NCBI RefSeq assembly: GCF_013185065.1
Contig: NZ_JAAVTO010000006.1
Span: 1 to 64,000 of the forward strand
DNA length: 64,000 nt
Source of the DNA: Adlercreutzia sp. ZJ473
GTDB taxonomy: Bacteria > Actinomycetota > Coriobacteriia > Coriobacteriales > Eggerthellaceae
Reading direction: 5' to 3'
Under the pieces are notes generated by a model, which was not told where the DNA came from, did not search any database, and was given only the letters and a program-made list of their open reading frames with translations. The position numbers and the translations under genes were made by a program. Of the stretch, positions 1 to 64,000 are shown piece by piece; the stretch's first letter is position 1, and the number at the start of each line of letters is the position of its first letter.

Positions 1-1
1 G

Positions 2-172
2 CGGGCAGCTCGCCAGGCGGCCCGCAACGCCGGGACCGCCGCGGCCGACGCCGCCAAGCAGGCTGCCGAGGCGGCGCGCGAGAACGCCCTGGCCCGCCGC
101 GAGGCTCCCCGCCCCGCCAAGCGCCCCGGCCTCCTGAGCCGCCTGCTCGGCGCCCTGGGAAGGCGGAAGTAG
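2..172 (+). CDS. 3' end of an Ala/Arg-rich protein (5' end outside window)
   Basis: An open frame enters from the left edge and stops at TAG 170-172. The visible 56 residues are dominated by Ala, Arg and Lys (AARQAARNAG, AKQAAEAAREN) and end in a basic tail (LLSRLLGALGRRK). The composition fits the C-terminal tail of an Ala-rich helical or disordered protein; no domain is recognisable, so no function is offered. A strong hairpin 68 bp downstream at 240-282 would end its transcript, which supports this being a genuine gene end rather than a chance frame. Confidence 0.55.
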   Translation, partial: RAARQAARNAGTAAADAAKQAAEAARENALARREAPRPAKRPGLLSRLLGALGRRK

Positions 173-239
173 CGAATGCTCAGGCGCGGCGTCGGACCCA
201 AGGCCCCGACGCCGCGTCGCGCACGACATCCCCTGACGC

Positions 240-282
240 AGGAAGGGGGCGGAGCTGCAAGATGCGGCTCCGCCCCCTTCCT
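240..282. terminator. 16-bp perfect hairpin, probable bidirectional terminator
   Basis: Bases 240-255 are perfectly complementary to 267-282 (GC-rich 16-bp stem, 11-nt loop). It lies between the end of the plus-strand gene and the end of the minus-strand toxin, the position expected for a terminator shared by convergent genes. There is no clear U run on either side, so rho-independent efficiency is uncertain. Confidence 0.65.
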
Positions 283-310
283 GCTAAGCGCCTCCATGCG
301 AAGAGATCGC

Positions 311-661
311 CTAATGCTCAGGCTTCTTGCCTTTCACCCCGATCCTGCCGCCAGGCGCCTCGAGCCTGCGCGTTGCAAGCTTGTAGACCCGCTCGTCGTC
401 ACGCTGCCCGATCGCTATGATCTCCACGACCTCAACGGTATTCTCGTCGACAATCCTGAACACCATGCGAAGGCCGGCATTGCGCCACTTGAGCTTCTTG
501 CAGCCCGACAGCTCACGCTCGAGAGGGGTGCCGATTTCGTCAGCCCGCGTCTCCAGCTTCTTGAGCGCTACGTTGACCAGCTTCTTCGTCGAGCCGTCGA
601 GCTTGCGGTACTCCTTGGCGGCGGCCTCGTTGTAGAAGACCACCTGGAATCTGCCGCTCAT
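311..661 (-). CDS. RelE/ParE-family toxin
   Basis: A 116-residue protein of the RelE/ParE fold: an N-terminal beta strand (FQVVFYNEAA), two helices rich in Lys/Glu/Leu (KKLVNVALKKLETRADEIG), then the beta sheet carrying the family pattern SGCKKLKWRNAGLRMVFR and VEVVEIIAIGQRDDERVY. RelE toxins are ribosome-dependent mRNA endonucleases and ParE toxins act on gyrase; sequence alone does not decide between them, although the Lys/Arg-rich WRNAGLRMVFR stretch is closer to RelE. Its ATG overlaps the antitoxin stop by 4 bp (ATGA at 658-661), so the two are translationally coupled with the antitoxin first. Identity as a type II toxin is well supported; the target is not. Confidence 0.85.
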   Translation of the reverse strand: MSGRFQVVFYNEAAAKEYRKLDGSTKKLVNVALKKLETRADEIGTPLERELSGCKKLKWRNAGLRMVFRIVDENTVEVVEIIAIGQRDDERVYKLATRRLEAPGGRIGVKGKKPEH

Positions 662-1020
662 TCGAACAGGTCCTCGTCGGAAACGGAGTCAGCGTCGCAG
701 GCCAGGTACGCGGCGTAGCCGTCTTCGCCCATGGCGTCTTCTAAGCTGACGCGCTCGCGGCCCGCGTCGACGTCACCCTCGGCGATGCGCGCGGCAGCGA
801 CGGCGAGCAGCTCGCGTTCGCGGTAACCCGCAAGCTCGCAGTACATGGCCTCGAACTCTTCATAAGACATGATGACGGAGTCGACCGCATTGCGATCCGT
901 TATGAACTGAGGCTCCTTCTTCGCGCGCTTGCGCACCTCGGAGAATCTCTTCGCCGCCTCGGTGGCAGAAGTGAGCTGATCGACGTTGAACCTCGGCTTC
1001 TCGAGAACAGCAGGCGTCAT
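658..1020 (-). CDS. Antitoxin of the RelE-type pair (Phd/YefM-like)
   Basis: A 120-residue acidic protein. The frame stays open further upstream, but the ATG at 1020 is chosen because a strong AAGGAGG lies 6-12 bases before it, and the upstream extension crosses the promoter. The N-terminal half (VDQLTSATEAAKRFSEVRKRA, then VIMSYEEFEAM) matches the Phd/YefM plan: a DNA-binding domain followed by the MSYEEFEAM-type segment. The C-terminal half is Glu/Asp/Ala-rich, as expected of a disordered toxin-neutralising tail. It overlaps the toxin gene by 4 bp and probably represses its own promoter through the inverted repeat at 1048-1081. Confidence 0.82.
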   Translation of the reverse strand: MTPAVLEKPRFNVDQLTSATEAAKRFSEVRKRAKKEPQFITDRNAVDSVIMSYEEFEAMYCELAGYRERELLAVAAARIAEGDVDAGRERVSLEDAMGEDGYAAYLACDADSVSDEDLFE

Positions 1021-1047
1021 GTTGATCCTCCTTGTAATGCACTGTAG

Positions 1048-1081
1048 ATTGCATACTATCTTCCGTATTTTAATATGCAAT
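1048..1081 (-). promoter_or_regulatory. Promoter and operator of the RelE-type toxin-antitoxin operon
   Basis: On the minus strand a -35 TTGCAT (1075-1080) is followed after 16 bp by a -10 TAGTAT (1053-1058). An 8-bp inverted repeat, ATTGCATA 1048-1055 and TATGCAAT 1074-1081, covers both hexamers. A repressor bound there would block polymerase, which is how Phd/YefM antitoxin complexes autoregulate. Confidence 0.65.
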
Positions 1082-1210
1082 TTCAAGGAGATCAAGAAGA
1101 CGGTCTGCCTATGCGAGCGTCGCCCCGACACCGCATAGCTTGCTTGCCGCGCATCTGCACCATCGATGCCCCAGAGCACAGGTGCCTCCAGTGTCATGAG
1201 CAAGATGCGC

Positions 1211-1246
1211 AAAAAGGGCCGGGATCGCAGATGCAATCCCGGCCCT
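1211..1246 (-). terminator. Rho-independent terminator after glmM
   Basis: An 11-bp GC-rich stem (1215-1225 with 1236-1246) is followed on the minus strand by a run of five U (A run at 1211-1215). It sits 57 bp past the glmM stop and ends the hisE-glmM transcript. Confidence 0.85.
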
Positions 1247-1302
1247 CACGCCTTACGCGCCTTGCAGGCGCTCCGAACTCGCACGTCGAGCTGGCGTCGT
1301 GG

Positions 1303-2676
1303 CTAACCCTCCACGCCGGCGACCACGGCGGCGATCGCCTTCGCGTGCTCGTCGGCGGCTGCCTCGTCGAGCGCCTCCACCATCACGCGCACCACCGGCT
1401 CGGTGCCGGAGGGGCGCAGCAGCACGCGGCCGTCGTCGCCGAGCGCGGCCTCCGCCGCCGCCACGGCCTCGGCCACCTGCGCGCTCTCGCCCACCGCGTG
1501 CTTGTCCTTCACGCGCACGTTGATGAGCACCTGCGGGAACCTCGTCATGACCTTGATGGTCTCCTCGACCGGCACCCCCGAGCGCTTGACCGCGGCCAGA
1601 AACTGCACGGCCGTCATGAGGCCGTCGCCCGTGGAGTTGTGCTCGAGCAGGATCATGTGCCCCGACTGCTCGCCGCCGATGGCGTAGCCGTGCTCGCGCA
1701 TCTCCTCGAGCACGTAGCGGTCGCCCACCTTGGTCTGCACCACGTCGATGCCGGCGTCGCGCATGGCGTGCACGAACCCGAGGTTGCACATCACCGTCGA
1801 CACGGCCGTGTTGCCGGCGAGCACGCCGCGCTTCTTCATGTCGAGCGCGCACACGGCCTCCACGATGTCGCCGTCGATCTCGTCGCCCGCCGGCGTCATG
1901 AGCATCACGCGGTCGGCGTCGCCGTCGTGCGCGATGCCCACGTCGGCGCCGCTCTCGGCCATGAGCTCGCGCAGGGGCTCGAGGTGGGTGCTCCCGCACT
2001 TCACGTTGATGTCGGTGCCGTCGTAGTCGTCGTTGATCACCACCACGTCGGCGCCGAGGCGCTTCAGGGCCGCGGGGCTCGTGAGCGAGGAGGCGCCGTG
2101 CCCCGTGTCGAGCGCGATGGTCATGCCGGCGAAGCTGATGCCCTGGCGCTCGATGGAGCGCACCGCGTGCTCCACGTAGATCTCGCAGGCGTCCTCGACC
2201 TCGACGGCAACGCCCAGGTCAGGGCCGGAGGGCATCGCGGCCTCCTCGTCGCCCGCCGCGCGCGCGGCCGCCACGCGGCCCTCGAGGCCGCCCGCCGTGA
2301 TGAACGCCTCGATCTCGTCCTCCACCGCGTCGGGCAGCTTGAAGCCCTCGGCGTCGAAGAGCTTGATGCCGTTGTACTCCGGTGGGTTGTGCGAGGCCGA
2401 GATGACCACGCCGCCCGCGGCGTTGAGCTCGCGCACGAGCAGCGCCACGCCCGGCGTGGGGATCACGCCGGCGAGCAGCGCCGTGCCGCCCGCGCTCGTG
2501 ATGCCGGCCACGAGCGCCGCCTCGAGCATGTCGCCCGACAGGCGCGTGTCCTTGCCCACCACGATGGTCTTGCCGAGAAACTCGGCGGACGCCTGCCCCA
2601 GGCGGTAGGCGATCTCGTTCGTCAGCTCGACGTTCGCCACGCCGCGAACGCCGTCAGTTCCAAAAAGACGGGCCAT
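1303..2676 (-). CDS. glmM: Phosphoglucosamine mutase
   Basis: GlmM interconverts glucosamine-6-phosphate and glucosamine-1-phosphate, feeding UDP-GlcNAc synthesis for peptidoglycan. The 457-residue protein (usual length about 445-460) begins MARLFGTDGVRGVAN. It has the active-site phosphoserine loop VISASHNPPEYNGIK near residue 100, the metal-binding loop DGDADRVM near 250, the sugar-binding GGEQSGHM near 330 and the C-terminal phosphate-binding RPSGTEPVVRVM near 420. The ATG shares its A with the TAA of hisE (TAATG), so translation is coupled. It is the last gene before a terminator at 1211-1246. Coupling with hisE is unusual because the two pathways are unrelated. Confidence 0.97.
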   Translation of the reverse strand: MARLFGTDGVRGVANVELTNEIAYRLGQASAEFLGKTIVVGKDTRLSGDMLEAALVAGITSAGGTALLAGVIPTPGVALLVRELNAAGGVVISASHNPPEYNGIKLFDAEGFKLPDAVEDEIEAFITAGGLEGRVAAARAAGDEEAAMPSGPDLGVAVEVEDACEIYVEHAVRSIERQGISFAGMTIALDTGHGASSLTSPAALKRLGADVVVINDDYDGTDINVKCGSTHLEPLRELMAESGADVGIAHDGDADRVMLMTPAGDEIDGDIVEAVCALDMKKRGVLAGNTAVSTVMCNLGFVHAMRDAGIDVVQTKVGDRYVLEEMREHGYAIGGEQSGHMILLEHNSTGDGLMTAVQFLAAVKRSGVPVEETIKVMTRFPQVLINVRVKDKHAVGESAQVAEAVAAAEAALGDDGRVLLRPSGTEPVVRVMVEALDEAAADEHAKAIAAVVAGVEG

Positions 2677-3095
2677 TACTTTCCCCTTCTCACAAATTCG
2701 TCGTGCAAGCGGACCGCGCCCTGAGGGCGCTCCGCGTCGGTCATGCGGTTGTTGAGCTCGGCGGCGAACTCGTCGATCGAGACGTCGAAGCGCTCCATGA
2801 CCACCATCAGGTGGTATACCACGTCAGCCGCCTCGTAGCGCAGGTGGTCGACCGCTGCGCCGCGGTCGGCGCCCTGAGCGGCGTCGGCGTCCTTCGCCGC
2901 CAGGCCCACCTCGACGGCCTCCTCGGCCACCTTCTTCAGCGGCCGGTCCAGCTCCCCGCACAGAAGCTGGTGCGTGTAGCTCTCCGCGCCCGCGCTGCGG
3001 CGCGCCGCGATGGTGGCCGCGAGCGCCTCGAGCGTCGCGCCGATCTGCGAGGCAGGCGCCGCCTCGCCCTCAGGTACATAGGTCTTGTCCGCCAT
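2676..3095 (-). CDS. hisE: Phosphoribosyl-ATP pyrophosphatase
   Basis: HisE hydrolyses phosphoribosyl-ATP to phosphoribosyl-AMP, the second step of histidine synthesis. The protein shows the all-alpha NTP pyrophosphohydrolase pattern: ELDRPLKKVAEEAVEVGLAAKD (the EExxE metal site) and HLRYEAADVVYHLMVVM (the ExxD half). A frame extends to 3176, but I start at ATG 3095, where AAGGA lies at a good distance; the ATG at 3101 sits too close to that site. It overlaps glmM by one base. No other his gene is in the window, so hisE is detached from a his operon here. A structured leader (3140-3245) precedes it. Confidence 0.9.
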   Translation of the reverse strand: MADKTYVPEGEAAPASQIGATLEALAATIAARRSAGAESYTHQLLCGELDRPLKKVAEEAVEVGLAAKDADAAQGADRGAAVDHLRYEAADVVYHLMVVMERFDVSIDEFAAELNNRMTDAERPQGAVRLHDEFVRRGK

Positions 3096-3139
3096 AGTCA
3101 TTCCTTCGTCAAACGCTTCGGCAGGGAGACGCCCCCACA

Positions 3140-3245
3140 GGGAGGCGGGGCGGTGCTCACCAAGCGAGTTCCGCACGAGCCGAACAGCCGAGGGCTGTTC
3201 GCGCGAGCAGGACTGTCCGAGCGACTGAGCTCTGCCCCGCCTCCC
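3140..3245 (-). other. Branched structured leader upstream of hisE-glmM
   Basis: Nested complementarity is visible by eye. An outer 12-bp stem pairs 3140-3151 with 3234-3245, a second 5-bp stem pairs 3155-3159 with 3226-3230, and an inner 9-bp hairpin with a 3-nt loop pairs 3181-3189 with 3193-3201. It lies between the rpoC terminator and the hisE start in the sense of the hisE transcript. I do not recognise a known riboswitch class; it could be a structured 5' leader or a dispersed repeat. Confidence 0.5.
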
Positions 3246-3271
3246 GCACCGGCAGATCCCCCCGCCAAAGC

Positions 3272-3301
3272 AAGGGGGCGCGCAAGCTCGCGCGCCCCCT
3301 T
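3272..3301 (-). terminator. Terminator of the rpoBC operon
   Basis: A perfect 12-bp stem (3272-3283 with 3290-3301) with a 6-nt loop begins 11 bp past the rpoC stop. No U run is present, but stem strength and position make it the likely end of the rpoBC transcript. Confidence 0.7.
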
Positions 3302-3311
3302 CTGCTAGCAG

Positions 3312-7715
<4,404 letters not shown>

Positions 7716-7717
7716 CT

Positions 7718-11254
<3,537 letters not shown>

Positions 11255-11308
11255 GAGGCTTTTCCTCCTTCACGCGCATCGCAAATCTGCAAAAAGTTGC
11301 AATTTGCT

Positions 11309-11337
11309 AAAATACAACGCCCCTGAGGCGCAGTCAA
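11309..11337 (-). promoter_or_regulatory. Promoter of rpoBC
   Basis: Minus-strand -35 TTGACT (11332-11337), 17-bp spacer, -10 TATTTT (11309-11314); transcription would start near 11302. It shows that the repeat tracts at 11430-12115 lie upstream of, not inside, the rpoB leader unless a second promoter exists. Confidence 0.75.
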
Positions 11338-11429
11338 GAAAAATTTTAACGAGCTGTGGAAATTTGCTGGAGTTTGAGGCCGGAAAACCCCGCGCGATCA
11401 GGCAAGACGGGCGTCGTTCGCCCTCCCGG

Positions 11430-11740
11430 GGCGTGCTGACGGCATGCGCTTCCCCGAAGCAGACCGTCGCCACATGCCCCGGGAGGGCTGCTGTCATGAG
11501 CCTCGCTAGGGAGGCTGCTGCCACATGCCCCCGGGGAAGGCTGCTGCCATGCGCTTCCCCGAAGCAGGCTGCTGGCATCCGTCTCCCAAAGAAGATCTTC
11601 TCCATCAATCTCCCTGGGGATGCCATCCCCCCTTCGCCCTCCACCAGGGCAAGCTGCTCCCATTTGCCCTCCCTGAGGCGAGCTGCCTCCGCCTGCTCTC
11701 TCTAGGCAAGCTGCCTCCATTCGCCCTCCCCAGGGTGAAT
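11430..11740. repeat. Degenerate tandem array, about 11 units of 26-29 bp
   Basis: A unit beginning GCTGCTGCCAT, followed by a pyrimidine-rich CTCCCC and a short complementary GGGGAAG, recurs with clear phase: unit starts at 11487, 11514, 11540, 11568, 11653, 11682 and 11710, with weaker units between and before. Each unit can form a small hairpin. Frames of about 124 codons run through it on both strands but have only repeat composition and no ribosome-binding site, so I do not call them genes. Confidence 0.75.
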
Positions 11741-11932
11741 CGCCGATAACGGCTGTTTTCCATCCACCCGTTGGCGATTCTGGATGAAAAGAGGCCGTTA
11801 TCGGCGATTTCCCGGAGAAAACGGCTGCAAAACCCGCGTTGTCGGCGATTTCAGAGGTTCAAACCACCGACAACGAGCGTTTTCCATCCACCTTCCCCAA
11901 ACAAGTGGATGGAAAAACGCCGTTGTCGGTTC
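11737..11932. repeat. Two related long inverted repeats plus a solo arm
   Basis: Five copies of an approximately 31-bp arm (core TCGCCGATAACGGC followed by TTTTCCATCCAC) occur in alternating orientation: 11737-11767 (+), 11781-11811 (-), about 11828-11852 (-, partial), 11865-11891 (+) and 11905-11932 (-). The first two form a hairpin with a 13-nt loop, and the last two a second hairpin, also with a 13-nt loop. The hairpins are diverged copies of each other, with compensating GATAACGGC/GACAACGNGC differences. Confidence 0.78.
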
Positions 11933-11935
11933 CGC

Positions 11936-12115
11936 AGCTTTCGGTCTCACGGTCCTCGGTTCCACGGCCTTTAGCTCCACAGCGGCCTTCGGCCCCATGG
12001 CCTCCACGGCCTTCGAGTTTTCGGTTCCACGGCCTCCGTGCTTTCGGGCTTTCGGCCCCACGGCCCCCGGGCTTTCGGGCCTTCGGCCCCACGGCCTTCG
12101 GTTCCACGGCGCTCA
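11936..12115. repeat. Short tandem repeats of about 15 bp, TTCGGYYCCACGGCC
   Basis: At least eight imperfect copies of TTCGGCCCCACGGCC or TTCGGTTCCACGGCC follow each other, with interruptions of CTTTCGGG type. This is the third distinct repeat family in the same 885-bp intergenic region and abuts the 3' end of the nuclease-like gene at 12140. Confidence 0.7.
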
Positions 12116-12139
12116 TCAGCAGGCTGGCAGCGCAAGCAG

Positions 12140-13078
12140 CTATGCCCGCACGGAGAACAGGGCGCTTTGACACTGCCTGAAGTCGGCAGCTTGCGGACGA
12201 AGACGAACCCCCAGACGGCGAGCTATCGCCCGTGCGATCCGGTCCATCTCAACCAGGTTGTCAAGCTGGAGCCTCGTCACCGTGATGACCTTGTACCCAG
12301 CCGCCTCCAGCGCGCGGCGCTTCGCGGCGTCATGGGCAATCCCTGACGAGGTGAGGTGAAGGTCGGAATCATACTCAACGACCAGCTTCTTCTCCGGCCA
12401 GCACACATCGGCTACGTAATAGCCCTGGCTTGTCTGCGACCGAGCCCGAGCCCCCATGTCAATGCGAAGGTTCAGCCGCGCTCCGCCAATGCCGTAGCCT
12501 CCCCATTTTCCCGGAAGCGTTATGCGCATCGCCAGATCGGTCTCGCGAGGCGATGCGGAGCCGTCGCGAACCTGGGCAAGCACCCGTCGCGCCGACGGCA
12601 GCCCGCGCAAACCAGGGCTCCTGCTCAGATAGTCGCCGATGGCAGCCGTCGTGGTGAGCGGCGCACGTCCCGAGAGGCCCGACTCCTCGCCTGCGTCAAC
12701 CGCATAAGCTCCACACAGCTCGTAGCCCCAGCTCACTGCGTTGAGGAAAGGCTCGCTCGCCGACAGCTGCACGAAGCAGAGCTCCGGGCATGCGACGTAT
12801 AGGCCGTTCGCCACGCGGATGAACGAGCCCGCACCGTACCGAAACGCAGAAACATGCGTCTCGACGCCTTCGGCCTTCCTCGTATCGCATTTCGAAGGGA
12901 CGAGAAGCTGGTAGGGCTTCTCCACGTAAGGCACGGCCTGCTCAAGGTACTTCAAGGAGGAAGCCGTCGGGGAGCAGCCGGCAAGAGCCTGGTAGTCGAA
13001 GGCGTTGGAGGGCAAGCCTCGCGTCTGAGCGCGCGACCACCATTGAGCTGCCGATATGCCAGCGAGGAAAAGCTTCAT
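12140..13078 (-). CDS. DUF559-type nuclease-fold protein with AbiEi-like N-terminal region
   Basis: A protein of about 312 residues. The C-terminal 100 residues (ADVCWPEKKLVVEYDSDLH near 235-250, then HDAAKRRALEAAGYKVITVT) match the DUF559/Vsr-like endonuclease fold: the E-x-D and downstream K/R-rich helix pattern is that of PD-(D/E)XK enzymes. The middle part (FIRVANGLYVACPELCFVQL) resembles AbiEi-type proteins of type IV toxin-antitoxin systems, where a comparable segment precedes the catalytic part. The start is uncertain: ATG 13078 (MKLFLAGIS) has no clear ribosome-binding site, and the frame is open to 13129 with another ATG. No cognate AbiEii-like partner is adjacent. Role unknown; nucleic-acid cleavage is inferred from the fold. 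Confidence 0.65.
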   Translation of the reverse strand: MKLFLAGISAAQWWSRAQTRGLPSNAFDYQALAGCSPTASSLKYLEQAVPYVEKPYQLLVPSKCDTRKAEGVETHVSAFRYGAGSFIRVANGLYVACPELCFVQLSASEPFLNAVSWGYELCGAYAVDAGEESGLSGRAPLTTTAAIGDYLSRSPGLRGLPSARRVLAQVRDGSASPRETDLAMRITLPGKWGGYGIGGARLNLRIDMGARARSQTSQGYYVADVCWPEKKLVVEYDSDLHLTSSGIAHDAAKRRALEAAGYKVITVTRLQLDNLVEMDRIARAIARRLGVRLRPQAADFRQCQSALFSVRA

Positions 13079-13456
13079 GCGGAAACAGTACCACGAGACC
13101 GTTTCGCACGTCTTGCAAGAAGGCTCCATCGAAGCATGACGCGAAGCCGTCGAAGAGCGCGTCCCAACCTGGCGGATATCTGGCGAATCTTCTCAGCAAT
13201 CCAGCGGGAACATGGCGGGGAGTGGCGCCGCAGCCTCACTCTTCAGAGCAATCTTTGCAGCATGCCGTTGTCCTAGGACAATTCAACGGCATTGTACGCC
13301 ATGAGAGCCCCTGGAGCTTGGCGCAGCGACAAGATTTCCCATTTGAGCGAAGGGAGGCATGGAAAAGGCGTACTATTTACCTGGCAAGCAAAGGCTGCGA
13401 GAAAGACCAGCTAAATGATGTCAAGGGGTTTCCGAGACATTTTTAGATAGAACTTT
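13079..13456. other. Gene-free region with a 14-bp perfect palindrome
   Basis: No convincing gene. The one conspicuous site is TTGTCCTAGGACAA at 13268-13281, flanked by GCCG..CGGC that extends the symmetry weakly. It could be an operator for the minus-strand nuclease-like gene. The region ends at the left inverted repeat of the IS110 element. Confidence 0.5.
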
Positions 13457-13565
13457 GACAATCGAATATGGGATAAAGGGCGCCCATCGGGCCGGCTTCG
13501 GGCGCACCTGTCCGAGCCGCGCGCTTCAGCGGCCGTGAGGGAATTCGATGCCGGAGTTGCGAACT

Positions 13566-14783
13566 TCAGCTAGACGTCAGCTCCTTTTGCTGTGCTTGGA
13601 CGGAGGGCCGCCTCTCGTAAGGCCGTCTCTCCTTCATCACCGCCAGTATCACGCCGCATAGCTTCCTCGCAACGCCCGACACCGCGACGTAATGATGCTT
13701 GCCGCGCGCTCTCAGGGAGTCGTAGTAGTCGCCGAAGTACGGGTCGCGCATCCTCGCCTTGTCGGCAGACACCATGAGCGCATAGCGCAGATACGACGAC
13801 CCGCGCTTGGACATGTGCTGCTCGGTGCCGTCGAACTTGCCGGATTGGAACTTCGAGGCGTCGATGCCCGCGTAGGCGTAGAGCTTGGAGGGCCCCCCGA
13901 AGCGGGCAGGGTCCCCGACCTCGGCCAAGATGACGGCGGCGTTCACGGGCCCTATCCCCGGGATCGTCCGCAGAAGATCGGCCATGGGGCCAGCGACGAT
14001 CTCGGCTATCTTGGCATCGAGGGCCGCGATCTCCTCGTCCATGTGGTCGATGAGGGCCGTGATGTGGGCAAGCTCGAAGGCAAGCGCGTCAGTTGCCCAG
14101 ACAGACCCCACCGACGCCTTCGCCGCAGCCTTGACCTCCTCGGCCTTCTCGCGTCCGTGGCGTCCATGGCTGGCTTCCCGGATCACGCGCGTGAGGGTGC
14201 GGATGTCGGTGGCCGCCACGCGGGCCGGCGTGCCGAACTCAGCCAGTACCGCCCGGCTCGTGGCGGAGTGCTTCGACGAGAAGCATCCTTCCAGCTCGGG
14301 GAACACGCGGTCGGCCGCGGCGGCCGCGCGGTTCTTGAGGGCGGTCCTCTCGGCGACGAGATGGGCGCGGTAGCGCGTGAGGATCTTGGCGCTGTCGGCG
14401 ACCTCGGGCGCGATCGGCGTGGGCCCCAGGGACTTGAAGCGGGCGTACTCGGCGATGAGGAGCGCGTCGATCGCATCTGTCTTGGTCTTGCGCACCGAAT
14501 CCGCCTTGCGGAACGCGTCGGTCATCACCGGGTTCACCACCGCGACGGGGTATCCGTGATCGTCGAGGAACGACCACAGCGCCAGCCAGTAGTGGCCGGT
14601 GGACTCCATGGCGACGATGCAGTCGTTTCGCTCCACCCCGAGCTCGGCGAAGCGATCGAGCAGGGATCTGAACCCGCGCTCGTCATTCGCGAACTGGAAT
14701 GCCTTGCCATGTGGCGTTCCGTCCGCCATGCGCGATGCGACGACATGGGCGTTCTTGGCGACGTCGATTCCGATGTACTGCAA
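13566..14783 (-). CDS. IS110-family DEDD transposase/recombinase
   Basis: A 405-residue recombinase. The N-terminal RuvC-like DEDD domain shows YIGIDVAKNAH (first Asp), VAMESTGHYW (Glu) and KTKTDAIDALLIAEYAR (Asp pair). The C-terminal Tnp_20 domain has LLRTIPGIGPVNAAVILAEV, AYAGIDASKFQSGKF and HMSKRGSSYLRYAL, which carries the serine nucleophile. The frame is open to 14897, but I start at TTG 14783, preceded by GGGAGCGAG, because family members begin just before the YIGIDVAK motif. It appears intact. The enzyme is expected to move the element with guidance by a bridge RNA from the adjoining non-coding end. Confidence 0.88.
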   Translation of the reverse strand: MQYIGIDVAKNAHVVASRMADGTPHGKAFQFANDERGFRSLLDRFAELGVERNDCIVAMESTGHYWLALWSFLDDHGYPVAVVNPVMTDAFRKADSVRKTKTDAIDALLIAEYARFKSLGPTPIAPEVADSAKILTRYRAHLVAERTALKNRAAAAADRVFPELEGCFSSKHSATSRAVLAEFGTPARVAATDIRTLTRVIREASHGRHGREKAEEVKAAAKASVGSVWATDALAFELAHITALIDHMDEEIAALDAKIAEIVAGPMADLLRTIPGIGPVNAAVILAEVGDPARFGGPSKLYAYAGIDASKFQSGKFDGTEQHMSKRGSSYLRYALMVSADKARMRDPYFGDYYDSLRARGKHHYVAVSGVARKLCGVILAVMKERRPYERRPSVQAQQKELTSS

Positions 14784-14976
14784 GGCTCGCTCCCTTCGCT
14801 CGATCCGTCCGAGCGAAGGTCTCCTTCGGCATCCGCAGCACGCAGCCTCGTTGGACATGCGACCCCTGAAACGGTCATCCAGCCTTATTCGCGTCACGCT
14901 GCGGGCCGGAGGCGCAATCCTTTCTGACAGAGCCGGACTCTAGGACAAGCGCTGCGCCCTCCGCCCATGATGCGTT
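14784..14976 (-). ncRNA. Candidate bridge-RNA region of the IS110 element
   Basis: About 190 nt between the right inverted repeat and the transposase start carry no gene. In IS110-group elements (IS621 type) this 5' non-coding end encodes the bridge RNA that base-pairs with target and donor DNA. A perfect 10-bp stem with a 7-nt loop (14793-14802 with 14810-14819) stands directly before the start codon. The function is inferred from the family; I cannot assign target-binding and donor-binding loops by eye. Confidence 0.4.
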
Positions 14977-15083
14977 CTTTATCCCATATTCGTTGTCGAG
15001 AGTAAAGAAACGCTGCCGCTGCGTTGGAAGCGGTGGGTGCCACACCCCAAAACAGTGGCAGAAAGAATATACGAGGATGAATC

Positions 15084-15491
15084 ATGGCCGTTATGCCGCA
15101 GGAAGTCAAAGAGCTGTTCGAGAAGGTGCCCGCCGTCGCGTTCGCCACCGCGACCGCCGACGGGCAGCCCAACGCGTCGATCGTGGGCATGAAGTGGGTC
15201 ATCGACGACGAGACGATCTACCTGTCCGACCAGTTCTTCAAGAAGACGCACGCCAACGTGCTGGCCAACGCCAAGGTGGCGGTGGCGTTCTGGGAGGGGC
15301 ACGACGCCTACCAGATCCACGGCACCGCGCGCATAGCCGAGGGAGCCGAGCTCGAGGAGCAGAAGGCGAAGGCCGACGCGAAGTTCGCGCAGATCGGCAT
15401 GCCCATCAAGGCGAAGGGCGGCGTGTTCGTGCACGTTGACGCCGTCTACACCTCGGCGGCCGGCCCCACCGCCGGCGACCAGATCGCCTAG
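15084..15491 (+). CDS. Pyridoxamine 5'-phosphate oxidase-like flavin-binding protein
   Basis: A 135-residue single-domain protein of the split-barrel flavin-binding fold: FATATADGQPNASIVGMKWV, then IYLSDQFFKKTHANVLANAKVAVAFWE and YQIHGTARI. This order (substrate strand, FMN-phosphate-binding K/R-T segment, buried dimer strand) is typical of small PNPOx-family proteins that bind FMN, F420 or haem. Which reaction it performs cannot be read from the sequence. The start ATG has GAGGATGAATC before it. The IS110 element ends about 85 bp upstream and may have replaced or altered its promoter. It ends before a strong terminator at 15581-15612. Confidence 0.85.
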   Translation: MAVMPQEVKELFEKVPAVAFATATADGQPNASIVGMKWVIDDETIYLSDQFFKKTHANVLANAKVAVAFWEGHDAYQIHGTARIAEGAELEEQKAKADAKFAQIGMPIKAKGGVFVHVDAVYTSAAGPTAGDQIA

Positions 15492-15580
15492 CGCAGCGCC
15501 GATAAGCAAGGCGCCGACGGCAACGCCCCTAAACGGACATCTCGCACAAAACAAGGAGCTGCAGCAAAAGCCCCATCAAC

Positions 15581-15612
15581 AAGAAACCCGCCGCAATTGT
15601 GGCGGGTTTCTT
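15581..15612. terminator. Bidirectional terminator
   Basis: AAGAAACCCGCC (15581-15592) pairs perfectly with GGCGGGTTTCTT (15601-15612) around an 8-nt loop. It follows the plus-strand flavin-binding protein and precedes the 3' end of the minus-strand DUF4097 gene, so it may serve both. Confidence 0.85.
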
Positions 15613-15774
15613 GCATCTCCTTTCAAAATGCAGCGGCTCAAAACGGCTGCTCAGGACTTCTGTTACAGCACCCTCGTGCATCTTGCTGCACGCCCCGCGC
15701 CCTGCAGAAGCCCCGCACCGCCCGCGCCTGCCCTCCGTCCGGCAAGACCTCAAGTCCGGCGAGGGGCAGGCGCG

Positions 15775-16677
15775 CTAGCTGGCGTTGAGCGCGACGCGGC
15801 CGCTTACGATGCCGAAGTCGAAGCGCGCCTTCCCGTCTCCGTAGACGTAGGTGTTCCCGCTCTGCCGTGCGTCGAAGTCACACGAGAACGAGCCCGACAC
15901 CTTCTCCACGACCGCCGTGAAGCCGCCTTCGTCGGGAAGAGCCAGGTCGACCCGCCCACTCGCCACGTTGACGCGCGCGTCGCCCGGCATCACCTGCTCG
16001 CACGCCACGCTGACGTGACCGCTCGCCACGTCAGCGCGCACGCTCTGCGAGAAGACGCCGGCGACGTCCACCTGCCCGCTCGCCACGCCGAGGTCCAGCA
16101 CGTCGGCTCGCACGTCGGCCACCTTGACGCCGCCCGACCCCACGTTGAGGCTCAGCGTCTCGCACGCGAGCCCCGACAGGTCGTAGGAGCCCGACGCGCC
16201 GTTGACCTTTACCGTAAGCAGCTCGCCAGCCGTGCTGCGCGGGATGACCACCTCCAGGTGCCTCACGCCGCTCACGGCCATGCAGCCGAAGAAGCCACCC
16301 GGCATGCCGTACCGCACGCTCAGCACCCCACCTGATGCCGACCACTGCATCTGCTGCGAGCGCGCGATCATGCCCGCCTGCCGCTCCACGAGCTTGACGC
16401 GGCCGTCCGTCTCGCTGTCGTCAGCCACGCGCACGATGACCGAGCCCGCCGCCCAGTCGATGTCAAGCGAGCGCACCTCGCCAGCGTCGACGTACCTGGT
16501 GGAGACTTCCTTCGTGTTCGCCGCGACCTCGCCCGCCGGCGCGGGCGCGGCCCACAGGCCCCACGGCCCCAGATGAGCCCATCCCGCCATGCAGGCGCCC
16601 AGCCCGCCGATCACGAGCACGCCGCACACCACGATGGCGATGATCTTGTTGCGTGATTTCCTCGTCAGCTTGGTCAT
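15775..16677 (-). CDS. Membrane-anchored DUF4097 beta-solenoid protein
   Basis: A 300-residue protein with a basic cytoplasmic N-terminus (MTKLTRKSRNK), one membrane segment (about 11-33, IIAIVVCGVLVIGGLGACMAG) and an extracytoplasmic repetitive beta domain. There, short strands with GS and SG turns recur (LSLNVGSGGVKVADV, LGVASGQVDVAGV, ADVASGHVSVACE, VNVASGRVDLAL), the hallmark of DUF4097. The family is common beside XRE or PadR regulators and is thought to sense the envelope or act as a scaffold; no enzymatic residues are visible. It starts 5 bp after the stop of the XRE-type regulator, with AGGAG before the ATG, so the two form an operon. Confidence 0.85.
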   Translation of the reverse strand: MTKLTRKSRNKIIAIVVCGVLVIGGLGACMAGWAHLGPWGLWAAPAPAGEVAANTKEVSTRYVDAGEVRSLDIDWAAGSVIVRVADDSETDGRVKLVERQAGMIARSQQMQWSASGGVLSVRYGMPGGFFGCMAVSGVRHLEVVIPRSTAGELLTVKVNGASGSYDLSGLACETLSLNVGSGGVKVADVRADVLDLGVASGQVDVAGVFSQSVRADVASGHVSVACEQVMPGDARVNVASGRVDLALPDEGGFTAVVEKVSGSFSCDFDARQSGNTYVYGDGKARFDFGIVSGRVALNAS

Positions 16678-16682
16678 GGCGC

Positions 16683-17162
16683 CTACTCCTGTCCGTTGTG
16701 CTCAGCGCGATAGTTCGGGTCATCCTCGATGATGCGCGCGATCCAGTAATACAGCGGGATGGTGAGGAACACGAGCCACCCCGGGTGCCACCATCCGAAC
16801 AAGCACCCCGTCAGCAGGTAGAACAGCGCGCACGCCACCGGATAGGGAAAAGAGCGCCACGCGCCACGCGAGGAGCGCGAAGGGGCAGGGGCGGGAACAG
16901 ACGCGACAGGCACCGACGCGGGCGCGAGTGCGGACACGGCAGGCACCGGCGCCCTCCCCTCTTCCCCTCGCACGAGCCTGTCGAGCGTCACCTCGTAGAG
17001 GTCGGCGAGTGCTACGAGGTTGCCCGTGTCGGGCGCCGCCTCGCCGCGCTCCCACTTCGACACGGCCTGCCGCGACACGCCCAGCTGCGCGGCAAGCTCC
17101 TCCTGACTCAGGCCCTTCTCCCGCCGCAAGCTGGCAAGGCGCGGGGCGATCTCTCTGTTCAT
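16683..17162 (-). CDS. XRE-family transcriptional regulator with membrane C-terminus
   Basis: A 159-residue protein with an N-terminal helix-turn-helix of the Cro/C1 type (LASLRREKGLSQEELAAQLG, VSRQAVSKWERGEAAPDTG), an Ala/Pro/Val linker (about 80-105), and one or two hydrophobic segments (ACALFYLLTGCLFGWWHPGW, LVFLTIPLYYWIARII). The architecture, HTH plus membrane anchor, suggests a membrane-associated repressor. The start at ATG 17162 (MNREIAPRL) is preferred for its GAGGAGAGG; an ATG at 17192 would add ten residues. It is co-transcribed with the DUF4097 gene and probably controls it. Confidence 0.85.
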   Translation of the reverse strand: MNREIAPRLASLRREKGLSQEELAAQLGVSRQAVSKWERGEAAPDTGNLVALADLYEVTLDRLVRGEEGRAPVPAVSALAPASVPVASVPAPAPSRSSRGAWRSFPYPVACALFYLLTGCLFGWWHPGWLVFLTIPLYYWIARIIEDDPNYRAEHNGQE

Positions 17163-17522
17163 GCGGGAACCTCTCCTCTTCGCGACTGTCATGTTGGTCT
17201 CGCCTTCCCAGATTACGGTAGCGTTCAGCCACCTGCCAGCAACTCTGATAGCCATTTTGCGCAACCGCTGGTAGCAATCGCCCCTGACCAGGTGTTTCGC
17301 GCAAAATAAAAATGCGGGCCCCCTCTGGAAGGGCCGGCGCTGAGAGGACGCATGATGACGCGAGCGCCCGCGTTCCGTGCTTGCGCTCGCATTCGCGCTC
17401 GTGCTTGCGCTCGCGTTCGCAAGCGCGTTCGCGCTCACGTTCGCGCCCGCGCTTGCGGCCAGGCCCTTCGACTCGCTTCGCTCGCTCGGGACGACCGGGG
17501 AGAAGCGGCGACGCCGCGTGCC
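17163..17522. repeat. Gene-free 360-bp region with 24-bp tandem repeats
   Basis: Three consecutive 24-bp units (17377-17400, 17401-17424, 17425-17448) and half a fourth are built from GCGCTCGC/GCGTTCGC blocks, for example GTGCTTGCGCTCGC. Frames through it encode only Ala/Leu/Phe or Ser/Ala/Asn periodicity and lack start signals. No promoter or terminator stands out. Confidence 0.6.
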
Positions 17523-18065
17523 CTACCTGCCGTCCCGGAGGGCCTTGAGCTTGGCGAGGGCCTCGGGGCTGATGCGGTCGGCGACCGTGTTCTTCCGCGC
17601 CACCTTCGGGGCCTCGTCGAGGCGCGCCTCCGTGTAGTACATGCCCACCTCGTGGGAGAACCCCTCGGCGCTCATGCGGTCCACCCCGCCGCCGAACACG
17701 GTGTCCTGGATGGTGGCGTCGGAGGTGACCACGAGCGTCTCGATCATGCGCTCGCGCGCGTCGTGCGCGAGCTTCTCGATCACCTTGTCGGCCGACTGGC
17801 CCGCCGGCGAGAACATGATCTGCACGCCGCCGACCGTCTCCACCTCGCCCTGGGAGAACTCGTTGTACGCGCCGTCGAACACGATGATGGCGCGCCACTC
17901 GCGCCCCGCGTAGTTCACCACGTCGTTGATGAGGCGCTCGCGGGCCGTGTTGAACGTGTCGTCGGTGTAGTCGGGATGCGTCGCGGAGACCAGCTTGTAG
18001 CGGCTGCCCGAGCGCAGCACGTTGTAGCCGTCGACGATCAGCAGCTTTTTGCGTTGGCGCGGCAC
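17523..18065 (-). CDS. YacP/Rae1-like NYN-domain ribonuclease
   Basis: A 180-residue NYN/PIN-fold protein: KKLLIVDGYNVLRSGS holds the first catalytic Asp, AIIVFDGAYN the next acidic strand, and LVVTSDATIQDTVFGGG the third. In Bacillus the homologue Rae1 (YacP) is a ribosome-bound mRNA endonuclease, encoded next to the rlmB/yacO methyltransferase, as here. The GTG start at 18065 is one base past the rlmB stop (TAGCGTG), so expression is coupled. Ribosome-linked RNA cleavage is inferred from family and synteny. Confidence 0.85.
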   Translation of the reverse strand: MPRQRKKLLIVDGYNVLRSGSRYKLVSATHPDYTDDTFNTARERLINDVVNYAGREWRAIIVFDGAYNEFSQGEVETVGGVQIMFSPAGQSADKVIEKLAHDARERMIETLVVTSDATIQDTVFGGGVDRMSAEGFSHEVGMYYTEARLDEAPKVARKNTVADRISPEALAKLKALRDGR

Positions 18066-18066
18066 G

Positions 18067-18837
18067 CTACCCTCGCAGCCCCTCGGCCGCCGTGCGGTTC
18101 TGCCGCAGCCACTCGTACATGCAGGCGGTGGACGCCTGCGCCACGTTGAGCGAGGAGATGCCGCCCACCTGCGGCAGCTTCACGCCGAAGTCGCAGTTGC
18201 CCAGAACGAGGCTCGACACGCCCTCGCCCTCGTTGCCGAGCACGAGCGCGATCTTGCCCTTGAGGTTGGCGTCCCAGATGTAGTCGGCGGCGTGCTCGGT
18301 GGCGGCGGCCACCCAGAACCCCTCCTTCTTCAGGCGCTCGAGGCAGCTCGAGATGTTGGCCACCTGCGTCACGGGGATGTGCGCGATGGCGCCCGCCGAG
18401 CTCTTGTAGGTGGCGGCCGTCACGCGCGCCGCGCGCTTGTTGGGGATGACGATGCCCGCGGCCCCCACCGACTCGGCCGAGCGCGCGATGGCGCCGAGGT
18501 TCCCCGCGTCGGTGATGTGGTCGAGCACCACCACGAGCGCGCGCCCGTCGTGCTCCTCGGCGCTGCGCTGCGCGGCCTTGAGGACGGCGGTCACGTTCAC
18601 GTACTCGAACGGCTCGGCCTCGGCGACGACGCCCTGGTGGCTGCCGTGGTCGGACAGCTCGTCGAGCTTCTTGCGCGGGACGCTCGCCACCGGCACGTCG
18701 AGGTTGCGCGCCTTGCGCAGGATGTCGGTGATCAGGCCGTCGCGCTGGACGTTGTCGGCCATGAGGATGCGCTTCACGGGCACGTGCGTGCGCAGCGCCT
18801 CGACGACCGGTCGCTTGCCTTCTATGTAGTCTGCCAT
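18067..18837 (-). CDS. rlmB: 23S rRNA 2'-O-methyltransferase, RlmB/TrmH type
   Basis: A SpoU-class methyltransferase of 256 residues (RlmB is about 240-250). An N-terminal substrate-binding domain (GKRPVVEALRTH) precedes the trefoil-knot domain with motif I LDHITDAGNLGAIARSAESV, motif II LVLGNEGEGVS and motif III ISSLNVAQASTACMYEW. RlmB methylates G2251 of 23S rRNA with S-adenosylmethionine. The frame runs on far upstream, but ATG 18837 with GAGGCAG before it matches the family start (MADYIEGKRPV). It is upstream of and coupled to the NYN nuclease gene. A TrmH-class assignment is secure; the exact target base is inferred. Confidence 0.9.
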   Translation of the reverse strand: MADYIEGKRPVVEALRTHVPVKRILMADNVQRDGLITDILRKARNLDVPVASVPRKKLDELSDHGSHQGVVAEAEPFEYVNVTAVLKAAQRSAEEHDGRALVVVLDHITDAGNLGAIARSAESVGAAGIVIPNKRAARVTAATYKSSAGAIAHIPVTQVANISSCLERLKKEGFWVAAATEHAADYIWDANLKGKIALVLGNEGEGVSSLVLGNCDFGVKLPQVGGISSLNVAQASTACMYEWLRQNRTAAEGLRG

Positions 18838-18902
18838 GGGACTGCCTCTTCGAAACATCGGGAACGGGAGCCAAACGTGAGCCGTTAGTGTAACACGCCG
18901 CC

Positions 18903-20555
18903 CTACTTCCGTCGCCAGATGTCGAGCACGATCCAGACCGACAGCAGAAACGCGCTCACGTAGCCGACGGCGGCGAGCACGGGCACGCCGAGCACGCGCG
19001 GCTCCATCGACGACAGCGACAGCATCGACGACCCCATGAACAGCCCCGCCACGATGAGCGCCAAGGTCACGCGCGTGAACAGCTTCGACAGTTTGCGGAA
19101 GGGCTCGTCGGAGCCGGTCATCTCCATGTTCACCTTGAGCTGGCCGCGCGTGAGCATCTTGAGCGTCTCGCCCGCGTAGGCCGACGCCTCGAGCGCCCCC
19201 TTGCCCGACGCGCGCAGCGCGAGCGCGAGCTCCTGCAGCGCCGACGCGAGCATCTCGGACTTGTCCGCCTCGCGCTTGAGGTGGTCGTTGATGATGGACA
19301 CGATGTTCTGGTCGGCGATGTAGGCAGCCACCGTGCCCTCCACCGTCACCAGCCCGCGCGCCACGTTCGTCACCGAGCTCGGCAGCATCACGCGGCACGA
19401 GCGCGTGAGCGCCATGATGTCGTTGAGCATGTTCCCCACGTCGATCTGGCTGATGTCGACCGAGCCGTAGTCAGCCAGAAGCCCGTCGAGGTCGGCGAGG
19501 AAGCGCGTGTGGTCGATGACGGAGTTGTCCTTCTGCACGGCGAAGCGGATGAGCGCCTCCTTGAGCTCGGCGGCGTCGCGGTTGCCCACCGCCTTGATGA
19601 TGCCCGTGAACCCCGCGCGGTCGCGGTCGCTCAGGCGCCCCATGATCCCCAGGTCGATGTAGACGATCTGCCCGCCGCGGATGATGAGGTTGCCGGGGTG
19701 CGGGTCGGCGTGGAAGAAGCCGTGGTCGAGCACCTGGGTGGCGTAGTTGTCGAGCAGCTTGACGCCGATCTCCTCGAGGTCGTAGCCCGCGGCGAGAAGC
19801 CGCGCCGACTGGTTGATGGGGATGCCCTCGACGTACTCCATGACGAGCACGTACTCGGTGCACAGCTCGGAGTACACGTGCGGCGAGCCGATGAACGCGC
19901 ACTTCTCGTTGAGGCGCGCGAACTCCTCGAGGTTCTCGGCCTCGCGGCGGAAGTCCGTCTCCTCCAGAAACGTCTGCCACATCTCCTCGACCACCTCGCG
20001 CAAGTCGAGGAACTGGTCGTCCTTCATCACGCGCGAGGCCCGCCGCGCCAGCATGCGCATGATGTCGATGTCGAGCGCCATGGTGGCCTTCACGCCCGGG
20101 CGCTGGACCTTCACCGCCACCTGGTCGCCCGTGGCCAGGCGCGCGCGGTACACCTGCGCCAGGCTGGCGCTGCCGAGCGGCGTGGGGTCGATCTCGGCGA
20201 AGATCTCCGGGCGGCGCGGGCCGTACTCGGCGTCGAGCGCGGCGAGCATGTCCGCGAAGGGAAGCGGCTCGCACTCGGCCTGCAGCTTGGAGAGCTCGTC
20301 GCAGTACGCCTGCGGGAGGATCTCGGAGCGCGTGGAGAGCGTCTGCCCGATCTTCACGAACGAGGGCCCCAGGTCCTCGAGCATGGCGCGGAACTCCTCG
20401 GGCGTGACCGAGCTCATGAGCTTGTGCTTGCGCACGATCTTCAGGATCTCGGCCATGCGCGCGCGGCGCGTCTTGGGAGACAGGTCGAAGCGCCCCTCGG
20501 GGTCCACCTCGACCTGCTCGCTGAATATGTACTTGAGCAGCGTGTTGTCAGCCAT
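18903..20555 (-). CDS. UbiB/AarF (ABC1) family atypical kinase
   Basis: A 550-residue protein with the signature of the ABC1/UbiB kinase-like family: KIGQTLSTRSEILP (KxGQ motif, near residue 68), PLGSASLAQVYRARL (Ala-rich nucleotide loop), VAVKVQRPGV (lysine), FFHADPHPGNLI (catalytic loop) and YIDLGIMGRL (metal-binding Asp). Two C-terminal hydrophobic helices (TLALIVAGLFMGSSML, VLAAVGYVSAFLLSVWIV) anchor it to the membrane. UbiB proteins use ATP to support lipid or quinone metabolism; the lipid target is unknown here. A phasin-like gene lies 12 bp upstream in the same operon, a pairing seen in many Gram-positives. Confidence 0.93.
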   Translation of the reverse strand: MADNTLLKYIFSEQVEVDPEGRFDLSPKTRRARMAEILKIVRKHKLMSSVTPEEFRAMLEDLGPSFVKIGQTLSTRSEILPQAYCDELSKLQAECEPLPFADMLAALDAEYGPRRPEIFAEIDPTPLGSASLAQVYRARLATGDQVAVKVQRPGVKATMALDIDIMRMLARRASRVMKDDQFLDLREVVEEMWQTFLEETDFRREAENLEEFARLNEKCAFIGSPHVYSELCTEYVLVMEYVEGIPINQSARLLAAGYDLEEIGVKLLDNYATQVLDHGFFHADPHPGNLIIRGGQIVYIDLGIMGRLSDRDRAGFTGIIKAVGNRDAAELKEALIRFAVQKDNSVIDHTRFLADLDGLLADYGSVDISQIDVGNMLNDIMALTRSCRVMLPSSVTNVARGLVTVEGTVAAYIADQNIVSIINDHLKREADKSEMLASALQELALALRASGKGALEASAYAGETLKMLTRGQLKVNMEMTGSDEPFRKLSKLFTRVTLALIVAGLFMGSSMLSLSSMEPRVLGVPVLAAVGYVSAFLLSVWIVLDIWRRK

Positions 20556-20567
20556 GCGGTGGCCTGC

Positions 20568-21026
20568 CTACTGGGCAGGCGCCTCTCCTTGCGGGGCCTC
20601 GGCTTCCGCAGGCGCGGGCTCGGCTGCGGCGTCGGCTGCGGCTGCGGCTGCGGCAGCGACGGGCGCGGCGTCAGCGGGAGCGGCCGGCTCAGCTGCGGCA
20701 GGCGCGGGCTCGGCGGCGGGCTCGTCCTTGAGCGCGTCCTTGGCGTTGGCCGCGGCGGCCATCTCAGCCACCTTGGCGGCGAACGCCTCGCGCTCCTGCG
20801 CCGTCATGGCCGACAGCTGCGCGGCGATCGACTCCTCGCGCAGGGTCGTGGTCGCCGTGACGGCCTGGTGCTTGAGCTCCTCGTTGAGCTGGCGTCCCTG
20901 GTCGACCGTGATCTCGCCCTTCGCGATCAGCTGCTCGACCAGCTCCTTCGACTTCTCGGCGCCCATGGCTACCGCGCCTACGCCAGCGAGAAACGCGTCC
21001 CTGAACCCATCGGTGATGCTCGACAT
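20568..21026 (-). CDS. Phasin-like helical protein with Ala/Pro/Glu tail
   Basis: A 152-residue protein. Residues 1-100 are amphipathic helix (FRDAFLAGVGAVAMGAEKSK, ELVEQLIAKGEITVDQGRQL), resembling phasin or PhaI/PhaF-type domains. The remainder is a low-complexity Ala/Pro/Glu tail (AAEPAPAAAEPAAPADAAP). GGAGG precedes the ATG. Homologues next to UbiB genes are common, but there is no evidence for polyhydroxyalkanoate storage here, so the role is probably in membrane or lipid association with the kinase. Function not established. Confidence 0.8.
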   Translation of the reverse strand: MSSITDGFRDAFLAGVGAVAMGAEKSKELVEQLIAKGEITVDQGRQLNEELKHQAVTATTTLREESIAAQLSAMTAQEREAFAAKVAEMAAAANAKDALKDEPAAEPAPAAAEPAAPADAAPVAAAAAAAADAAAEPAPAEAEAPQGEAPAQ

Positions 21027-21229
21027 GGTGTGCCTCCGAATCCTCGTGACTCATTCGCCTGGGGGAGCGCCACGTGCGCAGGCCCCGCCTCCCATGTTAC
21101 CACCTCGCGCAGCGCAGGCTCGCGGGGCGGCGAAAAACCACGCCCGGGAGCGAGCCGTTGCCGAGGCAGCATGCGACCCGCGAACGAGCGCGGGGCCCGC
21201 AGGCCCGCAATCCGCGAGGACGAGCCGCC

Positions 21230-21883
21230 TTACAGCCGCGCGAGCAGGGCGGGCAGCTCGGAAATGGAGGCGAGCGTGAAGTCGGGGCCCTCGGCGGCGA
21301 GCACCTCGGGCGGGAACATGCCCCAAGTGGCGGCGACCGTCACGCACCCCGCGCCGTTGCCCGCCTGCATGTCGAACGGGCTGTCGCCCACGTACAGGCA
21401 CGTCTCGGGGCGCAGGCCGAGCAGGTCGCAGCCGTGCTCCACCGGGCCGGGGTCGGGCTTGTGCGCCGGGTAGTCGTCGGGGCCCACCAGGAACTTGAAG
21501 TTCGACGCGATGCCGAGCACGTCGAGAGCGCGCTGCGCGAGCGCATGCCGCTTCGACGTGACCACGCCCATGGGGCACCCTTCCGCGGAAAGCGCCTCGA
21601 GCACCTCTTTCACCTGCGGGAACGTATGCACCATGGCGTCGTGGACGGAGTGGTTGTGCTCGCGGTAGGTGCGCACGAGCAGCTCGTGGGTGGCGTCGTC
21701 GTCCGCGAAGTCCCACATCTGCACCACGAGCGGCTGCCCCACCTTCTGCATGAGCACCTCGTCGGGAAACTCCCTTCCGAGCACCTCTCGCGTGGCGTGG
21801 CGGAACGATGACAGGATCAGGTCATGGGTGTCGATGAGCGTGCCGTCCAGGTCGAACAGCACGCCCTGTATCTCATGTGACAT
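21230..21883 (-). CDS. HAD-superfamily phosphatase (phosphoglycolate/pyrophosphatase-like)
   Basis: A 217-residue class I HAD hydrolase: motif I FDLDGTLIDTHD (nucleophile and acid/base Asp), motif II VVTSKR, motif III lysine in PAHKPDPGPV, motif IV YVGDSPFDMQAGNGAG. A helical C1 cap lies between motifs I and II. The overall pattern is that of Gph/PpaX enzymes, which dephosphorylate 2-phosphoglycolate or hydrolyse pyrophosphate; the sequence does not choose between them. AGGAGGAAA precedes ATG 21883. It is downstream of proS but separated by a hairpin (21903-21945). Confidence 0.88.
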   Translation of the reverse strand: MSHEIQGVLFDLDGTLIDTHDLILSSFRHATREVLGREFPDEVLMQKVGQPLVVQMWDFADDDATHELLVRTYREHNHSVHDAMVHTFPQVKEVLEALSAEGCPMGVVTSKRHALAQRALDVLGIASNFKFLVGPDDYPAHKPDPGPVEHGCDLLGLRPETCLYVGDSPFDMQAGNGAGCVTVAATWGMFPPEVLAAEGPDFTLASISELPALLARL

Positions 21884-21902
21884 GCAGCGGCTTTCCTCCT
21901 GC

Positions 21903-21945
21903 CTTCCGGCGGGCGGCGTCCGCGTCGCGGGCCGTCCGCCGGAAG
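21903..21945 (-). terminator. Hairpin between proS and the HAD phosphatase gene
   Basis: A 14-bp GC-rich stem (21903-21916 with 21932-21945, one G.U pair) lies past the proS stop on the minus strand. It has no U run, so it may reduce rather than end read-through into the phosphatase gene. Confidence 0.6.
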
Positions 21946-21961
21946 CGCGTCATAGGCGGGC

Positions 21962-23716
21962 TTACGAGAAGATCGTGCTGAAGCTGCCCAGGCCGTCGGG
22001 GCGCGCGTTCTTCAGGTTGCGGTGCGCGAAGGCCATCAGCTCGGCGATGGAGGCGAGCGGCACGTTCTTCTTCTGGCCCGTGCGGCGCAGCTTCACCTCG
22101 ACCATGCCCTCGGCCAGGCCGCGCTTGCCCACGATCACCTGCAGCGGCCAGCCGATGAGGTCAGCGTCGGCGAACTTCACGCCCGCGCGCTCGTTACGGT
22201 CGTCGATGACCACCTCGAAGCCCACCTCCGCGAGGTCGCGCGCGAGCTTCTCGGCGGCGGGCTGCACCTCCTCGTCGCCCACCGTCAGCGGGACCACGCA
22301 GATGTGCGCCGGCGCCACCGACATGGGCCAGATGATGCCGTGCTCGTCGTTGTGCTGCTCGACCACGGCCGCCAGCGTGCGCGACACGCCCACGCCGTAG
22401 CAGCCCATGATGAAGGGCTGCTCGTTTCCGTCCTCGTCGGCGAAGGTGGCGCCCATCGTCTCGGAGTACTTCGTGCCGAGCTGGAACACCTGCGACACCT
22501 CGATGCCGCGCGCGCCCTCGAGCGGCAGCCCGCAGGAGGGGCAGCAGTCGCCCGGCTTCACCACGCAGAGGTCAGCCCATGCGTCAACCTGGAAGTCCTC
22601 GCCGAGGCGCGCGCCGACGAAGTGGAAGCCCTCCTCGTTCGCGCCGACGACCCACTGGGGCACGGCCTGCAGGCTGGTGGCGGCCACCACGCGGGCGCCC
22701 GCGGGAAGGCCGACCGGGCCCATCGAGCCCTTGTGCAGGCCGAACGCGAGCATCTCCTCGTCGGTCAGCAGCGTGAACCCGGGCACGGCGCGCTCGGCCT
22801 TGATCTCGTTGAGCTCGTGGTCGCCCGGGATGAACATGACCACCAGCTTGCCCTCGGCGTCCTTGCCGGAGAGCGCCTTGACCGTGGACGTGGCCGGGAT
22901 GTCCAGGAACTCCGCGAGGTCCTCGATGGTGTGGACGCCGGGCGTGGAGATCTTCTCCATCTGCGCGACCTCGCACACCGTGGGACGGGCCAGGCAGTCG
23001 CCCGCCTCGGTGTTGGCGGCGTAGCCGCAGGTGCAGTGCACGAGCTCGGCCTCGCCCGCCTCGGCCAGCGCCATGAACTCGGTGGTCACCTTGCCGCCGA
23101 TCTGGCCCGAGTCGGCCTCGACGGGACGGTAGTCCAGCCCGCAGCGCTCGCAGATGCGCCCGTACGCGCCGCTCATGTCGTCGTAGGTCTCCTGCAGCGA
23201 CTCCTGGGTGGCGTGGAAGCTGTAGGCGTCCTTCATGATGAACTCGCGCGAGCGCAGAAGCCCGAAGCGCGGGCGGATCTCGTCGCGGAACTTGACTTGG
23301 ATCTGGTACAGCGAGCAGGGAAGCTGCTTGTAGGAGCGCAGCTCGTTGCGGATGAGCGAGGTGATGAGCTCCTCGTGGGTGGGCCCGAGGCAGAAGCCGT
23401 GGTCGTGGCGGTCGACCAGGCGCATGAGCTCGGGGCCGTAGTCGTTCCAGCGGCCGCTCTCGTGCCACAGCTCGGAGGGCTGCAGCGCCGGCATCATGAT
23501 CTCCTGGCTCCCGATGCCGTTCATCTCGTCGCGCACGATGCTCTCGACCTTCGAGAGCACGCGCTGGCCGAGCGGCAGGAACGTGTACACGCCCGACGCC
23601 GTCTTGCGGATCATGCCCGCGCGCAGAAGCAGGCGATGGCTCGCTATCTCCGCGTCGGTCGGGTCCTCCTTGAGCGTGGGTGCGTACAGCTTGCTCATGC
23701 GCATTACATTGGTCAT
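21962..23716 (-). CDS. proS: Prolyl-tRNA synthetase
   Basis: A class II aminoacyl-tRNA synthetase of 584 residues, the bacterial form with an editing insertion. Motif 1 region GMIRKTASGVYTFLPLG is near residue 35; motif 2 (YQIQVKFRDEIRPRFGLLRS) is near 140; the INS/YbaK-like editing domain (STVKALSGKDAEGKLVVMF, IPGDHELNEIKAE) spans about 240-390; and motif 3 (GCYGVGVSRTLAAVVEQ) is near 440, followed by the anticodon-binding domain. The ATG overlaps the ispG stop by 4 bp (ATGA). A second start four codons later is possible. Confidence 0.97.
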   Translation of the reverse strand: MTNVMRMSKLYAPTLKEDPTDAEIASHRLLLRAGMIRKTASGVYTFLPLGQRVLSKVESIVRDEMNGIGSQEIMMPALQPSELWHESGRWNDYGPELMRLVDRHDHGFCLGPTHEELITSLIRNELRSYKQLPCSLYQIQVKFRDEIRPRFGLLRSREFIMKDAYSFHATQESLQETYDDMSGAYGRICERCGLDYRPVEADSGQIGGKVTTEFMALAEAGEAELVHCTCGYAANTEAGDCLARPTVCEVAQMEKISTPGVHTIEDLAEFLDIPATSTVKALSGKDAEGKLVVMFIPGDHELNEIKAERAVPGFTLLTDEEMLAFGLHKGSMGPVGLPAGARVVAATSLQAVPQWVVGANEEGFHFVGARLGEDFQVDAWADLCVVKPGDCCPSCGLPLEGARGIEVSQVFQLGTKYSETMGATFADEDGNEQPFIMGCYGVGVSRTLAAVVEQHNDEHGIIWPMSVAPAHICVVPLTVGDEEVQPAAEKLARDLAEVGFEVVIDDRNERAGVKFADADLIGWPLQVIVGKRGLAEGMVEVKLRRTGQKKNVPLASIAELMAFAHRNLKNARPDGLGSFSTIFS

Positions 23717-24789
23717 AGCTTCTCTATCTCCTCCATCAGGGCGTCGACGATTGCCGACTCGTCAACTTTTCGGACGATTTTACCATGGGAGAACACCACT
23801 CCCGCGCCGTCTCCGCAAGCCACCCCGATATCAGCATCGGCGGCCTCGCCGGGGCCGTTGACCACGCACCCCATGACGGCCACCTTGAGCGGCTCGGGGA
23901 TGGCGGCGACGCGCTCCTCCACCTGCTGCGCGAGGCTGATGAGGTCCACCTGGCAGCGGCCGCACGTGGGGCAGCTGATGAGCTCCGGGGAGCGCTGGCG
24001 CAGGCCCAGGGCGCCGAGCAGCGTCCAGCACGCGCGCACCTCGAGCACGGGGTCGTCGGTGAGCGAGATGCGCATGGTGTCGCCGATGCCCTCCTCGAGC
24101 AGCACGCCGAGGCCGCACGCGCTCTTGATGACGCCCTGGAACGCCGTGCCCGCCTCGGTGACGCCGATGTGCAGCGGGACGTGCGGGATCTCGGCGGCGA
24201 GCAGGCGGTACGTGTCGATGGTGGCCTGCACGTCATGCGCCTTGGCCGACACCACCACGTCCGTGAAGCCCCGCTCCTCCTCGAAGTAGCGCACGTAGTC
24301 GGCCGCCGACGCGGCGAGCTTCTGCGGCAGCGTGAGGTCGGCGCGCTCCTTGAGCGCGCGGTCGAGCGAGCCCGCGTTCACGCCGATGCGGATGGGGATG
24401 CCCGCCGCGCGCGCCGCCTCGATGACCTCGTCGGTCTTGGACAGGCCGCCGATGTTGCCGGGGTTGATGCGCAGCTTGGCCGCGCCGCGCCGCGCCGCCT
24501 CGATGGCGATCTGCGCGTCGAAGTGGACGTCGGCGACCACGGGCAGAGGCGACGCCTCGCAGACCGCCGCGAACGCGTCGACGCAGTCGATGTGCGGGAT
24601 GGCCATGCGCACGATCTCGCAGCCCGCGTGCGCGAGCGCGTCGATCTGCGCGAGGTTCGCCGCCACGTCAGTCGCGGGCGCGTTCAGCATCGACTGCACC
24701 GCCACCGGCGCGCCGCCGCCCACGCCCACATCACCCACCATCACCTGGCGGGTGGAGAAGCGCGGCTTCTCAGTTCTCGTCTCTCCCAA
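23713..24789 (-). CDS. ispG: 4-hydroxy-3-methylbut-2-enyl diphosphate synthase
   Basis: IspG converts MEcPP to HMBPP in the MEP isoprenoid pathway using a [4Fe-4S] cluster. The 358-residue protein has the N-terminal TIM-barrel (VGGGAPVAVQSMLN, PVVADVHFDAQIA, LRINPGNIG) and the C-terminal cluster domain with CPTCGRCQVDL and GCVVNGPGE supplying the conserved cysteines and glutamate. The start is TTG at 24789, with AAGGAAGG upstream; it gives the normal N-terminus (TRTEKPRFSTRQVMVGDVGVGG). It belongs with rseP and proS in the minus-strand block that also supplies dxr further upstream. Confidence 0.96.
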   Translation of the reverse strand: MGETRTEKPRFSTRQVMVGDVGVGGGAPVAVQSMLNAPATDVAANLAQIDALAHAGCEIVRMAIPHIDCVDAFAAVCEASPLPVVADVHFDAQIAIEAARRGAAKLRINPGNIGGLSKTDEVIEAARAAGIPIRIGVNAGSLDRALKERADLTLPQKLAASAADYVRYFEEERGFTDVVVSAKAHDVQATIDTYRLLAAEIPHVPLHIGVTEAGTAFQGVIKSACGLGVLLEEGIGDTMRISLTDDPVLEVRACWTLLGALGLRQRSPELISCPTCGRCQVDLISLAQQVEERVAAIPEPLKVAVMGCVVNGPGEAADADIGVACGDGAGVVFSHGKIVRKVDESAIVDALMEEIEKL

Positions 24790-24937
24790 CTTCGTCAGCC
24801 TTCCTTTCCGATGCGAGGGCGCCCGATGCGAGGGCGCGGGCGGCGCACGGCGATGCCGGCGCTTCGCTCCGGCGCGGGACGCACGGCCCTGCCGCTTCGC
24901 TCCAGCAGGCGGCGCCCCGTCGCTTCGCCCCGCCTTC
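24790..24937. repeat. Short direct repeat and hairpins between rseP and ispG
   Basis: CGATGCGAGGGCGC occurs twice at a 15-bp offset (24809 and 24824). It is followed by two small GC hairpins that share a CGCTTCGCT loop (around 24853-24875 and 24889-24910). No U run; it may tune ispG expression or be drifted repeat DNA. Confidence 0.45.
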
Positions 24938-26200
24938 CTATGAGTAGAATCCCGTGAAGAGCCGCTGCACGTCCTGGCTCAGCATAATCGCGAAGAAGCC
25001 CAGGAACAAGACCATGCCCGCGACGGTCAGGTACCCCATCACCTTCGTCGGCACCGTCTTGCGCGTGAGCTTCTGGAACACCTCCACCGCGAAGCGGCCG
25101 CCGTCGAGCGGCGGGATGGGCAGCAGGTTCATGATGCCGAGCGACACCGAGATCATCGCCATGAAGAAGAGGCTGTCCACGAAGCCCTTCTCGAAGAAGT
25201 TGCCCGACATGGCGACGATGCCCACGATGGACGCCGAGCTCTCGACCGTCTGCGCCGCCGTCGCCGGGTTGAACAGCCCCGCGACCGCCTGCACCACCAT
25301 CCCGATGTAGGCGAAGCCCGCCTGGACGGACTGCAGCGGCGTGGCGTGGAAGTGGATCACCTCGCCGGTGTCGACGTAGCGCAGATCGACGCCGATGACC
25401 GAGTAGATCACGACGAACGCGACCATGGTGAACAGCAGGTTCACGAGCGGGCCTGCGAGCAGGATGACCGAGCGCTTCCAGAAGGGCAGCGAGCGGTACT
25501 GCTGGGCGTACTCGCGGTCGAAGAGGGCCTGCGGGTCGTCGACGGGGCGCGGCTCGCCGAGCGCGTAGGACGCGAGGGCGGGAGCCGCGGGGATGAGATC
25601 GGCCGCAGACGCTGCGGGGACGGGATCGACCGCAGGCGCCGCGGGGGCGGAGCCAGCCGCAGGCGCCGCGGGGGCGGAGCCAGCCGCGGGCGCCGCGGGT
25701 CGAACGGCGAGCGAGGGGTCGACCACGCCGGCGGGATGCGCGGCGCGCGCGGCTCTGAGCTGCTTCCCCGTGGGCCGCACCTCAGGCGCACGATACGTGT
25801 TGAACTGGTCCTTCTTCGTGGGGCCCGAGCAGCTGCCCCACTCGACGAGCTCCTCGAGCGCCTCGTACGCCTCGTCGTCGGTGATGCCGCAGTCGGCGGC
25901 GACGTCCTCCATGGTGGCCGTGCCCCGGCGGTACAGCGCCGCCAGCGCGTCTCTCAGATGCGGGCTCATCTCGCCGGCCTCCATGCCGCACACGCGCGCG
26001 TAGCCGCCCAAGAGCACCGCGGTCACGCCGTAGCGCGTGCCGCCCTTCGTGAACCCGATGCCCGGCCCCGGCAGGCCCAGCATGAGCTCGGTCACGCGCA
26101 CGCCGAAGGCGCGCGACGCCAGGAAGTGCCCCGCCTCGTGGATGAACACGAGGAAGCACAGGGCCAGAACGGCGCAGACGATCATAACGAACGTGGTCAT
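24938..26200 (-). CDS. rseP: Site-2 protease (M50 metallopeptidase) with winged-helix-like insert in place of PDZ
   Basis: An intramembrane zinc protease of 420 residues. HEAGH at 21-25 in the first membrane helix and NLLPIPPLDGG in the penultimate helix supply the zinc ligands; the GGYARVCGMEAGE region follows the first helix. Position beside ispG and the MEP/envelope genes is that of RseP/YaeL. Unusual: the PDZ domain normally found between the catalytic helices is not apparent. Instead there is a helical, winged-helix-like segment (about 70-115, LRDALAALYRRGTATMEDVA, CGITDDEAYEALEELVEWG) and an Ala/Pro linker with nine-residue repeats (AAPAAGSAP). ATG 26200 is preferred; a GTG at 26224 is also open. 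Confidence 0.88.
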   Translation of the reverse strand: MTTFVMIVCAVLALCFLVFIHEAGHFLASRAFGVRVTELMLGLPGPGIGFTKGGTRYGVTAVLLGGYARVCGMEAGEMSPHLRDALAALYRRGTATMEDVAADCGITDDEAYEALEELVEWGSCSGPTKKDQFNTYRAPEVRPTGKQLRAARAAHPAGVVDPSLAVRPAAPAAGSAPAAPAAGSAPAAPAVDPVPAASAADLIPAAPALASYALGEPRPVDDPQALFDREYAQQYRSLPFWKRSVILLAGPLVNLLFTMVAFVVIYSVIGVDLRYVDTGEVIHFHATPLQSVQAGFAYIGMVVQAVAGLFNPATAAQTVESSASIVGIVAMSGNFFEKGFVDSLFFMAMISVSLGIMNLLPIPPLDGGRFAVEVFQKLTRKTVPTKVMGYLTVAGMVLFLGFFAIMLSQDVQRLFTGFYS

Positions 26201-26740
26201 GGGCCTCGCTTTCCCGAACAGCACACGCCTTTGCGCAAGGCGCGCCAGGCGAGCGGCGCGCAGGGGCCGCGTCAGGCCCCTGCGCTCTCGCCGTTGCGTT
26301 TTCGCTGATCATTATAGGGAAGCGAAATACCGCCCGGCCCGCATGCGAGAAAAACCTACAAGCGCTGCGCTATTTTGCCAGAAGCGCGCCCCGAAGCAGA
26401 AGCGCCATGTCTTGTCCGACTGAGGACGTAGCGCATCGGCTCCTGCCGCAGCGCCCGGTTGCGCCAGCGTCCTGCTTGATATGCGCCAGATTGTGATGGA
26501 CTTCTACCAGATCTGCGATGGCCGAAGAAGGGTCTCTGCCAGACGCACGCCCGCCGCGCGCGCATCCTCCTGCCCACGCGCACCCCGCGCGCGCAGGCGC
26601 CCTCTCCCCCACCGCGGCGATTACCCATCAAACCTCGCGCGACAATCCGCCAACTCCCCGCCATGCATCTGCCAGGCGGGCCCTCTACGCTTGAGGCAAA
26701 GCGAACATCCCTCAGCGCAACCGCGCAGAAAGGAGCGACC
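26201..26740. promoter_or_regulatory. Divergent intergenic region between rseP and the adhesin gene
   Basis: No gene supported in 540 bp. On the minus strand a TATAAT -10 (26311-26316) could start rseP transcription, but no matching -35 is seen. An 11-bp inverted repeat (26258-26268 with 26275-26285, 6-nt loop) lies between it and rseP. On the plus strand I see no clear promoter for the adhesin, only its strong GAAAGGAG site just before 26741. Confidence 0.5.
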
Positions 26741-29700
26741 ATGCAAGCAGCGCAACGGCAGACGGCCTCAAGGGCGATGAGGCTGTTCATGGCCCTCGCG
26801 ATCGCAGCGGGCCTCATCCCGCTCACGAGCTTCGCGTGCTCGCGGCAAGCTTACGCCGACACCAGCTGGCTTTCCGTGGGACGCAACGTCTACTATGACA
26901 ACTACAACACCACCCGCTTCTCCGACGGCAACGGCTGGACGGCCTACTGCGCGCAGCCTTCGAAGCCCACGCCCGCGTCCGGCGCCTACCAGAAGCTCTC
27001 GCTGCGCGACGTCTACGAAGGCGTGTCGAGTGTGGAGAGCCCCACGGCTGTTCTGTACTTCGGCTACGGCGGCCCGGGGTTCGACCCAGCCATGTGGCCA
27101 TCTACCTGGTACGACGGCTCGCCCATGACCGACGACGACTACTACGCCATCACGCACATCCTCGTCGCCGACCGCATGTACGGGGACGCCGAAGCCGCCC
27201 TCACCGGCTGCTCCACGGCGTTTCGGCAGTACTACGGCTACTTCTGCCAAGGGCAGGAGTGGTGGGTCCGGTACGTGAGCATGGGCGAGTCGGCGAACCC
27301 CGACGGCACGTACCTGCGCATGATCGCCGCATGGCAGGCGCTGCCGGGCTCGGCGCGCAAAGCCTACGTCGACTCCTGCTACGCCTTGCGCACCGGAAAG
27401 ACGCAGAACATCGTCGTGACGTGCCCCCACAAGCCGACAGGCAGCCTCGAGCTGCAAAAGACCTCGACGAACCCCTCCCTCACCGAAGGAAACGCTTGCT
27501 ACTCGCTCGCAGGCGCCACCTACGGGGTGTATCGCGACAGCGCATGCGCGTCAGAAGCCGCCACGATCACCACGAACGCCGACGGCGGGGCACGCGCCGA
27601 GGGACTTGCCGTGGGCACCTACTACGTCAGGGAGAAAGCGCCTTCCGAAGGCTACGCGCTCGACAGCGCAACCCATGAGGTGCGCATATCGGGCGGGCAG
27701 ACCACGCGCCTCGACGTGGGGGAGATCCCGCAAAGCAGCCCCGCAGACCTCTGGCTCGCCAAAGCCGACCTCGAGACGAGAGCCAGCCTCTCGCAGGGCG
27801 CGGCGACGCTGGAAAACGCGCAGTTCTCCGTCCGCTACTTCGACGGCTACTACAACACGCCCGCCCAAGCCGAGGCGTCGGGAGCACTCACGGCAACCTG
27901 GCTCGTGAGCACTGACGAGAGCGGACGCGCGCCGCTCGGCAACGCGCGCACGTCGAGCGGCAAAAGCCTGCCCCGCAACTCGCGCGGGCAGGCGGCCATC
28001 CCCTTGGGAACCGTGCTCATCCAGGAGGTGAAGGCGCCCGAGGGCTACCTCGCGAACGACGGCGAGGTGATCGTCCGCCACGTCACGAGCGAGGGCATCG
28101 GCGAGGACGTGCGAACCTACCGCGCGCCAACCGTATCCGAGCAGGCCATACGCGGCGGCGTGTCCGTCGAGAAGCGCGATGCCGAGAGCCGGCTTCTAAC
28201 GCCTTTGGGCGCAGCTTCGATTGACGGGACCACCTTCGCCGTCACGAACAAGTCGGCGCGCGCCGTCTACGTGAACGGCACGTGGCGCGAGCCCGGAGAG
28301 GTGGTCGCCACCATCGTCGCGCATGGCGGCGTGGCTGCCACCGCCGCCGACGCGCTGCCCTACGGGACGTACGCGGTCAAGGAGATGGCTGCGGGCACGG
28401 GGTATCTGCCCACCGACCAGGCGGAGCGCACGTTCGCAATCCGCGATGAAGGCGCGATCGTGGCGCTCGGGGCGAGCGGAAGCTCAGATGGCGCCGCTTA
28501 CGACCAGGTCAAGCGCGGAGACTTGGAGTTCGTGAAGACACGCGAGAGCGACCAGAAGCGCCTCTCGGGCATCCCCTTCAAGATCACCTCGCAGACCACG
28601 GGCGAGTGGCACGTCATCGTGACCGACGACAACGGCGAGGCCAAGACGAGCGCGGCGTGGAACGCCCATGCGACCCGCGCCAACGCCAACGATGCCGCGC
28701 TCAACGCTGACGGAACGGTGGACGAGGCGAAGCTCGACGCGTCAGCGGGCGTGTGGTTCGGGCTCACCTCAACCGGATCGCTGACCAAGGCTGACGACAG
28801 CCTCTCAGCGCTGCCCTACGACGTCTACACCGTCGAGGAGCTGCCCGTCGCGGCGAACGAGCACCTGGAGCTCGTCGAGCTTGCCGACGTGGCCATCGCG
28901 CGCGACGGCTACAGCGTCAACCTGGGAACCCTCGATGACCAGTCAGCAGGCGAGGTTTCGATCAGCACCGCCGCGCGCGACGCGCTTGACGGCGACAAGG
29001 TGCTGCTCGGCGCCGCTGACGCACGCGTCATCGACCGCGTCGCATACGGAGGGCTCACCGCCGGCAAGCCCTACGTGCTCACGGGCACGCTCATGGACAA
29101 AGCCACCGGGGAAGCCGTCCTCGATGCCGACGGGCAACCTGTGACAGCTTCGAGAGAGCTCACGCCCGAAAAGACCACCGGCTACGCCGAGCTTGCCTTC
29201 ACGTTCGACGCGCTGGCGCTCGGCGGACGCGACCTGGTGTGCTTCGAGCAGATCGCCGCCGCAGAGGCGCCCGGCACCGCGATCGCCGCACACGAGGACT
29301 TGGACGACTACGAGCAGACCATCCGCGTGGAGGCTCCCGCGATCAGCACGAAGGCCGTCGACATGCAGGACGGCGACGGCACCGCCTCAGCCGACGTCGA
29401 CGCCGCCATCATCGACACGGTGAGCTACCGCAACCTCGTAGCCGACGGGCGCGCATACGTCCTGCGCGGCACGCTCATGGACAAGGGCACGGGCAGCGCC
29501 TACCTCGACGCCGACGGCAACGAGGCGACCGCCCAGGTCGAGTTCACGCCCGAGGAGCCGAGCGGCACCGTCGAGGTAGCTTTCGCGTTCAACGCCGCAG
29601 GGCAAGGCGGCGCGCAGGTCGTCGGCTTCGAGGAGCTGCGACAAGGCGAGCGCGTCCTCGCGACGCACGCCGACCTCGAGAACGCCGCGCAGACCATCGA

Positions 29701-30652
29701 GCTTGAGAGTCCCGCGGTCTCGACGACGGCCGCTGATGCCGCCGACGGCGACCACCTCGTGTGCGCTGATCCCGAGAGCAGCGTCATCGACACCGTGGCG
29801 TACGAGGGCCTCGTCCCCGGCAAGGAGTACGTCGCTTGCGGCACGCTCATGGCAGCCGGCGAAGGCGCAGGAGACACGCCCGACGTGTCGGGATCGCCTG
29901 AGGTCACGCCGCTGCTCGACGCCTCAGGTGCGCCCGTGGTCGGCAGCACCGCCTTCACGCCCGAAGCGCCGAGCGGCACCGTCGAGGTCGCCTTCGACTT
30001 CGACAGCACGGGGCTTTCCGGACGCTGCCTCGTGGCGTTTGAGAAGCTGACCCGCAACGGCGTCGAGGTCGCCTCCCACGAGGACCCTGCTGACGAGAGA
30101 CAGCGCGTAGAGGTGGTGGCGCCTCGCCTGGAAACCGAGGCAACCGACGCAGCTGACTTCGACCACGAAATCGCCGCAAAAGGAGAGGCGGCCGTTGTCG
30201 ACGCCGTGACGTACGAGAACCTCGTCCCCGGCAAGGAGTACCGCCTGCGTGGGACCGTCATGGACAAGGACGCGGGAAAGGAGCTTGCCGTGAGCGGCCG
30301 CATCGTCCAGGAGGAGCTTTCGTTCATACCCGAGGAGCCGAGCGGCGTCATCAGCCTCACGTTCGCCTTCGATGCGAGCGACCTCGCCGGCAAGACGCTC
30401 GTGGCCTTCGAGAAGCTCTCACGCGAGGGTGAGGTGGTGGCCGAGCACGCCGACCTCGAGAGCGAGAGCCAGACCGTCTCCGCAGGCTCCGCGGAGGAGG
30501 GGCATGAGGCCGCCGTCGCAAGCCCGCCTCCCCCAGGCTCCCTGCCCCGAACCGGCGACAGCTCTCGGCCCTTCCAGCTCGCAGCCGCCCTCGCAGCCGT
30601 CGCCGGGGTCACCCTCGTCGCAGCCCGCATCAGGTCACGCCGACAGCGCTAG
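26741..30652 (+). CDS. Sortase-anchored VaFE/SpaA-repeat surface adhesin with LPRTG signal
   Basis: A 1303-residue exported protein. A signal peptide (about 1-38, MRLFMALAIAAGLIPLTSF) is followed by an N-terminal region resembling thioester adhesin domains (YCAQPSKPTP near 70, YYAITHILVADRMYG near 140). Then come SpaA/prealbumin-like domains with GTYYVREKAPSEGYAL and GTVLIQEVKAPEGYL motifs. Four VaFE (T-Q ester bond) repeats follow at about 737-866, 867-990, 990-1126 and 1127-1247, each with IDTVxYxxLVPGKEY, GTLMDK and VAFEKL-type blocks ending in a Gln-containing strand. LPRTG is at 1268-1272, then a hydrophobic helix and basic tail for sortase anchoring. Start chosen at ATG 26741 for GAAAGGAGCGACC. 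Role in adhesion is inferred. No sortase gene is in the window. Confidence 0.93.
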   Translation: MQAAQRQTASRAMRLFMALAIAAGLIPLTSFACSRQAYADTSWLSVGRNVYYDNYNTTRFSDGNGWTAYCAQPSKPTPASGAYQKLSLRDVYEGVSSVESPTAVLYFGYGGPGFDPAMWPSTWYDGSPMTDDDYYAITHILVADRMYGDAEAALTGCSTAFRQYYGYFCQGQEWWVRYVSMGESANPDGTYLRMIAAWQALPGSARKAYVDSCYALRTGKTQNIVVTCPHKPTGSLELQKTSTNPSLTEGNACYSLAGATYGVYRDSACASEAATITTNADGGARAEGLAVGTYYVREKAPSEGYALDSATHEVRISGGQTTRLDVGEIPQSSPADLWLAKADLETRASLSQGAATLENAQFSVRYFDGYYNTPAQAEASGALTATWLVSTDESGRAPLGNARTSSGKSLPRNSRGQAAIPLGTVLIQEVKAPEGYLANDGEVIVRHVTSEGIGEDVRTYRAPTVSEQAIRGGVSVEKRDAESRLLTPLGAASIDGTTFAVTNKSARAVYVNGTWREPGEVVATIVAHGGVAATAADALPYGTYAVKEMAAGTGYLPTDQAERTFAIRDEGAIVALGASGSSDGAAYDQVKRGDLEFVKTRESDQKRLSGIPFKITSQTTGEWHVIVTDDNGEAKTSAAWNAHATRANANDAALNADGTVDEAKLDASAGVWFGLTSTGSLTKADDSLSALPYDVYTVEELPVAANEHLELVELADVAIARDGYSVNLGTLDDQSAGEVSISTAARDALDGDKVLLGAADARVIDRVAYGGLTAGKPYVLTGTLMDKATGEAVLDADGQPVTASRELTPEKTTGYAELAFTFDALALGGRDLVCFEQIAAAEAPGTAIAAHEDLDDYEQTIRVEAPAISTKAVDMQDGDGTASADVDAAIIDTVSYRNLVADGRAYVLRGTLMDKGTGSAYLDADGNEATAQVEFTPEEPSGTVEVAFAFNAAGQGGAQVVGFEELRQGERVLATHADLENAAQTIELESPAVSTTAADAADGDHLVCADPESSVIDTVAYEGLVPGKEYVACGTLMAAGEGAGDTPDVSGSPEVTPLLDASGAPVVGSTAFTPEAPSGTVEVAFDFDSTGLSGRCLVAFEKLTRNGVEVASHEDPADERQRVEVVAPRLETEATDAADFDHEIAAKGEAAVVDAVTYENLVPGKEYRLRGTVMDKDAGKELAVSGRIVQEELSFIPEEPSGVISLTFAFDASDLAGKTLVAFEKLSREGEVVAEHADLESESQTVSAGSAEEGHEAAVASPPPPGSLPRTGDSSRPFQLAAALAAVAGVTLVAARIRSRRQR

Positions 30653-30663
30653 CAGGGAAAGCC

Positions 30664-30687
30664 CGGGGCGGCATGTCCGCCGCCCCG
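30664..30687 (+). terminator. Hairpin after the adhesin gene
   Basis: CGGGGCGGC (30664-30672) pairs with GCCGCCCCG (30679-30687) around a 6-nt loop, 11 bp past the stop. No U run. Confidence 0.6.
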
Positions 30688-30707
30688 AAGACAACGGCAC
30701 CATCTCG

Positions 30708-30751
30708 TTGACGGCCTTCTACTTTCGTCTTATAATACTATTGTAAGACGA
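30708..30751 (+). promoter_or_regulatory. Near-consensus promoter with overlapping operator for the BrnT-like pair
   Basis: -35 TTGACG (30708-30713), 17-bp spacer, perfect -10 TATAAT (30731-30736). A 10-bp inverted repeat with one mismatch, TCGTCTTATA (30725-30734) and TGTAAGACGA (30742-30751), straddles the -10 and the start site, as in autorepressed toxin-antitoxin operons. Confidence 0.8.
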
Positions 30752-30765
30752 ATTAAGGAAACATT

Positions 30766-31059
30766 TTGTCTTACCTTGCCATTGCGGAACACGCCCTCAA
30801 GCACGGACTCGACGAGAGCCAGATCGCACACGCATGGAAGAACGCAGTGGTCTGCACGCGAATCGAGCGAAAAGACGGCTTCGTCGACTATGTGGCTGTC
30901 GGGCCAGACCAGAATGGCCGAGTAATCGAGATGACCGGGCGAGCGAAGGACTTCGGGATCCTGATCTACCACGCGAACACTCCTCCGACCACACGGTCGC
31001 TCCGCGCGCTCAATCTGCAGAGGAGAACGAGGAGGCTCAAATGGAAGCCGTCGTACTGA
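30766..31059 (+). CDS. BrnT-like toxin (toxin-first module)
   Basis: A 97-residue basic protein read from a TTG start at 30766, with AAGGAA 6-7 bases upstream. EHALKHGLDESQIAHAWKNA resembles the KHGVSFEEA helix of BrnT toxins, and YVAVGPDQNGRVIEMTGRAK with the following ILIYHA resembles the RelE-like beta sheet and basic C-terminus of that family. BrnT toxins inhibit translation as RelE-fold RNases. It overlaps the following ribbon-helix-helix gene by 19 bp; the toxin-first order is that of brnT-brnA. The family call is from remembered pattern and moderate in strength. Confidence 0.65.
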   Translation: MSYLAIAEHALKHGLDESQIAHAWKNAVVCTRIERKDGFVDYVAVGPDQNGRVIEMTGRAKDFGILIYHANTPPTTRSLRALNLQRRTRRLKWKPSY

Positions 31060-31376
31060 CCGACAAGGATCTCATGGAAAAGCTCGGCATGACGCGAGAG
31101 GAAATCGAGCAGCTCAAGCGCGATGCCGATGCTTACGATCGCGGAGAATGGCCCGAAGCCAAGTCTGTCACCGTCCGCTACGGCCGGCCTCCCCTCTTTG
31201 AAGATGACGAGCTCGTCAGCGTCACCTTCAAGATAGGAAGATCCCAGTTGAAGCGCGTCGACGAAGCCGTCAAAGAGCAAGGTTGCTCGCGCTCCGAGTT
31301 CCTTCGCTGTGCAGTGGAGGACGCCCTCAGGCTCCTCGAGAGCGAGGAATCCGAGGGCGCTGGCGATGGAGCCTAG
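31041..31376 (+). CDS. Ribbon-helix-helix antitoxin
   Basis: A 111-residue acidic protein. The C-terminal part (VSVTFKIGRSQLKRVDEAVK, then GCSRSEFLRCAVEDALRLL) is a clear ribbon-helix-helix DNA-binding unit, and the N-terminal half (LMEKLGMTREEIEQLKRDA) would contact the toxin. GAGGAGG precedes ATG 31041, inside the toxin gene. It probably represses through the inverted repeat at 30725-30751. Its stop overlaps the dxr stop on the other strand by 2 bp, so this is the exact right edge of the opposite-strand insert that separates dxr from rseP. Confidence 0.8.
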   Translation: MEAVVLTDKDLMEKLGMTREEIEQLKRDADAYDRGEWPEAKSVTVRYGRPPLFEDDELVSVTFKIGRSQLKRVDEAVKEQGCSRSEFLRCAVEDALRLLESEESEGAGDGA

Positions 31377-32620
31377 CGGGCCTTGACCCAGGCGCGGGCC
31401 CTTGCCCTCGCCCAGGCGTTGACCTCCTCGAGCTGGCCGAGGCTCTCCACCTGCTGGACGCCTTCGGCCGCATGGGCCTCCATGACGGCCTCCACGCACG
31501 CGGCGATGCCGAGGTAGGTCCCCTCCTCGGCCAGAAACGCCGCCACGGCCACCTCGTTCGCAGCGTTCATGGCGCAGGGCAGCGTGCCGCCCGTGCGCCC
31601 CGCCTCGCGGGCGAGCGCCAGGCAGCGGAACGTCTCGGTGTCGGGCGCGGCGAACTCAAGCGAGCCGAGCGTGCGGAAGTCGAGCGGGGCCACCGGCGCG
31701 CTCCAGCGCTCGGGGTACGAGAGCGCGAACTGGATGGGGATGCGCATGTCGGTGGTGCCGAGGTGCGCCTTCACGCTGCCGTCCGAGTACTCGACCATGG
31801 AGTGGATGGCGCTCTGCGGCTGCACCACCACCTCGATCTTGTCGTAGGGCATGGCGAACAGGTGGTGCGCCTCGATGACCTCGAGGCCCTTGTTCATGAG
31901 CGTCGAGGAGTCGATGGAGATCTTGGCGCCCATGTTCCACGTGGGATGCGCGAGCGCCTGCGCAGGCGTGATGCCCTCGAGCTCGGCGCGCTTCCTCCCG
32001 CGGAAGGGGCCGCCCGAGGCCGTCACCCACAGACGCGACACCCCGCGCTCGTCCTCGCCCAGGAGGCACTGGTAGATGGCGCCGTGCTCGGAGTCGATCG
32101 GCATGAGCGCGCCCGCGGGACCCGCCTTCGGGGCCGCGCCGCACGCGCGGCGCTGCTCGTCGACGCGCGCCGCCAGCGGCATGATGAGGTCGCCCCCCAC
32201 CACGAGCGACTCCTTGTTGGCGAGCGCGAGCACCTTCCCCGCGCTGAGCGCCTCGAAGCTCGCGCGCAGGCCGGCAGCTCCCACCAGCGCGTTCACCACC
32301 ACGTCGGCCTCGGGCAGGTGCGCGAGCGCCGCCACGCCCTCGGGCCCGAACGCCAGCGAGCCTGCGCCTGAGCCTGAGCCCTCGCCGCCACGCGCCTGCG
32401 CGAGCAGCTCGTCAGCCACGGGCAGGCCCGCCGCCTCCTCGCGTCCCACGGCCAAGTGCCGCACGCCGAGCTCACGCGCCTGCGCGAGCAGCTCGTCCGT
32501 GCGCGTGCCGACCGCCAGCGCCACGACCTCGAGCTTGTCGGCGTGCTGGCGCACCACGTCGAGCGTCTGCGTGCCGATGGACCCCGTCGATCCCAAAACA
32601 ACAACGCGCTTCTTAGCCAA
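31373..32620 (-). CDS. dxr: 1-deoxy-D-xylulose 5-phosphate reductoisomerase
   Basis: DXR makes MEP from DXP with NADPH, the first committed step of the MEP pathway that ispG later serves. The 415-residue protein has the Rossmann start VVVLGSTGSIGTQTLDVV, LANKESLVVGGDLI, the metal/substrate site PIDSEHGAIYQCL (near 210), TASGGPFRGRKR and TWNMGAKISIDSSTLMNKGLE. I start at TTG 32620 because GGAGGG abuts the in-frame ATG at 32626 and is correctly spaced for the TTG. An unusual Gly/Ser/Ala-rich insert (ARGGEGSGSGAGSLAFGPE) follows residue 70. cdsA is upstream; rseP, normally next, is displaced by about 5 kb. Confidence 0.96.
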   Translation of the reverse strand: MAKKRVVVLGSTGSIGTQTLDVVRQHADKLEVVALAVGTRTDELLAQARELGVRHLAVGREEAAGLPVADELLAQARGGEGSGSGAGSLAFGPEGVAALAHLPEADVVVNALVGAAGLRASFEALSAGKVLALANKESLVVGGDLIMPLAARVDEQRRACGAAPKAGPAGALMPIDSEHGAIYQCLLGEDERGVSRLWVTASGGPFRGRKRAELEGITPAQALAHPTWNMGAKISIDSSTLMNKGLEVIEAHHLFAMPYDKIEVVVQPQSAIHSMVEYSDGSVKAHLGTTDMRIPIQFALSYPERWSAPVAPLDFRTLGSLEFAAPDTETFRCLALAREAGRTGGTLPCAMNAANEVAVAAFLAEEGTYLGIAACVEAVMEAHAAEGVQQVESLGQLEEVNAWARARARAWVKAR

Positions 32621-32689
32621 TGTCATCCCTCCGAAAGCAGCGCGCGCCGCAGGCGGCAGAGCCCGCTCGCAGCGTGCGCCGTCAAAACA

Positions 32690-33853
32690 CTAGAACACCG
32701 AATAGGGTATGCACCCGCCTGCGATGAGCAGGATGGACGCGGTGATGGACGCCAGGAAGATGGAGTCGCAGCGGTCGAGCAGGCCCCCGTGCCCCGGCAT
32801 GATGGTCCCCGAGTCCTTGAACCCCGAGTTGCGCTTGATGCGGCTCTCGGCCAGGTCGCCCAGCACCTCCATGAGCCCGCAGACCAGGCCGAACACCACG
32901 GCCATGGGAATGGGCATGGCGATGCCCGGCACGAGCGACAGCACGCACCAGAACGCCACCGAGCCGACCAGGCCCGCGATGAACCCCTCCCAGCTCTTCT
33001 TCGGGCTGGTGCGCGGCGCCAGCTTGTGCTTGCCGATCTTGCTGCCCACCAGGTAGGCGAACGCGTCGTTGGCCCACACGCTCACGAACAGCAGCAGCAC
33101 CGCCACGCCGCCCCACGGGTCGCCGAGCGCCTGGCGCACGATGACCAGCCCGCACAGCAGAAGGCCCGTGTACGCCGCGCCGAAGAAGCTCACGCCCACG
33201 TCGGGGATGCGCGCGCGCAGCCAGAACACGTACCAGACCAGAAGCGCCAGAAGCAGCCCGAGGCTCACGATCAAGGCGCCCGCAAGCCCGTAGAAGTACA
33301 CGCTCGGCGGGTAGAGCACCGCCGCGATGATGCCGAGCATCTCGTTGGGCAGCTTCGCGTCGGAGCGCAGCATGTAGTAGAACTCGCCCGCGCAGATGCC
33401 GGCCATCACCATGAGCATGCACAGCATGGGCAAGTCGCCTGCCAGCACGCAGGCCACGGTGACGACCGTGTACACCGCGCCCGTCCGGAAGCGCACCTGG
33501 AAGCCCGAGGGGTTCTTCAGCTTCTCGGGCGTCTTGTCGAGCGCGGCCGCCTTGATCTTCTGGCGCTTCTCGGCGCGGTGCCCCTTGCGCTCGAGCAGCT
33601 CGGCGCGCTCCTCCGGCGTCATGCCGTAGCGCCAGGGCGGGCCGTCGGGGACGGCGCTGGCAGCGTCGGAGGGCAAGGCCTGCGAGGATGCGTCCTCGTC
33701 GAGCTCGACCAGGTCCTTCGTGGTCGGGCGCGTGCTGAAGGGCGGCAGGTCGGACGACGCCTGCGCGCGCAGGCACGCCGTGCGCGTGCGCAGGCGGGCG
33801 CGCGCCTCCCGCTGCTTCTCGGTGAGCTGGCCTTTCGCCTCAGGATCCCTCAC
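32690..33853 (-). CDS. cdsA: Phosphatidate cytidylyltransferase
   Basis: CdsA makes CDP-diacylglycerol for phospholipid synthesis. The 387-residue protein has a charged N-terminal extension of about 125 residues (Arg/Glu/Lys-rich, cytoplasmic), then multiple membrane helices and the family signature near the C-terminus: SRIKRNSGFKDSGTIMPGHG followed by GLLDRCDSIF. The long extension is unusual; most CdsA proteins are about 270-310 residues. The start is GTG 33853, overlapping the uppS TGA as GTGA, with GGGGGAG before it; the frame open to 34222 only shadows uppS. Confidence 0.94.
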   Translation of the reverse strand: MRDPEAKGQLTEKQREARARLRTRTACLRAQASSDLPPFSTRPTTKDLVELDEDASSQALPSDAASAVPDGPPWRYGMTPEERAELLERKGHRAEKRQKIKAAALDKTPEKLKNPSGFQVRFRTGAVYTVVTVACVLAGDLPMLCMLMVMAGICAGEFYYMLRSDAKLPNEMLGIIAAVLYPPSVYFYGLAGALIVSLGLLLALLVWYVFWLRARIPDVGVSFFGAAYTGLLLCGLVIVRQALGDPWGGVAVLLLFVSVWANDAFAYLVGSKIGKHKLAPRTSPKKSWEGFIAGLVGSVAFWCVLSLVPGIAMPIPMAVVFGLVCGLMEVLGDLAESRIKRNSGFKDSGTIMPGHGGLLDRCDSIFLASITASILLIAGGCIPYSVF

Positions 33854-34629
33854 TTGACTCCCCCGAAGCGACGGTCGCGCCGCTGGTACTCCAACAGGCA
33901 GCGCAGAAGCTCGTAGCGGTCGAAGTCGGGCCACAGCACGTCGGTGCACACGAACTCGGAGTACGCGATCTGCCACAGCAGGAAGTTCGACACGCGCATC
34001 TCGCCCGACGTGCGGATGAGCAGCTCGGGGTCGGGGATGCCGGCGGTGTAGAGGCCGCGCTCGAACAGCTCCTCGGTGATGGCGGGCACCTCGCCCGTCT
34101 CGCGCGCCACCTCCACGGCATGCTGGGCGCACGCCTGCGCGGCATGCAGCATCTCCTGGCGCGATCCGTAGTTCACGGCCACCACGAGCGTCATGCCGTC
34201 GTTGCCCTTTGTCTTCTCCCACGCCTCGTCGAACGCCGCGCGCGTCTCGTCGGGCAGCGCCGACGCGTCGCCGATGGTCATCACGCGCACGTGCTCCTCA
34301 TGCAGGCCGTCGACCTCGGCGAGCATGGTCTTGGCGAACAGGTCCATGAGGCCGATGACCTCGTCTTGGGGCCGCCTCCAGTTCTCCGTGGAGAACGAGT
34401 AGATGGTGAGATAGCGAACTCCCAGGTCAGATGCGCAGCGAATCGTCTCGCGCACCGCCTCGATGCCCGCCTTGTGCCCGCGCAGGCGATTGAGCGCGCG
34501 CTTCTTCGCCCAGCGCCCGTTGCCGTCCATGATGACGGCGACGTGCTCGGGGATGTTCGCGCAGTCGAGCGCCGTCGGGTCAAGCCCGGCAGGCGGGTTG
34601 GGGAATATGTAGTCAAGCGTCCTGTTCAC
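33850..34629 (-). CDS. uppS: Undecaprenyl diphosphate synthase (cis-prenyltransferase)
   Basis: UppS condenses isopentenyl diphosphate into the undecaprenyl carrier used for peptidoglycan. The 259-residue protein has HVAVIMDGNGRWAKKR (catalytic Asp and Asn), GHKAGIEAVRE, YLTIYSFSTENWRRP and the C-terminal DPELLIRTSGEMRVSNFLLW with YSEFVCTDVLWPDFD. GTG start at 34629. It overlaps cdsA by 4 bp and so is coupled to lipid synthesis. Confidence 0.96.
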   Translation of the reverse strand: MNRTLDYIFPNPPAGLDPTALDCANIPEHVAVIMDGNGRWAKKRALNRLRGHKAGIEAVRETIRCASDLGVRYLTIYSFSTENWRRPQDEVIGLMDLFAKTMLAEVDGLHEEHVRVMTIGDASALPDETRAAFDEAWEKTKGNDGMTLVVAVNYGSRQEMLHAAQACAQHAVEVARETGEVPAITEELFERGLYTAGIPDPELLIRTSGEMRVSNFLLWQIAYSEFVCTDVLWPDFDRYELLRCLLEYQRRDRRFGGVK

Positions 34630-34711
34630 AGCACCATCACCACCTCAAGGTGTCAGAGGGGACGAGATCCCGGCCTGCCGCTGCGAAGAGACAGCAGGCA
34701 GAGAGACCCTG

Positions 34712-34732
34712 GTCGTTCGCAACGTCAGCGAG
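34712..34732. repeat. 21-bp dispersed repeat copy between frr and uppS
   Basis: The 21 bp at 34712-34732 (GTCGTTCGCAACGTCAGCG then AG) recur at 39167-39187 with one C/T change. Both copies lie just after the 3' end of a minus-strand gene. A short hairpin (GCCTGC with GCAGGC) sits just left of this copy, near 34672-34699. Confidence 0.65.
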
Positions 34733-34749
34733 AAGCGCTCCGAAGCCCC

Positions 34750-35313
34750 TTAGATCTCCATGACCTCGGCTTCCTTCTTCTTCAGCAAGGCGTCGACCTC
34801 GGCGACGAACTTGTCGGTGGTCTTCTGCACCTCGACCTCGGCGCGCTTGGCCTCGTCCTCGGGCAGGTTGTCGTTCTTCTGCGCCTTGTCGATGGCGGTG
34901 TTCGCGTCGCGGCGGGCGTTGCGCACGGCCACGCGCGCCTCCTCCGCGAAGGTGCGGCACTGCTTGACCAGCTCGCGGCGACGCTCCTCGGTGAGCGCCG
35001 GGAAGGGCAGGCGGATGACCGAGCCGTCGTTGTTGGGGGTCACGCCCAGGTCGCTCTCGAGGATGGCGTGCTCGATGGCGCGCAGCATCGACTTGTCCCA
35101 CGGCTCGACCACCAGCAGGTGCGCCTCGGGCGTCTTGACGCCGGCCATCTGGTTGATGGGCGTGGGCACGCCGTAGTAGTCAACCTTGATGCGGTCGAGC
35201 AAAAGGGCGCTCGCGCGGCCCGTGCGGACGGAGGCGAAGTTGTCGCCCAGCGCGTCGATCGCCTTCTCCATGCGCTCCTCAACTTGAAGCATGATCTCGT
35301 CAATGTCGGCCAT
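34750..35313 (-). CDS. frr: Ribosome recycling factor
   Basis: RRF, with EF-G, splits ribosomes after termination. The 187-residue protein (usual 185) has the typical three-helix bundle and small beta domain: FASVRTGRASALLLDRIKVD, YYGVPTPINQMA, IRLPFPALTEERRRELVKQ and a Lys/Glu-rich C-terminal helix. ATG 35313 is chosen over upstream codons for its AAGGTGG and the family start MADIDEIML. Confidence 0.97.
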   Translation of the reverse strand: MADIDEIMLQVEERMEKAIDALGDNFASVRTGRASALLLDRIKVDYYGVPTPINQMAGVKTPEAHLLVVEPWDKSMLRAIEHAILESDLGVTPNNDGSVIRLPFPALTEERRRELVKQCRTFAEEARVAVRNARRDANTAIDKAQKNDNLPEDEAKRAEVEVQKTTDKFVAEVDALLKKKEAEVMEI

Positions 35314-35392
35314 GATGCCACCTTCCCCTGTTCTCCAAAGGGCGCGCCGCACCTCTCGGTCCGCGGCGCGCATGCTGTCAGTCAGATGTCGG

Positions 35393-36253
<861 letters not shown>

Positions 36254-36377
36254 CCGGAAAGGCGCGAAGATGAGGCGTCGGCGCGAAGCTGGCGTCGCAG
36301 GGCGCCAAGGTCCAGCGAGGTCAGGCCCCGCGCGGGGCGCTTCGGACGCCCGCGGCCGCAGGGCAGGGCGTCAGCCC

Positions 36378-37724
36378 CTACCGCACCTCGGAGAGGTCCT
36401 TGTTCGCGTGCTCGTGCGAGGCGATCATGGCCACCAGCGCGATCACCGCGATGAACACCATGTAGAACGCGGGCGCGATGTCGCTGCCCGTCACCGAGAT
36501 CAGCCAGAACGAGATGTAGGACGCCGAGCCGCCGAAGATGGCGTTGGCCAGGTTGAAGCTCAGCGCGAAGCCCGAGTAGCGCACCTCGGTGGGGAACGTC
36601 TCGGTGAGGTAGCTCGCCAGCGTGCCGTCGTTGATGGTGAGGATGAGGCACATCAGGAGCTCCACCACCAGGATGACCATGAAGTCGAGCGTGCCGAGCA
36701 GCATGAACGCCGGGATGGTGCACACGATGAAGCCCACGCACGCGATGATGAGCATCTTCTTGCGGCCGAAGCGGTCGGACACGCGCCCCGACAGGAAGAT
36801 GAACGCGATGTAGACCACCAGCACGATGGTGGTGATGGTCGACGCCGCGCTCGCGTCGTAGCTGAGCGTAGTCTCCAGGTAGTTCGGCAGGTAGGTGAGC
36901 ACGGCGTAGAAGCCCACGGCGTTCAGGACGCAGGCGCCGAACGAGATGACGAGCACCTTGAAGTGCTTGGTGAACAGCGTGCGGATGGGCTGCTTCTCAG
37001 GCGGGTTGCCCGTGTACTCGAGCTTGCGCTGCATCTCCGCGTACACCGGCGAGTCCTCCAGGTGCGTGCGGATGTAGTGCGTGATGTAGCCGAGGGGCAG
37101 CGCCAGCAGAAACGGGATGCGCCAGCCCCACTCGATCACGAACGACGAGGTGGCGCCCCAGGCGTTGAACATGAACGTGGCGAACATCGAGCCGATGAGC
37201 AGGCCCGCCGCCGTGGAGGCCGGCACCATGGAGCAGTAGAAGCCGCGGTGGTTCTTCGGCGCGTACTCGGCGATGAACGTGGCCGCGCCGGCGTACTCGC
37301 CCGAGGCCGAGAAGCTCTGCAGCATGCGCAGCAGCAGGAGCAGAAGCGGCGCGCCGACGCCGAGCACGGCGTAGCCCGGCAGGCAGCCGATGAGGAACGT
37401 CGCGCCGCTCATGAGCAGGATCGAGATGGACAGCGCCCACTTGCGCCCCTTCTTGTCGCCCATGTTGCCCCAGAATATGGCGCCGACGGGGCGCACCAGG
37501 AACGACAGCGCGAACACGCCGAACGTGCTCATGACGGCGACGGTCTTGTCCGCGTCGGGGAAGAACACCAACGCTATGACCGTCGCGAGGTACGAGTAGC
37601 TCGCGTAGTCGAACCATTCGATAAAGTTTCCCAAGAACGAGGAGAAGACCACCTTCTTGAGGGTCTTCTGCTGTTCGTCGGCAGTGTAGGCCGCCGATGG
37701 GGCAGCCTTGGTGCTCTCGCTCAT
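36378..37724 (-). CDS. MFS metabolite:H+ symporter
   Basis: A 448-residue, 12-helix major facilitator of the metabolite:H+ symport group (ProP/KgtP/ShiA relatives). VVFSSFLGNFIEWFDYASYSY is the hallmark first helix; GDKKGRKWAL and SDRFGRKKM are the cytoplasmic 2-3 and 8-9 loop motifs; SASGEYAGAATFIAEYAP and a second FPTEVRYSGFALSFN are family blocks. Members import small acids, betaine or quaternary compounds with protons. The substrate here is unknown. It lies downstream of the amidinotransferase/EamA genes on the same strand but after a 330-bp gap. Confidence 0.9.
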   Translation of the reverse strand: MSESTKAAPSAAYTADEQQKTLKKVVFSSFLGNFIEWFDYASYSYLATVIALVFFPDADKTVAVMSTFGVFALSFLVRPVGAIFWGNMGDKKGRKWALSISILLMSGATFLIGCLPGYAVLGVGAPLLLLLLRMLQSFSASGEYAGAATFIAEYAPKNHRGFYCSMVPASTAAGLLIGSMFATFMFNAWGATSSFVIEWGWRIPFLLALPLGYITHYIRTHLEDSPVYAEMQRKLEYTGNPPEKQPIRTLFTKHFKVLVISFGACVLNAVGFYAVLTYLPNYLETTLSYDASAASTITTIVLVVYIAFIFLSGRVSDRFGRKKMLIIACVGFIVCTIPAFMLLGTLDFMVILVVELLMCLILTINDGTLASYLTETFPTEVRYSGFALSFNLANAIFGGSASYISFWLISVTGSDIAPAFYMVFIAVIALVAMIASHEHANKDLSEVR

Positions 37725-38060
37725 GAACCGCTTCCCTTCCCTGTTGCCTCACGGCGCGCGCAAGCGGCCGCGTCTCGCGGCGCGCCCCTCGCACCATCTC
37801 GAGCTTTGGCAAGGGAAAGTCAACCAACCAGTCTACGAATCGCTGGATCCCGCAAGCTGAAGACTCAGCCCAATGCACGACGAACCTTCTGCCGTGCTCA
37901 CACCGATCTGCTGACTACCTGTTAGCCCGCCCCCTGCGCGTACTCTTCCACGAGGATACCCTACCATACCCGCCTTTCAACGGCGCTTTACACTCCCCTA
38001 ATGGGAAAAATGCGGGGGGTATGGCAGGTCAGCGGCGCTTCGCGGCGGGTCAGCGGCGGG
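37725..38060. other. Gene-free 336-bp region with 11-bp repeats at its right end
   Basis: No gene. Three direct copies of GCGGCGGGTCA (38042-38052, 38053-38063, 38064-38073, last base differing) straddle the stop codon of the EamA gene, so its last codons lie in the repeat. No convincing promoter for the MFS gene was found. Confidence 0.5.
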
Positions 38061-39077
38061 TCAGCGGCGGGTCGCGGAGCTGCGCAGCGCCTGGATGGCG
38101 GGCAGCGCGCCGCCGACCAGGATGAGCGCGCCGCCGATCACGGTGCCCGCCGTCATGGCCTCGTGGAACACGAGCACGCTGGCCAGAAGCGACACGACGC
38201 ACTCCCAGTACGAGATGGTGGAGTACTCCACGGCCGGCAGGTTGCGCCCCGCCACGAGCAGGAGCCCGAGGCCCACCGGCCCGCATATGATCCAGAGCGC
38301 CAGGGCAAATCCCCAGTTCGCAGGCGCCATCGCCACCTCGCCGAGAGGCCACGTCCCGCACATGGCGCACGCGACGGCGAGCGACCCCGCCGTCGCGAAC
38401 AGGAAGTTCCACACGCCGCGCACCGTGGAGTCGCAGTCCTTGCGGTAGCCGTTGAAGAACAGCGACAGCCCGTAGAACACGCCCGACAGAAGGCCGAGCG
38501 CGTCGCCGAGCCCCTTCTGCGGGAACTCCGGCGTGGAGGCGGCCAGGGCAAGGCCCACGTTCACGCCGCCCGGGCCCACCGAGACGACGCCCGAGGTGAG
38601 CAGCATGCCCGCGAACACCGCGCAGAGGCACAGCCCCTGGAAGCGGCTGATGGGCTCCTTGCGGAACGCGCGCGCGAGCAGCGTGCAGAACAGCGGTCCC
38701 GTGTAGATGAGGAACACCGCGTTGGCGAGCGAGGTGAGCAGCGCGCTCACCAGGTAGAATGCAAACGACACGCCCACGGAGAGCCCGCCGAGCACGATGG
38801 CGGGCGAGATCCGCGTGCGGCGGAAGAGGGCTGTCTTGCGCGTGAGCACGAGCAGGATGGCGAAGAGCAGAAGCCCCATGCCCATGCGGCCGACCGTCAT
38901 GAACGCGCCGATGGACTCGCCCGCCACGAGCTCGCTGCCGAAGAAGTCGACGCGCGTGGCGCCGCGGTTGAGCAGCCCCGACAGGCCCATGCCCGTCGTC
39001 GCCGCGAGCAGCGCGACGACGCCGCGCCGCTTGTCCATCTGAAAGTCGCCCCCGCCCTTGTCGCCGTCGCCGCCCAC
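38061..39077 (-). CDS. EamA-family (drug/metabolite) transporter
   Basis: A protein of about 338 residues with ten predicted helices in two EamA repeats (VVALLAATTGMGLSGLLNRG at the first helix; YWECVVSLLASVLVFHEAMT before the last). Family members export amino acids, metabolites or drugs. GTG 39077 is chosen because AAGGGAAGGGG precedes it; an ATG at 39038 (MDKRRGVVALL) would start directly at the first helix. A strong U-tailed hairpin (39100-39136) ends 22 bp upstream, so expression may depend on read-through. The export substrate could be linked to the adjoining amidinotransferase. Confidence 0.86.
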   Translation of the reverse strand: MGGDGDKGGGDFQMDKRRGVVALLAATTGMGLSGLLNRGATRVDFFGSELVAGESIGAFMTVGRMGMGLLLFAILLVLTRKTALFRRTRISPAIVLGGLSVGVSFAFYLVSALLTSLANAVFLIYTGPLFCTLLARAFRKEPISRFQGLCLCAVFAGMLLTSGVVSVGPGGVNVGLALAASTPEFPQKGLGDALGLLSGVFYGLSLFFNGYRKDCDSTVRGVWNFLFATAGSLAVACAMCGTWPLGEVAMAPANWGFALALWIICGPVGLGLLLVAGRNLPAVEYSTISYWECVVSLLASVLVFHEAMTAGTVIGGALILVGGALPAIQALRSSATRR

Positions 39078-39099
39078 GAAGCCCCTTCCCTTCTTCAAC

Positions 39100-39136
39100 A
39101 AAAAAATCTGGCACGCAGCGCAGCCACGTGCCAGAT
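39100..39136 (-). terminator. Strong intrinsic terminator or attenuator directly before the EamA gene
   Basis: A perfect 10-bp stem, ATCTGGCACG/CGTGCCAGAT (39106-39115 with 39127-39136), 11-nt loop, is followed on the minus strand by seven U (A run 39100-39106). It ends only about 8 bp before the EamA ribosome-binding site, a position typical of attenuation rather than simple termination. Confidence 0.85.
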
Positions 39137-39166
39137 CATCATAGCAAACCCACGGCAAACCCGCCT

Positions 39167-39281
39167 GTCGTTCGTAACGTCAGCGAGGGTTCCTGCGGTG
39201 CCTGGAATAGCCCCGCCTTGGGGCCAAGTGGGTTTCGCCCACGCCGCGCCCCAAACAAGGGGCTAGGTCAGGTGCCGCAGG
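39167..39281. repeat. Dispersed 21-bp repeat joined to a four-stem structured element
   Basis: 39167-39187 is a copy of the repeat at 34712-34732. Immediately to the right, four coaxial stems nest: 39192-39204 with 39269-39281 (13 bp, two G.U), 39208-39214 with 39259-39265 (7 bp), 39218-39224 with 39248-39254 (7 bp) and 39228-39232 with 39238-39242 (5 bp, 5-nt loop). It lies in the 3' region of the amidinotransferase gene. No known RNA family is recognised. Confidence 0.6.
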
Positions 39282-39300
39282 AAGCCGCAGCGTCGAGCGG

Positions 39301-39327
39301 TCCGCCCGCTCCGTCAGGACGGGCGGA
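39301..39327 (-). terminator. Hairpin after the amidinotransferase gene
   Basis: TCCGCCCG (39301-39308) pairs with CGGGCGGA (39320-39327), 7 bp past the stop. No U run. Confidence 0.6.
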
Positions 39328-39333
39328 ACGAAA

Positions 39334-40482
39334 TTAGTCGTTCCACATCTCCGGACGCACGAGCGTGCAGTCCTTGACGCGGTTCGGGAAGTAGTCCTCG
39401 CAGCCGCCCTCGCGGTAGACGTCAGCGGTGCAGCAGTGCAGGCCGCCGCCGAACGGGTAGGCGTCGCGCAGGTCGCAGGGGATGACGTTCATGCCGAGCT
39501 TGTCCATCTGCTCCATCTGGTAGACCTCGGAAGCCTCCACGACGACCGTCTTCGGGTCGAGGACCAGGCAGTTCATGGACAGCCACACGGAGCTGTAGCA
39601 GAGCTCGGGCGGCTCGGTGTGAGCCGGCTTGGCCGCCTCGACGATCTGCCAGTCGTTCGCCTCGAAGATGGCGCGCTGCTCCTCGGGCAGCGGGCGCACC
39701 GGGTTGTTGATGATCAGGCCCGGGCGCAGCGGCACGAAGGTGGCGTCGATGTGGATGGGGTACGGGTCGCCGGGGAAGTTCACGGCGTGGATGCGCAGCT
39801 CGGGATGGTAGCGCTGCATCCAGTCCATGGCGGCGCGGTTGGTGGTCAGGCCGTGCTGGACGAAGATGTCCTTGCCCATGCGCATCCAGTCGGCGGCGTC
39901 CCACATCGGCTCGACCTCGGTGGTCACGAAGTCCTTGTTGGCGGTGCGCACCAGGCGCTCCTCGAGCGTGATGGACTCGTCGTAGTAGTTGTGCTTGTAG
40001 GACTTGTCAGTCAGACGAGGACGCGGGGCCTGGGTCCACTTGAACTCGGGATCCTCCTCGAAGTACTTCTCCATCAGCGGCCAGTACGCCAGGTACTCGA
40101 AGTAGCGGCAGCGGAAGGACTGCGCGGCAGCCATGATCTCGTTGCCGATGGTGAGCAGCACGTCACGCGGCGGCATGCAGCCCATCATGGAGTCGTTCGT
40201 GAAGTCAGGCGTGGCGATCTTCTGGTTCCACTGCAGAGGCGTCGGGCGGTCGACCTTGACGCCGCGGTCCTCGAGGATCTTCACCAGGCGGTCGAGAGCC
40301 TCGTTGCCCTTCTCCACCGTGCGCAGCGGGCGCAGGCCCCACATGCCACGCATGTCGGAGTCGACCGGAACCTTCTCGGAAGTCGCGGGCTCCTCGGGCG
40401 GGATCATGCCGTTGTCGCAACGGCCGACGATCACGTGCTTCAGCGGATCCCAGTCATTCCAGGAATTAACGATTTTCGCCAT
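39334..40482 (-). CDS. Glycine/inosamine amidinotransferase-like enzyme
   Basis: A 382-residue member of the amidinotransferase (AGAT/StrB) branch of the guanidino-modifying superfamily. It transfers the amidino group of arginine to an amine such as glycine. Catalytic signatures are MGKDIFVQHG, FPGDPYPIHIDATFVPLRPG (Asp and His) and GGGLHCCTADVYREGG, whose first Cys (C350) matches the nucleophile in the AGAT motif GGGFHCWTCD. It is not an arginine deiminase by overall pattern (EPMWDAADWMRMG, ELCYSSVWLSMNCLVLDP). AAGGAGA precedes ATG 40482. Upstream are ABC importer genes for a polar amino acid, downstream two exporter-type genes. The acceptor substrate is unknown. Confidence 0.88.
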   Translation of the reverse strand: MAKIVNSWNDWDPLKHVIVGRCDNGMIPPEEPATSEKVPVDSDMRGMWGLRPLRTVEKGNEALDRLVKILEDRGVKVDRPTPLQWNQKIATPDFTNDSMMGCMPPRDVLLTIGNEIMAAAQSFRCRYFEYLAYWPLMEKYFEEDPEFKWTQAPRPRLTDKSYKHNYYDESITLEERLVRTANKDFVTTEVEPMWDAADWMRMGKDIFVQHGLTTNRAAMDWMQRYHPELRIHAVNFPGDPYPIHIDATFVPLRPGLIINNPVRPLPEEQRAIFEANDWQIVEAAKPAHTEPPELCYSSVWLSMNCLVLDPKTVVVEASEVYQMEQMDKLGMNVIPCDLRDAYPFGGGLHCCTADVYREGGCEDYFPNRVKDCTLVRPEMWND

Positions 40483-40614
40483 GAAAATCTCCTTTCGTTT
40501 TACTAGCCTCCGTCGTTATACCACCTTTTGCCGAAGAGTGCATTAACAAACCGCCACGTCACAGGGAAAAAGCGGCCGGCTGGGAGAGGAGGGAGGCAAG
40601 CATCGCGACGTGCT

Positions 40615-41463
<849 letters not shown>

Positions 41464-41473
41464 AACCGCTCCT

Positions 41474-43042
41474 CTACTTCGTGTTCTTCATGCCGAAGCC
41501 GTGATCGCCAACGCCGCCCAGGCCGTCGCCGGGCTCGTTCTTGAGCAGCGGCTGCGCGGTGAGCACGTCGGTCGCGAACCCCGTGACGCCCGCCGAGTCG
41601 GTGCCCGTCACGGCCGCGCCTGCGCCCACGTTCGCGCCCGCGGCGCCTGCGCCCTCCACGCCTGCCGCAGCGGGCGCGCCCTTCTTCCTGCGCTTCTTCG
41701 GCGCCGCCGTGCCCGCCAGGCGGCTCTCGAGCTTGCCGACCACCTTCGCGAGCGGCAGCGTGATGATCAGGTAGAAGCACGCGGCCACGATGTAGGGCGT
41801 GATGGAGCCCGTGGAGGCCACGATGGTCTTCGCGTACATGACCACCTCCATGACGCCCACGGCCGCCAGCATCGAGGTGTCCTTGTACAGCAGGATGAAC
41901 TCGCTGGTCATGGTGGGGATCACGCGGCGCACGGTCTGCGGGATGATGACGAACACCATGGTCTGCGCGCCGTTCATGCCGAGGCTGCGCGACGCCTCGA
42001 ACTGGCCCTTCGGGATGGACTGGATGCCGGCGCGAAAGATCTCGCACAGATACGCCGCCGAGTTCATCGACAGCACGATCACGCCGAGCGGGAACGACGG
42101 GATCTGCACGCCCGCCAGCGGCAGGCCGAAGAACGCGATGTAGATCTGCAGGAACAGCGGCGTGCCGCGGACGACGTTCACGTACGTGGTGGCGATGCCG
42201 CGCAGCACGCGCCACTTCGACATGCGCATGAGCGCCAGGACAAGGCCGATGGGGATGGCCACGGGAAACGCCACGGCCACGATGCCGATGGCCATGAGGA
42301 AGCCGTTGAACACCACGGGGATGCTCGACACGATGAGCGGCGGGTTGAAGAACAGGCGCAGGAACTTGTTGGAGTTCCACTGCTTCACCCAGTCCTGCTG
42401 CTCGAGGCTGCTCACCAGCTGGTCGAACGCGCTCTTGCCCGTCACCTGGATGGGCGCGATGTCGTCGATGGGCAGCGTGTCGCCCTCGGCGGTGGTGTAA
42501 GAGCCCGCAAGGCCCATGGCCCCGCCCTCCGCGGGGAAGAATACCTCATACACCTCGACGCGCACGTAGGAGCCGGGGGCCGTCGGCTCGGCGAACACGG
42601 CGCGAAGCGTGTTGCCGTCGGCGGAGAACTCGACGTCGGGGATGTCGCGCGTCATGAGGTTGTCGCCCGACAGCAGCATCACGCGCGCGTCGTCGAGGCC
42701 GAAGGTGGTCCCCTCGGGCATGGTGAGCTCAAGGGCGGTCAGCGACTCGCCGGGGGCAGCCTGGCCCTCCCAGGTGACGCGCGTCTCGGTGGCGCCGTAG
42801 ACCTCCGAGCCCGTGTCGCCGTTGGGGCGCGCGGTGCACTTGGCAGTGTCGAGCGCCAGCGCGTCGGCGGGCTGGGCGGCCTGCGCCAGCACGGCGCCGC
42901 ACAGAAGCGCGAGCGCCATGAGCACGCCGACGAAGAGGCGGCGGGCGGCGGCGAGGCGCGCGTCGCGCGGACATGCGGCGCGGGCCGTCACGCGCGAGGC
43001 GATGGCGTTGGAGCGACGGGCGAATGCGGTTGGATCAGTCAT
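41474..43042 (-). CDS. Polar amino-acid ABC permease with N-terminal exported domain
   Basis: A 522-residue protein in three parts. An N-terminal membrane segment ([21 protein letters not shown]) is followed by an approximately 180-residue extracytoplasmic beta-rich domain ([21 protein letters not shown]). Then comes a HisM/GlnP-type permease with the EAA loop [20 protein letters not shown], and an Ala/Gly-rich C-terminal tail. A fused exported domain on this permease type is unusual and may capture or check substrate next to the binding protein. Located between binding-protein and ATPase genes. Confidence 0.92.
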
Positions 43043-43076
43043 GACGGCTCCCCCGATCGGGTGTGAGAGAAAAGGA

Positions 43077-43109
43077 GGCCCTTCCCGCCCGACTCAGGAG
43101 GGAAGGGCC
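43077..43109 (-). terminator. Hairpin between binding-protein and permease genes
   Basis: GGCCCTTCCC (43077-43086) pairs with GGGAAGGGCC (43100-43109), 13-nt loop, followed on the minus strand by TCCTTTTCTCT. Such partial terminators commonly keep binding protein in excess over permease. Confidence 0.7.
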
Positions 43110-43138
43110 CTGAATTCCACGTGAGGAACTGCGGAGCG

Positions 43139-43963
43139 CTAGAACCACTTGTTGGTCAGCTCGTCGAGCGTGCCGTTGTCCTTCAGCGTCTTGAGCGCGG
43201 CGTTGACGGCCTCGGTCAGCTCAGGGCTGTCCTGGGAGACCACGGCAGCGTACTCCTCGCCCGTGGCTACCTCGATGACGACCTGCGCGTCAGAGTAGGC
43301 GCTCTCCAGCATGCGGTTCACCACCGCGAGGTTGGTGCACACGGCGGTGGCGTTGCCCGACTGCATCGCGGCGAAGCAGTCCGTGGAGTTGCCGTAGCCC
43401 TTGACGGTGGCATTCGGGAAGTTCTCCTGGGCGTACGTCTCGCCGGTGGTGCCGGACTGGACGGCGATGACCACGCCCTCCTTGTTCAGCTCCTCAGCGG
43501 CGTTGTCAGGCGTGATGGCACCGCCCTTCATGGCGGCGACGGCCTGGTCGTCAATGTAGTAGGAGTCGGTGAAGTCGATCTCCTTGGCGCGCTTGGGATC
43601 CACCGAGATGCCGGAGAAGCCCACGTCAGCCTGACCGCCCGCGGCGATGGCCGGGGTGATGCCGTCAAACTGCAGGCTCACGAACTCGCACTCGAGGCCC
43701 ATCTCCTCGGCGACGGCCTTCGCGAGGTCGATGTCGAAGCCCACGTACTCGCCGTCTTCGAGGTTCTCGAACGGCGGGTAGTCCGGCGACGTGGCCACCG
43801 TGAGGGTGCCCTCCTTCAGCAGCGTGAGGCCGCCTGCGCCGCTCTCGGCGGCCGCAGAGGAGCTCGCCGAGCTCGCGGCGTTGTTCGAGGAGCAGCCGAA
43901 CAGGCCGAGCGCCGCGACCAGCGCGCCGCAGGCGACGAGCGCGCCCCACTTCTTGATCTTCAT
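43139..43963 (-). CDS. Polar amino-acid ABC substrate-binding lipoprotein
   Basis: A 274-residue solute-binding protein. A lipobox (GLFGC, acylated C24) follows the signal peptide; a Ser/Ala linker leads to the family 3 domain: TSPDYPPFENLEDGEYVGFDIDLAKAVAEEMG, FDGITPAIAAGGQADVGFSGIS, DPKRAKEIDFTDSYY and AVQSGTTGETYAQENF. The first of these blocks is the amino-acid-ligand signature of this family; arginine, glutamine and histidine proteins share it. Given the neighbouring amidinotransferase, arginine is the attractive ligand (inference). Confidence 0.94.
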   Translation of the reverse strand: MKIKKWGALVACGALVAALGLFGCSSNNAASSASSSAAAESGAGGLTLLKEGTLTVATSPDYPPFENLEDGEYVGFDIDLAKAVAEEMGLECEFVSLQFDGITPAIAAGGQADVGFSGISVDPKRAKEIDFTDSYYIDDQAVAAMKGGAITPDNAAEELNKEGVVIAVQSGTTGETYAQENFPNATVKGYGNSTDCFAAMQSGNATAVCTNLAVVNRMLESAYSDAQVVIEVATGEEYAAVVSQDSPELTEAVNAALKTLKDNGTLDELTNKWF

Positions 43964-44247
43964 CTTTCTTCCCCTTTCCCTGCGCCCCTGCCCCGGGCCT
44001 CCCGGCGGGGCGCGTCGATCATCTCAACAAGGGCAATTATAAGGCGTTTGCCCGCAAAACGCGCCCATTCGTTGCATTCGTGTAAGGTTTGCGAGCGAAC
44101 GAGCGCCGCTGCTCGCAGGCGGCGACGGCTGGCGCGGGCCTGCGGCGCAGCGCCAGCCGGCAGCATGGCTCGTGCCGCTGGCCTCGGCGCCCCGCGCCCG
44201 GCGCCTCGCGCCCGGCAGCCCGCTCCCGGCAGCTCCGGCGCGCCGCC

Positions 44248-45141
44248 TCAGTGCGGGCCCAGGTAGCGCAGGGGGACCACCGTGCGCGCGGGCATGGGAA
44301 CCTTGTGCTCCTCGCCTTCGGGAATCTCGATCTCCGCCTTGAGGTCGAGCGTCTTCGCCCTGTTCACGGCCTTGGGCTTCGGATGCGCGCGCCGGTCGGA
44401 CTCGAGCGCCTGGGCGAGCACCTGCATGCGCTCCTCCGCGCTCTGGATGATGCGCGAGCACTCCTTGAGCTCCCCGCTGATGTCGACCCCCTCCAGCTCG
44501 CGCACCGACTTGTACTTCAGGTCGTGCTCGAGGCTGGCCCAGAAGTCCATGGCGATGGTGCGGATCTGGATCTCGACGGGGATATCCTCCTTCGCGTCGA
44601 GGAAGTACACCGGGATCTTCACGATGAGGTGCAGGCTGCGGTAGCCGTTGGGCTTGGGGTTGGCGATGTAGTCCTTCACCGTGACCACCGTGAGGTCGTC
44701 CTGGTGCTCGAGGTAGTTCAGGATGTCGTAGGCGTCCTGCACGTACGACACGATCACGCGCAGCCCCGCGATGTCCATGATGTGCTCTTCCATGGCCTCG
44801 AGCGTGGTGGACTTGCCGTAGCGCTCGAGCTTCTCGAAGATGGACGGGATCGACTTCATGCGCGACTCGATGTGGTGGATGGGGTTGCGGCGCTGGCGCA
44901 GCTTGAGGTCCTGGTCGAGCGTCTCGAGGCGCACCTCCATCTGGCGCATCGCGGCGTGGTACTTCTGCAGGATGTCCTGCGCGGCGTACTCGAGCACCGC
45001 GAGGGCGTCGATGTCGTTCCCTGTGAGCATGCGGCTCTGGGTGAGCTTGCGCGAGCGCTGCTGCGACACGTCGTCCATCCCCTTGTGGTAGCCAGCTGCC
45101 GCGCTCGTGCGGATGACCTCGAGCGATCCGTCTGCCGTCAT
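44248..45141 (-). CDS. Small alarmone synthetase (RelQ/YjbM-like GTP pyrophosphokinase)
   Basis: A single-domain RelA/SpoT synthetase, 297 residues, without hydrolase, TGS or ACT domains. Motifs: DIAGLRVIVSYVQDAYDI (catalytic Asp/Arg), PNGYRSLHLIVKIPVYF and VEIQIRTIAMDFWASLEHDL. It makes (p)ppGpp by moving pyrophosphate from ATP to GDP/GTP. The start at ATG 45141 overlaps the mazG stop as ATGA; the much longer open frame upstream is a shadow of mazG. A C-terminal extension of about 60 residues is rich in Lys, Pro and Glu. Confidence 0.92.
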   Translation of the reverse strand: MTADGSLEVIRTSAAAGYHKGMDDVSQQRSRKLTQSRMLTGNDIDALAVLEYAAQDILQKYHAAMRQMEVRLETLDQDLKLRQRRNPIHHIESRMKSIPSIFEKLERYGKSTTLEAMEEHIMDIAGLRVIVSYVQDAYDILNYLEHQDDLTVVTVKDYIANPKPNGYRSLHLIVKIPVYFLDAKEDIPVEIQIRTIAMDFWASLEHDLKYKSVRELEGVDISGELKECSRIIQSAEERMQVLAQALESDRRAHPKPKAVNRAKTLDLKAEIEIPEGEEHKVPMPARTVVPLRYLGPH

Positions 45142-46061
45142 CGCGCCTCGCCCCCTTCCAGCATCTTCGCCATGCGCCACAGCTCCTCGAGCTCCTCGGT
45201 CGGCAGGTCCTCGACGCGCCGGCCCTGCCCCCAGGCGGCGCCTTCCATGAAGGCCCAGCGGCGGCGGAACTTCACGCACGTGGCGCGCAGCGCGTTCTCG
45301 GCGTTCACGCCCATGCGCCGCGCCACGTTCACGAGCGCGAACAGCACGTCGCCGAACTCGAGCTCGACGGCGTCGGCCGCCGCGGCGGCCTCGGGCGTCG
45401 CGCCCGCGTCGCCGCTCTTGACGATCTTGCCGCTCTTCGACCGGGGAGCCGCGGCGTAGGCCTCCTTCAGCTCGCCGACCTCCTCGGCCACCTGGCCCCA
45501 GATGTCGTCGAGCGCGTCCCACTCGAAGCCCGCGGCCGCCGCCTTGCGCGAGATCTTCTGCGCCTGCATGAGCGCTGGGAAGCTCGCGGGCACGCCGTCG
45601 AGCAGCCCCTCGGGCGCGCCGTCGCCCGCGTCGGCGGCGGCTGCGTCGGCCGCCTCCTTCTCGGCGAGCTTCACCTTCTCCCACAGCCCGAGCACCTCGC
45701 CGGAGTCCGCTGCGGCCTCCTCGCCGAACACGTGCGGGTGGCGGCGGATCATCTTCTCGTTGACGTCGCGGCACACGTCGTCGATGGTGAACGCGCCCGC
45801 GTCGGCGGCGATCTGGCTCTGCAGCACCACCTGCAGGAGCACGTCGCCGAGCTCCTCGCGCAGATGCGCGACCGAGCCGCGCTCGATGGCGTCGACGGCC
45901 TCGTAGGCTTCCTCGATCATGTTGTGCGCGATGGAGCGATGCGTCTGCTCGCGATCCCACGGGCAGCCGTCGGGCGCGCGCAGCGCCTCGATGGTGGCCA
46001 CGAACGCATCGAAGTCGGGGTGGCGTTGCGCCGTCACCTCAGCTACGCTCTTGCTGGTCAT
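45138..46061 (-). CDS. mazG: MazG nucleoside triphosphate pyrophosphohydrolase
   Basis: A 307-residue protein with two MazG repeats. The first has CPWDREQTHRSI, HNMIEEAYEAVDAIE (EExxE) and LREELGDVLLQVV (ExxD); the second has GQVAEEVGELKEAY and ELEFGDVLFALVNVARRMG. MazG hydrolyses NTPs to NMP and PPi and in E. coli lowers ppGpp. Here it overlaps a small alarmone synthetase gene by 4 bp. ATG 46061 matches the family start, but its ribosome-binding site is weak. Confidence 0.93.
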   Translation of the reverse strand: MTSKSVAEVTAQRHPDFDAFVATIEALRAPDGCPWDREQTHRSIAHNMIEEAYEAVDAIERGSVAHLREELGDVLLQVVLQSQIAADAGAFTIDDVCRDVNEKMIRRHPHVFGEEAAADSGEVLGLWEKVKLAEKEAADAAAADAGDGAPEGLLDGVPASFPALMQAQKISRKAAAAGFEWDALDDIWGQVAEEVGELKEAYAAAPRSKSGKIVKSGDAGATPEAAAAADAVELEFGDVLFALVNVARRMGVNAENALRATCVKFRRRWAFMEGAAWGQGRRVEDLPTEELEELWRMAKMLEGGEAR

Positions 46062-46340
46062 ATGCTTCTGAGCCTTTCGGTTTCTGCCCTGCCGCGCGCC
46101 AGACGGCGCCGCGGCCTCGATTGTCCCCCCTGTGCGAACCCCCATTATACCCCGCAGCGCAGCAGGGCGCCCCCGCACGGCCGTTCCGAAGAAAACTAGT
46201 GCATTTCCCCGCATGTTCGAGTACCATCAATTCTGTTTATTCATCAGAGCGCGTCCGCCTCACCCCACGTGACGCGGCTTGACGCGCTCTCGTCGGAAGC
46301 TGCCGGGCACCTGCTCGGCGGCCTTAGAGAAAGAGTTGAC

Positions 46341-46649
46341 ATGGCTGCACCTACCATGACCCCCGAGCAGCGCGCCGCTGCGCTTGAGAAGGCCCGCGTC
46401 GTCCGCGCCCAGCGCTCCGAGATCACCCAGAAGCTCTCCATGGGCATCATGACCCCGGCGGAGGTCCTCGGCAAGGCCGACGACCCGGTGATCGGCCGCA
46501 TGAAGGTCAAGGCTTTCGTGAGCGCCATCCCCGGCTTCGGCAAGGTGAAGACCGAGAAGCTCCTCGAGGAGCTCGGCATCCCGGCCGACCGCCGCATCCA
46601 GGGCCTCGGCTCCAACCAGATGAAGAACCTGCTCGAAGCGCTCTCCTAG
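46341..46649 (+). CDS. mihF: Actinobacterial integration host factor
   Basis: A 102-residue helix-two-turn-helix DNA-binding protein of the actinobacterial mIHF family, unrelated in fold to E. coli IHF: ARVVRAQRSEITQKLSMGIM, then KVKAFVSAIPGFGKVKTEKL and LEELGIPADRRIQGLGSNQ. It shapes the nucleoid and supports phage integration. Start ATG 46341 follows AAAGAG; a longer frame has no start signal. A textbook terminator follows. Confidence 0.93.
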   Translation: MAAPTMTPEQRAAALEKARVVRAQRSEITQKLSMGIMTPAEVLGKADDPVIGRMKVKAFVSAIPGFGKVKTEKLLEELGIPADRRIQGLGSNQMKNLLEALS

Positions 46650-46682
46650 ATCCGACTCTCATACGTCGGCGGAAGCTGCCTC

Positions 46683-46723
46683 AAGGGGTGCGCATCGGAC
46701 GAGATGCGCACCCCTTGCGTTTT
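46683..46723 (+). terminator. Terminator of mihF
   Basis: A perfect 14-bp stem (46683-46696 with 46703-46716), 6-nt loop, followed by GCGTTTT. Confidence 0.92.
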
Positions 46724-46732
46724 CCCGCCGCC

Positions 46733-46913
46733 GTTTTGGCAGAAATCTTCAGATGTTTGTCAATTTGAGGGGGAAATCTCGTCCGCGTGGATGCATGAGA
46801 TAGCGGCGGGCAAAACTGACCTGGTGTTTTGCCGAGCACGTCAGGGACAGGAGCCCCAAAAGGCCCCAACAGCACCCTCAAAATGACAAACATCTGAAGA
46901 TTTCTGCCAAAAC
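46733..46913. repeat. 181-bp element with 39-bp terminal inverted repeats (MITE-like)
   Basis: Positions 46733-46771 and the complement of 46875-46913 are identical at 38 of 39 bases. The 103-bp centre contains no gene but a second small hairpin (GGCAAAAC with GTTTTGCC near 46810-46833). No target duplication is obvious. The structure suggests a non-autonomous transposable element or an RNA gene with a long closing stem. The trmH ribosome-binding site starts just beyond it. Confidence 0.82.
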
Positions 46914-46942
46914 CTCCCTCCGAACATGCAAGGAGTCCCGTC

Positions 46943-47824
46943 ATGCCCCTGATTCACGTTGACACGCTCGACGACGCGCGGCTCGACGCCTACGCGCGGC
47001 TCACCGAGGCGCAGCTGCGCAGCCGCCTCGAGCCCGAGCGCGCGCTGTTCATCGCCGAGGGCGCCAAGGTGATCGAGCGCGCCCTCGAGGGCGGCATGGA
47101 GCCGTTGTCGCTGCTCATGGAGGAGAAGTGGCTGCACGCGACCGACGGCCTCATCGCGCGCATGGAGGCGGCCCGCCCCGATCTACCCGTGTTCGTGGCG
47201 CCGCACGCGGCGCTCGAGGAGCTCACGGGCTTCGAGCTCACGCGCGGCGCGCTCGGCGCGTTCCACCGCCCCGCGCTGCCGAGCGTGGAGGAGGTGGTGC
47301 GCGACGCGCGCCTGGTGACGGTGCTCGAGAACATCACGAACCACACCAACGTGGGCGCCATCTTCCGCTCGGCGGCGGCACTCGGCGTGGACGCCGTGCT
47401 CGTGAGCCCCACCTGCTACGACCCGCTGTACCGCCGCGCCGTGCGCGTGTCGATGGGCACGGTGTTCCAGGTGCCTTGGACGCGCATCGGCGACGACGCA
47501 GCGCCCGCGAAGGGGCGCCCCGGCCGCCCGTCGGCCGCATGGGCGAGCACGGGCATCCCGCTTCTGCGCGAGCTGGGGTTCACGGTGGCCGCCATGGCGC
47601 TCGAGGACGACTCGGTATCGCTCGACGACGAGTCGCTCGCGCGCGCCGAGAGGCTGGCGCTCGTGTTCGGCACCGAGGGCGACGGGCTTGCGCCCTCCAC
47701 CATCGCGCAGTGCGACTGCACCGTGCGCATCCCCATGGCCCACGGCGTCGACTCGCTCAACGTGGCGGCCGCCTCCGCCGTGGCGTTCTGGCAGTTCCGG
47801 AATCTGGCGGGGCTCTCGCGCTAA
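46943..47824 (+). CDS. TrmH/SpoU-family RNA 2'-O-methyltransferase
   Basis: A 293-residue trefoil-knot methyltransferase with an N-terminal RNA-binding domain (LEPERALFIAEGAKVIERAL). Motif I is LENITNHTNVGAIFRSAAAL, motif II is LVFGTEGDGLA, and motif III is HGVDSLNVAAASAVAFWQF. It is distinct from the RlmB-like protein at 18067-18837, notably in the YDPLYRRAVRVSMG segment found in the group annotated as 23S rRNA or tRNA methyltransferases. The target is not predictable. AAGGAGTCCC precedes the ATG and starts 18 bp past the inverted-repeat element. Confidence 0.9.
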   Translation: MPLIHVDTLDDARLDAYARLTEAQLRSRLEPERALFIAEGAKVIERALEGGMEPLSLLMEEKWLHATDGLIARMEAARPDLPVFVAPHAALEELTGFELTRGALGAFHRPALPSVEEVVRDARLVTVLENITNHTNVGAIFRSAAALGVDAVLVSPTCYDPLYRRAVRVSMGTVFQVPWTRIGDDAAPAKGRPGRPSAAWASTGIPLLRELGFTVAAMALEDDSVSLDDESLARAERLALVFGTEGDGLAPSTIAQCDCTVRIPMAHGVDSLNVAAASAVAFWQFRNLAGLSR

Positions 47825-47885
47825 GCGGGCCGCGACGGCTCGGAAGCGGGATGAAGCGGGGGGCGCGAGCGGGCAAGCGGCGGGC

Positions 47886-48022
47886 GCACCGCGGCAGCAA
47901 GAGCGCCGCGGCAGCAAGCACGCCGCGACTGCAAGCGACGGGCGCGCCGCGGCAGAAAGCGCCCCCGCGGCAGCAAGCGACGGGCGCGCCGCGACGACAA
48001 GCACGCCGCGGCAGCAGGCGCC
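47886..48022. repeat. Degenerate tandem repeats of 17-24 bp between convergent genes
   Basis: Seven imperfect units built on GCCGCGGCAGCAAGC, some extended by GACGGGCGC, fill the space between the stop of the plus-strand methyltransferase and the stop of the minus-strand DUF2064 gene. Fully GC-rich; no terminator with a U run is seen. Confidence 0.65.
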
Positions 48023-48031
48023 CGCCACCCC

Positions 48032-48913
48032 CTACTTGTCGATGTGCTCGCGCGGGTCGTGCAGGTCGTTCGGCATCACGCGCACCTCGTCCCAGCCCAT
48101 CTGCGCGAGCGCGTCGGCGGTGCGCCACGGCGGCGTGTTGCCGTCGAAGGGCGCGCAGTAGTTGAGCGCCTCCACGAGCGTGATGTTGTGCATGAGGTCG
48201 GCCATGGTGTCCACGTCGGGGATGGGCGGCAGGTAGAGCGCCGGCAGCCCGAGCGCGCGGGCCTTCTGGATGTAGGCGGGCAGCACCGTGAGGCCGTCGG
48301 AGTTGTAGAACACGCCTGAGTGGTCGAAGTCCGTCGCGCGCGTCCACCCGATCACCGACACGCCCATCTCCTGGTCAGGCGCGAGCACGATGCCGCCGCC
48401 GTCAACGCCGTCGAGCTTGTGCAGCGCCTCGAACCCGGCGAGCACGTCGTTCACGGTGAGCGCAGGCATGTCGGCGCCCATCGACAGGATGCAGTCGGCG
48501 CCGCGCTCCCACGTCTGCTCGAACGCGTGGTTGTAGTGCTCGTCGAAGCTCGCGCCCTCGTCGGCGATCATCACCAGCTCGCGCGGCCATTCCCCCGCGT
48601 CCGCGAACAGCTTGCGCATCGCCTCCACGTTGCCCGCGGGCGTCGTGGAGATCACGAGCTCGTAGACGTCGCGCACGCCCTCCTCGCCGCGCGCCTCGGC
48701 CGCCGCGCACGCCGCCTCGGAGCGCTCCTCGAGCGCGGAGAGCGCCGCGCAGCAGATCTCCACCACGTCGAAGAGCATGCAGTGGTACAGGGCGCTCGCC
48801 ACCTCGGGCGCAAACGCGCCGTCCTTCAGCGTGGTCAGGCGCGTCTTCACCAGCCCGGCCTCCGGCACCTTGCTGAACAGCAGCAACGCGTTTCTTCGCT
48901 CTCTTGTCTCCAT
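48032..48913 (-). CDS. DUF2064 (TIGR04282-type) nucleotide-sugar-transferase-fold protein
   Basis: A 293-residue protein. LLFSKVPEAGLVKTRLT at the N-terminus and CILSMGADMPALTVNDVLAG in the middle are the two blocks that define DUF2064/TIGR04282, a GT-A-like family (the GxDxP block is its acidic motif). The family name in databases links some members to arsenosugar synthesis; others sit in unrelated settings. Its presence about 12 kb from two ArsM-type methyltransferases is suggestive only. Start ATG 48913 with GAGGGAGC. Confidence 0.85.
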   Translation of the reverse strand: METRERRNALLLFSKVPEAGLVKTRLTTLKDGAFAPEVASALYHCMLFDVVEICCAALSALEERSEAACAAAEARGEEGVRDVYELVISTTPAGNVEAMRKLFADAGEWPRELVMIADEGASFDEHYNHAFEQTWERGADCILSMGADMPALTVNDVLAGFEALHKLDGVDGGGIVLAPDQEMGVSVIGWTRATDFDHSGVFYNSDGLTVLPAYIQKARALGLPALYLPPIPDVDTMADLMHNITLVEALNYCAPFDGNTPPWRTADALAQMGWDEVRVMPNDLHDPREHIDK

Positions 48914-49003
48914 GCTCCCTCGCGCCTCTCGCCTCGGTTTTCGTGCGGAACCCATGCTAACACGCCCGCACCGCCCTCGCACGGAGCAGCAGCCCAGCGC
49001 AGG

Positions 49004-49462
49004 CTAGCCGTAGTAGCCGCGGTCGAAGGCGGCGTCTTTCGAGCCGCAGCCGCACTGGTAGCAGGTGGGACGGAAGTCGAGCACCTTGAGGTAGACGGCG
49101 GGGTTCTTCCGCAAGTTCGCCATCATGTTGTACACGGCTGCGCCGTCGATGGCCACGATGCGGTCGTTGTGCGCCTTCATGGCGAAGTAGACGTCGGCCG
49201 CCGTGTAGCCCTCCACGCGCAGCGGGTTCTCCAGGGCATCGAAGTACCGCGGCTCAGGCAGGTCGACGTAAGAGCAGAACTCCCGGTAGAGGTCGTCGTT
49301 CTCCGGCGCGAAGAGCGTCTTCGAGTAGTCGGGACGATGCGACAGGTGCGCTGTCTCGTCGGTGAGCGCCGCGTCGAGCTGCGCGAAGTAGTCACGCGCC
49401 GTCTGCCCGCGCTCGCACTCCCCCGCTGCGACCATCTGCTGTTCCCGCTCGTAAGACCCCAT
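49004..49462 (-). CDS. Unrecognised small protein with C-terminal CxxCxC cluster
   Basis: A 152-residue protein I do not recognise. The N-terminal two thirds are acidic and helical (GQTARDYFAQLDAALTDETA, YREFCSYVDLPEPRYFDALE); the C-terminus carries RPTCYQCGCGSKDAAFDRGYYG, whose CxxCxC could bind a metal or a metalloid. GAGGAAGG precedes ATG 49462; the longer open frame is a shadow of htpG and lacks a start signal. It lies between htpG and the DUF2064 gene on the same strand. Confidence 0.75.
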   Translation of the reverse strand: MGSYEREQQMVAAGECERGQTARDYFAQLDAALTDETAHLSHRPDYSKTLFAPENDDLYREFCSYVDLPEPRYFDALENPLRVEGYTAADVYFAMKAHNDRIVAIDGAAVYNMMANLRKNPAVYLKVLDFRPTCYQCGCGSKDAAFDRGYYG

Positions 49463-49533
49463 GCGAAACACCTTCCTCACTCGATGCGTCGCCCTCCCGC
49501 CAGCCGGTGGGAGGACGACGCCCATTATACGCG

Positions 49534-51498
49534 CTACTTCATGAGCGCGGTCACGGCCTGGGCGAACGCGATGGGATCCTCCACGGGGAGGCCCTCCATG
49601 AGCATGGCCTGGTCGTAGAGGATGCCGGTGTAGGTCTTCACCTTGTCGTCGTCGCCCGCCACGTGCGCGGCCTTCAGGGTGCCGAACACCGGGTGCTTGG
49701 CGTTCACCTCGAGGATCACGTGCAGCTCGGGAGCCTCGTCGCTGCCCACGGCGTTCTCCTTGAACATCTGCGCCATCTTGAGCGAGACGGCGCCCTCGGT
49801 GGTCAGCACCACCGGCGCGTCGGTCAGGCGCGTGGACACGACCACCTTCTCGACCTTGCCCTCGAGCGCCTCCTTCATCACGTCGAACAGCGCGGAGTTC
49901 TCCGTGGTGGCCTCCTCGGCCTCCTTCTTCTCCTCGTCGGTGGTCAGGCCCAGGTCCTCGCCGCCGACGTTCTTGATCGTGAACACCTTCGGCTCGGCCT
50001 CGGCATCGCCCTCGGCGTCCATCGACACGATGTCCTTGCTGGAGTAGGTGCCCAGCGCCATCATGCAGAACTCGTCGACGTTCTGATCGCACAGAAGCAC
50101 GTCGTAGCCCTTCGCCAGAACCGTGGTCACGATGGGCATCTGCGCGAGGCGCTCGAGCGAGTCGCCTGCGGCGAAGAAGACGGACTCGGCGTCAGCCGGC
50201 GCCTGGCTGAGGTACTCGTCGAGCGTGATCATCTTCTTCTGCTTCGCCGAGTAGAACAGCAGGAGGTCGGCCAGCACGTCCTTGGCCATGCCGTAGCTCG
50301 AGTACACGCCGTACTTCATGGTGCGGCCGAACTCGCCGAAGAACTTCTCGTACGCCTCGCGGTCGTTGTCGCGCATGTCGGCCAGGTCGGACTTGACCTT
50401 CTTCTCGAGGCGGCGCGCGATGGCCTTGAGCTGGCCGTTGTGCTGCAGCGTCTCACGCGAGATGTTCAGCGTGAGGTCAGCCGAGTCGACCACGCCGCGC
50501 ATGAAGTTGAAGTAGTCGGGCACGAGCTCCTCGCACTTGTCCATGATGAGCACGCCCGAGCTGTACAGCGCGAGGCCCTTCTTGTACTCCTTGGAGTACA
50601 TGTCGTAGGGCGCGTGGCCCGGCACGAACATGAGCGCGTCATAGGTCAGCGTGCCCTCGGCATGCAGCGAGATGGTGCGCGCCGGGTCCTCGAAGTCGTG
50701 GAAGTCGGTCTTGTAGAACTCGTTGTACTCGTCTTGGGAGACGTCAGCCTTCTTGCGCTTCCAGATGGGGATCATGGAGTTGATGGTCTCGACCGCCGTG
50801 TAGTTCTCGAACTCGGGCTTGTAGTCATCGGGCGCGTCGGCCGGCTTCGGTTTCATGCGCGACTTCTCAAGCTCCATCTGGATGGGGTAGCGCACGTAGT
50901 TGCTGTAGCGCTTGATGAGGTCGGTCAGGCCGTACTCGCTGCAGTAGGTGTCGTAGCGCTCGTCGTCGGTGTTCTCCTTCAGGAACACGACGACGTCCGT
51001 GCCGTGCTCGGCGCGCTCGGCGGCCTCGATGGTATAGCCCTCGATGCCGTCAGACTCCCAGGCCCAGGCCTCGTCGCTGCCGTAGGCGCGCGAGACGACG
51101 CGCACCTTCGAGCCCACCATGAAGGCGGAGTAGAAGCCCACGCCGAACTGCCCGATGATGTCGACGTCAGCCGTGGGCTCCTCGGCGTTGGCGGTCTTGA
51201 ACTCGAACGAGTCGGAGTGCGCGATGGTGCCGAGGTTCTTGTCGAGGTCGTCCTTGCTCATGCCGATGCCGTTGTCGGACACGGTGACGGTGCGCGCGTC
51301 GGCGTCGAACGCCACGCGGATGGCGAGGTCGGCTCGGTTGATCTCGACGCTCGAGTCCGTGAGGCTCTTGAAGTAGAGCTTGTCGACCGCGTCGGACGCG
51401 TTCGAGATGAGCTCGCGCAGGAAGATCTCGCGATTGGTGTAGATGGAGTTGATCATGAGGTCGAGCAGCTTCTTGCTCTCGGTTTTGAACTTGCGCAT
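49534..51498 (-). CDS. htpG: HtpG, bacterial Hsp90 chaperone
   Basis: A 654-residue GHKL-type ATPase chaperone: FLRELISNASDAVDKLYF (Glu/Asn), VSDNGIGMSKDDL (Asp) and IGQFGVGFYSAFMVGSKV in the N-terminal nucleotide domain, followed by middle and dimerisation domains. I start at ATG 51498 (MRKFKTESKKLLDL), which AAGG precedes by 9 bases; the ATG two codons upstream is only 3 bases from it. The promoter at 51572-51599 carries a CIRCE-like operator, pointing to HrcA control. Confidence 0.97.
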   Translation of the reverse strand: MRKFKTESKKLLDLMINSIYTNREIFLRELISNASDAVDKLYFKSLTDSSVEINRADLAIRVAFDADARTVTVSDNGIGMSKDDLDKNLGTIAHSDSFEFKTANAEEPTADVDIIGQFGVGFYSAFMVGSKVRVVSRAYGSDEAWAWESDGIEGYTIEAAERAEHGTDVVVFLKENTDDERYDTYCSEYGLTDLIKRYSNYVRYPIQMELEKSRMKPKPADAPDDYKPEFENYTAVETINSMIPIWKRKKADVSQDEYNEFYKTDFHDFEDPARTISLHAEGTLTYDALMFVPGHAPYDMYSKEYKKGLALYSSGVLIMDKCEELVPDYFNFMRGVVDSADLTLNISRETLQHNGQLKAIARRLEKKVKSDLADMRDNDREAYEKFFGEFGRTMKYGVYSSYGMAKDVLADLLLFYSAKQKKMITLDEYLSQAPADAESVFFAAGDSLERLAQMPIVTTVLAKGYDVLLCDQNVDEFCMMALGTYSSKDIVSMDAEGDAEAEPKVFTIKNVGGEDLGLTTDEEKKEAEEATTENSALFDVMKEALEGKVEKVVVSTRLTDAPVVLTTEGAVSLKMAQMFKENAVGSDEAPELHVILEVNAKHPVFGTLKAAHVAGDDDKVKTYTGILYDQAMLMEGLPVEDPIAFAQAVTALMK

Positions 51499-51538
51499 GG
51501 GCATCGTCCTTCTTTCGCTTGCGGGTGGCTGAGGTGTT

Positions 51539-51599
51539 TTAGCAGTCACAGCCTTCGAGTGCTAAGAAGGAATTCTATAGCGCAGGAAATCTCTGTCAA
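51539..51599 (-). promoter_or_regulatory. htpG promoter with CIRCE-like HrcA operator
   Basis: Minus-strand -35 TTGACA (51594-51599), 16-bp spacer, -10 TAGAAT (51572-51577). Just downstream, TTAGCAGTC (51539-51547), 9 bp, GAGTGCTAA (51557-51565) matches the CIRCE consensus TTAGCACTC-N9-GAGTGCTAA at 17 of 18 positions and would cover the transcription start. Confidence 0.88.
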
Positions 51600-51863
51600 G
51601 CGCCATCAGATTTTCGCCATGTGCCGGACGGCGCTTTGCGCCTCATCCCCTCCGCCGCCTTCCCCTCTCTCCCTTCCTCCACGTCGCCTCTTCTACATCA
51701 TGCCCTCCGCCCCTTCCTCCCGCCCGCCTCTTCCGCCTCATCCCCTCTGCCGCCTGTTAATCTTTTGTTACGCGTGGCCGACCTGCACCCGCCATGCGTC
51801 CACGCGCGCGTTAGAATATGCGGTTACAAAGAGTTGACCGATTAGTACGGGAGATGAGCAACC
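51600..51863. other. Pyrimidine-rich leader region before ilvE
   Basis: From the htpG -35 to the ilvE start there is no gene. The first half (about 51640-51755) is strikingly C/T-rich on the plus strand, with repeated CCTCTTCC, CCTCATCCCCTC and CGCCTCTTC blocks. A TAGAAT (51812-51817) could be a -10 for ilvE but lacks a good -35. Confidence 0.4.
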
Positions 51864-52901
51864 GTGGAAAAGAAGGACATCGACTGGGGCAACCTCGGCT
51901 TCGGCTACATGGAGACGAGCTACAGCTACGTGTGCAACTACAAGGACGGCGCGTGGGAAGAAGGCGGCCTGACCACCGACCACAGCGTCACCGTGAGCGA
52001 GTGCGCCGGCATCCTGCACTACTGCCAGGAAGTCTTCGAGGGCCTGAAGGCGTACACCACCGAAGACGGGCGCATCGTGTGCTTCCGCCCCGACCTGAAC
52101 GCCGCGCGCATGGCCGACTCCGCCAAGCGCCTGGTCATGCCCGAGTTCCCGCAGGACAAGTTCGTCGAGGCCGTGAAGATGGTCGTCGAGGCGAACAAGG
52201 AGTGGGTCCCGCCCTTCGGCTCGGGCGCCACGCTGTACGTGCGCCCCTACATGTTCGCGACCGGCGTGGTCATCGGCGTGAAGCCGGCCACCGAGTACCA
52301 GTTCCGCATCCTCGTCACCCCGGTGGGCCCCTACTTCAAGGGCGGCAAGGAGGCCATCACCATCACCGTGGCCGACTACGACCGCGCAGCGCCGCGCGGC
52401 ACCGGCGACATCAAGGCGGGCCTCAACTACGCCATGAGCCTGCACCCCTACGAGGAGGCGCACAAGCGCGGCTACTCCGAGAACCTCTACCTCGACTCCG
52501 CCACGCGCACCTACGTGGAGGAGACCGGCGGCGCGAACGTGCTCTTCGTGGACAAGCAGGGCAACCTCGTGGTGCCGCAGTCGCACACGAACTCGATCCT
52601 GCCCTCCATCACGCGCCGCTCGCTCGTCACGGTCGCCAAGGACATCCTGGGCATGAGCGTCGTCGAGCGCCCCGTGAAGTTCGAGGAGGTCACCAACGGC
52701 GACTTCGTGGAGTGCGGCCTGTGCGGCACTGCGGCCGTCATCTCGCCGGTGGGCCACATCGAAGCTGAGGGCGTCGACGTCACGTTCGTCGACGGCGCCG
52801 AAAACGCCGGCCCCGTCATGAGCAAGCTGCGCCGCACCCTGACCGACATCCAGAGCGGCGCCATCGAGGGTCCCGAGGGCTGGATCGTCGAGATCTGCTA
52901 G
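51864..52901 (+). CDS. ilvE: Branched-chain amino-acid aminotransferase
   Basis: A fold-type IV PLP enzyme, 345 residues: YSYVCNYKDGAWEEGGLT, ILHYCQEVFEGLKAY, RPYMFATGVVIGVKPA, GTGDIKAGLNYAMSLHPYEEA (PLP lysine) and VEETGGANVLFVDKQGNLV. The pattern matches class II branched-chain aminotransferases. It interconverts Leu/Ile/Val with their keto acids using 2-oxoglutarate. GTG start at 51864; GGGAGATGAG lies upstream. Confidence 0.96.
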   Translation: MEKKDIDWGNLGFGYMETSYSYVCNYKDGAWEEGGLTTDHSVTVSECAGILHYCQEVFEGLKAYTTEDGRIVCFRPDLNAARMADSAKRLVMPEFPQDKFVEAVKMVVEANKEWVPPFGSGATLYVRPYMFATGVVIGVKPATEYQFRILVTPVGPYFKGGKEAITITVADYDRAAPRGTGDIKAGLNYAMSLHPYEEAHKRGYSENLYLDSATRTYVEETGGANVLFVDKQGNLVVPQSHTNSILPSITRRSLVTVAKDILGMSVVERPVKFEEVTNGDFVECGLCGTAAVISPVGHIEAEGVDVTFVDGAENAGPVMSKLRRTLTDIQSGAIEGPEGWIVEIC

Positions 52902-52933
52902 CGCACGAAGCGATCGCAGGAGCGCTCTCATTC

Positions 52934-52981
52934 GCGTTTGACGCGAGGCTCGCCGTTTGCAGCAAGCCTCGCGTCAAACGC
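52934..52981. terminator. Terminator of ilvE
   Basis: A perfect 17-bp stem (52934-52950 with 52965-52981), 14-nt loop, 33 bp past the stop. Confidence 0.85.
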
Positions 52982-53000
52982 CGGCAAGCGCCCCTCGTCC

Positions 53001-53036
53001 ACGGGCGGTGCGACGCGGCTGCGTCGCACCGCCCGT
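53001..53036. terminator. Terminator of the Rpn-type gene
   Basis: A perfect 16-bp stem (53001-53016 with 53021-53036), 4-nt loop, 7 bp from the convergent stop at 53044. Confidence 0.8.
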
Positions 53037-53043
53037 TCGCTTG

Positions 53044-54012
53044 CTAGATCCCCAACTCCTCGTAGAGCCCTTCGAGCAAGGATGGGTCTTCCGCGACCTG
53101 CTTGAGGTCATCTAGGCGACCGTCGGCAAGCAGCCGCGAGACCAGCTCGCCATAGCGCTTCTCCGCCTCGGCACGTCCCTCGGCACGCCCCTCAGCACGT
53201 CCTTCGGCACGCCCTTTGGCACGTCCCTCGGCAAGGCCTTCCTCAATGCCCATCGCAAGCCCTTCCTTGCGGCCCTCGGCACGACCTTCCTTGCGTCCTT
53301 CGGCAAGCCCTTCCTTGCGGCCTTCTTCCAGACCCTCTTTACGGTATACGCGCTTCGCCATGCGGACCTGCATGGCGGCGTCTTCTTCGACAGTCATGAC
53401 TGAGAACACCTGCTCCACCCACCTTCGGTCTCGATTGGCCTCGCTTACCTTGCCGTCGATCATCCTGACCAAAGGGTCAGCGCCGACAACTCCGTCTCTC
53501 ACGTATTTTAGCAGGCTCCGCAAACGGCTGTCCTCAACGCCTTGGTAGGCCGCCGCGTTCAGCACGACCCAATGCGACCCGCACCCCGAGAGCAGCGACG
53601 GATGCTCCACGCACACGCGCTCGAAATCGTAGCGCGGCAGACCGTCCTCATAGGGGTCATCAGTGCAGATAAATATGATGAAACTGTCAGGCAGGAGGTC
53701 ATAGTCCTCCCCCTTGCGCAAAAGCCCCACGTCGATGACGGACTGGTAGTAGCGGAAGCGCTTGTCGATGCACATGCGGCCGTATGCTTGCATCTCGACG
53801 TCGTAGACCGCCTCCTCGCCGACGAGGTAGGCGTCGAGGCGCACCCCGCGCCCGTCGATCGTAGGCTCGATGACTTGCTCGACGTTATGGTACACAACTC
53901 GGCCCACCTCAACGCCGAGCACGACTTCCACCACCTCCCGGCACACGGCTTCATCAGACATGACGCGATCGAACATGGGCGCATCTGCGAACGTCAGATT
54001 CCTCGTCTCCAT
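53044..54012 (-). CDS. Rpn/PD-(D/E)XK nuclease-family protein (transposase-like)
   Basis: A 322-residue protein of the Rpn/putative-transposase PD-(D/E)XK family. RGVRLDAYLVGEEAVYDVEMQAYG supplies Asp and E-x-Q of the nuclease core, preceded by NLTFADAPMFDRVMSDEAV. It has TDDPYEDGLPRYDFERVC and a helical C-terminus with a run of EGR/EGL quartets (KEGLAEGRKEGRAEGRKE and similar, about 225-285) ending in a coiled segment. Rpn proteins can nick DNA and promote RecA-independent recombination. The quartet repeat is encoded by a 12-bp minisatellite and is likely length-variable. ATG 54012 follows AGGAGG. Confidence 0.85.
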   Translation of the reverse strand: METRNLTFADAPMFDRVMSDEAVCREVVEVVLGVEVGRVVYHNVEQVIEPTIDGRGVRLDAYLVGEEAVYDVEMQAYGRMCIDKRFRYYQSVIDVGLLRKGEDYDLLPDSFIIFICTDDPYEDGLPRYDFERVCVEHPSLLSGCGSHWVVLNAAAYQGVEDSRLRSLLKYVRDGVVGADPLVRMIDGKVSEANRDRRWVEQVFSVMTVEEDAAMQVRMAKRVYRKEGLEEGRKEGLAEGRKEGRAEGRKEGLAMGIEEGLAEGRAKGRAEGRAEGRAEGRAEAEKRYGELVSRLLADGRLDDLKQVAEDPSLLEGLYEELGI

Positions 54013-54303
54013 CGGGTCCTCCTGCCCTCTCGTTAACATGGGCATATTATAGCGTACTTTTGTACGAAAAACAAACGTTTGTTTGTAAAATGACTACAAG
54101 ACATCGCGACAAAACAAGGCATAAGAATCTTTTATTGTTCGATAAAGAAAAAGGCTTCGAACTGGGCTTTTGCTCGAAAAAAGACCAGAGCAGAAACCCA
54201 AGGCGGCCAGCCTGGACTACCCTGCATCGAAGCAAAGCGCAGAGGGCCCGCCACATGGTGGCGGGCCCTCTGCTGTCAGAGCTCTTGTCGCCGCCCCGAG
54301 CGC
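54013..54303. other. Intergenic region with AT-rich patch and terminator
   Basis: About 54040-54180 is much more A+T-rich than the rest of the window, with TTTTGTACGAAAAACAAACG and a TTATTG run, consistent with acquired DNA or a promoter zone for the Rpn-type gene. At the right, 54241-54254 pairs with 54258-54271 (14-bp stem, 3-nt loop), a terminator for the exported YD-repeat gene to its right. Confidence 0.6.
54241..54271 (-). terminator. Terminator of the arsM-to-YD-repeat gene block
   Basis: A perfect 14-bp stem with a 3-nt ATG loop, 33 bp past the stop of the exported YD-repeat protein. No U run. Confidence 0.75.
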
Positions 54304-55332
54304 TTATGCGAGCTCGTAAGCGAACGTGATGTTGTAGAGCTGCACGCCGCCCTTCTTGTACACGCGGATCGACGTGAGGTTCCCGTGCTCGTCGTATTTG
54401 AAGTCGTAGTACTTCACCTCGACGTCATCTTGGTAGTAGCGGACCTTCGAGTACTTGCCGCCCGAATACTGGATCACGTACTCGTCACCCGAAAGCTGCA
54501 CCTCGTCGCCTTCCCACGTGCCCCTCTTGAGCGACACGAGCTTGTTCGCGCCGTCGTAGGTCGGCGCCAGGTACGCGCCAGCGCCCTTTCCGTCCTCGGA
54601 CAGCTTCAGCGTCTTGGGCACCTTCTGCGCCGTGACGTAGCTGACGTCGACGGCCCACTCGTGCTTGCCCTTCGAGGCTACCGTGTTCAGGTTCTTGTCC
54701 TTGTCGTAGGTGAACAGCACCGTGTCGTTCGACGTGGTGTCGTCATGCACGACCGTGAACTTGTTCGCGCCGTAAGCGCTGCCCGAGAGCTTCTCGTTCA
54801 CGATGGACGTCTCGAAGTCATGGCGCACGACGCCGCGCCCGTCTCCCTCGTCGGCGTACGTCCAGCCGATCACCTTCGACGCCGAGCCGTGCGCGTCGTA
54901 GGACAGCTGCACGCGCGAGAGCTCGTTGGTGCTCTTGTAGAAGGTGGCCGTCTTCACGTTGCCCGCGTCGTCGTACTTCCACTCGCACTTCTCCACGAAC
55001 TTCTCCGTGGGAAGCGGGAAGCGGCAGTCGCTCACGAGCGCCTCGCGCACGTTCAGGAAGAACGGGTTGCCCTCCACGAACGACAGCCCCTCGAGCAGAG
55101 CCCCGGACGTGCTCTCGATGGCCGAGTCAGCCTCCGCCGAAGCCGTGCAGTCGGAGAGGGTGGCCTTGGCCAGGCGGTATGCGGGCTCGCTTGCGCCCGC
55201 GCCCGCAGCAGCGCCCAAGGCCGCCGCCACCGCGACGCAGCACGCGATCACCGCCACCACGACGGCGGCTCTCGTGCGCGCAAGCTCGCACGGCGTTGCG
55301 CCTCGTTCGGCGTGCGTCGTCTTTCCCGACAT
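54304..55332 (-). CDS. Exported protein with YD (Rhs-like) repeats
   Basis: A 342-residue protein with one N-terminal hydrophobic segment (AAVVVAVIACCVAVAAALGA), a possible signal or anchor. Its exported part has recurring YD-type strands: WKYDDAGNVKTATFY, LSYDAHGSASKVIGW, FTYDKDKNLNTVAS, PTYDGANKLVSLKRG and FKYDEHGNLTSIRVY. YD repeats form beta shells in Rhs/Tc toxins and wall proteins; short arrays like this usually belong to secreted or surface proteins of unknown role. It starts 8 bp after the aquaporin stop, with AGGGG before ATG 55332, so it is the last gene of the block. Confidence 0.78.
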   Translation of the reverse strand: MSGKTTHAERGATPCELARTRAAVVVAVIACCVAVAAALGAAAGAGASEPAYRLAKATLSDCTASAEADSAIESTSGALLEGLSFVEGNPFFLNVREALVSDCRFPLPTEKFVEKCEWKYDDAGNVKTATFYKSTNELSRVQLSYDAHGSASKVIGWTYADEGDGRGVVRHDFETSIVNEKLSGSAYGANKFTVVHDDTTSNDTVLFTYDKDKNLNTVASKGKHEWAVDVSYVTAQKVPKTLKLSEDGKGAGAYLAPTYDGANKLVSLKRGTWEGDEVQLSGDEYVIQYSGGKYSKVRYYQDDVEVKYYDFKYDEHGNLTSIRVYKKGGVQLYNITFAYELA

Positions 55333-55340
55333 GAGAGCCC

Positions 55341-56225
55341 CTACAGGTTCTTCTCGATGGCCGCGATCTCCTTGTTGGCGATCTTGTCGCACGTCTCGCC
55401 GCCGCAGGCGTGAGCGTCAGGGCAGGGCGTCTCGCCGTCGATGACGCACTGGCAGTGCATCGGCATCAGGATGAACTTGTACACGAGCGCCGCCAGGACG
55501 CCGCCGACGAGCGGGCCGACGGTGTACACCAGGATGGCGTCCCAGCTGAACGCCAGGTTGCCGAAGCCCACCATGTAGCCGACCAGGCGCGGGCCCAGGT
55601 CACGCGCGGGGTTCAAGCCGGCGTTGGTGAGCGGGCCCACCGTGCCGATGATGATGGAGACGGTCAGGCCGATGAACAGCGGCGCGAGGTGGCTGTTCGG
55701 GCGGCCGGTGTTCTCGGTGGAGGTGAGCGAGAAGATCACGAGCACCAGGATGAACACGCCGAGGCCCTCGGCGCAGGCGCCCACCACGTTGCTCACGATG
55801 GCGGCCGAGTTGTTCGGGAACACCTCGCACCAGATGCTCGACGCGGCGTTCTTGGCCATCATGGTCACGCCGTTGTCAGCAAGCCACTTCATGACGGTGT
55901 CGGCGAACAGGCCCCACAGCGCCATGGCGGCGACCCACGCGCCCACGAACTGCCCGATGAGGTAGGGGATCAGCTCGCACGCGGGCATGCGCCCGGCGAC
56001 CACCATGGCCACCGAGACGGCCGGGTTGAAGTGCGCGCCCGAGAAGTGGCGGCACACGTAGATGGCGATGGCGATGGTGATGCCCCACATCAGGCCCACC
56101 TGGTAGTTGCCCGTCATGGTGCCGCACAGCGACGTCACCGCCACGGCGCCGATGCCGAAGAAGCACATCATGAACGTGCCGATGAACTCTCCGGTGATGA
56201 GTTTCAAAGTCTTGTTCTTCATCAT
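55341..56225 (-). CDS. Aquaglyceroporin (MIP family) with Cys-rich C-terminal tail
   Basis: A 294-residue MIP channel with both NPA boxes: SGAHFNPAVSVAM and AGLNPARDLGPRLVG. The Asp after the second box (NPARD) marks the glycerol-conducting subgroup, whose members also pass As(OH)3 and methylated arsenicals. The cytosolic tail is unusual: PMHCQCVIDGETPCPDAHAC, then GGETCDK, with several Cys that could bind a thiophilic metal or metalloid. It lies 6 bp after the TorD-family gene and 8 bp before the YD-repeat gene, in the arsM-initiated block. Confidence 0.9.
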   Translation of the reverse strand: MMKNKTLKLITGEFIGTFMMCFFGIGAVAVTSLCGTMTGNYQVGLMWGITIAIAIYVCRHFSGAHFNPAVSVAMVVAGRMPACELIPYLIGQFVGAWVAAMALWGLFADTVMKWLADNGVTMMAKNAASSIWCEVFPNNSAAIVSNVVGACAEGLGVFILVLVIFSLTSTENTGRPNSHLAPLFIGLTVSIIIGTVGPLTNAGLNPARDLGPRLVGYMVGFGNLAFSWDAILVYTVGPLVGGVLAALVYKFILMPMHCQCVIDGETPCPDAHACGGETCDKIANKEIAAIEKNL

Positions 56226-56231
56226 TGATCC

Positions 56232-56933
56232 TTACTTTTCTGCTTCCTGCATGAGGTTCGTTTCGATCAGAAGGGAGTCCTCCACCAAGACCAGCGGAAG
56301 GAGCCTCCCCAGGTTGCGATAGAAGTCGGTTTGCGCGCAGCTGACGACCGAGGCGCTCATCGCGCCCACCCACGGACGCACGTAGCGTGCGAAGAAGTCG
56401 CTGGCGAGCCGCGCGAGCTCGTCGGCGCGCGCCGCAGCAGCGTCCCCGCCCGCAGCGTCCCCGTCCGCAGCGGCAGCCTCGCCCGCCAGCGCCGCGTCGC
56501 GCAGCACGGCGAACAGAAACTCGCACATCGTCGCCAGGTGGTCGCCCGGCTGCTTGCGGCTCTCCGCGAGCACGAGCCCGAAGCGCTCGTAGGCCCGCTC
56601 GACGGCTACCGTGCTCGCGCCGCCCAGACGGCGCTCGCCGTCGAGGTAGTACGACGCGTACGGAGGCGCGAGCATCTCGAACGCCCCTATGAACAGCGAC
56701 GTGTAGTCGCGCTCAAGCTCGAGGCCCTCCGCGCGCTCGGCGGCTGCAGCCGCCTCGAGCGCCAGCGCGTGCTCGTCCGCCTCGTCGGTGAACAGCCCCG
56801 CCAGCTCGCGCGCGCACGCGGCAAGCTCAGGGGCGCCCGCGCCGTCGGCCGGGTAGCGCAGCAGGCGCGCCGTCAGGCGAAGCACCGTGGCTTGGCAGAT
56901 TAGCTCCTCTTCGGTCATCAGCATGCGGCGCAC
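56232..56933 (-). CDS. TorD/DmsD-family molybdoenzyme chaperone
   Basis: A 233-residue all-helical protein with the TorD/DmsD pattern: LELERDYTSLFIGAFEMLAPPYASYY near residue 75-100, AERFGLVLAESRKQPGDH-type segment (written YERFGLVLAESRKQPGDHL) and the C-terminal FARYVRPWVGAMSASV. These chaperones bind the Tat leader of a molybdenum catalytic subunit and hold it until cofactor insertion. The client is the oxidoreductase at 57620-60247. The start is a GTG at 56933; an ATG three codons on is possible. An Ala/Gly/Asp-rich insert lies at about 150-175. Confidence 0.85.
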   Translation of the reverse strand: MRRMLMTEEELICQATVLRLTARLLRYPADGAGAPELAACARELAGLFTDEADEHALALEAAAAAERAEGLELERDYTSLFIGAFEMLAPPYASYYLDGERRLGGASTVAVERAYERFGLVLAESRKQPGDHLATMCEFLFAVLRDAALAGEAAAADGDAAGGDAAAARADELARLASDFFARYVRPWVGAMSASVVSCAQTDFYRNLGRLLPLVLVEDSLLIETNLMQEAEK

Positions 56934-56934
56934 C

Positions 56935-57615
56935 CTAGAACTTCCCCACGTAGTACACGTTGGGGCTGGTCCCGTACTCGGGATGGCTCACCGACACGTC
57001 GGAGTCGGCCAGGGCCTTCGCGATGTCGGACTCGGGGTCCTCCACGTCGCCCCAGATGCGCGCGCCCGCCGGGCACATGTGCACGCAGTAGGGGTCATCG
57101 CCCGCGTCGATCAGGTGCTTGCAGAAGTTGCACTTCTCGGACTTGCCCGCGTCCATGAGGAGCGACTCGCTCGTCACCTTGAAGTTGCCGTACGGGACCG
57201 GCGCGCCGGACTCCTTCGCCACCTCGGCGCCCGAGGACGTGCAGCCCTCGATCAGCTCGTCGGTCGACGCGAACTCGTCGAACGCCTTCGGGTCGCGCAT
57301 CATGGTGAAGCCGTAGGGGCACGCCGCCACGCACGCGCCGCAGCCGATGCAGGCCGCGTCGTCGTGGATGGTGAGCCCGTCTACCTTCTTCTGCGCCCCC
57401 ACCGGGCACGCCGCCACGCAGGCCGCGTTGTCGCAGTGGTTGCACATCGTGGGGATGTAGCGGTACGTCACCTTCGGGAACGTCCCCGACATCACCGTCT
57501 CGTGACGCGAGTAGAAATGCCCCTCGCCCACGGTGTTCTCGATCTTGCACGCGATCTGGCAGGCGCTGCAGCCAACGCATTTGCCCAGGTCGATGAGCAT
57601 TGCATACTTGGTCAT
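56935..57615 (-). CDS. Four-cluster ferredoxin subunit (DmsB/ArrB-like)
   Basis: A 226-residue iron-sulfur electron-transfer subunit with four [4Fe-4S] motifs: CVGCSACQIACK, CNHCDNAACVAACP, CIGCGACVAACP and CNFCKHLIDAG...CVHMCP. It would pass electrons between the quinol pool and the molybdenum subunit encoded 4 bp upstream. It has no signal peptide and would be exported with the Tat-bearing partner. There is no NrfD- or DmsC-type membrane subunit in the window, which also fits the ArrAB type, in which the quinol dehydrogenase is encoded elsewhere. ATG 57615 with GAGGTAGG. Confidence 0.92.
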   Translation of the reverse strand: MTKYAMLIDLGKCVGCSACQIACKIENTVGEGHFYSRHETVMSGTFPKVTYRYIPTMCNHCDNAACVAACPVGAQKKVDGLTIHDDAACIGCGACVAACPYGFTMMRDPKAFDEFASTDELIEGCTSSGAEVAKESGAPVPYGNFKVTSESLLMDAGKSEKCNFCKHLIDAGDDPYCVHMCPAGARIWGDVEDPESDIAKALADSDVSVSHPEYGTSPNVYYVGKF

Positions 57616-57619
57616 ATGC

Positions 57620-60247
57620 CTACCTCGCCTTCTTGATCGCAACGCGCGTGACGCCGCCGTGACGCGCGGTCGAGGAGCTCAGGCGCTCCCACTCGGCCGG
57701 CAGGATCTCGTTGTTGTTGCCGCCGCGGGGCTTGGCGTGCTCGAAGTCAACCGCAGCCACGTGCCCGTAGGCCCAGTGCCCCTGGCCGTAGCACTTCACC
57801 ACCACGCCGGGGCGCGTGCCCTCCCAGCCCTTCGCGTGCACCGTGATCGAGCCGCTCGGAGAAGTCACCACGATCTCGTCGCCGTCCTTCAAGCCGAGTT
57901 TTCTCATGTCGGACGGGTTGACCTTGAGGACGTCATCCCACGCCTCGTCACCGGGATCGGAATCCTTGAACTCCTGGTACCACGTGAGGTTGGCGCTGCG
58001 GCCCTCGCGGTTCAGGCGCGAGCGGTGCTCGCTGAACACGAACGGGAAGTCGCCCTCGTCGCCGTGGCGCAGCGGCTCCTCGTAGTGCGGCACGAAGCAC
58101 AGGCCGTCGCGTGCCTGGTAGTTGCACGCCTCCATGAGGGAGTTCACGTCGGTCTTGTAGCTGTTGCAGTGCTCGAGCAGGATCTCGCGCAGCGTCTCGC
58201 TGTAGAACTCGAACTTGCCCGTGTGCGTGCCGAAGTCCTTGTAGTGCTTCTTGTAGGTCATGCGGTCGGAGTTCCACACGCCGTTCTTCAGGAAGTCGGA
58301 CCACTTCTTGATGTCGTCGCCGCCGGCCGCCGCGGACGGGTCCCACGCGGGCTGCGTGAAGCGGCGCACCACCGACTGGCCGAACTCCTCGGCGTTGGTG
58401 GGACGGTTGCCGCCGTAGGCGTCGTGGCATTCGATGGAGTAATAGTCGTAGAGCTTGCTCCAGCCCTTATCGCGCAGCTTCTCGGCGAGCGCCCACGCGA
58501 TCTCCGTCTCGTCGTTCCTCGCCTCGAACAGCGTCTCGACGCACGGCTGCTCGACGCTCAGGTAGCCGTAGAGGTTCTGCTTGTTCTTCACGAAGCCCCA
58601 CGCCTCGAACATATGGTGCTTCGCGGGGAGCACGATGTCGGCGAACTGGCTCATCTCGGAGGCGTTCGTGGTGATGTGCACGAAGAACTCGAGCTTGGGC
58701 AGCGCCTCCTCCCAGCGCTGGGCGCCGGTGCAGGAGTACGCCCAGTTGTTCCAGTACGAGATCATCATCTTGATCTGGTACGGCTCACCCGAGATGATGG
58801 CGTCGGCGACGCGGTTGGTGTTCTGGTTGTGGCCGGACTCGCCCTTCTCGATGGACACGAAGTCGAAGTTCTGGCGCTGGTCGGCCTTGGCCTTCTTCAG
58901 GCCCTTCTTCGCCTTGGAGTCCTTGTAGGCGTACATGTCGGCCAGATGCCCCGTGGAGATGCTCGGGCTGCGCATCACGCCGCCCTCGGCCTCGTAGGAG
59001 CCCACCAGGCCGTTCAGCGCAAAGCACGCCATGCCCGTGTAGGCGCCGCGCGCCGTCATGCACACGCCCGGCGAGATCCACGAGATGGCCTTGTTCTTCT
59101 GCGTGGCGAACGCGCGCGCCACCTCCACGATGGTCTCCGCGTCGATGCCGGTTATCTCGGCCGCCCACTCAGGAGTCTTGTCGTGCAGCTCCAGGTTCCA
59201 CCAGCGGCAAATGCCGTGGGTGTACTTCTCGTCGAACCAGTACTCGTTCGACGAGCTGGGGCCGCCCGGATACACCTGGTTGCCGCCGCGGTACTTCCCG
59301 TAGACCTCCCACAGGTTCTCGTCAAGCGGCTCGCCGCTGCCGAAGTAGTTGAAGCCGTCCTCGAAGTCGCCCACGAACTCCTTGTTCCACAGGCCCTCCT
59401 TGAGGATGACGTGCGCCATGGCCGAGGCCAGCGCGCCGTCGGTGCCCGGGATGATGGGCAGCCACTTGTCGGCCTTGGCGGCCGTGGCGGACAGGCGCGG
59501 GTCGACCACGATGATCTTGGCGTTCGCATGCATCTTGTCGAACTGGCTGATCGCGTTGGAGATCTGGCGGTTCGACGATATGGGGTCGGCGCCCCACATG
59601 ATGACGTACTTCGTGTGGAGCATGTCGTAGTCGTGGTAGTCCCAGTATCCGCAGAGCGCGCCGGTGGCCAGCTTCTCAGCCTCGGCGCAGATGGACGAGT
59701 GGGAGAAGCGGTTCGGCGTGCCGTAGATCTCGGGCAGCGCCTTGTGGAAGACGTCGGCGATGCCGGTGGAGCGGCCCTTCGCCACGGCGAGCTTGTGAGC
59801 CTCGCCGTTGTCGCGCAGCTCGAGCAGCTTGTCCGCGATCTCGTCGAGCGCCTCGTCCCAGCTGACGGGGACGAAGCCCGGGTCGATGCCGCGGCCCTTC
59901 TCGGGGTTCGTGCGGCGCATGGGGTATTTCACGCGATCGGGGTCGTATTGCTGCTGGAGCGCCAGCAAGGCGTTAGGGCACACGCAGCCATGGTTGCCCT
60001 TGGCGTTGGGGTTGCCCTCGACCTTGGTGGCGCGGCCGTCCTGCACGTACACGCGCACGGCGCAGTTCGACGTGCAGCCCTGGCAGCTCGACATCACCCA
60101 TTTGCCCGAGCCCTTGGAGGAGCCCGAGCTGGAGCTCACGTCCTCCACGGCACCGGGCGCCTCGGCGAACGCTGCCAAGGGCTGCGCGGCCAGCGCAGCC
60201 GCGCCGCAGGTGGCGGCGGATAGTTTCAAAAACGTACGACGATCCAT
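57620..60247 (-). CDS. Tat-exported molybdopterin oxidoreductase, ArrA-like
   Basis: An 875-residue catalytic subunit of the DMSO-reductase superfamily. It has a Tat leader (RRTFLK at 3-8, AXA cleavage about 28), a [4Fe-4S] motif CQGCTSNC at 55-62 with Cys88/90, PVSWDEALDEIADKLLEL, and a candidate molybdenum ligand Cys187 in HSSICAEAEKL. It also has VIMWGADPISSNRQIS and VDPRLSATAAKADKWLPIIPGTDGALA. This combination, and the DPDRVKYPMRRTNPEKGRG region, resembles respiratory arsenate reductase ArrA and its TtrA/SrrA relatives from what I know of them; length fits. Start ATG 60247 with GGAGGGG. Substrate not proven; arsM, 83 bp upstream in the same direction, supports arsenic. Confidence 0.8.
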   Translation of the reverse strand: MDRRTFLKLSAATCGAAALAAQPLAAFAEAPGAVEDVSSSSGSSKGSGKWVMSSCQGCTSNCAVRVYVQDGRATKVEGNPNAKGNHGCVCPNALLALQQQYDPDRVKYPMRRTNPEKGRGIDPGFVPVSWDEALDEIADKLLELRDNGEAHKLAVAKGRSTGIADVFHKALPEIYGTPNRFSHSSICAEAEKLATGALCGYWDYHDYDMLHTKYVIMWGADPISSNRQISNAISQFDKMHANAKIIVVDPRLSATAAKADKWLPIIPGTDGALASAMAHVILKEGLWNKEFVGDFEDGFNYFGSGEPLDENLWEVYGKYRGGNQVYPGGPSSSNEYWFDEKYTHGICRWWNLELHDKTPEWAAEITGIDAETIVEVARAFATQKNKAISWISPGVCMTARGAYTGMACFALNGLVGSYEAEGGVMRSPSISTGHLADMYAYKDSKAKKGLKKAKADQRQNFDFVSIEKGESGHNQNTNRVADAIISGEPYQIKMMISYWNNWAYSCTGAQRWEEALPKLEFFVHITTNASEMSQFADIVLPAKHHMFEAWGFVKNKQNLYGYLSVEQPCVETLFEARNDETEIAWALAEKLRDKGWSKLYDYYSIECHDAYGGNRPTNAEEFGQSVVRRFTQPAWDPSAAAGGDDIKKWSDFLKNGVWNSDRMTYKKHYKDFGTHTGKFEFYSETLREILLEHCNSYKTDVNSLMEACNYQARDGLCFVPHYEEPLRHGDEGDFPFVFSEHRSRLNREGRSANLTWYQEFKDSDPGDEAWDDVLKVNPSDMRKLGLKDGDEIVVTSPSGSITVHAKGWEGTRPGVVVKCYGQGHWAYGHVAAVDFEHAKPRGGNNNEILPAEWERLSSSTARHGGVTRVAIKKAR

Positions 60248-60330
60248 GAGGTGAAAGTCCCCTCCTTTCTCTCTTCTTGCTTTCCTCAACCTGCTTTGAG
60301 GCCGCCCTCGCGAGGCGGCTCTGGGGCGCG

Positions 60331-61389
60331 TTAGCAGCAGCCGCAGCCGCAGCCGCCGTCCTCGTCGTCGCCGGTGTCGTACGGAATGTTGCCGCAGCCG
60401 GGGAACGGGCCGTAGTGGACCGAGCGGTCGCCCTCGATGGCAAACGCCGCGCCGAAGCGCGTGTTCTCCACCATGGCGCACGAGTTGCCGCACACGTCGA
60501 GCGGCACGTCCTTCATGAAGCGATGGTGGTCGTCAAGGTCGAAGTAGTCGGGCATGCCGGGGATGGTGCCAAGGTAGGTGGCCTTCTGGTTGTACTGCTC
60601 GCAGAGGTCCTCGAGCTGCGCGGGCAGCTTGAACGCGCGCACGGTGCGCGAGAAGAACGTGGCGCCCTCGACCTTGGCGGCCAGCTCGGCGTCGTCGACG
60701 TGCTTTACGCGCGAGGCGGTGTAGCGGAAGTCATCCCAGCCCACGCGGCGCATGAGACGGCGGAAGTCCTCGATGTACATCGCGCCGCCGATGCATTCCC
60801 CGCGCAGGACGGGATCGTTCTGCTGGGCCTCGGTCATGCGGCGGTCGACGAAGATGTCGGAGAAGTACAGCTCGCCGCCCTCCTTCAGCACGCGCCAAAC
60901 CTCGGAGAACACCTGCTCCTTGAACGGGGAGAGGTTGATGACGCAGTTGGAGATGACCACGTCGATGGAGTCATCGGCGATGCCGAGCGCGGCGAGGTCC
61001 TCGATGTAGCCGCACTTGAACTCCACGTTGCTGGCGGCGTACCCGTATGCGCGCGCCACCTCGTCTTGGTACTTGCGGCCGACCTCGAGCTGGCTCTCGG
61101 TCATGTCCACGCCGATCACGCGACCCTTCTCGCCAACCAGCTTCGACAGCACGAACACGTCGCGGCCCGTGCCGCAGCCCAGGTCGAGCACCGTGCAGCC
61201 CTCGATCATCGGCGGAATGGGGCTTCCGCATCCGTAGAAGCGCTCGTTCACCTCAGCAGGCAGGCCGTCGATGATGTCCTGGACCTCCTGCGAGGCCGAC
61301 GAGCACGAGCACACGCTCGTCTTCAGGTCGCCGGACGACTGAAGAGCGCTGTAGTACTCCTTGACCTTCTCGCGAATGTCTTCACTCAT
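60331..61389 (-). CDS. arsM: Arsenite S-adenosylmethionine methyltransferase
   Basis: ArsM methylates As(III) to mono-, di- and trimethyl species. The 352-residue protein has the SAM motif VLDLGCGTGRDVFVLSKLVG, the ArsM signature VVISNCVINLSPFKEQVF and the conserved catalytic cysteines: C27/C29 (SVCSCSS), C149 (SNCVIN) and C199 (RGECIGGAMYIEDF). A Cys-rich tail (GGCGCGCC) is an added possible arsenic ligand. It starts the block arsM - ArrA-like - ArrB-like - TorD - aquaglyceroporin - YD-repeat. A small hairpin (60301-60319) separates it from the next gene. GGAAGGA precedes ATG 61389. Confidence 0.93.
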   Translation of the reverse strand: MSEDIREKVKEYYSALQSSGDLKTSVCSCSSASQEVQDIIDGLPAEVNERFYGCGSPIPPMIEGCTVLDLGCGTGRDVFVLSKLVGEKGRVIGVDMTESQLEVGRKYQDEVARAYGYAASNVEFKCGYIEDLAALGIADDSIDVVISNCVINLSPFKEQVFSEVWRVLKEGGELYFSDIFVDRRMTEAQQNDPVLRGECIGGAMYIEDFRRLMRRVGWDDFRYTASRVKHVDDAELAAKVEGATFFSRTVRAFKLPAQLEDLCEQYNQKATYLGTIPGMPDYFDLDDHHRFMKDVPLDVCGNSCAMVENTRFGAAFAIEGDRSVHYGPFPGCGNIPYDTGDDEDGGCGCGCC

Positions 61390-61481
61390 GCGCAAATCCT
61401 TCCTTCCTAGTCTTCGCCGCTCACCTGCAACCCTTGGCAATCCCCCCTTATATGCTTTATTTGATTGATTGCGGCCTATTA

Positions 61482-61539
61482 CTATTGGTTTAAGTCCAAT
61501 AGCAGTTTCAAATTGTAAAGTTTTACACGAAAATTACAA
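61482..61539 (-). promoter_or_regulatory. Promoter and operator-like inverted repeat of the arsM block
   Basis: Minus-strand -35 TTGTAA (61534-61539), 16-bp spacer, -10 TACAAT (61512-61517). A 7-bp perfect inverted repeat with a 7-bp spacer, CTATTGG (61482-61488) and CCAATAG (61496-61502), sits at about +3 to +23, where a repressor would block transcription. The whole zone 61441-61600 is A+T-rich, unlike its surroundings. No ArsR-type gene is in the window. Confidence 0.7.
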
Positions 61540-61560
61540 GAGGTGTGCCAAAATTAGTGC

Positions 61561-61659
61561 TTGACTGCTAATAGATTATGTCTTATATTGAGGACGGTCT
61601 GAAACACACAGGAGAGCGGTCGGCAGCAACCCCCCAAGTTGCCGGCCGCTCTCCTGTGT
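61561..61659 (+). promoter_or_regulatory. Plus-strand promoter running straight into a 22-bp hairpin
   Basis: -35 TTGACT (61561-61566), 17-bp spacer, -10 TATATT (61584-61589), start near 61597. Nine bases on, 61606-61619 pairs perfectly with 61646-61659, and the stem continues inward with wobble pairs to near 61627/61638. No gene follows within 270 bp and no U run is seen. It could be a short RNA, a terminated leader, or just a two-way terminator. Confidence 0.55.
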
Positions 61660-61934
61660 CATGAGACGGGAACGCCCGCGCACCGTGCGCGTGCAGGCGC
61701 CTTCTTCGGCCTCCCTTGCGGGCTTCTTGCGGGGCTTCGTTCGCGCGCCGTGTGCGGGCAGGCGCCTTCTTCACGCGAACGCGCCTCGCATCGCGCGCAA
61801 CCGCACTTCCGCACGCACGGCCTTTCGCATGAGCGCGCCGCGTCAAGCCCGCAAACTCGCTCTCAGTACTTTATTCATTGTGGAATTCCGTATATAATTC
61901 ATCGCAAATCAATCCTCTGGGGAAACGAGGCGCC
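61660..61934 (+). promoter_or_regulatory. Promoter region of the YefM/ParE-type pair
   Basis: -10 TATAAT at 61893-61898 with a weak -35 TTTATT (61870-61875), 17-bp spacer, giving a leader of about 30 nt. Upstream, GCAGGCGCCTTCTTC occurs twice (near 61692 and 61759) in otherwise featureless GC-rich DNA. Confidence 0.55.
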
Positions 61935-62240
61935 ATGAACCCTGCCCTTGCCGAGCTGCCCGTCATCCGACCCATCACCGACCTGCGCACGCAGCTCAAC
62001 AGCGTGTGCGAGCAGGCAACCGAGACGTGGAAGCCCGTGGTGCTCACCAAGAACGGCGCGCCCTCCTACGTCCTGATGGACAGCGCCGCATACGAGGCCG
62101 CCGAGCGCAACAACCGCCGCTACCTCGCCCTGCGCGAGGCGGAGATCGAGGAGCGCTACCGCCCGCAGTCCATGTCCAAGGAGGAGTCGGACGCCAAGAT
62201 GCGCGAGATCTTCGCGCTGTGGGGCATCGACTATGCTTGA
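61935..62240 (+). CDS. Phd/YefM-family antitoxin
   Basis: A 101-residue protein of the Phd/YefM type: PVIRPITDLRTQLNSVCEQA followed by PVVLTKNGAPSYVLMDSAAYE, the family hallmark, and a charged C-terminal tail (YLALREAEIEERYRPQSMSK). GAGGCGCC precedes ATG 61935. It overlaps the toxin gene by 8 bp. Confidence 0.9.
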   Translation: MNPALAELPVIRPITDLRTQLNSVCEQATETWKPVVLTKNGAPSYVLMDSAAYEAAERNNRRYLALREAEIEERYRPQSMSKEESDAKMREIFALWGIDYA

Positions 62241-62544
62241 CATAGCCTGGCGCCCGCGCGCCCACCTTGACCGCGAGTCCATCGCCATCTTCCTGGCCGT
62301 CGAGCGCAGCTCGCCGCAGGCCGCCCTCGCCGCCATGCAGAGCATCGACGCAGCGCTTGACATGGCGCGCCGCTTCCCCGACGCAGGCGGGCACTTCCAC
62401 CACGACAACCTTGAGCACGATTACCGCACCGTCCTGGCGAATCCCTATACCGTCTTCTACCGCTTCGACGAAGCCACGCTCACGGTGTACCGCATCCTCC
62501 ACCAGCGCCAAGACATAGACGCCTACTCTCTCGTCGAGTTCTGA
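62233..62544 (+). CDS. ParE/RelE-family toxin
   Basis: A 103-residue ParE/RelE-fold toxin: MLDIAWRPRAHLDRESIAIF, AAMQSIDAALDMARRFPDAG, EHDYRTVLANPYTVFYRFDE and TVYRILHQRQDIDAY. The final IxRxLHxRQDI motif is characteristic of ParE-type toxins that act on gyrase. Coupled to the YefM-like antitoxin. It lies between the two arsM-type genes, which suggests the intervening DNA has been subject to insertion. Confidence 0.88.
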   Translation: MLDIAWRPRAHLDRESIAIFLAVERSSPQAALAAMQSIDAALDMARRFPDAGGHFHHDNLEHDYRTVLANPYTVFYRFDEATLTVYRILHQRQDIDAYSLVEF

Positions 62545-62554
62545 CGCGCATCGC

Positions 62555-62639
62555 GCAGGGCGGCTCTTGCGGCAGGGCGGTCCTTGCAGCAGAGCGCTCC
62601 TTGCAGCAGCACGGCTCTTGCAGCCGAGCGGTTCTCCCT
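62555..62639. repeat. Five 17-bp tandem repeats
   Basis: Exact 17-bp phasing: 62555, 62572, 62589, 62606 and 62623. Consensus GCAGGGCGGCTCTTGCA; the first four units match it at 14 or more bases and the fifth is diverged. It lies directly after the ParE-type gene and before the arsM-like promoter region. Confidence 0.85.
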
Positions 62640-62658
62640 GGCTCCCGGCCCTCTTCTC

Positions 62659-62706
62659 TATGCTAGGCTCAGTCAGCTCATTTATGCTAGACTTAGTCAA
62701 CTAGTT
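62659..62706 (+). promoter_or_regulatory. Two 24-bp direct repeats before the second arsM-like gene
   Basis: Units at 62659-62682 and 62683-62706 share TATGCTAGRCTYAGTCARCT at the same phase. The second ends in AACTAGTT, a palindrome. A+T content rises here. Repeated 10-bp-phase-related sites just upstream of a start codon (62744) suggest cooperative regulator binding; no good -35/-10 pair is clear. Confidence 0.6.
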
Positions 62707-62743
62707 ATTTGAAGCAAGCCAATCGGAGATCAAGGACAGCTTT

Positions 62744-63835
62744 ATGGACTACGCCGCCTACTATCGCAAAGCCGAGGGGGACTACCTCGCCTACTACGCC
62801 GCCATCGCCCAGACCCAGGGGCGCGACCCCCAGGCGACCGCCCGCACGCGCGACGCCGACGGCACCATCCCCGAGGAAGCCCGCCCGCTGCTCTACAACG
62901 TGTCGGCCGAGATCAAGAACACGTTCCACGAGTTCGGCGCTCCCCTGCCGCCGCTTCTGGAAGGCTGCACCGTGCTCGACCTGTGCTGCGGAAGCGGCCG
63001 CGACACCTACCTGGCCGCCCAGCTCGTCGGCGCGCAGGGCAAGGTCATCGGCGTCGAGCCGGTAGCCGCGCGCCTCGCCGTCGCGCAGAAGTACCTCGCG
63101 CAGGAGATCAAGCAGTTCGGCTACGACGAGTGCAACGTCGAGCTGGTGAACGCCGCGCCCGAGGACCTCTCGTTCGTCGCCGACGGGTCGGTCGACGTGG
63201 TCATCTCCAACTGCACGTTCAACCTGTCGCCGGACAAGGAGCGCTACATCGCCGAGGTCAAGCGCGTGCTGAAGGACGGCGGCGAGTGGTACTTCACCGA
63301 CGTGTTCTGCGACCGCCGCATCCCACAGGCAACGTCCGACCAGGTGGAGAACGTCGCCATGCGCCTGGGCGGCGCCCTGTTCATCGAGGACTTCCGCCGT
63401 CTGGCGCAAGCTGCCGGATTCCACGACCCGCGCTACCTCATGACGTGGCAGACGCCTGTCTCGCCCGACGAGGCCGCCGTCTACCCCGGCATCGCGTTCG
63501 CCACCATCACGAGCCGCCTCATCAACTCCGAGCTCACGTCCGACCACTGCGAGGACTACGGCGAGGAGGTCACCTACGACGGCTCGCTGCCCGGCTACCC
63601 TGAGTTCTTCCTGTACGACAAGGACATCAAGCTCCCCGCCGGAAAGGCGTGCCCCACGTGCGACAACGTTTCGGTGCTGCCGCTTGCCACGCGCTACGCG
63701 AAAGTCATCAGCGTCACCGGCTCGCGCGACGTGCACTACGGCGACATTCGCGGCGACCGCATCATCAAGTGCGCGCCCGACTTCGACGGCGTGGTGGACG
63801 AGGACGACCAGCCCATCCAGGTCAGCTGCTGCTAG
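62744..63835 (+). CDS. ArsM-like methyltransferase lacking most catalytic cysteines
   Basis: A 363-residue paralogue of ArsM: SAM motif VLDLCCGSGRDTYLAAQLVG, signature VVISNCTFNLSPDKERYI with C157, and LGGALFIEDFRRLAQAAGF. Compared with the arsM at 60331-61389 it keeps the central Cys, but the N-terminal Cys pair has no counterpart and the Cys of ECIGGAMYIEDF is replaced (MRLGGALFIEDF). It ends in a Cys pair (QVSCC) and has an extra CPTCDN motif near 304. It may methylate another (metallo)metabolite or act on already methylated arsenic. AAGGA precedes ATG 62744. Confidence 0.85.
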   Translation: MDYAAYYRKAEGDYLAYYAAIAQTQGRDPQATARTRDADGTIPEEARPLLYNVSAEIKNTFHEFGAPLPPLLEGCTVLDLCCGSGRDTYLAAQLVGAQGKVIGVEPVAARLAVAQKYLAQEIKQFGYDECNVELVNAAPEDLSFVADGSVDVVISNCTFNLSPDKERYIAEVKRVLKDGGEWYFTDVFCDRRIPQATSDQVENVAMRLGGALFIEDFRRLAQAAGFHDPRYLMTWQTPVSPDEAAVYPGIAFATITSRLINSELTSDHCEDYGEEVTYDGSLPGYPEFFLYDKDIKLPAGKACPTCDNVSVLPLATRYAKVISVTGSRDVHYGDIRGDRIIKCAPDFDGVVDEDDQPIQVSCC

Positions 63836-63970
63836 CGAAGGCGCCGGGGGGCGCCCGGAGCCCGGAGCCCGGAGCCCGGAAGAGCATGCTCGAGGAGCAG
63901 CCGGCACCCCGCCTCTCCCCCGGCGTGCGAGGCGCCCGTCAGAGCAGGCGGGCGCCTCGCACGCTATAAT
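63836..63970 (+). terminator. Terminator after the arsM-like gene and promoter for the next gene
   Basis: After short CCCGGAGC direct repeats (about 63850-63880), a 16-bp perfect stem (63923-63938 with 63949-63964, 10-nt loop) ends the transcript. It abuts TATAAT at 63965-63970, a likely -10 for a gene that begins beyond the right edge; GAGGAG near 63990-63995 would be its ribosome-binding site. Confidence 0.7.
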
Positions 63971-64000
63971 GCTGCAAGCCAACTTACGACGAGGAGACAG

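Follow-up and report, generated by a model that had tools for sequence, protein, structure and literature searches.

The segment between mihF and trmH in the window (the whole 64,000-nucleotide stretch of Adlercreutzia sp. ZJ473 DNA analyzed here) carries one of 15 copies of a dispersed element, in which two arms, always inverted with respect to each other, enclose an interior whose length varies in steps of one helical turn and which, at three loci, lies in opposite orientations in two sister species. The explanation that we prefer, and to which we would give about an even chance, is that of a helically phased nucleoprotein-loop element whose interior inverts by site-specific recombination, belonging to an inverton-like family. 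The comparisons drew on one genome per species, with the relatives' genomes read in part: the source genome (G000; Eggerthellaceae, 2.63 Mb in 119 contigs), the sister species Adlercreutzia sp. ZJ176 (G001), a third species of the genus (G002), and two members of other genera (G057 and G022, 400 kb each). Genes were called by a simple codon-usage method, and arm types were defined by inspection; for arm types other than that of the 15 copies, the survey of G000 covered the window and the loci retrieved around the copies.

At the mihF-trmH locus, positions 46733-46771 and 46875-46913 form the arms of an inverted repeat in which 38 of 39 positions pair, exactly where the first-pass annotation had placed it, and, as was also stated there, neither gene is disrupted, the stop codon of mihF lying at 46649 and the start of trmH at 46943. 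The extent of 181 bp given in that annotation is exact for the repeat but too narrow for the element, which the outer hexamers, seen when conservation is profiled over the 30 arms of the 15 copies, extend to 219 bp (46714-46932, from outer motif to outer motif). From left to right, it comprises (i) an outer motif, CTTGCG (CKTGCA in other arms), at 46714-46719 on the plus strand; (ii) a 28-bp core, TTTTGGCAGAAATCTTCAGATGTTTGTC, at 46734-46761 on the plus strand, which is near invariant across copies and 99.3% identical between orthologs; (iii) the off-center motif AAAACTGACCTGGTGTTTTG at 46812-46831 on the plus strand, with GACCTG at 46818-46823, which is common to the copies and to elements with other arms in other genera; (iv) a second core at 46885-46912 on the minus strand, with the same sequence as the first, inverted; and (v) a second outer motif, CTTGCA on the minus strand, at 46927-46932, overlapping the AAGGAG that precedes trmH. 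A strong hairpin after mihF (46684-46715, plus strand, -29.8 kcal/mol) adjoins the left end as context outside the element; it is terminator-like with a poor T run, and terminator scoring did not call it. With this hairpin upstream and the ribosome-binding site downstream, a trmH promoter would, by argument only, have little space except inside the element. Elsewhere in the window, positions 11738-11929 hold two overlapping imperfect inverted repeats (25/29 and 25/30) without the center motif.

A BLAST search of the source genome with the element as query recovered 14 copies besides that at mihF-trmH, each an inverted pair about 165 to 190 bp long, and a 15-mer scan allowing three mismatches resolved the 30 arms of G000 into 15 inverted pairs, with no direct-repeat pair and no convincing solo arm. 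Since the arm occurs 30 times in the same genome as 15 inverted pairs, the inverted repeat is far beyond chance. Together with the 12 copies carried by the sister species, this search for the arm elsewhere, which the first-pass annotation had advised, disposes of the possibility entertained there of a single copy without relatives. At 11 of the 15 source loci, G001 has an element at the same place with the same neighbors; four other loci are occupied in G000 and an intact G001 copy was not seen there, G001 retaining at L028 a degraded left arm only, with no clean empty site. One duplicate copy in G001 arose by copying of about 500 bp including flank, and no target-site duplication was detected at any boundary tried. 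The exact arm pattern matched only ZJ176 in a collection of 84,980 genomes (from which records very near the source's own may be absent), and a profile search across the family gave two weak 17-bit matches only. No match to the element was found in phages, plasmids, or viral contigs, which speaks against a phage or plasmid origin, and the genes flanking the copies, mostly housekeeping genes, are unrelated to one another, which speaks against a regulon of one pathway. Beside the copy upstream of groES lies an IS110-family transposase gene (L034:2572-3666, G000:C28), below the family cutoff in G001.

Alignment of the 30 arms resolves each into CKTGCA, a 14-bp spacer that is weakly conserved and A/T-rich where it starts, and the near-invariant 28-bp core TTTTGGCAGAAATCTTCAGWTNTTTGTC; from the first base of CKTGCA to the GGCAG of the arm is 24 bp, and outer motif and core keep the same distance in all arms. 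The core is an imperfect dyad, GGCAGAAATCT-TC-AGATATTTGTC, with an asymmetric center. Recombination sites of serine and tyrosine recombinases are likewise imperfect dyads with an asymmetric center. The interiors of the copies are mutually unrelated except for the off-center motif, GACCTG with an A tract before it and a T tract after it, which may run either way. This motif was spotted by eye in G000 and then tested in other genomes; in G000, 11 of the 15 copies have exact GACCTG at the expected place, two have a one-base variant (GACCAG or GAGCTG), and the other two have weaker matches.

The core-to-core lengths of the 15 copies take only the values 160 to 161, 171, and 182 to 183 bp, that is, steps of one helical turn, and the Rayleigh statistic reaches 0.97 near a period of 10.5 to 10.8 bp; in 200,000 uniform simulations across this range of lengths, no value was as high. 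From one core center, the distance to the center motif is 61, 71, or 82 bp, and from the other it is usually 76 bp. Orthologous interiors are of equal length in 10 of 11 cases, and the exception, L029/L091, differs by one clean 10-bp gap. In the orthologous alignments, the interiors have 3 gaps in 1369 columns versus 36 in 2585 columns for the flanks; two of the three form a compensating pair within one equal-length alignment, leaving the 10-bp indel as the sole real one. Because the spacing is quantised and the only indel measures 10 bp, selection is on DNA geometry and not on an RNA hairpin: the length constraint acts on duplex DNA, the sites and their helical phase being what is selected.

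Between G000 and G001, the cores (99.3%) and outer motifs (97.9%) are far more alike than the interiors in matched orientation (84%) and the flanks (64%). At 3 of the 11 orthologous loci, the interior aligns in the reverse orientation to the flanks. The outer 20 bp of each arm at these flipped loci stay with their own flank (17 to 19 of 20 positions matching, versus 8 to 12 crosswise); since this outer sequence is stationary and the inner sequence swaps sides, the breakpoints lie inside the 28-bp cores. The inner swap is weaker at L038/L090 (13 and 7 of 20 versus 4 and 6), where the whole interior is 76% identical when inverted versus 37% when compared directly. Two features of invertons are thus present, in that inverted repeats within the 10- to 40-bp range flank the segment (28-bp cores; 38/39-bp arms at mihF-trmH), and both orientations, with breakpoints in the repeats, occur between the two species at three loci. 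Left and right cores match fully over positions -1 to 23 at the three flipped loci and at no other of the 11, all eight loci with core mismatches being unflipped (Fisher's exact probability 1/165, for a pattern noticed post hoc). This pattern is as expected for a recombinase that requires a good site on each side, and also for a passive process dependent on homology.

The same plan, with center motif and phasing and with different arms, recurs in three further species, in part at shared loci. G002, the third species of the genus, is without the source arm and has its own version, in which GAAATGTGCAAT occurs twice per side, 41 bp apart, inverted around GACCTGCGNAAA; four loci in the 0.99 Mb read carry this version, one of them being the locus of copy L028. 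At pnp-dapB, where copy L029 lies in G000, the arms in G002 are TGGCACAGAWTTG and enclose an exact GACCTGCGGTTTTGC. In G057 and G022, about ten or more inverted-repeat elements of several arm types were found per 400 kb each, about two-thirds with the center site, frequently between convergent genes and with diverse neighbors. Over the three species, GACCWG is present in 20 of 31 elements with an 80- to 160-bp gap, versus 11.7% of intervals matched for length and composition; the context on either side of it agrees as well, the center-site consensus being YGACCWGSGGWWWWSG. Spacing differences within a type are 0, about 11, or about 22 bp for every arm type (131/131/132/142, 146/147/147, 158/158, 150/151, 140/150/151, and 123/134/145), and all 17 within-type differences fit helical steps, although they do not amount to 17 independent events, since some copies of a type may share descent. 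Where there are two sites per side, these are 41 or 51 bp apart, near whole turns.

Several further repeats were noted in these genomes. Arm types GTGACGGTTCTGCGCAGG and GACCTTCGGGACTGATTT in G022 (L329, L336, L338, and L347) are mostly without the GACCWG center, and the 123/134/145 spacing of the GTGACGGTTCTGCGCAGG type is helical despite this. G002 carries about a dozen copies of a dispersed inverted repeat with short loops, TGACAAGGGGACAGGTCGTTTGTCA, in L249-L268 (about 0.37 Mb), as well as a family of 100-bp inverted repeats, GAAGCCCNGAGGCATTTCGCC, at mihF-trmH, pnp-dapB, and a third place (L112:1809-1908, L232:1809-1909, and L285:9935-10035). The parS-like palindrome TGTTTCACGTGAAACA is unusually dense in G057, with 75 exact occurrences in 400 kb (L309-L328, C1:1-400000) and at most 15 per 20-kb stretch, compared with 5 in 400 kb of G022 and 29 in 0.99 Mb of G002.

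An arrangement of two inverted asymmetric sites and an intervening third, with helical register throughout, is that of a synaptic or looped complex. In the mechanism that we propose, a trans-acting protein would bind the two inverted 28-bp cores, the outer CKTGCA sites providing extra contacts, and a second, common DNA-bending protein would bind the off-center GACCTG site; the cores would be paired around the bend, and recombination within them, presumably active rather than rare and passive, would flip the interior, perhaps with effects on neighboring genes. A single protein would serve all 15 copies in G000, and related Eggerthellaceae use the same plan and center site with other arm specificities. 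No cognate recombinase was assignable among those surveyed in three genomes. Those common to G000 and G001 at high identity are only XerC, XerD, and one serine recombinase, XerC and XerD being the only tyrosine recombinases so shared. As the specific enzyme, XerC/XerD is disfavored, because XerC occurs in nearly all genomes of the family and the source arm type does not. In both species, the shared serine recombinase (L172/L173) is followed by inverted repeats of its own, AAAAGGTAGACTTTTTGC, and no homolog of it was detected at an E value of 1e-30 in G057, a genome with related elements; IS110-type recombinases are above the cutoff in G000 only. An invertible sigma-70 promoter is disfavored, since such promoters are not enriched in the interiors of the copies. 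The small serine recombinase is encoded beside aspS (L172/L181, G000:C67:13466-14179; L173/L182, G001:C1:47889-48602), with the AAAAGGTAGACTTTTTGC repeats just downstream, and its homologs from other genera are accompanied by similar repeats (L193, AAAGTAGACATTTCCGAGAG; L200, GAAACGTACACGTTTTCGT), so that gene and repeats look like a local inverton, duplicated in G000.

The strongest rival to site-specific inversion is a static looped site, in which the arms serve a DNA-looping protein as operators or architectural sites, the center is a bend site, and the interior flips only rarely and passively, when perfect 25- to 28-bp inverted repeats recombine or allow template switching; we regard this as a serious possibility, albeit a somewhat improbable one. 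Such a loop, comparable to that of GalR with HU at gal or to one made by a nucleoid-organizing protein, predicts the helical phasing equally well, and two sites with an architectural site between them in helical register, as in a Gal-type loop, are indeed what is found. The confinement of inversion to loci with identical cores (3 of 3, versus 0 of 8) and the lack of an assignable recombinase in the survey also speak for it, as does the frequent position of the elements in other genera between convergent genes with diverse neighbors, reminiscent of chromosome-organizing sites. Site-specific inversion has further points to answer, namely that the central CTTCAG is identical in both arms at five of the eight unflipped loci, that promoters are not enriched, and that the neighbors are mostly housekeeping genes. 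A symmetric operator pair, however, needs neither the inverted arrangement of 15 of 15 pairs nor an asymmetric core center, and a static loop leaves the changes of arm specificity at constant loci unexplained. Site-specific inversion is favored because interiors occur in flipped orientation and the breakpoints fall within the sites; it is further supported by the exclusively inverted pairing of the arms, the conservation of cores and outer motifs, the phasing of cores and center motif, the asymmetric imperfect-dyad cores, and the recurrence of the plan in three other species.

The first-pass annotation had read the long, well-matched arms as a sign of recent mobility or of selection for RNA structure. 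Its underlying observation stands, in that the element is dispersed and its arms are selected; neither of the two causes is supported. A nonautonomous element of the MITE or REPIN type, with a transposase in trans recognizing the arms, would account for many dispersed intergenic inverted pairs, for several arm types per genome, and for the four G000 loci without an intact copy seen in the sister species, but we consider it improbable: same-arm copies have unrelated interiors apart from the center motif, target duplication went undetected, 11 of 15 loci are common to both species, sister-species L028 is a degraded remnant and not a clean empty site, and neutral passengers would not keep helical spacing. 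Least probable is a long transcribed hairpin acting as a regulator or processing site. Its predicted fold as single-stranded RNA is very stable (-93.2 kcal/mol for the inverted repeat versus -50.6 +/- 4.2 for shuffles, z -10.2), and in 14 of the 15 copies a simple gene finder places the element ahead of the start of the neighboring gene on one or both sides. Against it, arm variants are frequently uncompensated on the opposite arm, the outer spacer is unpaired, the spacing is quantised in helical turns, and the center motif runs about randomly relative to gene direction (6 same, 7 opposite); no Rfam match at gathering score was found.

It seems possible, and we put it forward tentatively, that these elements form a previously undescribed class in Eggerthellaceae, that is, a helically phased loop with a universal center site, YGACCWGSGGWWWWSG, and exchangeable inverted arms, numerous per genome in some genera and served by a dedicated protein system that performs inversion or chromosome looping, in which arm specificity turns over with time, even within a single locus, while the center and phasing persist. 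A published description was not found in a limited literature search, whose coverage left out most subscription journals. If this is confirmed, a gut-bacterial family would possess a genome-wide, protein-controlled set of helically phased elements, invertible or looping, at housekeeping loci. Since the center is constant and the arms vary between species and within a genome, the elements offer a natural series for studying specificity change in a recombinase or looping protein. The prediction is that loci with identical cores flip and that loci with mismatched cores do not.

Four known systems invite comparison. Like Mpi of Bacteroides fragilis, a global invertase with a network of 13 invertible regions (PMC4747536), and like invertons (PMC11892184), the elements are short segments between inverted repeats, with one repeat common to many loci, unrelated interiors, and an orientation that differs between genomes; unlike them, they have neither a cognate invertase nor an interior promoter that we could find, their neighbors are mostly housekeeping rather than surface genes, their spacing is helically quantised, and a common center motif goes with exchangeable arms. 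With the Hin/Fis invertasome of Salmonella they share two inverted sites of the 26-bp class and a third, synapse-organizing site between them, in a system where the shape and phase of the enhancer matter (PMC3798978). Hin, however, inverts about 1 kb around an enhancer of two Fis sites 47 bp apart (PMC3798978), whereas here the segment is about 110 to 135 bp, the center is a single GACCTG motif, and a Hin-like gene was not assigned. The Gal repressosome, like other two-operator loops, resembles the elements in having two operators with an architectural protein between them in helical register (PMC5110547, PMC4693257), the proteins being inferred in our case, and GalR sites also occur at genes unrelated to the regulon (PMC5110547); unlike Gal loops, the interior is inverted between species, the arms are asymmetric and always inverted, and no regulator was identified. 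REPINs, too, are dispersed intergenic inverted pairs with conserved ends and a less conserved spacer (PMC3116915), but here the positions are conserved across species with no mobility signature, no transposase was found to go with the elements, and same-arm interiors are unrelated except for the phased center motif. As far as could be established, none of the four combines a common center site with exchangeable arms and quantised spacing, as these elements do.

Follow-up and report, generated by a model that had tools for sequence, protein, structure and literature searches.

A probable Eggerthellaceae arr operon with its own arsenic methyltransferase and MIP channel genes in Adlercreutzia sp. 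ZJ473

Gut microbes alter the toxicity of swallowed arsenic, and the window studied here, the whole 64,000-nucleotide stretch of Adlercreutzia sp. ZJ473 DNA that was analysed, raises the question of whether arsenate respiration, arsenic methylation and release of the product are encoded together in one operon. The initial annotation described six minus-strand genes behind one promoter-like site with an operator-like repeat, and the open reading frames were confirmed at the positions given in Table 1, occupying 54304-61389 in the order arsM, arrA, arrB, torD-like gene, MIP channel and YD-repeat protein, with gaps of 83, 4, 1, 6 and 11 bp (the last being 8 bp if the ATG of the YD gene is taken as its start). 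With a probability of roughly 60%, we read this row as an Eggerthellaceae arr operon that has a built-in arsenic-handling pair, arsM and a dedicated MIP channel, and no anchor gene.

Table 1 Features of the operon and its surroundings in the window.
Feature	Position	Strand	Basis or remark
Intrinsic-terminator-like hairpin, 16-bp stem	54239..54273	-	Follows last gene of the row
YD/Rhs-ribbon-like protein, predicted N-terminal helix	54304..55332	-	TIGR01643/PF05593 at threshold only; ATG at 55332
MIP-family channel, NPA/NPA, NPARD, Cys-rich C-terminus	55341..56225	-	TIGR00861 174.3 bits, above 171.25 cut-off
torD/arrD-like assembly chaperone, GTG start	56232..56933	-	PF02613 (TorD/NarJ type), E 2e-25
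arrB, iron-sulfur electron-transfer subunit, four ferredoxin-type Cys groups	56935..57615	-	NF041715, Fer4 domains
arrA, respiratory arsenate reductase catalytic subunit-like, Mo-bisPGD type, 875 aa, divergent KGRS type	57620..60247	-	Profile, tree, PDB match
KGRS codons, residues 157-160 of ArrA, equivalent of (R/K)GRY motif	59768..59779	-	Alignment
arsM, As(III) S-adenosylmethyltransferase-like, 352 aa	60331..61389	-	ATG after AGGAAGGAAGG; cysteines, profile
Operator-like palindrome TATTGG-N7-CCAATA, perfect	61483..61501	.	Just downstream of -10-like box
Sigma-70-like promoter TTGTAA-16-TACAAT	61512..61539	-	9/12 consensus matches only
ArsM-like paralogue, 1/4 cysteines	62744..63835	+	First gene of second cluster

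The promoter call is a weak result: 53500-63000 holds four sigma-70-like sites, where shuffled sequence has a mean of 1.2. No second copy of the palindrome beside the promoter occurs in the 2.63-Mb genome with ≤1 mismatch allowed; another genome of the family (G072) has an exact copy with arrA on one side and the channel gene on the other, and a one-mismatch site lies upstream of arr in Adlercreutzia faecimuris (G057). One-mismatch matches in relatives stood at about the level of a reversed-pattern control, and of these only sites at arr loci were used. At the other end of the row, the hairpin gave a z of -7.1 and was equalled by none of 200 shuffles, in a terminator scan that overall found 4 sites versus 5.8 expected. 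A known RNA regulator of the operon was ruled out by Rfam, with no match at gathering scores within 53000-64000. TA and Rpn-type genes were also observed near the operon.

The catalytic subunit, which carries a Tat signal (TAT_signal, PF10518), belongs to the ArrA clade. It scored 943.7 bits against NF041714, compared with 1096-1145 bits for four clade-typical ArrAs and 431-438 bits for two ArxAs, and the cut-off of this profile (1600 bits) was missed by the window protein and likewise by all four of the other clade-typical ArrAs. Among structures, PDB 6cz7 (Shewanella ANA-3 ArrA) matched at 846 bits and the next at 191, ruling out enzymes of the thiosulfate/polysulfide reductase, formate dehydrogenase and DMSO reductase types. 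In a tree with an ArxA pair and outgroup molybdoenzymes as comparators, the window protein joined the ArrA of Mesobacillus selenatarsenatis SF-1 and Robertmurraya (SH-aLRT 99); the 43-row ArrA branch had a support of 100 and the two ArxAs lay on a separate branch (100), with a weak root (56). This separate branch, the absence of XGRGWG and the difference between 431-438 and 944 bits ruled out an ArxA. In the numbering of Shewanella ArrA, the equivalents of R165, H189, S190, C193, K198, Y210 and R484 are kept, so that the Mo-ligand Cys and the charged arsenate-pocket residues (R165, H189, K198 and R484) are all present; the ArxA pair carries V or E at 198 and V or A at 484. The phylogeny was checked against non-arsenic clades and, as tree, HMM score and seven of the eight compared pocket positions all place the protein in the ArrA clade, no firm grouping outside it appeared and the earlier ArrA-like assignment holds. 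The predicted structure (pLDDT 51.9) was too poor for pocket measurement and was not used.

The (R/K)GRY motif marks ArrA, according to PMC6549141, and the window protein has KGRS in its place, which counts against the arr-operon reading. The last residue of the motif is S in all 11 distinct proteins of a sub-clade (10 from Eggerthellaceae and one from Lachnospiraceae) versus Y in 76/76 other ArrAs, and Y166->S is the only position that is invariant in the 76 and differently invariant in the 11, a conservative R/K change aside; position 190, which is S in 76/76 others, is relaxed to S/A/G/D. These two changes, along with 65 segments matching related reductases in this genome, would suit a reductase that descends from ArrA but has shifted its substrate, to methylated or aromatic arsenicals or to some different oxyanion, leaving arsenate secondary. 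We regard this as unlikely, as the charged pocket residues R165, H189, K198 and R484 are kept in 11/11 proteins of the sub-clade, and two other KGRS-type arr loci (G068 and L062) each encode a histidine kinase and a binding protein resembling ArrX, which also speaks for the arr-operon reading. A Cys retained in both of these binding proteins lines up with one in a Sulfuricella ArxX-like protein and thus, through this intermediary, probably corresponds to AioX Cys106; ArrX binds arsenate (PMC5908839). It is quite improbable that Y166->S and the relaxed S190 have opened the pocket of the sub-clade so that organic arsenic acids, methylarsenate for example, would be reduced besides or instead of arsenate; if so, with this enzyme, ArsM, the channel and a nearby ArsM-ArsS fusion, the cell would operate a closed organoarsenic respiratory cycle. 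Y166S offers a one-residue hypothesis for substrate range.

In the preferred reading as an arr operon, the next two genes encode the electron-transfer subunit and its assembly chaperone. ArrB matched NF041715 best among 44 families, with 219.8 bits, below the cut-off of 450 that SF-1 ArrB also misses (341.7 bits). The TorD chaperone proposed earlier was borne out by its PF02613 match, and a TorD-like gene is found in 70/80 named arr loci; for the YD-repeat protein, the YD/RHS match stood at threshold only. The model of the latter had a pLDDT of 55.9 and its top Foldseek matches were weak, mostly Rhs/teneurin shells with TM (query) ≤0.27; the protein occurs in 2 relatives at 60% identity. Relative to ArrAB of Shewanella ANA-3 (6cz7) and SF-1, the operon shares the clade, the cofactor-binding Cys, the Fe-S subunit, the TorD-like chaperone and the Tat-type signal, but differs in having KGRS in place of RGRY, in lacking arrC/nrfD and arrXS, and in containing arsM and the MIP gene. 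The absence from the operon itself of a membrane anchor gene (arrC/nrfD) and of ArrX/ArrS counts against the arr-operon reading; the SF-1 arr locus has an ArrX-like gene and one of nrfD type nearby, whereas the window operon has neither. ArxA, represented by Sulfuricella denitrificans skB26 and by a Cereibacter ORIO protein so called from its motif, forms the sister lineage of ArrA, and the GRGWG motif is its own.

The identity of ArsM, also proposed by the initial annotation, proved canonical by its cysteines: all four expected residues are present (equivalents of 44, 72, 174 and 224, which we take as the reference numbering) with a CGCGCC tail, and the protein shows no sign of export. It resembles the known As(III) methyltransferase in these four conserved cysteines, the Cys tail and membership of the SAM-methyltransferase family, but lies in an arr rather than an ars operon and falls below the cut-off of PRK11873 (NF008823; 186.1 versus 263 bits). 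The scores of ArrA, ArrB and ArsM below their strict NCBIfam cut-offs weigh against the arr-operon reading. It is 59-64% identical to five MIP-adjacent ArsMs (L196, L198-L201), and in the ArsM tree one branch (100/100) separates the Eggerthellaceae rows from four arr-locus ArsMs outside the family. Arr-linked methyltransferases lacking three or all four of these cysteines were found in G057, G029, G115 and G117 (the last cut by a contig end), and G072 and G068 have no methyltransferase beside arr, both of which also count against that reading. Separately, the second cluster, which opens with the ArsM-like paralogue, extends past the window with a CobW GTPase and then the ArsM-ArsS fusion.

Channels of this kind recur with arsenic genes. 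Fourteen that are linked to ArsM or arr group in a single clade (90/97) apart from 16 unlinked ones, which were taken from 32 and had no ArsM match at any of their 15 loci; identity to the window channel is 46-77% for the 13 other linked MIPs and 29-33% for the 16 unlinked. No other MIP was found in the window genome, MIPs are promiscuous, and the As-binding cysteines are missing from several ArsM-like proteins nearby, all of which would agree with an ordinary glycerol/water facilitator beside methyltransferases acting on a non-arsenic substrate; the gap in identity between linked and unlinked channels and the four cysteines kept by the window ArsM make this very unlikely. Of 177 plasmid records carrying a related MIP, the best 20 were 32-35% identical to the channel and GlpF-like. 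A Cys-rich end is indeed present on the window channel, which had been called Cys-tailed, but is common to only 3/6 arr-linked channels, so that it was rejected as a trait that the system has in general. By description, the channel can be likened to AqpS, the aquaglyceroporin of the Sinorhizobium meliloti ars operon (PMC6205960), in that a MIP channel is genetically tied to arsenic genes, although here it is paired with arsM and arr.

Two relatives, A. faecimuris (G057/L022/L061) and a congener (G029/L023), have the arrA-arrB-torD-MIP-YD block with its gene order unchanged, so the block is neither chance nor a contig chimera. The position of arsM varies: A. faecimuris has in first place an arsM remnant that lacks the cysteines and contains a stop, the congener has arsM last, and G115 and G117 carry it next to the channel gene in divergent orientation. 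A search for gene order in Eggerthellaceae thus recovered the block from arrA to YD in two relatives, but the fixed arsM-first order that had been proposed was ruled out, an intact arsM standing first only in the window. The association of arsM with the reductase was upheld at the level of genomes, ArsM-like proteins occurring in 7/10 family genomes with ArrA-like proteins versus 32/128 others (p = 0.0055, uncorrected for relatedness), but not of adjacency, which fails in G072 and G068. A Fisher test of linked MIPs against ArsM (12/13 versus 27/125) is partly circular, because ArsM linkage helped choose the rows, and is given no weight here.

These data bear on whether arsM and the channel belong to the operon or are a detoxification pair that hitch-hiked into it, an independent Eggerthellaceae arsenic-resistance module that would respond to arsenic generally, with no linked respiration step. 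The pair occurs without arr at 9 Eggerthellaceae loci, its placement and order relative to arr vary, and the neighbouring TA and Rpn-type genes suggest mobile surroundings. Moreover, arr-linked channels form no clade of their own and are mixed with those of ArsM-only pairs, which counts against the arr-operon reading; within the linked MIPs only the window and A. faecimuris channels join firmly (98/94). Against this, the MIP gene adjoins arr in 6/8 family arrAB loci, one of the other two being cut by a contig end, and in none of 77 loci outside Eggerthellaceae, and it lies within the gene row at short distances (flanking gaps of 6 and 11 bp in the window, and of 54 and 6 bp in the ORF table of G029). 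We consider hitch-hiking possible, if rather doubtful.

The sequence data show the operon structure, the place of ArrA in its clade, KGRS, the complete ArsM cysteines and the channel clade with its repeated linkage to ArsM and arr, whereas substrate, direction of flow, electron donor, regulation and the role of the YD protein are inferred. In the proposed scheme, ArrAB, matured by the TorD-like chaperone and exported by Tat, would reduce arsenate to arsenite at the outer face of the membrane, and a quinol-oxidising partner whose genes lie elsewhere would supply the electrons. Arsenite is uncharged at neutral pH, and may cross the membrane both ways through the MIP channel until equilibrium; cytoplasmic ArsM would methylate the arsenite that comes in, and As(III), methylated or inorganic, would leave by the same channel. 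The promoter palindrome, as a putative repressor site, could switch on respiration and handling of its toxic product jointly. The initial annotation had proposed that the cell respires, methylates and exports: component genes of these kinds are present, but the scheme needs arsenite to re-enter, as Arr has an export signal and ArsM shows no sign of export. Because Arr should act outside the membrane and ArsM inside, their coupling would not be direct, and the channel must admit arsenite before releasing product, re-entry presumably taking place through this same MIP. The channel need not be the sole arsenical exit, since the window genome encodes an ArsP_1-family permease (PF03773 at 222 bits, over the Pfam cut-off; best NCBIfam match a Cu/Zn efflux model, at 103 bits against a cut-off of 300) and an ArsB-family protein (PF02040 at 63.8 bits, over the Pfam cut-off; ArsB models at 78-99 bits, far below theirs). 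Acr3 (E 1e-30) was found in 2/138 family genomes, the window genome not among them; this, and the fact that the single MIP of the genome is the operon's, speak for the arr-operon reading.

If an operon makes arsenite extracellularly and also encodes a methyltransferase and a channel, a single organism would couple arsenic mobilisation to methylation, and this combination of known parts with one active-site change looks unusual. Among the papers listed in a search of open-licence literature, none reported arsenate respiration genes in Eggerthellaceae, which is a weak negative. The human-gut bacterium Parasutterella excrementihominis, of a different phylum, likewise has arrAB; PMC3954881 reports arrAB and arsM in different strains. 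Within the family, A. faecimuris JBNU-10 is a named, cultured relative that carries arr, though its arsM is broken.

All six minus-strand genes proposed in the initial annotation were present and tightly packed, in the 5' to 3' order arsM, arrA, arrB, torD-like, channel (MIP) and YD protein with gaps of 83, 4, 1, 6 and 11 bp (the last being 8 bp if YD starts at the ATG at 55332), and a 16-pair hairpin lay 3' of the last gene. Of the single promoter with an operator-like repeat, the repeat was found as a palindrome, whereas the promoter amounted to a consensus match only. At up to one mismatch the palindrome was the sole such site in the 2.63-Mb genome holding the window on contig C75 (G000), where the reversed-pattern control gave 0. 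In the relative G072, whose ArrA is 58% identical, the exact site occurred once, between arrA and the channel gene, which diverge, and one-mismatch sites occurred at two other places in the genome. Adlercreutzia faecimuris JBNU-10 (G057) had two one-mismatch sites, of which one lay upstream of arr; in the congener G029 the corresponding place held a half site alone, and the remaining genomes gave counts close to the control's.

Features of the window and of related loci (L, compared locus; C, contig)
Feature	Location	Strand	Remarks
Promoter-like site	61539-61512	minus	consensus match only
Palindrome TATTGG-N7-CCAATA	61483-61501		directly after promoter-like site
arrA, catalytic subunit	57620-60247	minus	
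Strong hairpin (z -5.0)	61590-61670		upstream of arr promoter; without T run
Phd/YefM antitoxin and ParE-type toxin pair	61911-62544		between arr operon and second ArsM cluster
Rpn-family recombination-promoting nuclease/transposase-like gene	53044-54045		directly downstream of operon; a hint of mobility
ArsM-like paralogue	62744-63835		in window; first gene of second cluster
ArsM-ArsS fusion (radical SAM, DUF3641), 767 aa	L020:3196-5499 (C75)		preceded by CobW GTPase gene
arsM-like remnant, internal stop	L022:7552-8277 (A. faecimuris, G057)		arsM position before arrA
ArrX-like binding protein and histidine kinase	L029:5346-7786; L062:11126-13542		next to arr genes of the KGRS type; may sense arsenate
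Second G000 ArrA-like protein	L021:9365-12337 (C52)		KGRS type; about 48-51% identical

The catalytic subunit is a true ArrA-clade enzyme with a Tat signal. Against solved structures it scored 846 bits with Shewanella ArrA and 191 with the next, a thiosulfate reductase. On the NCBIfam ArrA model it scored 943.7 bits, compared with 1096-1145 for four other clade-typical ArrAs and 431-438 for two ArxAs, and none of these six controls reached the curated cut-off of 1600. Its assignment to ArrA was borne out by a 50-row tree, built by a quick method with 32 of the 80 named arr loci, in which it fell inside the 43-row ArrA branch (100), apart from ArxA (100) and grouped with Mesobacillus selenatarsenatis SF-1 and Robertmurraya (SH-aLRT 99), although the outgroup branches are long, the root has weak support (56) and the program warned that the ArxA and ArrA branches are long ones that join.

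Where ArrA is expected to have (R/K)GRY, the operon enzyme reads KGRS, which marks a sub-clade (98) of ten Eggerthellaceae proteins from nine genomes, two of them from G000, and one Lachnospiraceae protein (L062); an eleventh family protein, from G123, is cut short and was excluded. Aligning all 80 named loci with the ten family proteins, and dropping from the count L061, L082 and L094 as repeats of family rows, we found serine in 11/11 distinct sub-clade proteins versus tyrosine in 76/76 other ArrAs, and the sole other position parting them equally cleanly lay within this motif and was the conservative exchange of R for K. One report gives (R/K)GRY as the mark of ArrA and XGRGWG as that of ArxA (PMC6549141). 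This stated feature fails in the sub-clade, since serine replaces the tyrosine. Using residue numbers and roles that we assume for the Shewanella ArrA pocket, the equivalents of R165, H189, C193, K198 and R484 were kept in all 11 proteins. Ten of the 11 have Y at position 210, while S, A, G or D stands at position 190. The KGRS-type loci of G068 and L062 each also encode a histidine kinase together with a protein of the phosphonate-binding type, and these binding proteins keep a cysteine aligning with that of the SF-1 ArrX-like and Sulfuricella ArxX-like proteins; the candidate lipoproteins encoded next to arr in G115 and G072 do not belong to this family. One study reports that ArrX binds arsenate (Kd 1 uM) and that Cys106 of AioX binds arsenite (PMC5908839). 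Because ArrX-like proteins and histidine kinases adjoin KGRS-type arr genes at these two loci, the neighbourhood favours arsenate as the substrate.

The ArrA query matched 65 segments in G000, which thus holds many related molybdoenzymes. Near its second ArrA-like gene no arrB, torD or MIP match was found, nor was any arrB match near the similar genes of G112 and G094; these three proteins may be something else.

ArrA-like genes occurred in 10/138 family genomes at E 1e-150 or better and, in an even phylum sample at E 1e-120, in 1/396, the window's own. Among 77 named loci outside the family (flanks of at most 8 kb; contig ends left 24 of the full 80 shorter than 12 kb), ArrB matched in 73, TorD in 67, ArsM in four (L066, L076, L117, L130), and MIP and YD in none. 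Within the family, MIP lay in or beside the arr genes at six of eight arrAB loci (window, G057, G029, G072, G115, G117), the others being G068 and G123, whose contig ends at arrA, and an ArsM-like gene adjoined arr at five (window, G057, G029, G115, G117). The proposed fixed order with arsM first did not hold: arsM is first and intact in the window, first but a remnant in G057, whose arrA, arrB, MIP and YD are open reading frames, last in G029, and divergent beside MIP in G115 and G117 (the latter interrupted by a contig end). An nrfD-type anchor gene precedes arrA in G068 and SF-1; the other six arr genomes had no nrfD match beside arr, and all seven had matches elsewhere (1 to 21 each; 11 in G000). 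Since none adjoins arr, the window's Arr must, judging by gene content, draw electrons from a partner encoded elsewhere in the genome.

MIP also adjoined an ArsM-like gene at nine arr-free family loci (L196, L198-L205), in the order MIP then ArsM in eight, with the MIP reading split in L204. Counting ArsM-like loci that were neither fusions nor of the 62744 type, 14 of 19 had MIP, including five arr loci where both genes sit in one row or are neighbours opposite arr; those lacking it were L195, L197, L040, L206 and L208, a contig-end piece that may be part of L205's. In the MIP tree (L204 excluded), a branch (90/97) separated the 14 linked channels from 16 unlinked family MIPs picked from 15 regions, a further 16 being outside the tree. 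None of these 15 regions had an ArsM match, and one (L233) had weak molybdoenzyme matches. Arr-linked and ArsM-only channels were intermixed in the linked clade, and among the window channel's nearest the sole firm join was with G057 (98/94).

The window ArsM (METHYLTRANSFERASES) has all the cysteines that we take to be catalytic. Proteins of this canonical kind accompany MIP in the window, L196 and L198-L201, and a cysteine-poor kind, missing most As-binding cysteines, does so in L202-L205, L207, L023 (12272-13264), L025 and the L022 remnant. A second cluster, mostly just beyond the window end, comprises the ArsM-like paralogue, a CobW-type GTPase gene and the fusion, whose N-half is an ArsM with all cysteines, 59% identical to the window's, and whose C-half scored 327 bits on ArsS (cut-off 300), an arsenosugar radical-SAM enzyme. 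ArsM followed by in-frame ArsS recurs across the family, as does the set of fusion and preceding CobW GTPase gene, which may make adenosylated arsenicals. In G115 all three modules sit inside about 15 kb.

One operon-like row thus joins a Tat-signal ArrA-clade enzyme, an ArsM and a linked-clade channel. The linear "respire, methylate, export" scheme first put forward omits a re-entry step demanded by topology: arsenate would be reduced outside the cell, arsenite would enter through the channel and be converted by ArsM, perhaps also by the fusion, and the product could diffuse out or leave through either the channel or a different carrier. The operon's MIP gene is the only one in G000, and Acr3, found in 2/138 family genomes, is absent there. 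A further exit is possible, as G000 has an ArsP_1-family permease (222 bits, above the Pfam cut-off; its best NCBIfam model, for Cu/Zn efflux, fell short of the cut-off) as well as an ArsB-family protein (63.8 bits, above the Pfam cut-off; 78-99 bits on ArsB models with cut-offs of at least 415). AqpS of Sinorhizobium is a precedent for an aquaglyceroporin in a pump's place (PMC6205960). Every part of the operon is known in kind; the portions of open-licence literature covered described neither arr, arsM and MIP in combination nor this clade of channels nor a KGRS signature, a weak negative. Gut-derived Eggerthellaceae relatives (roe deer, goat) suggest that the window's host is a gut dweller.
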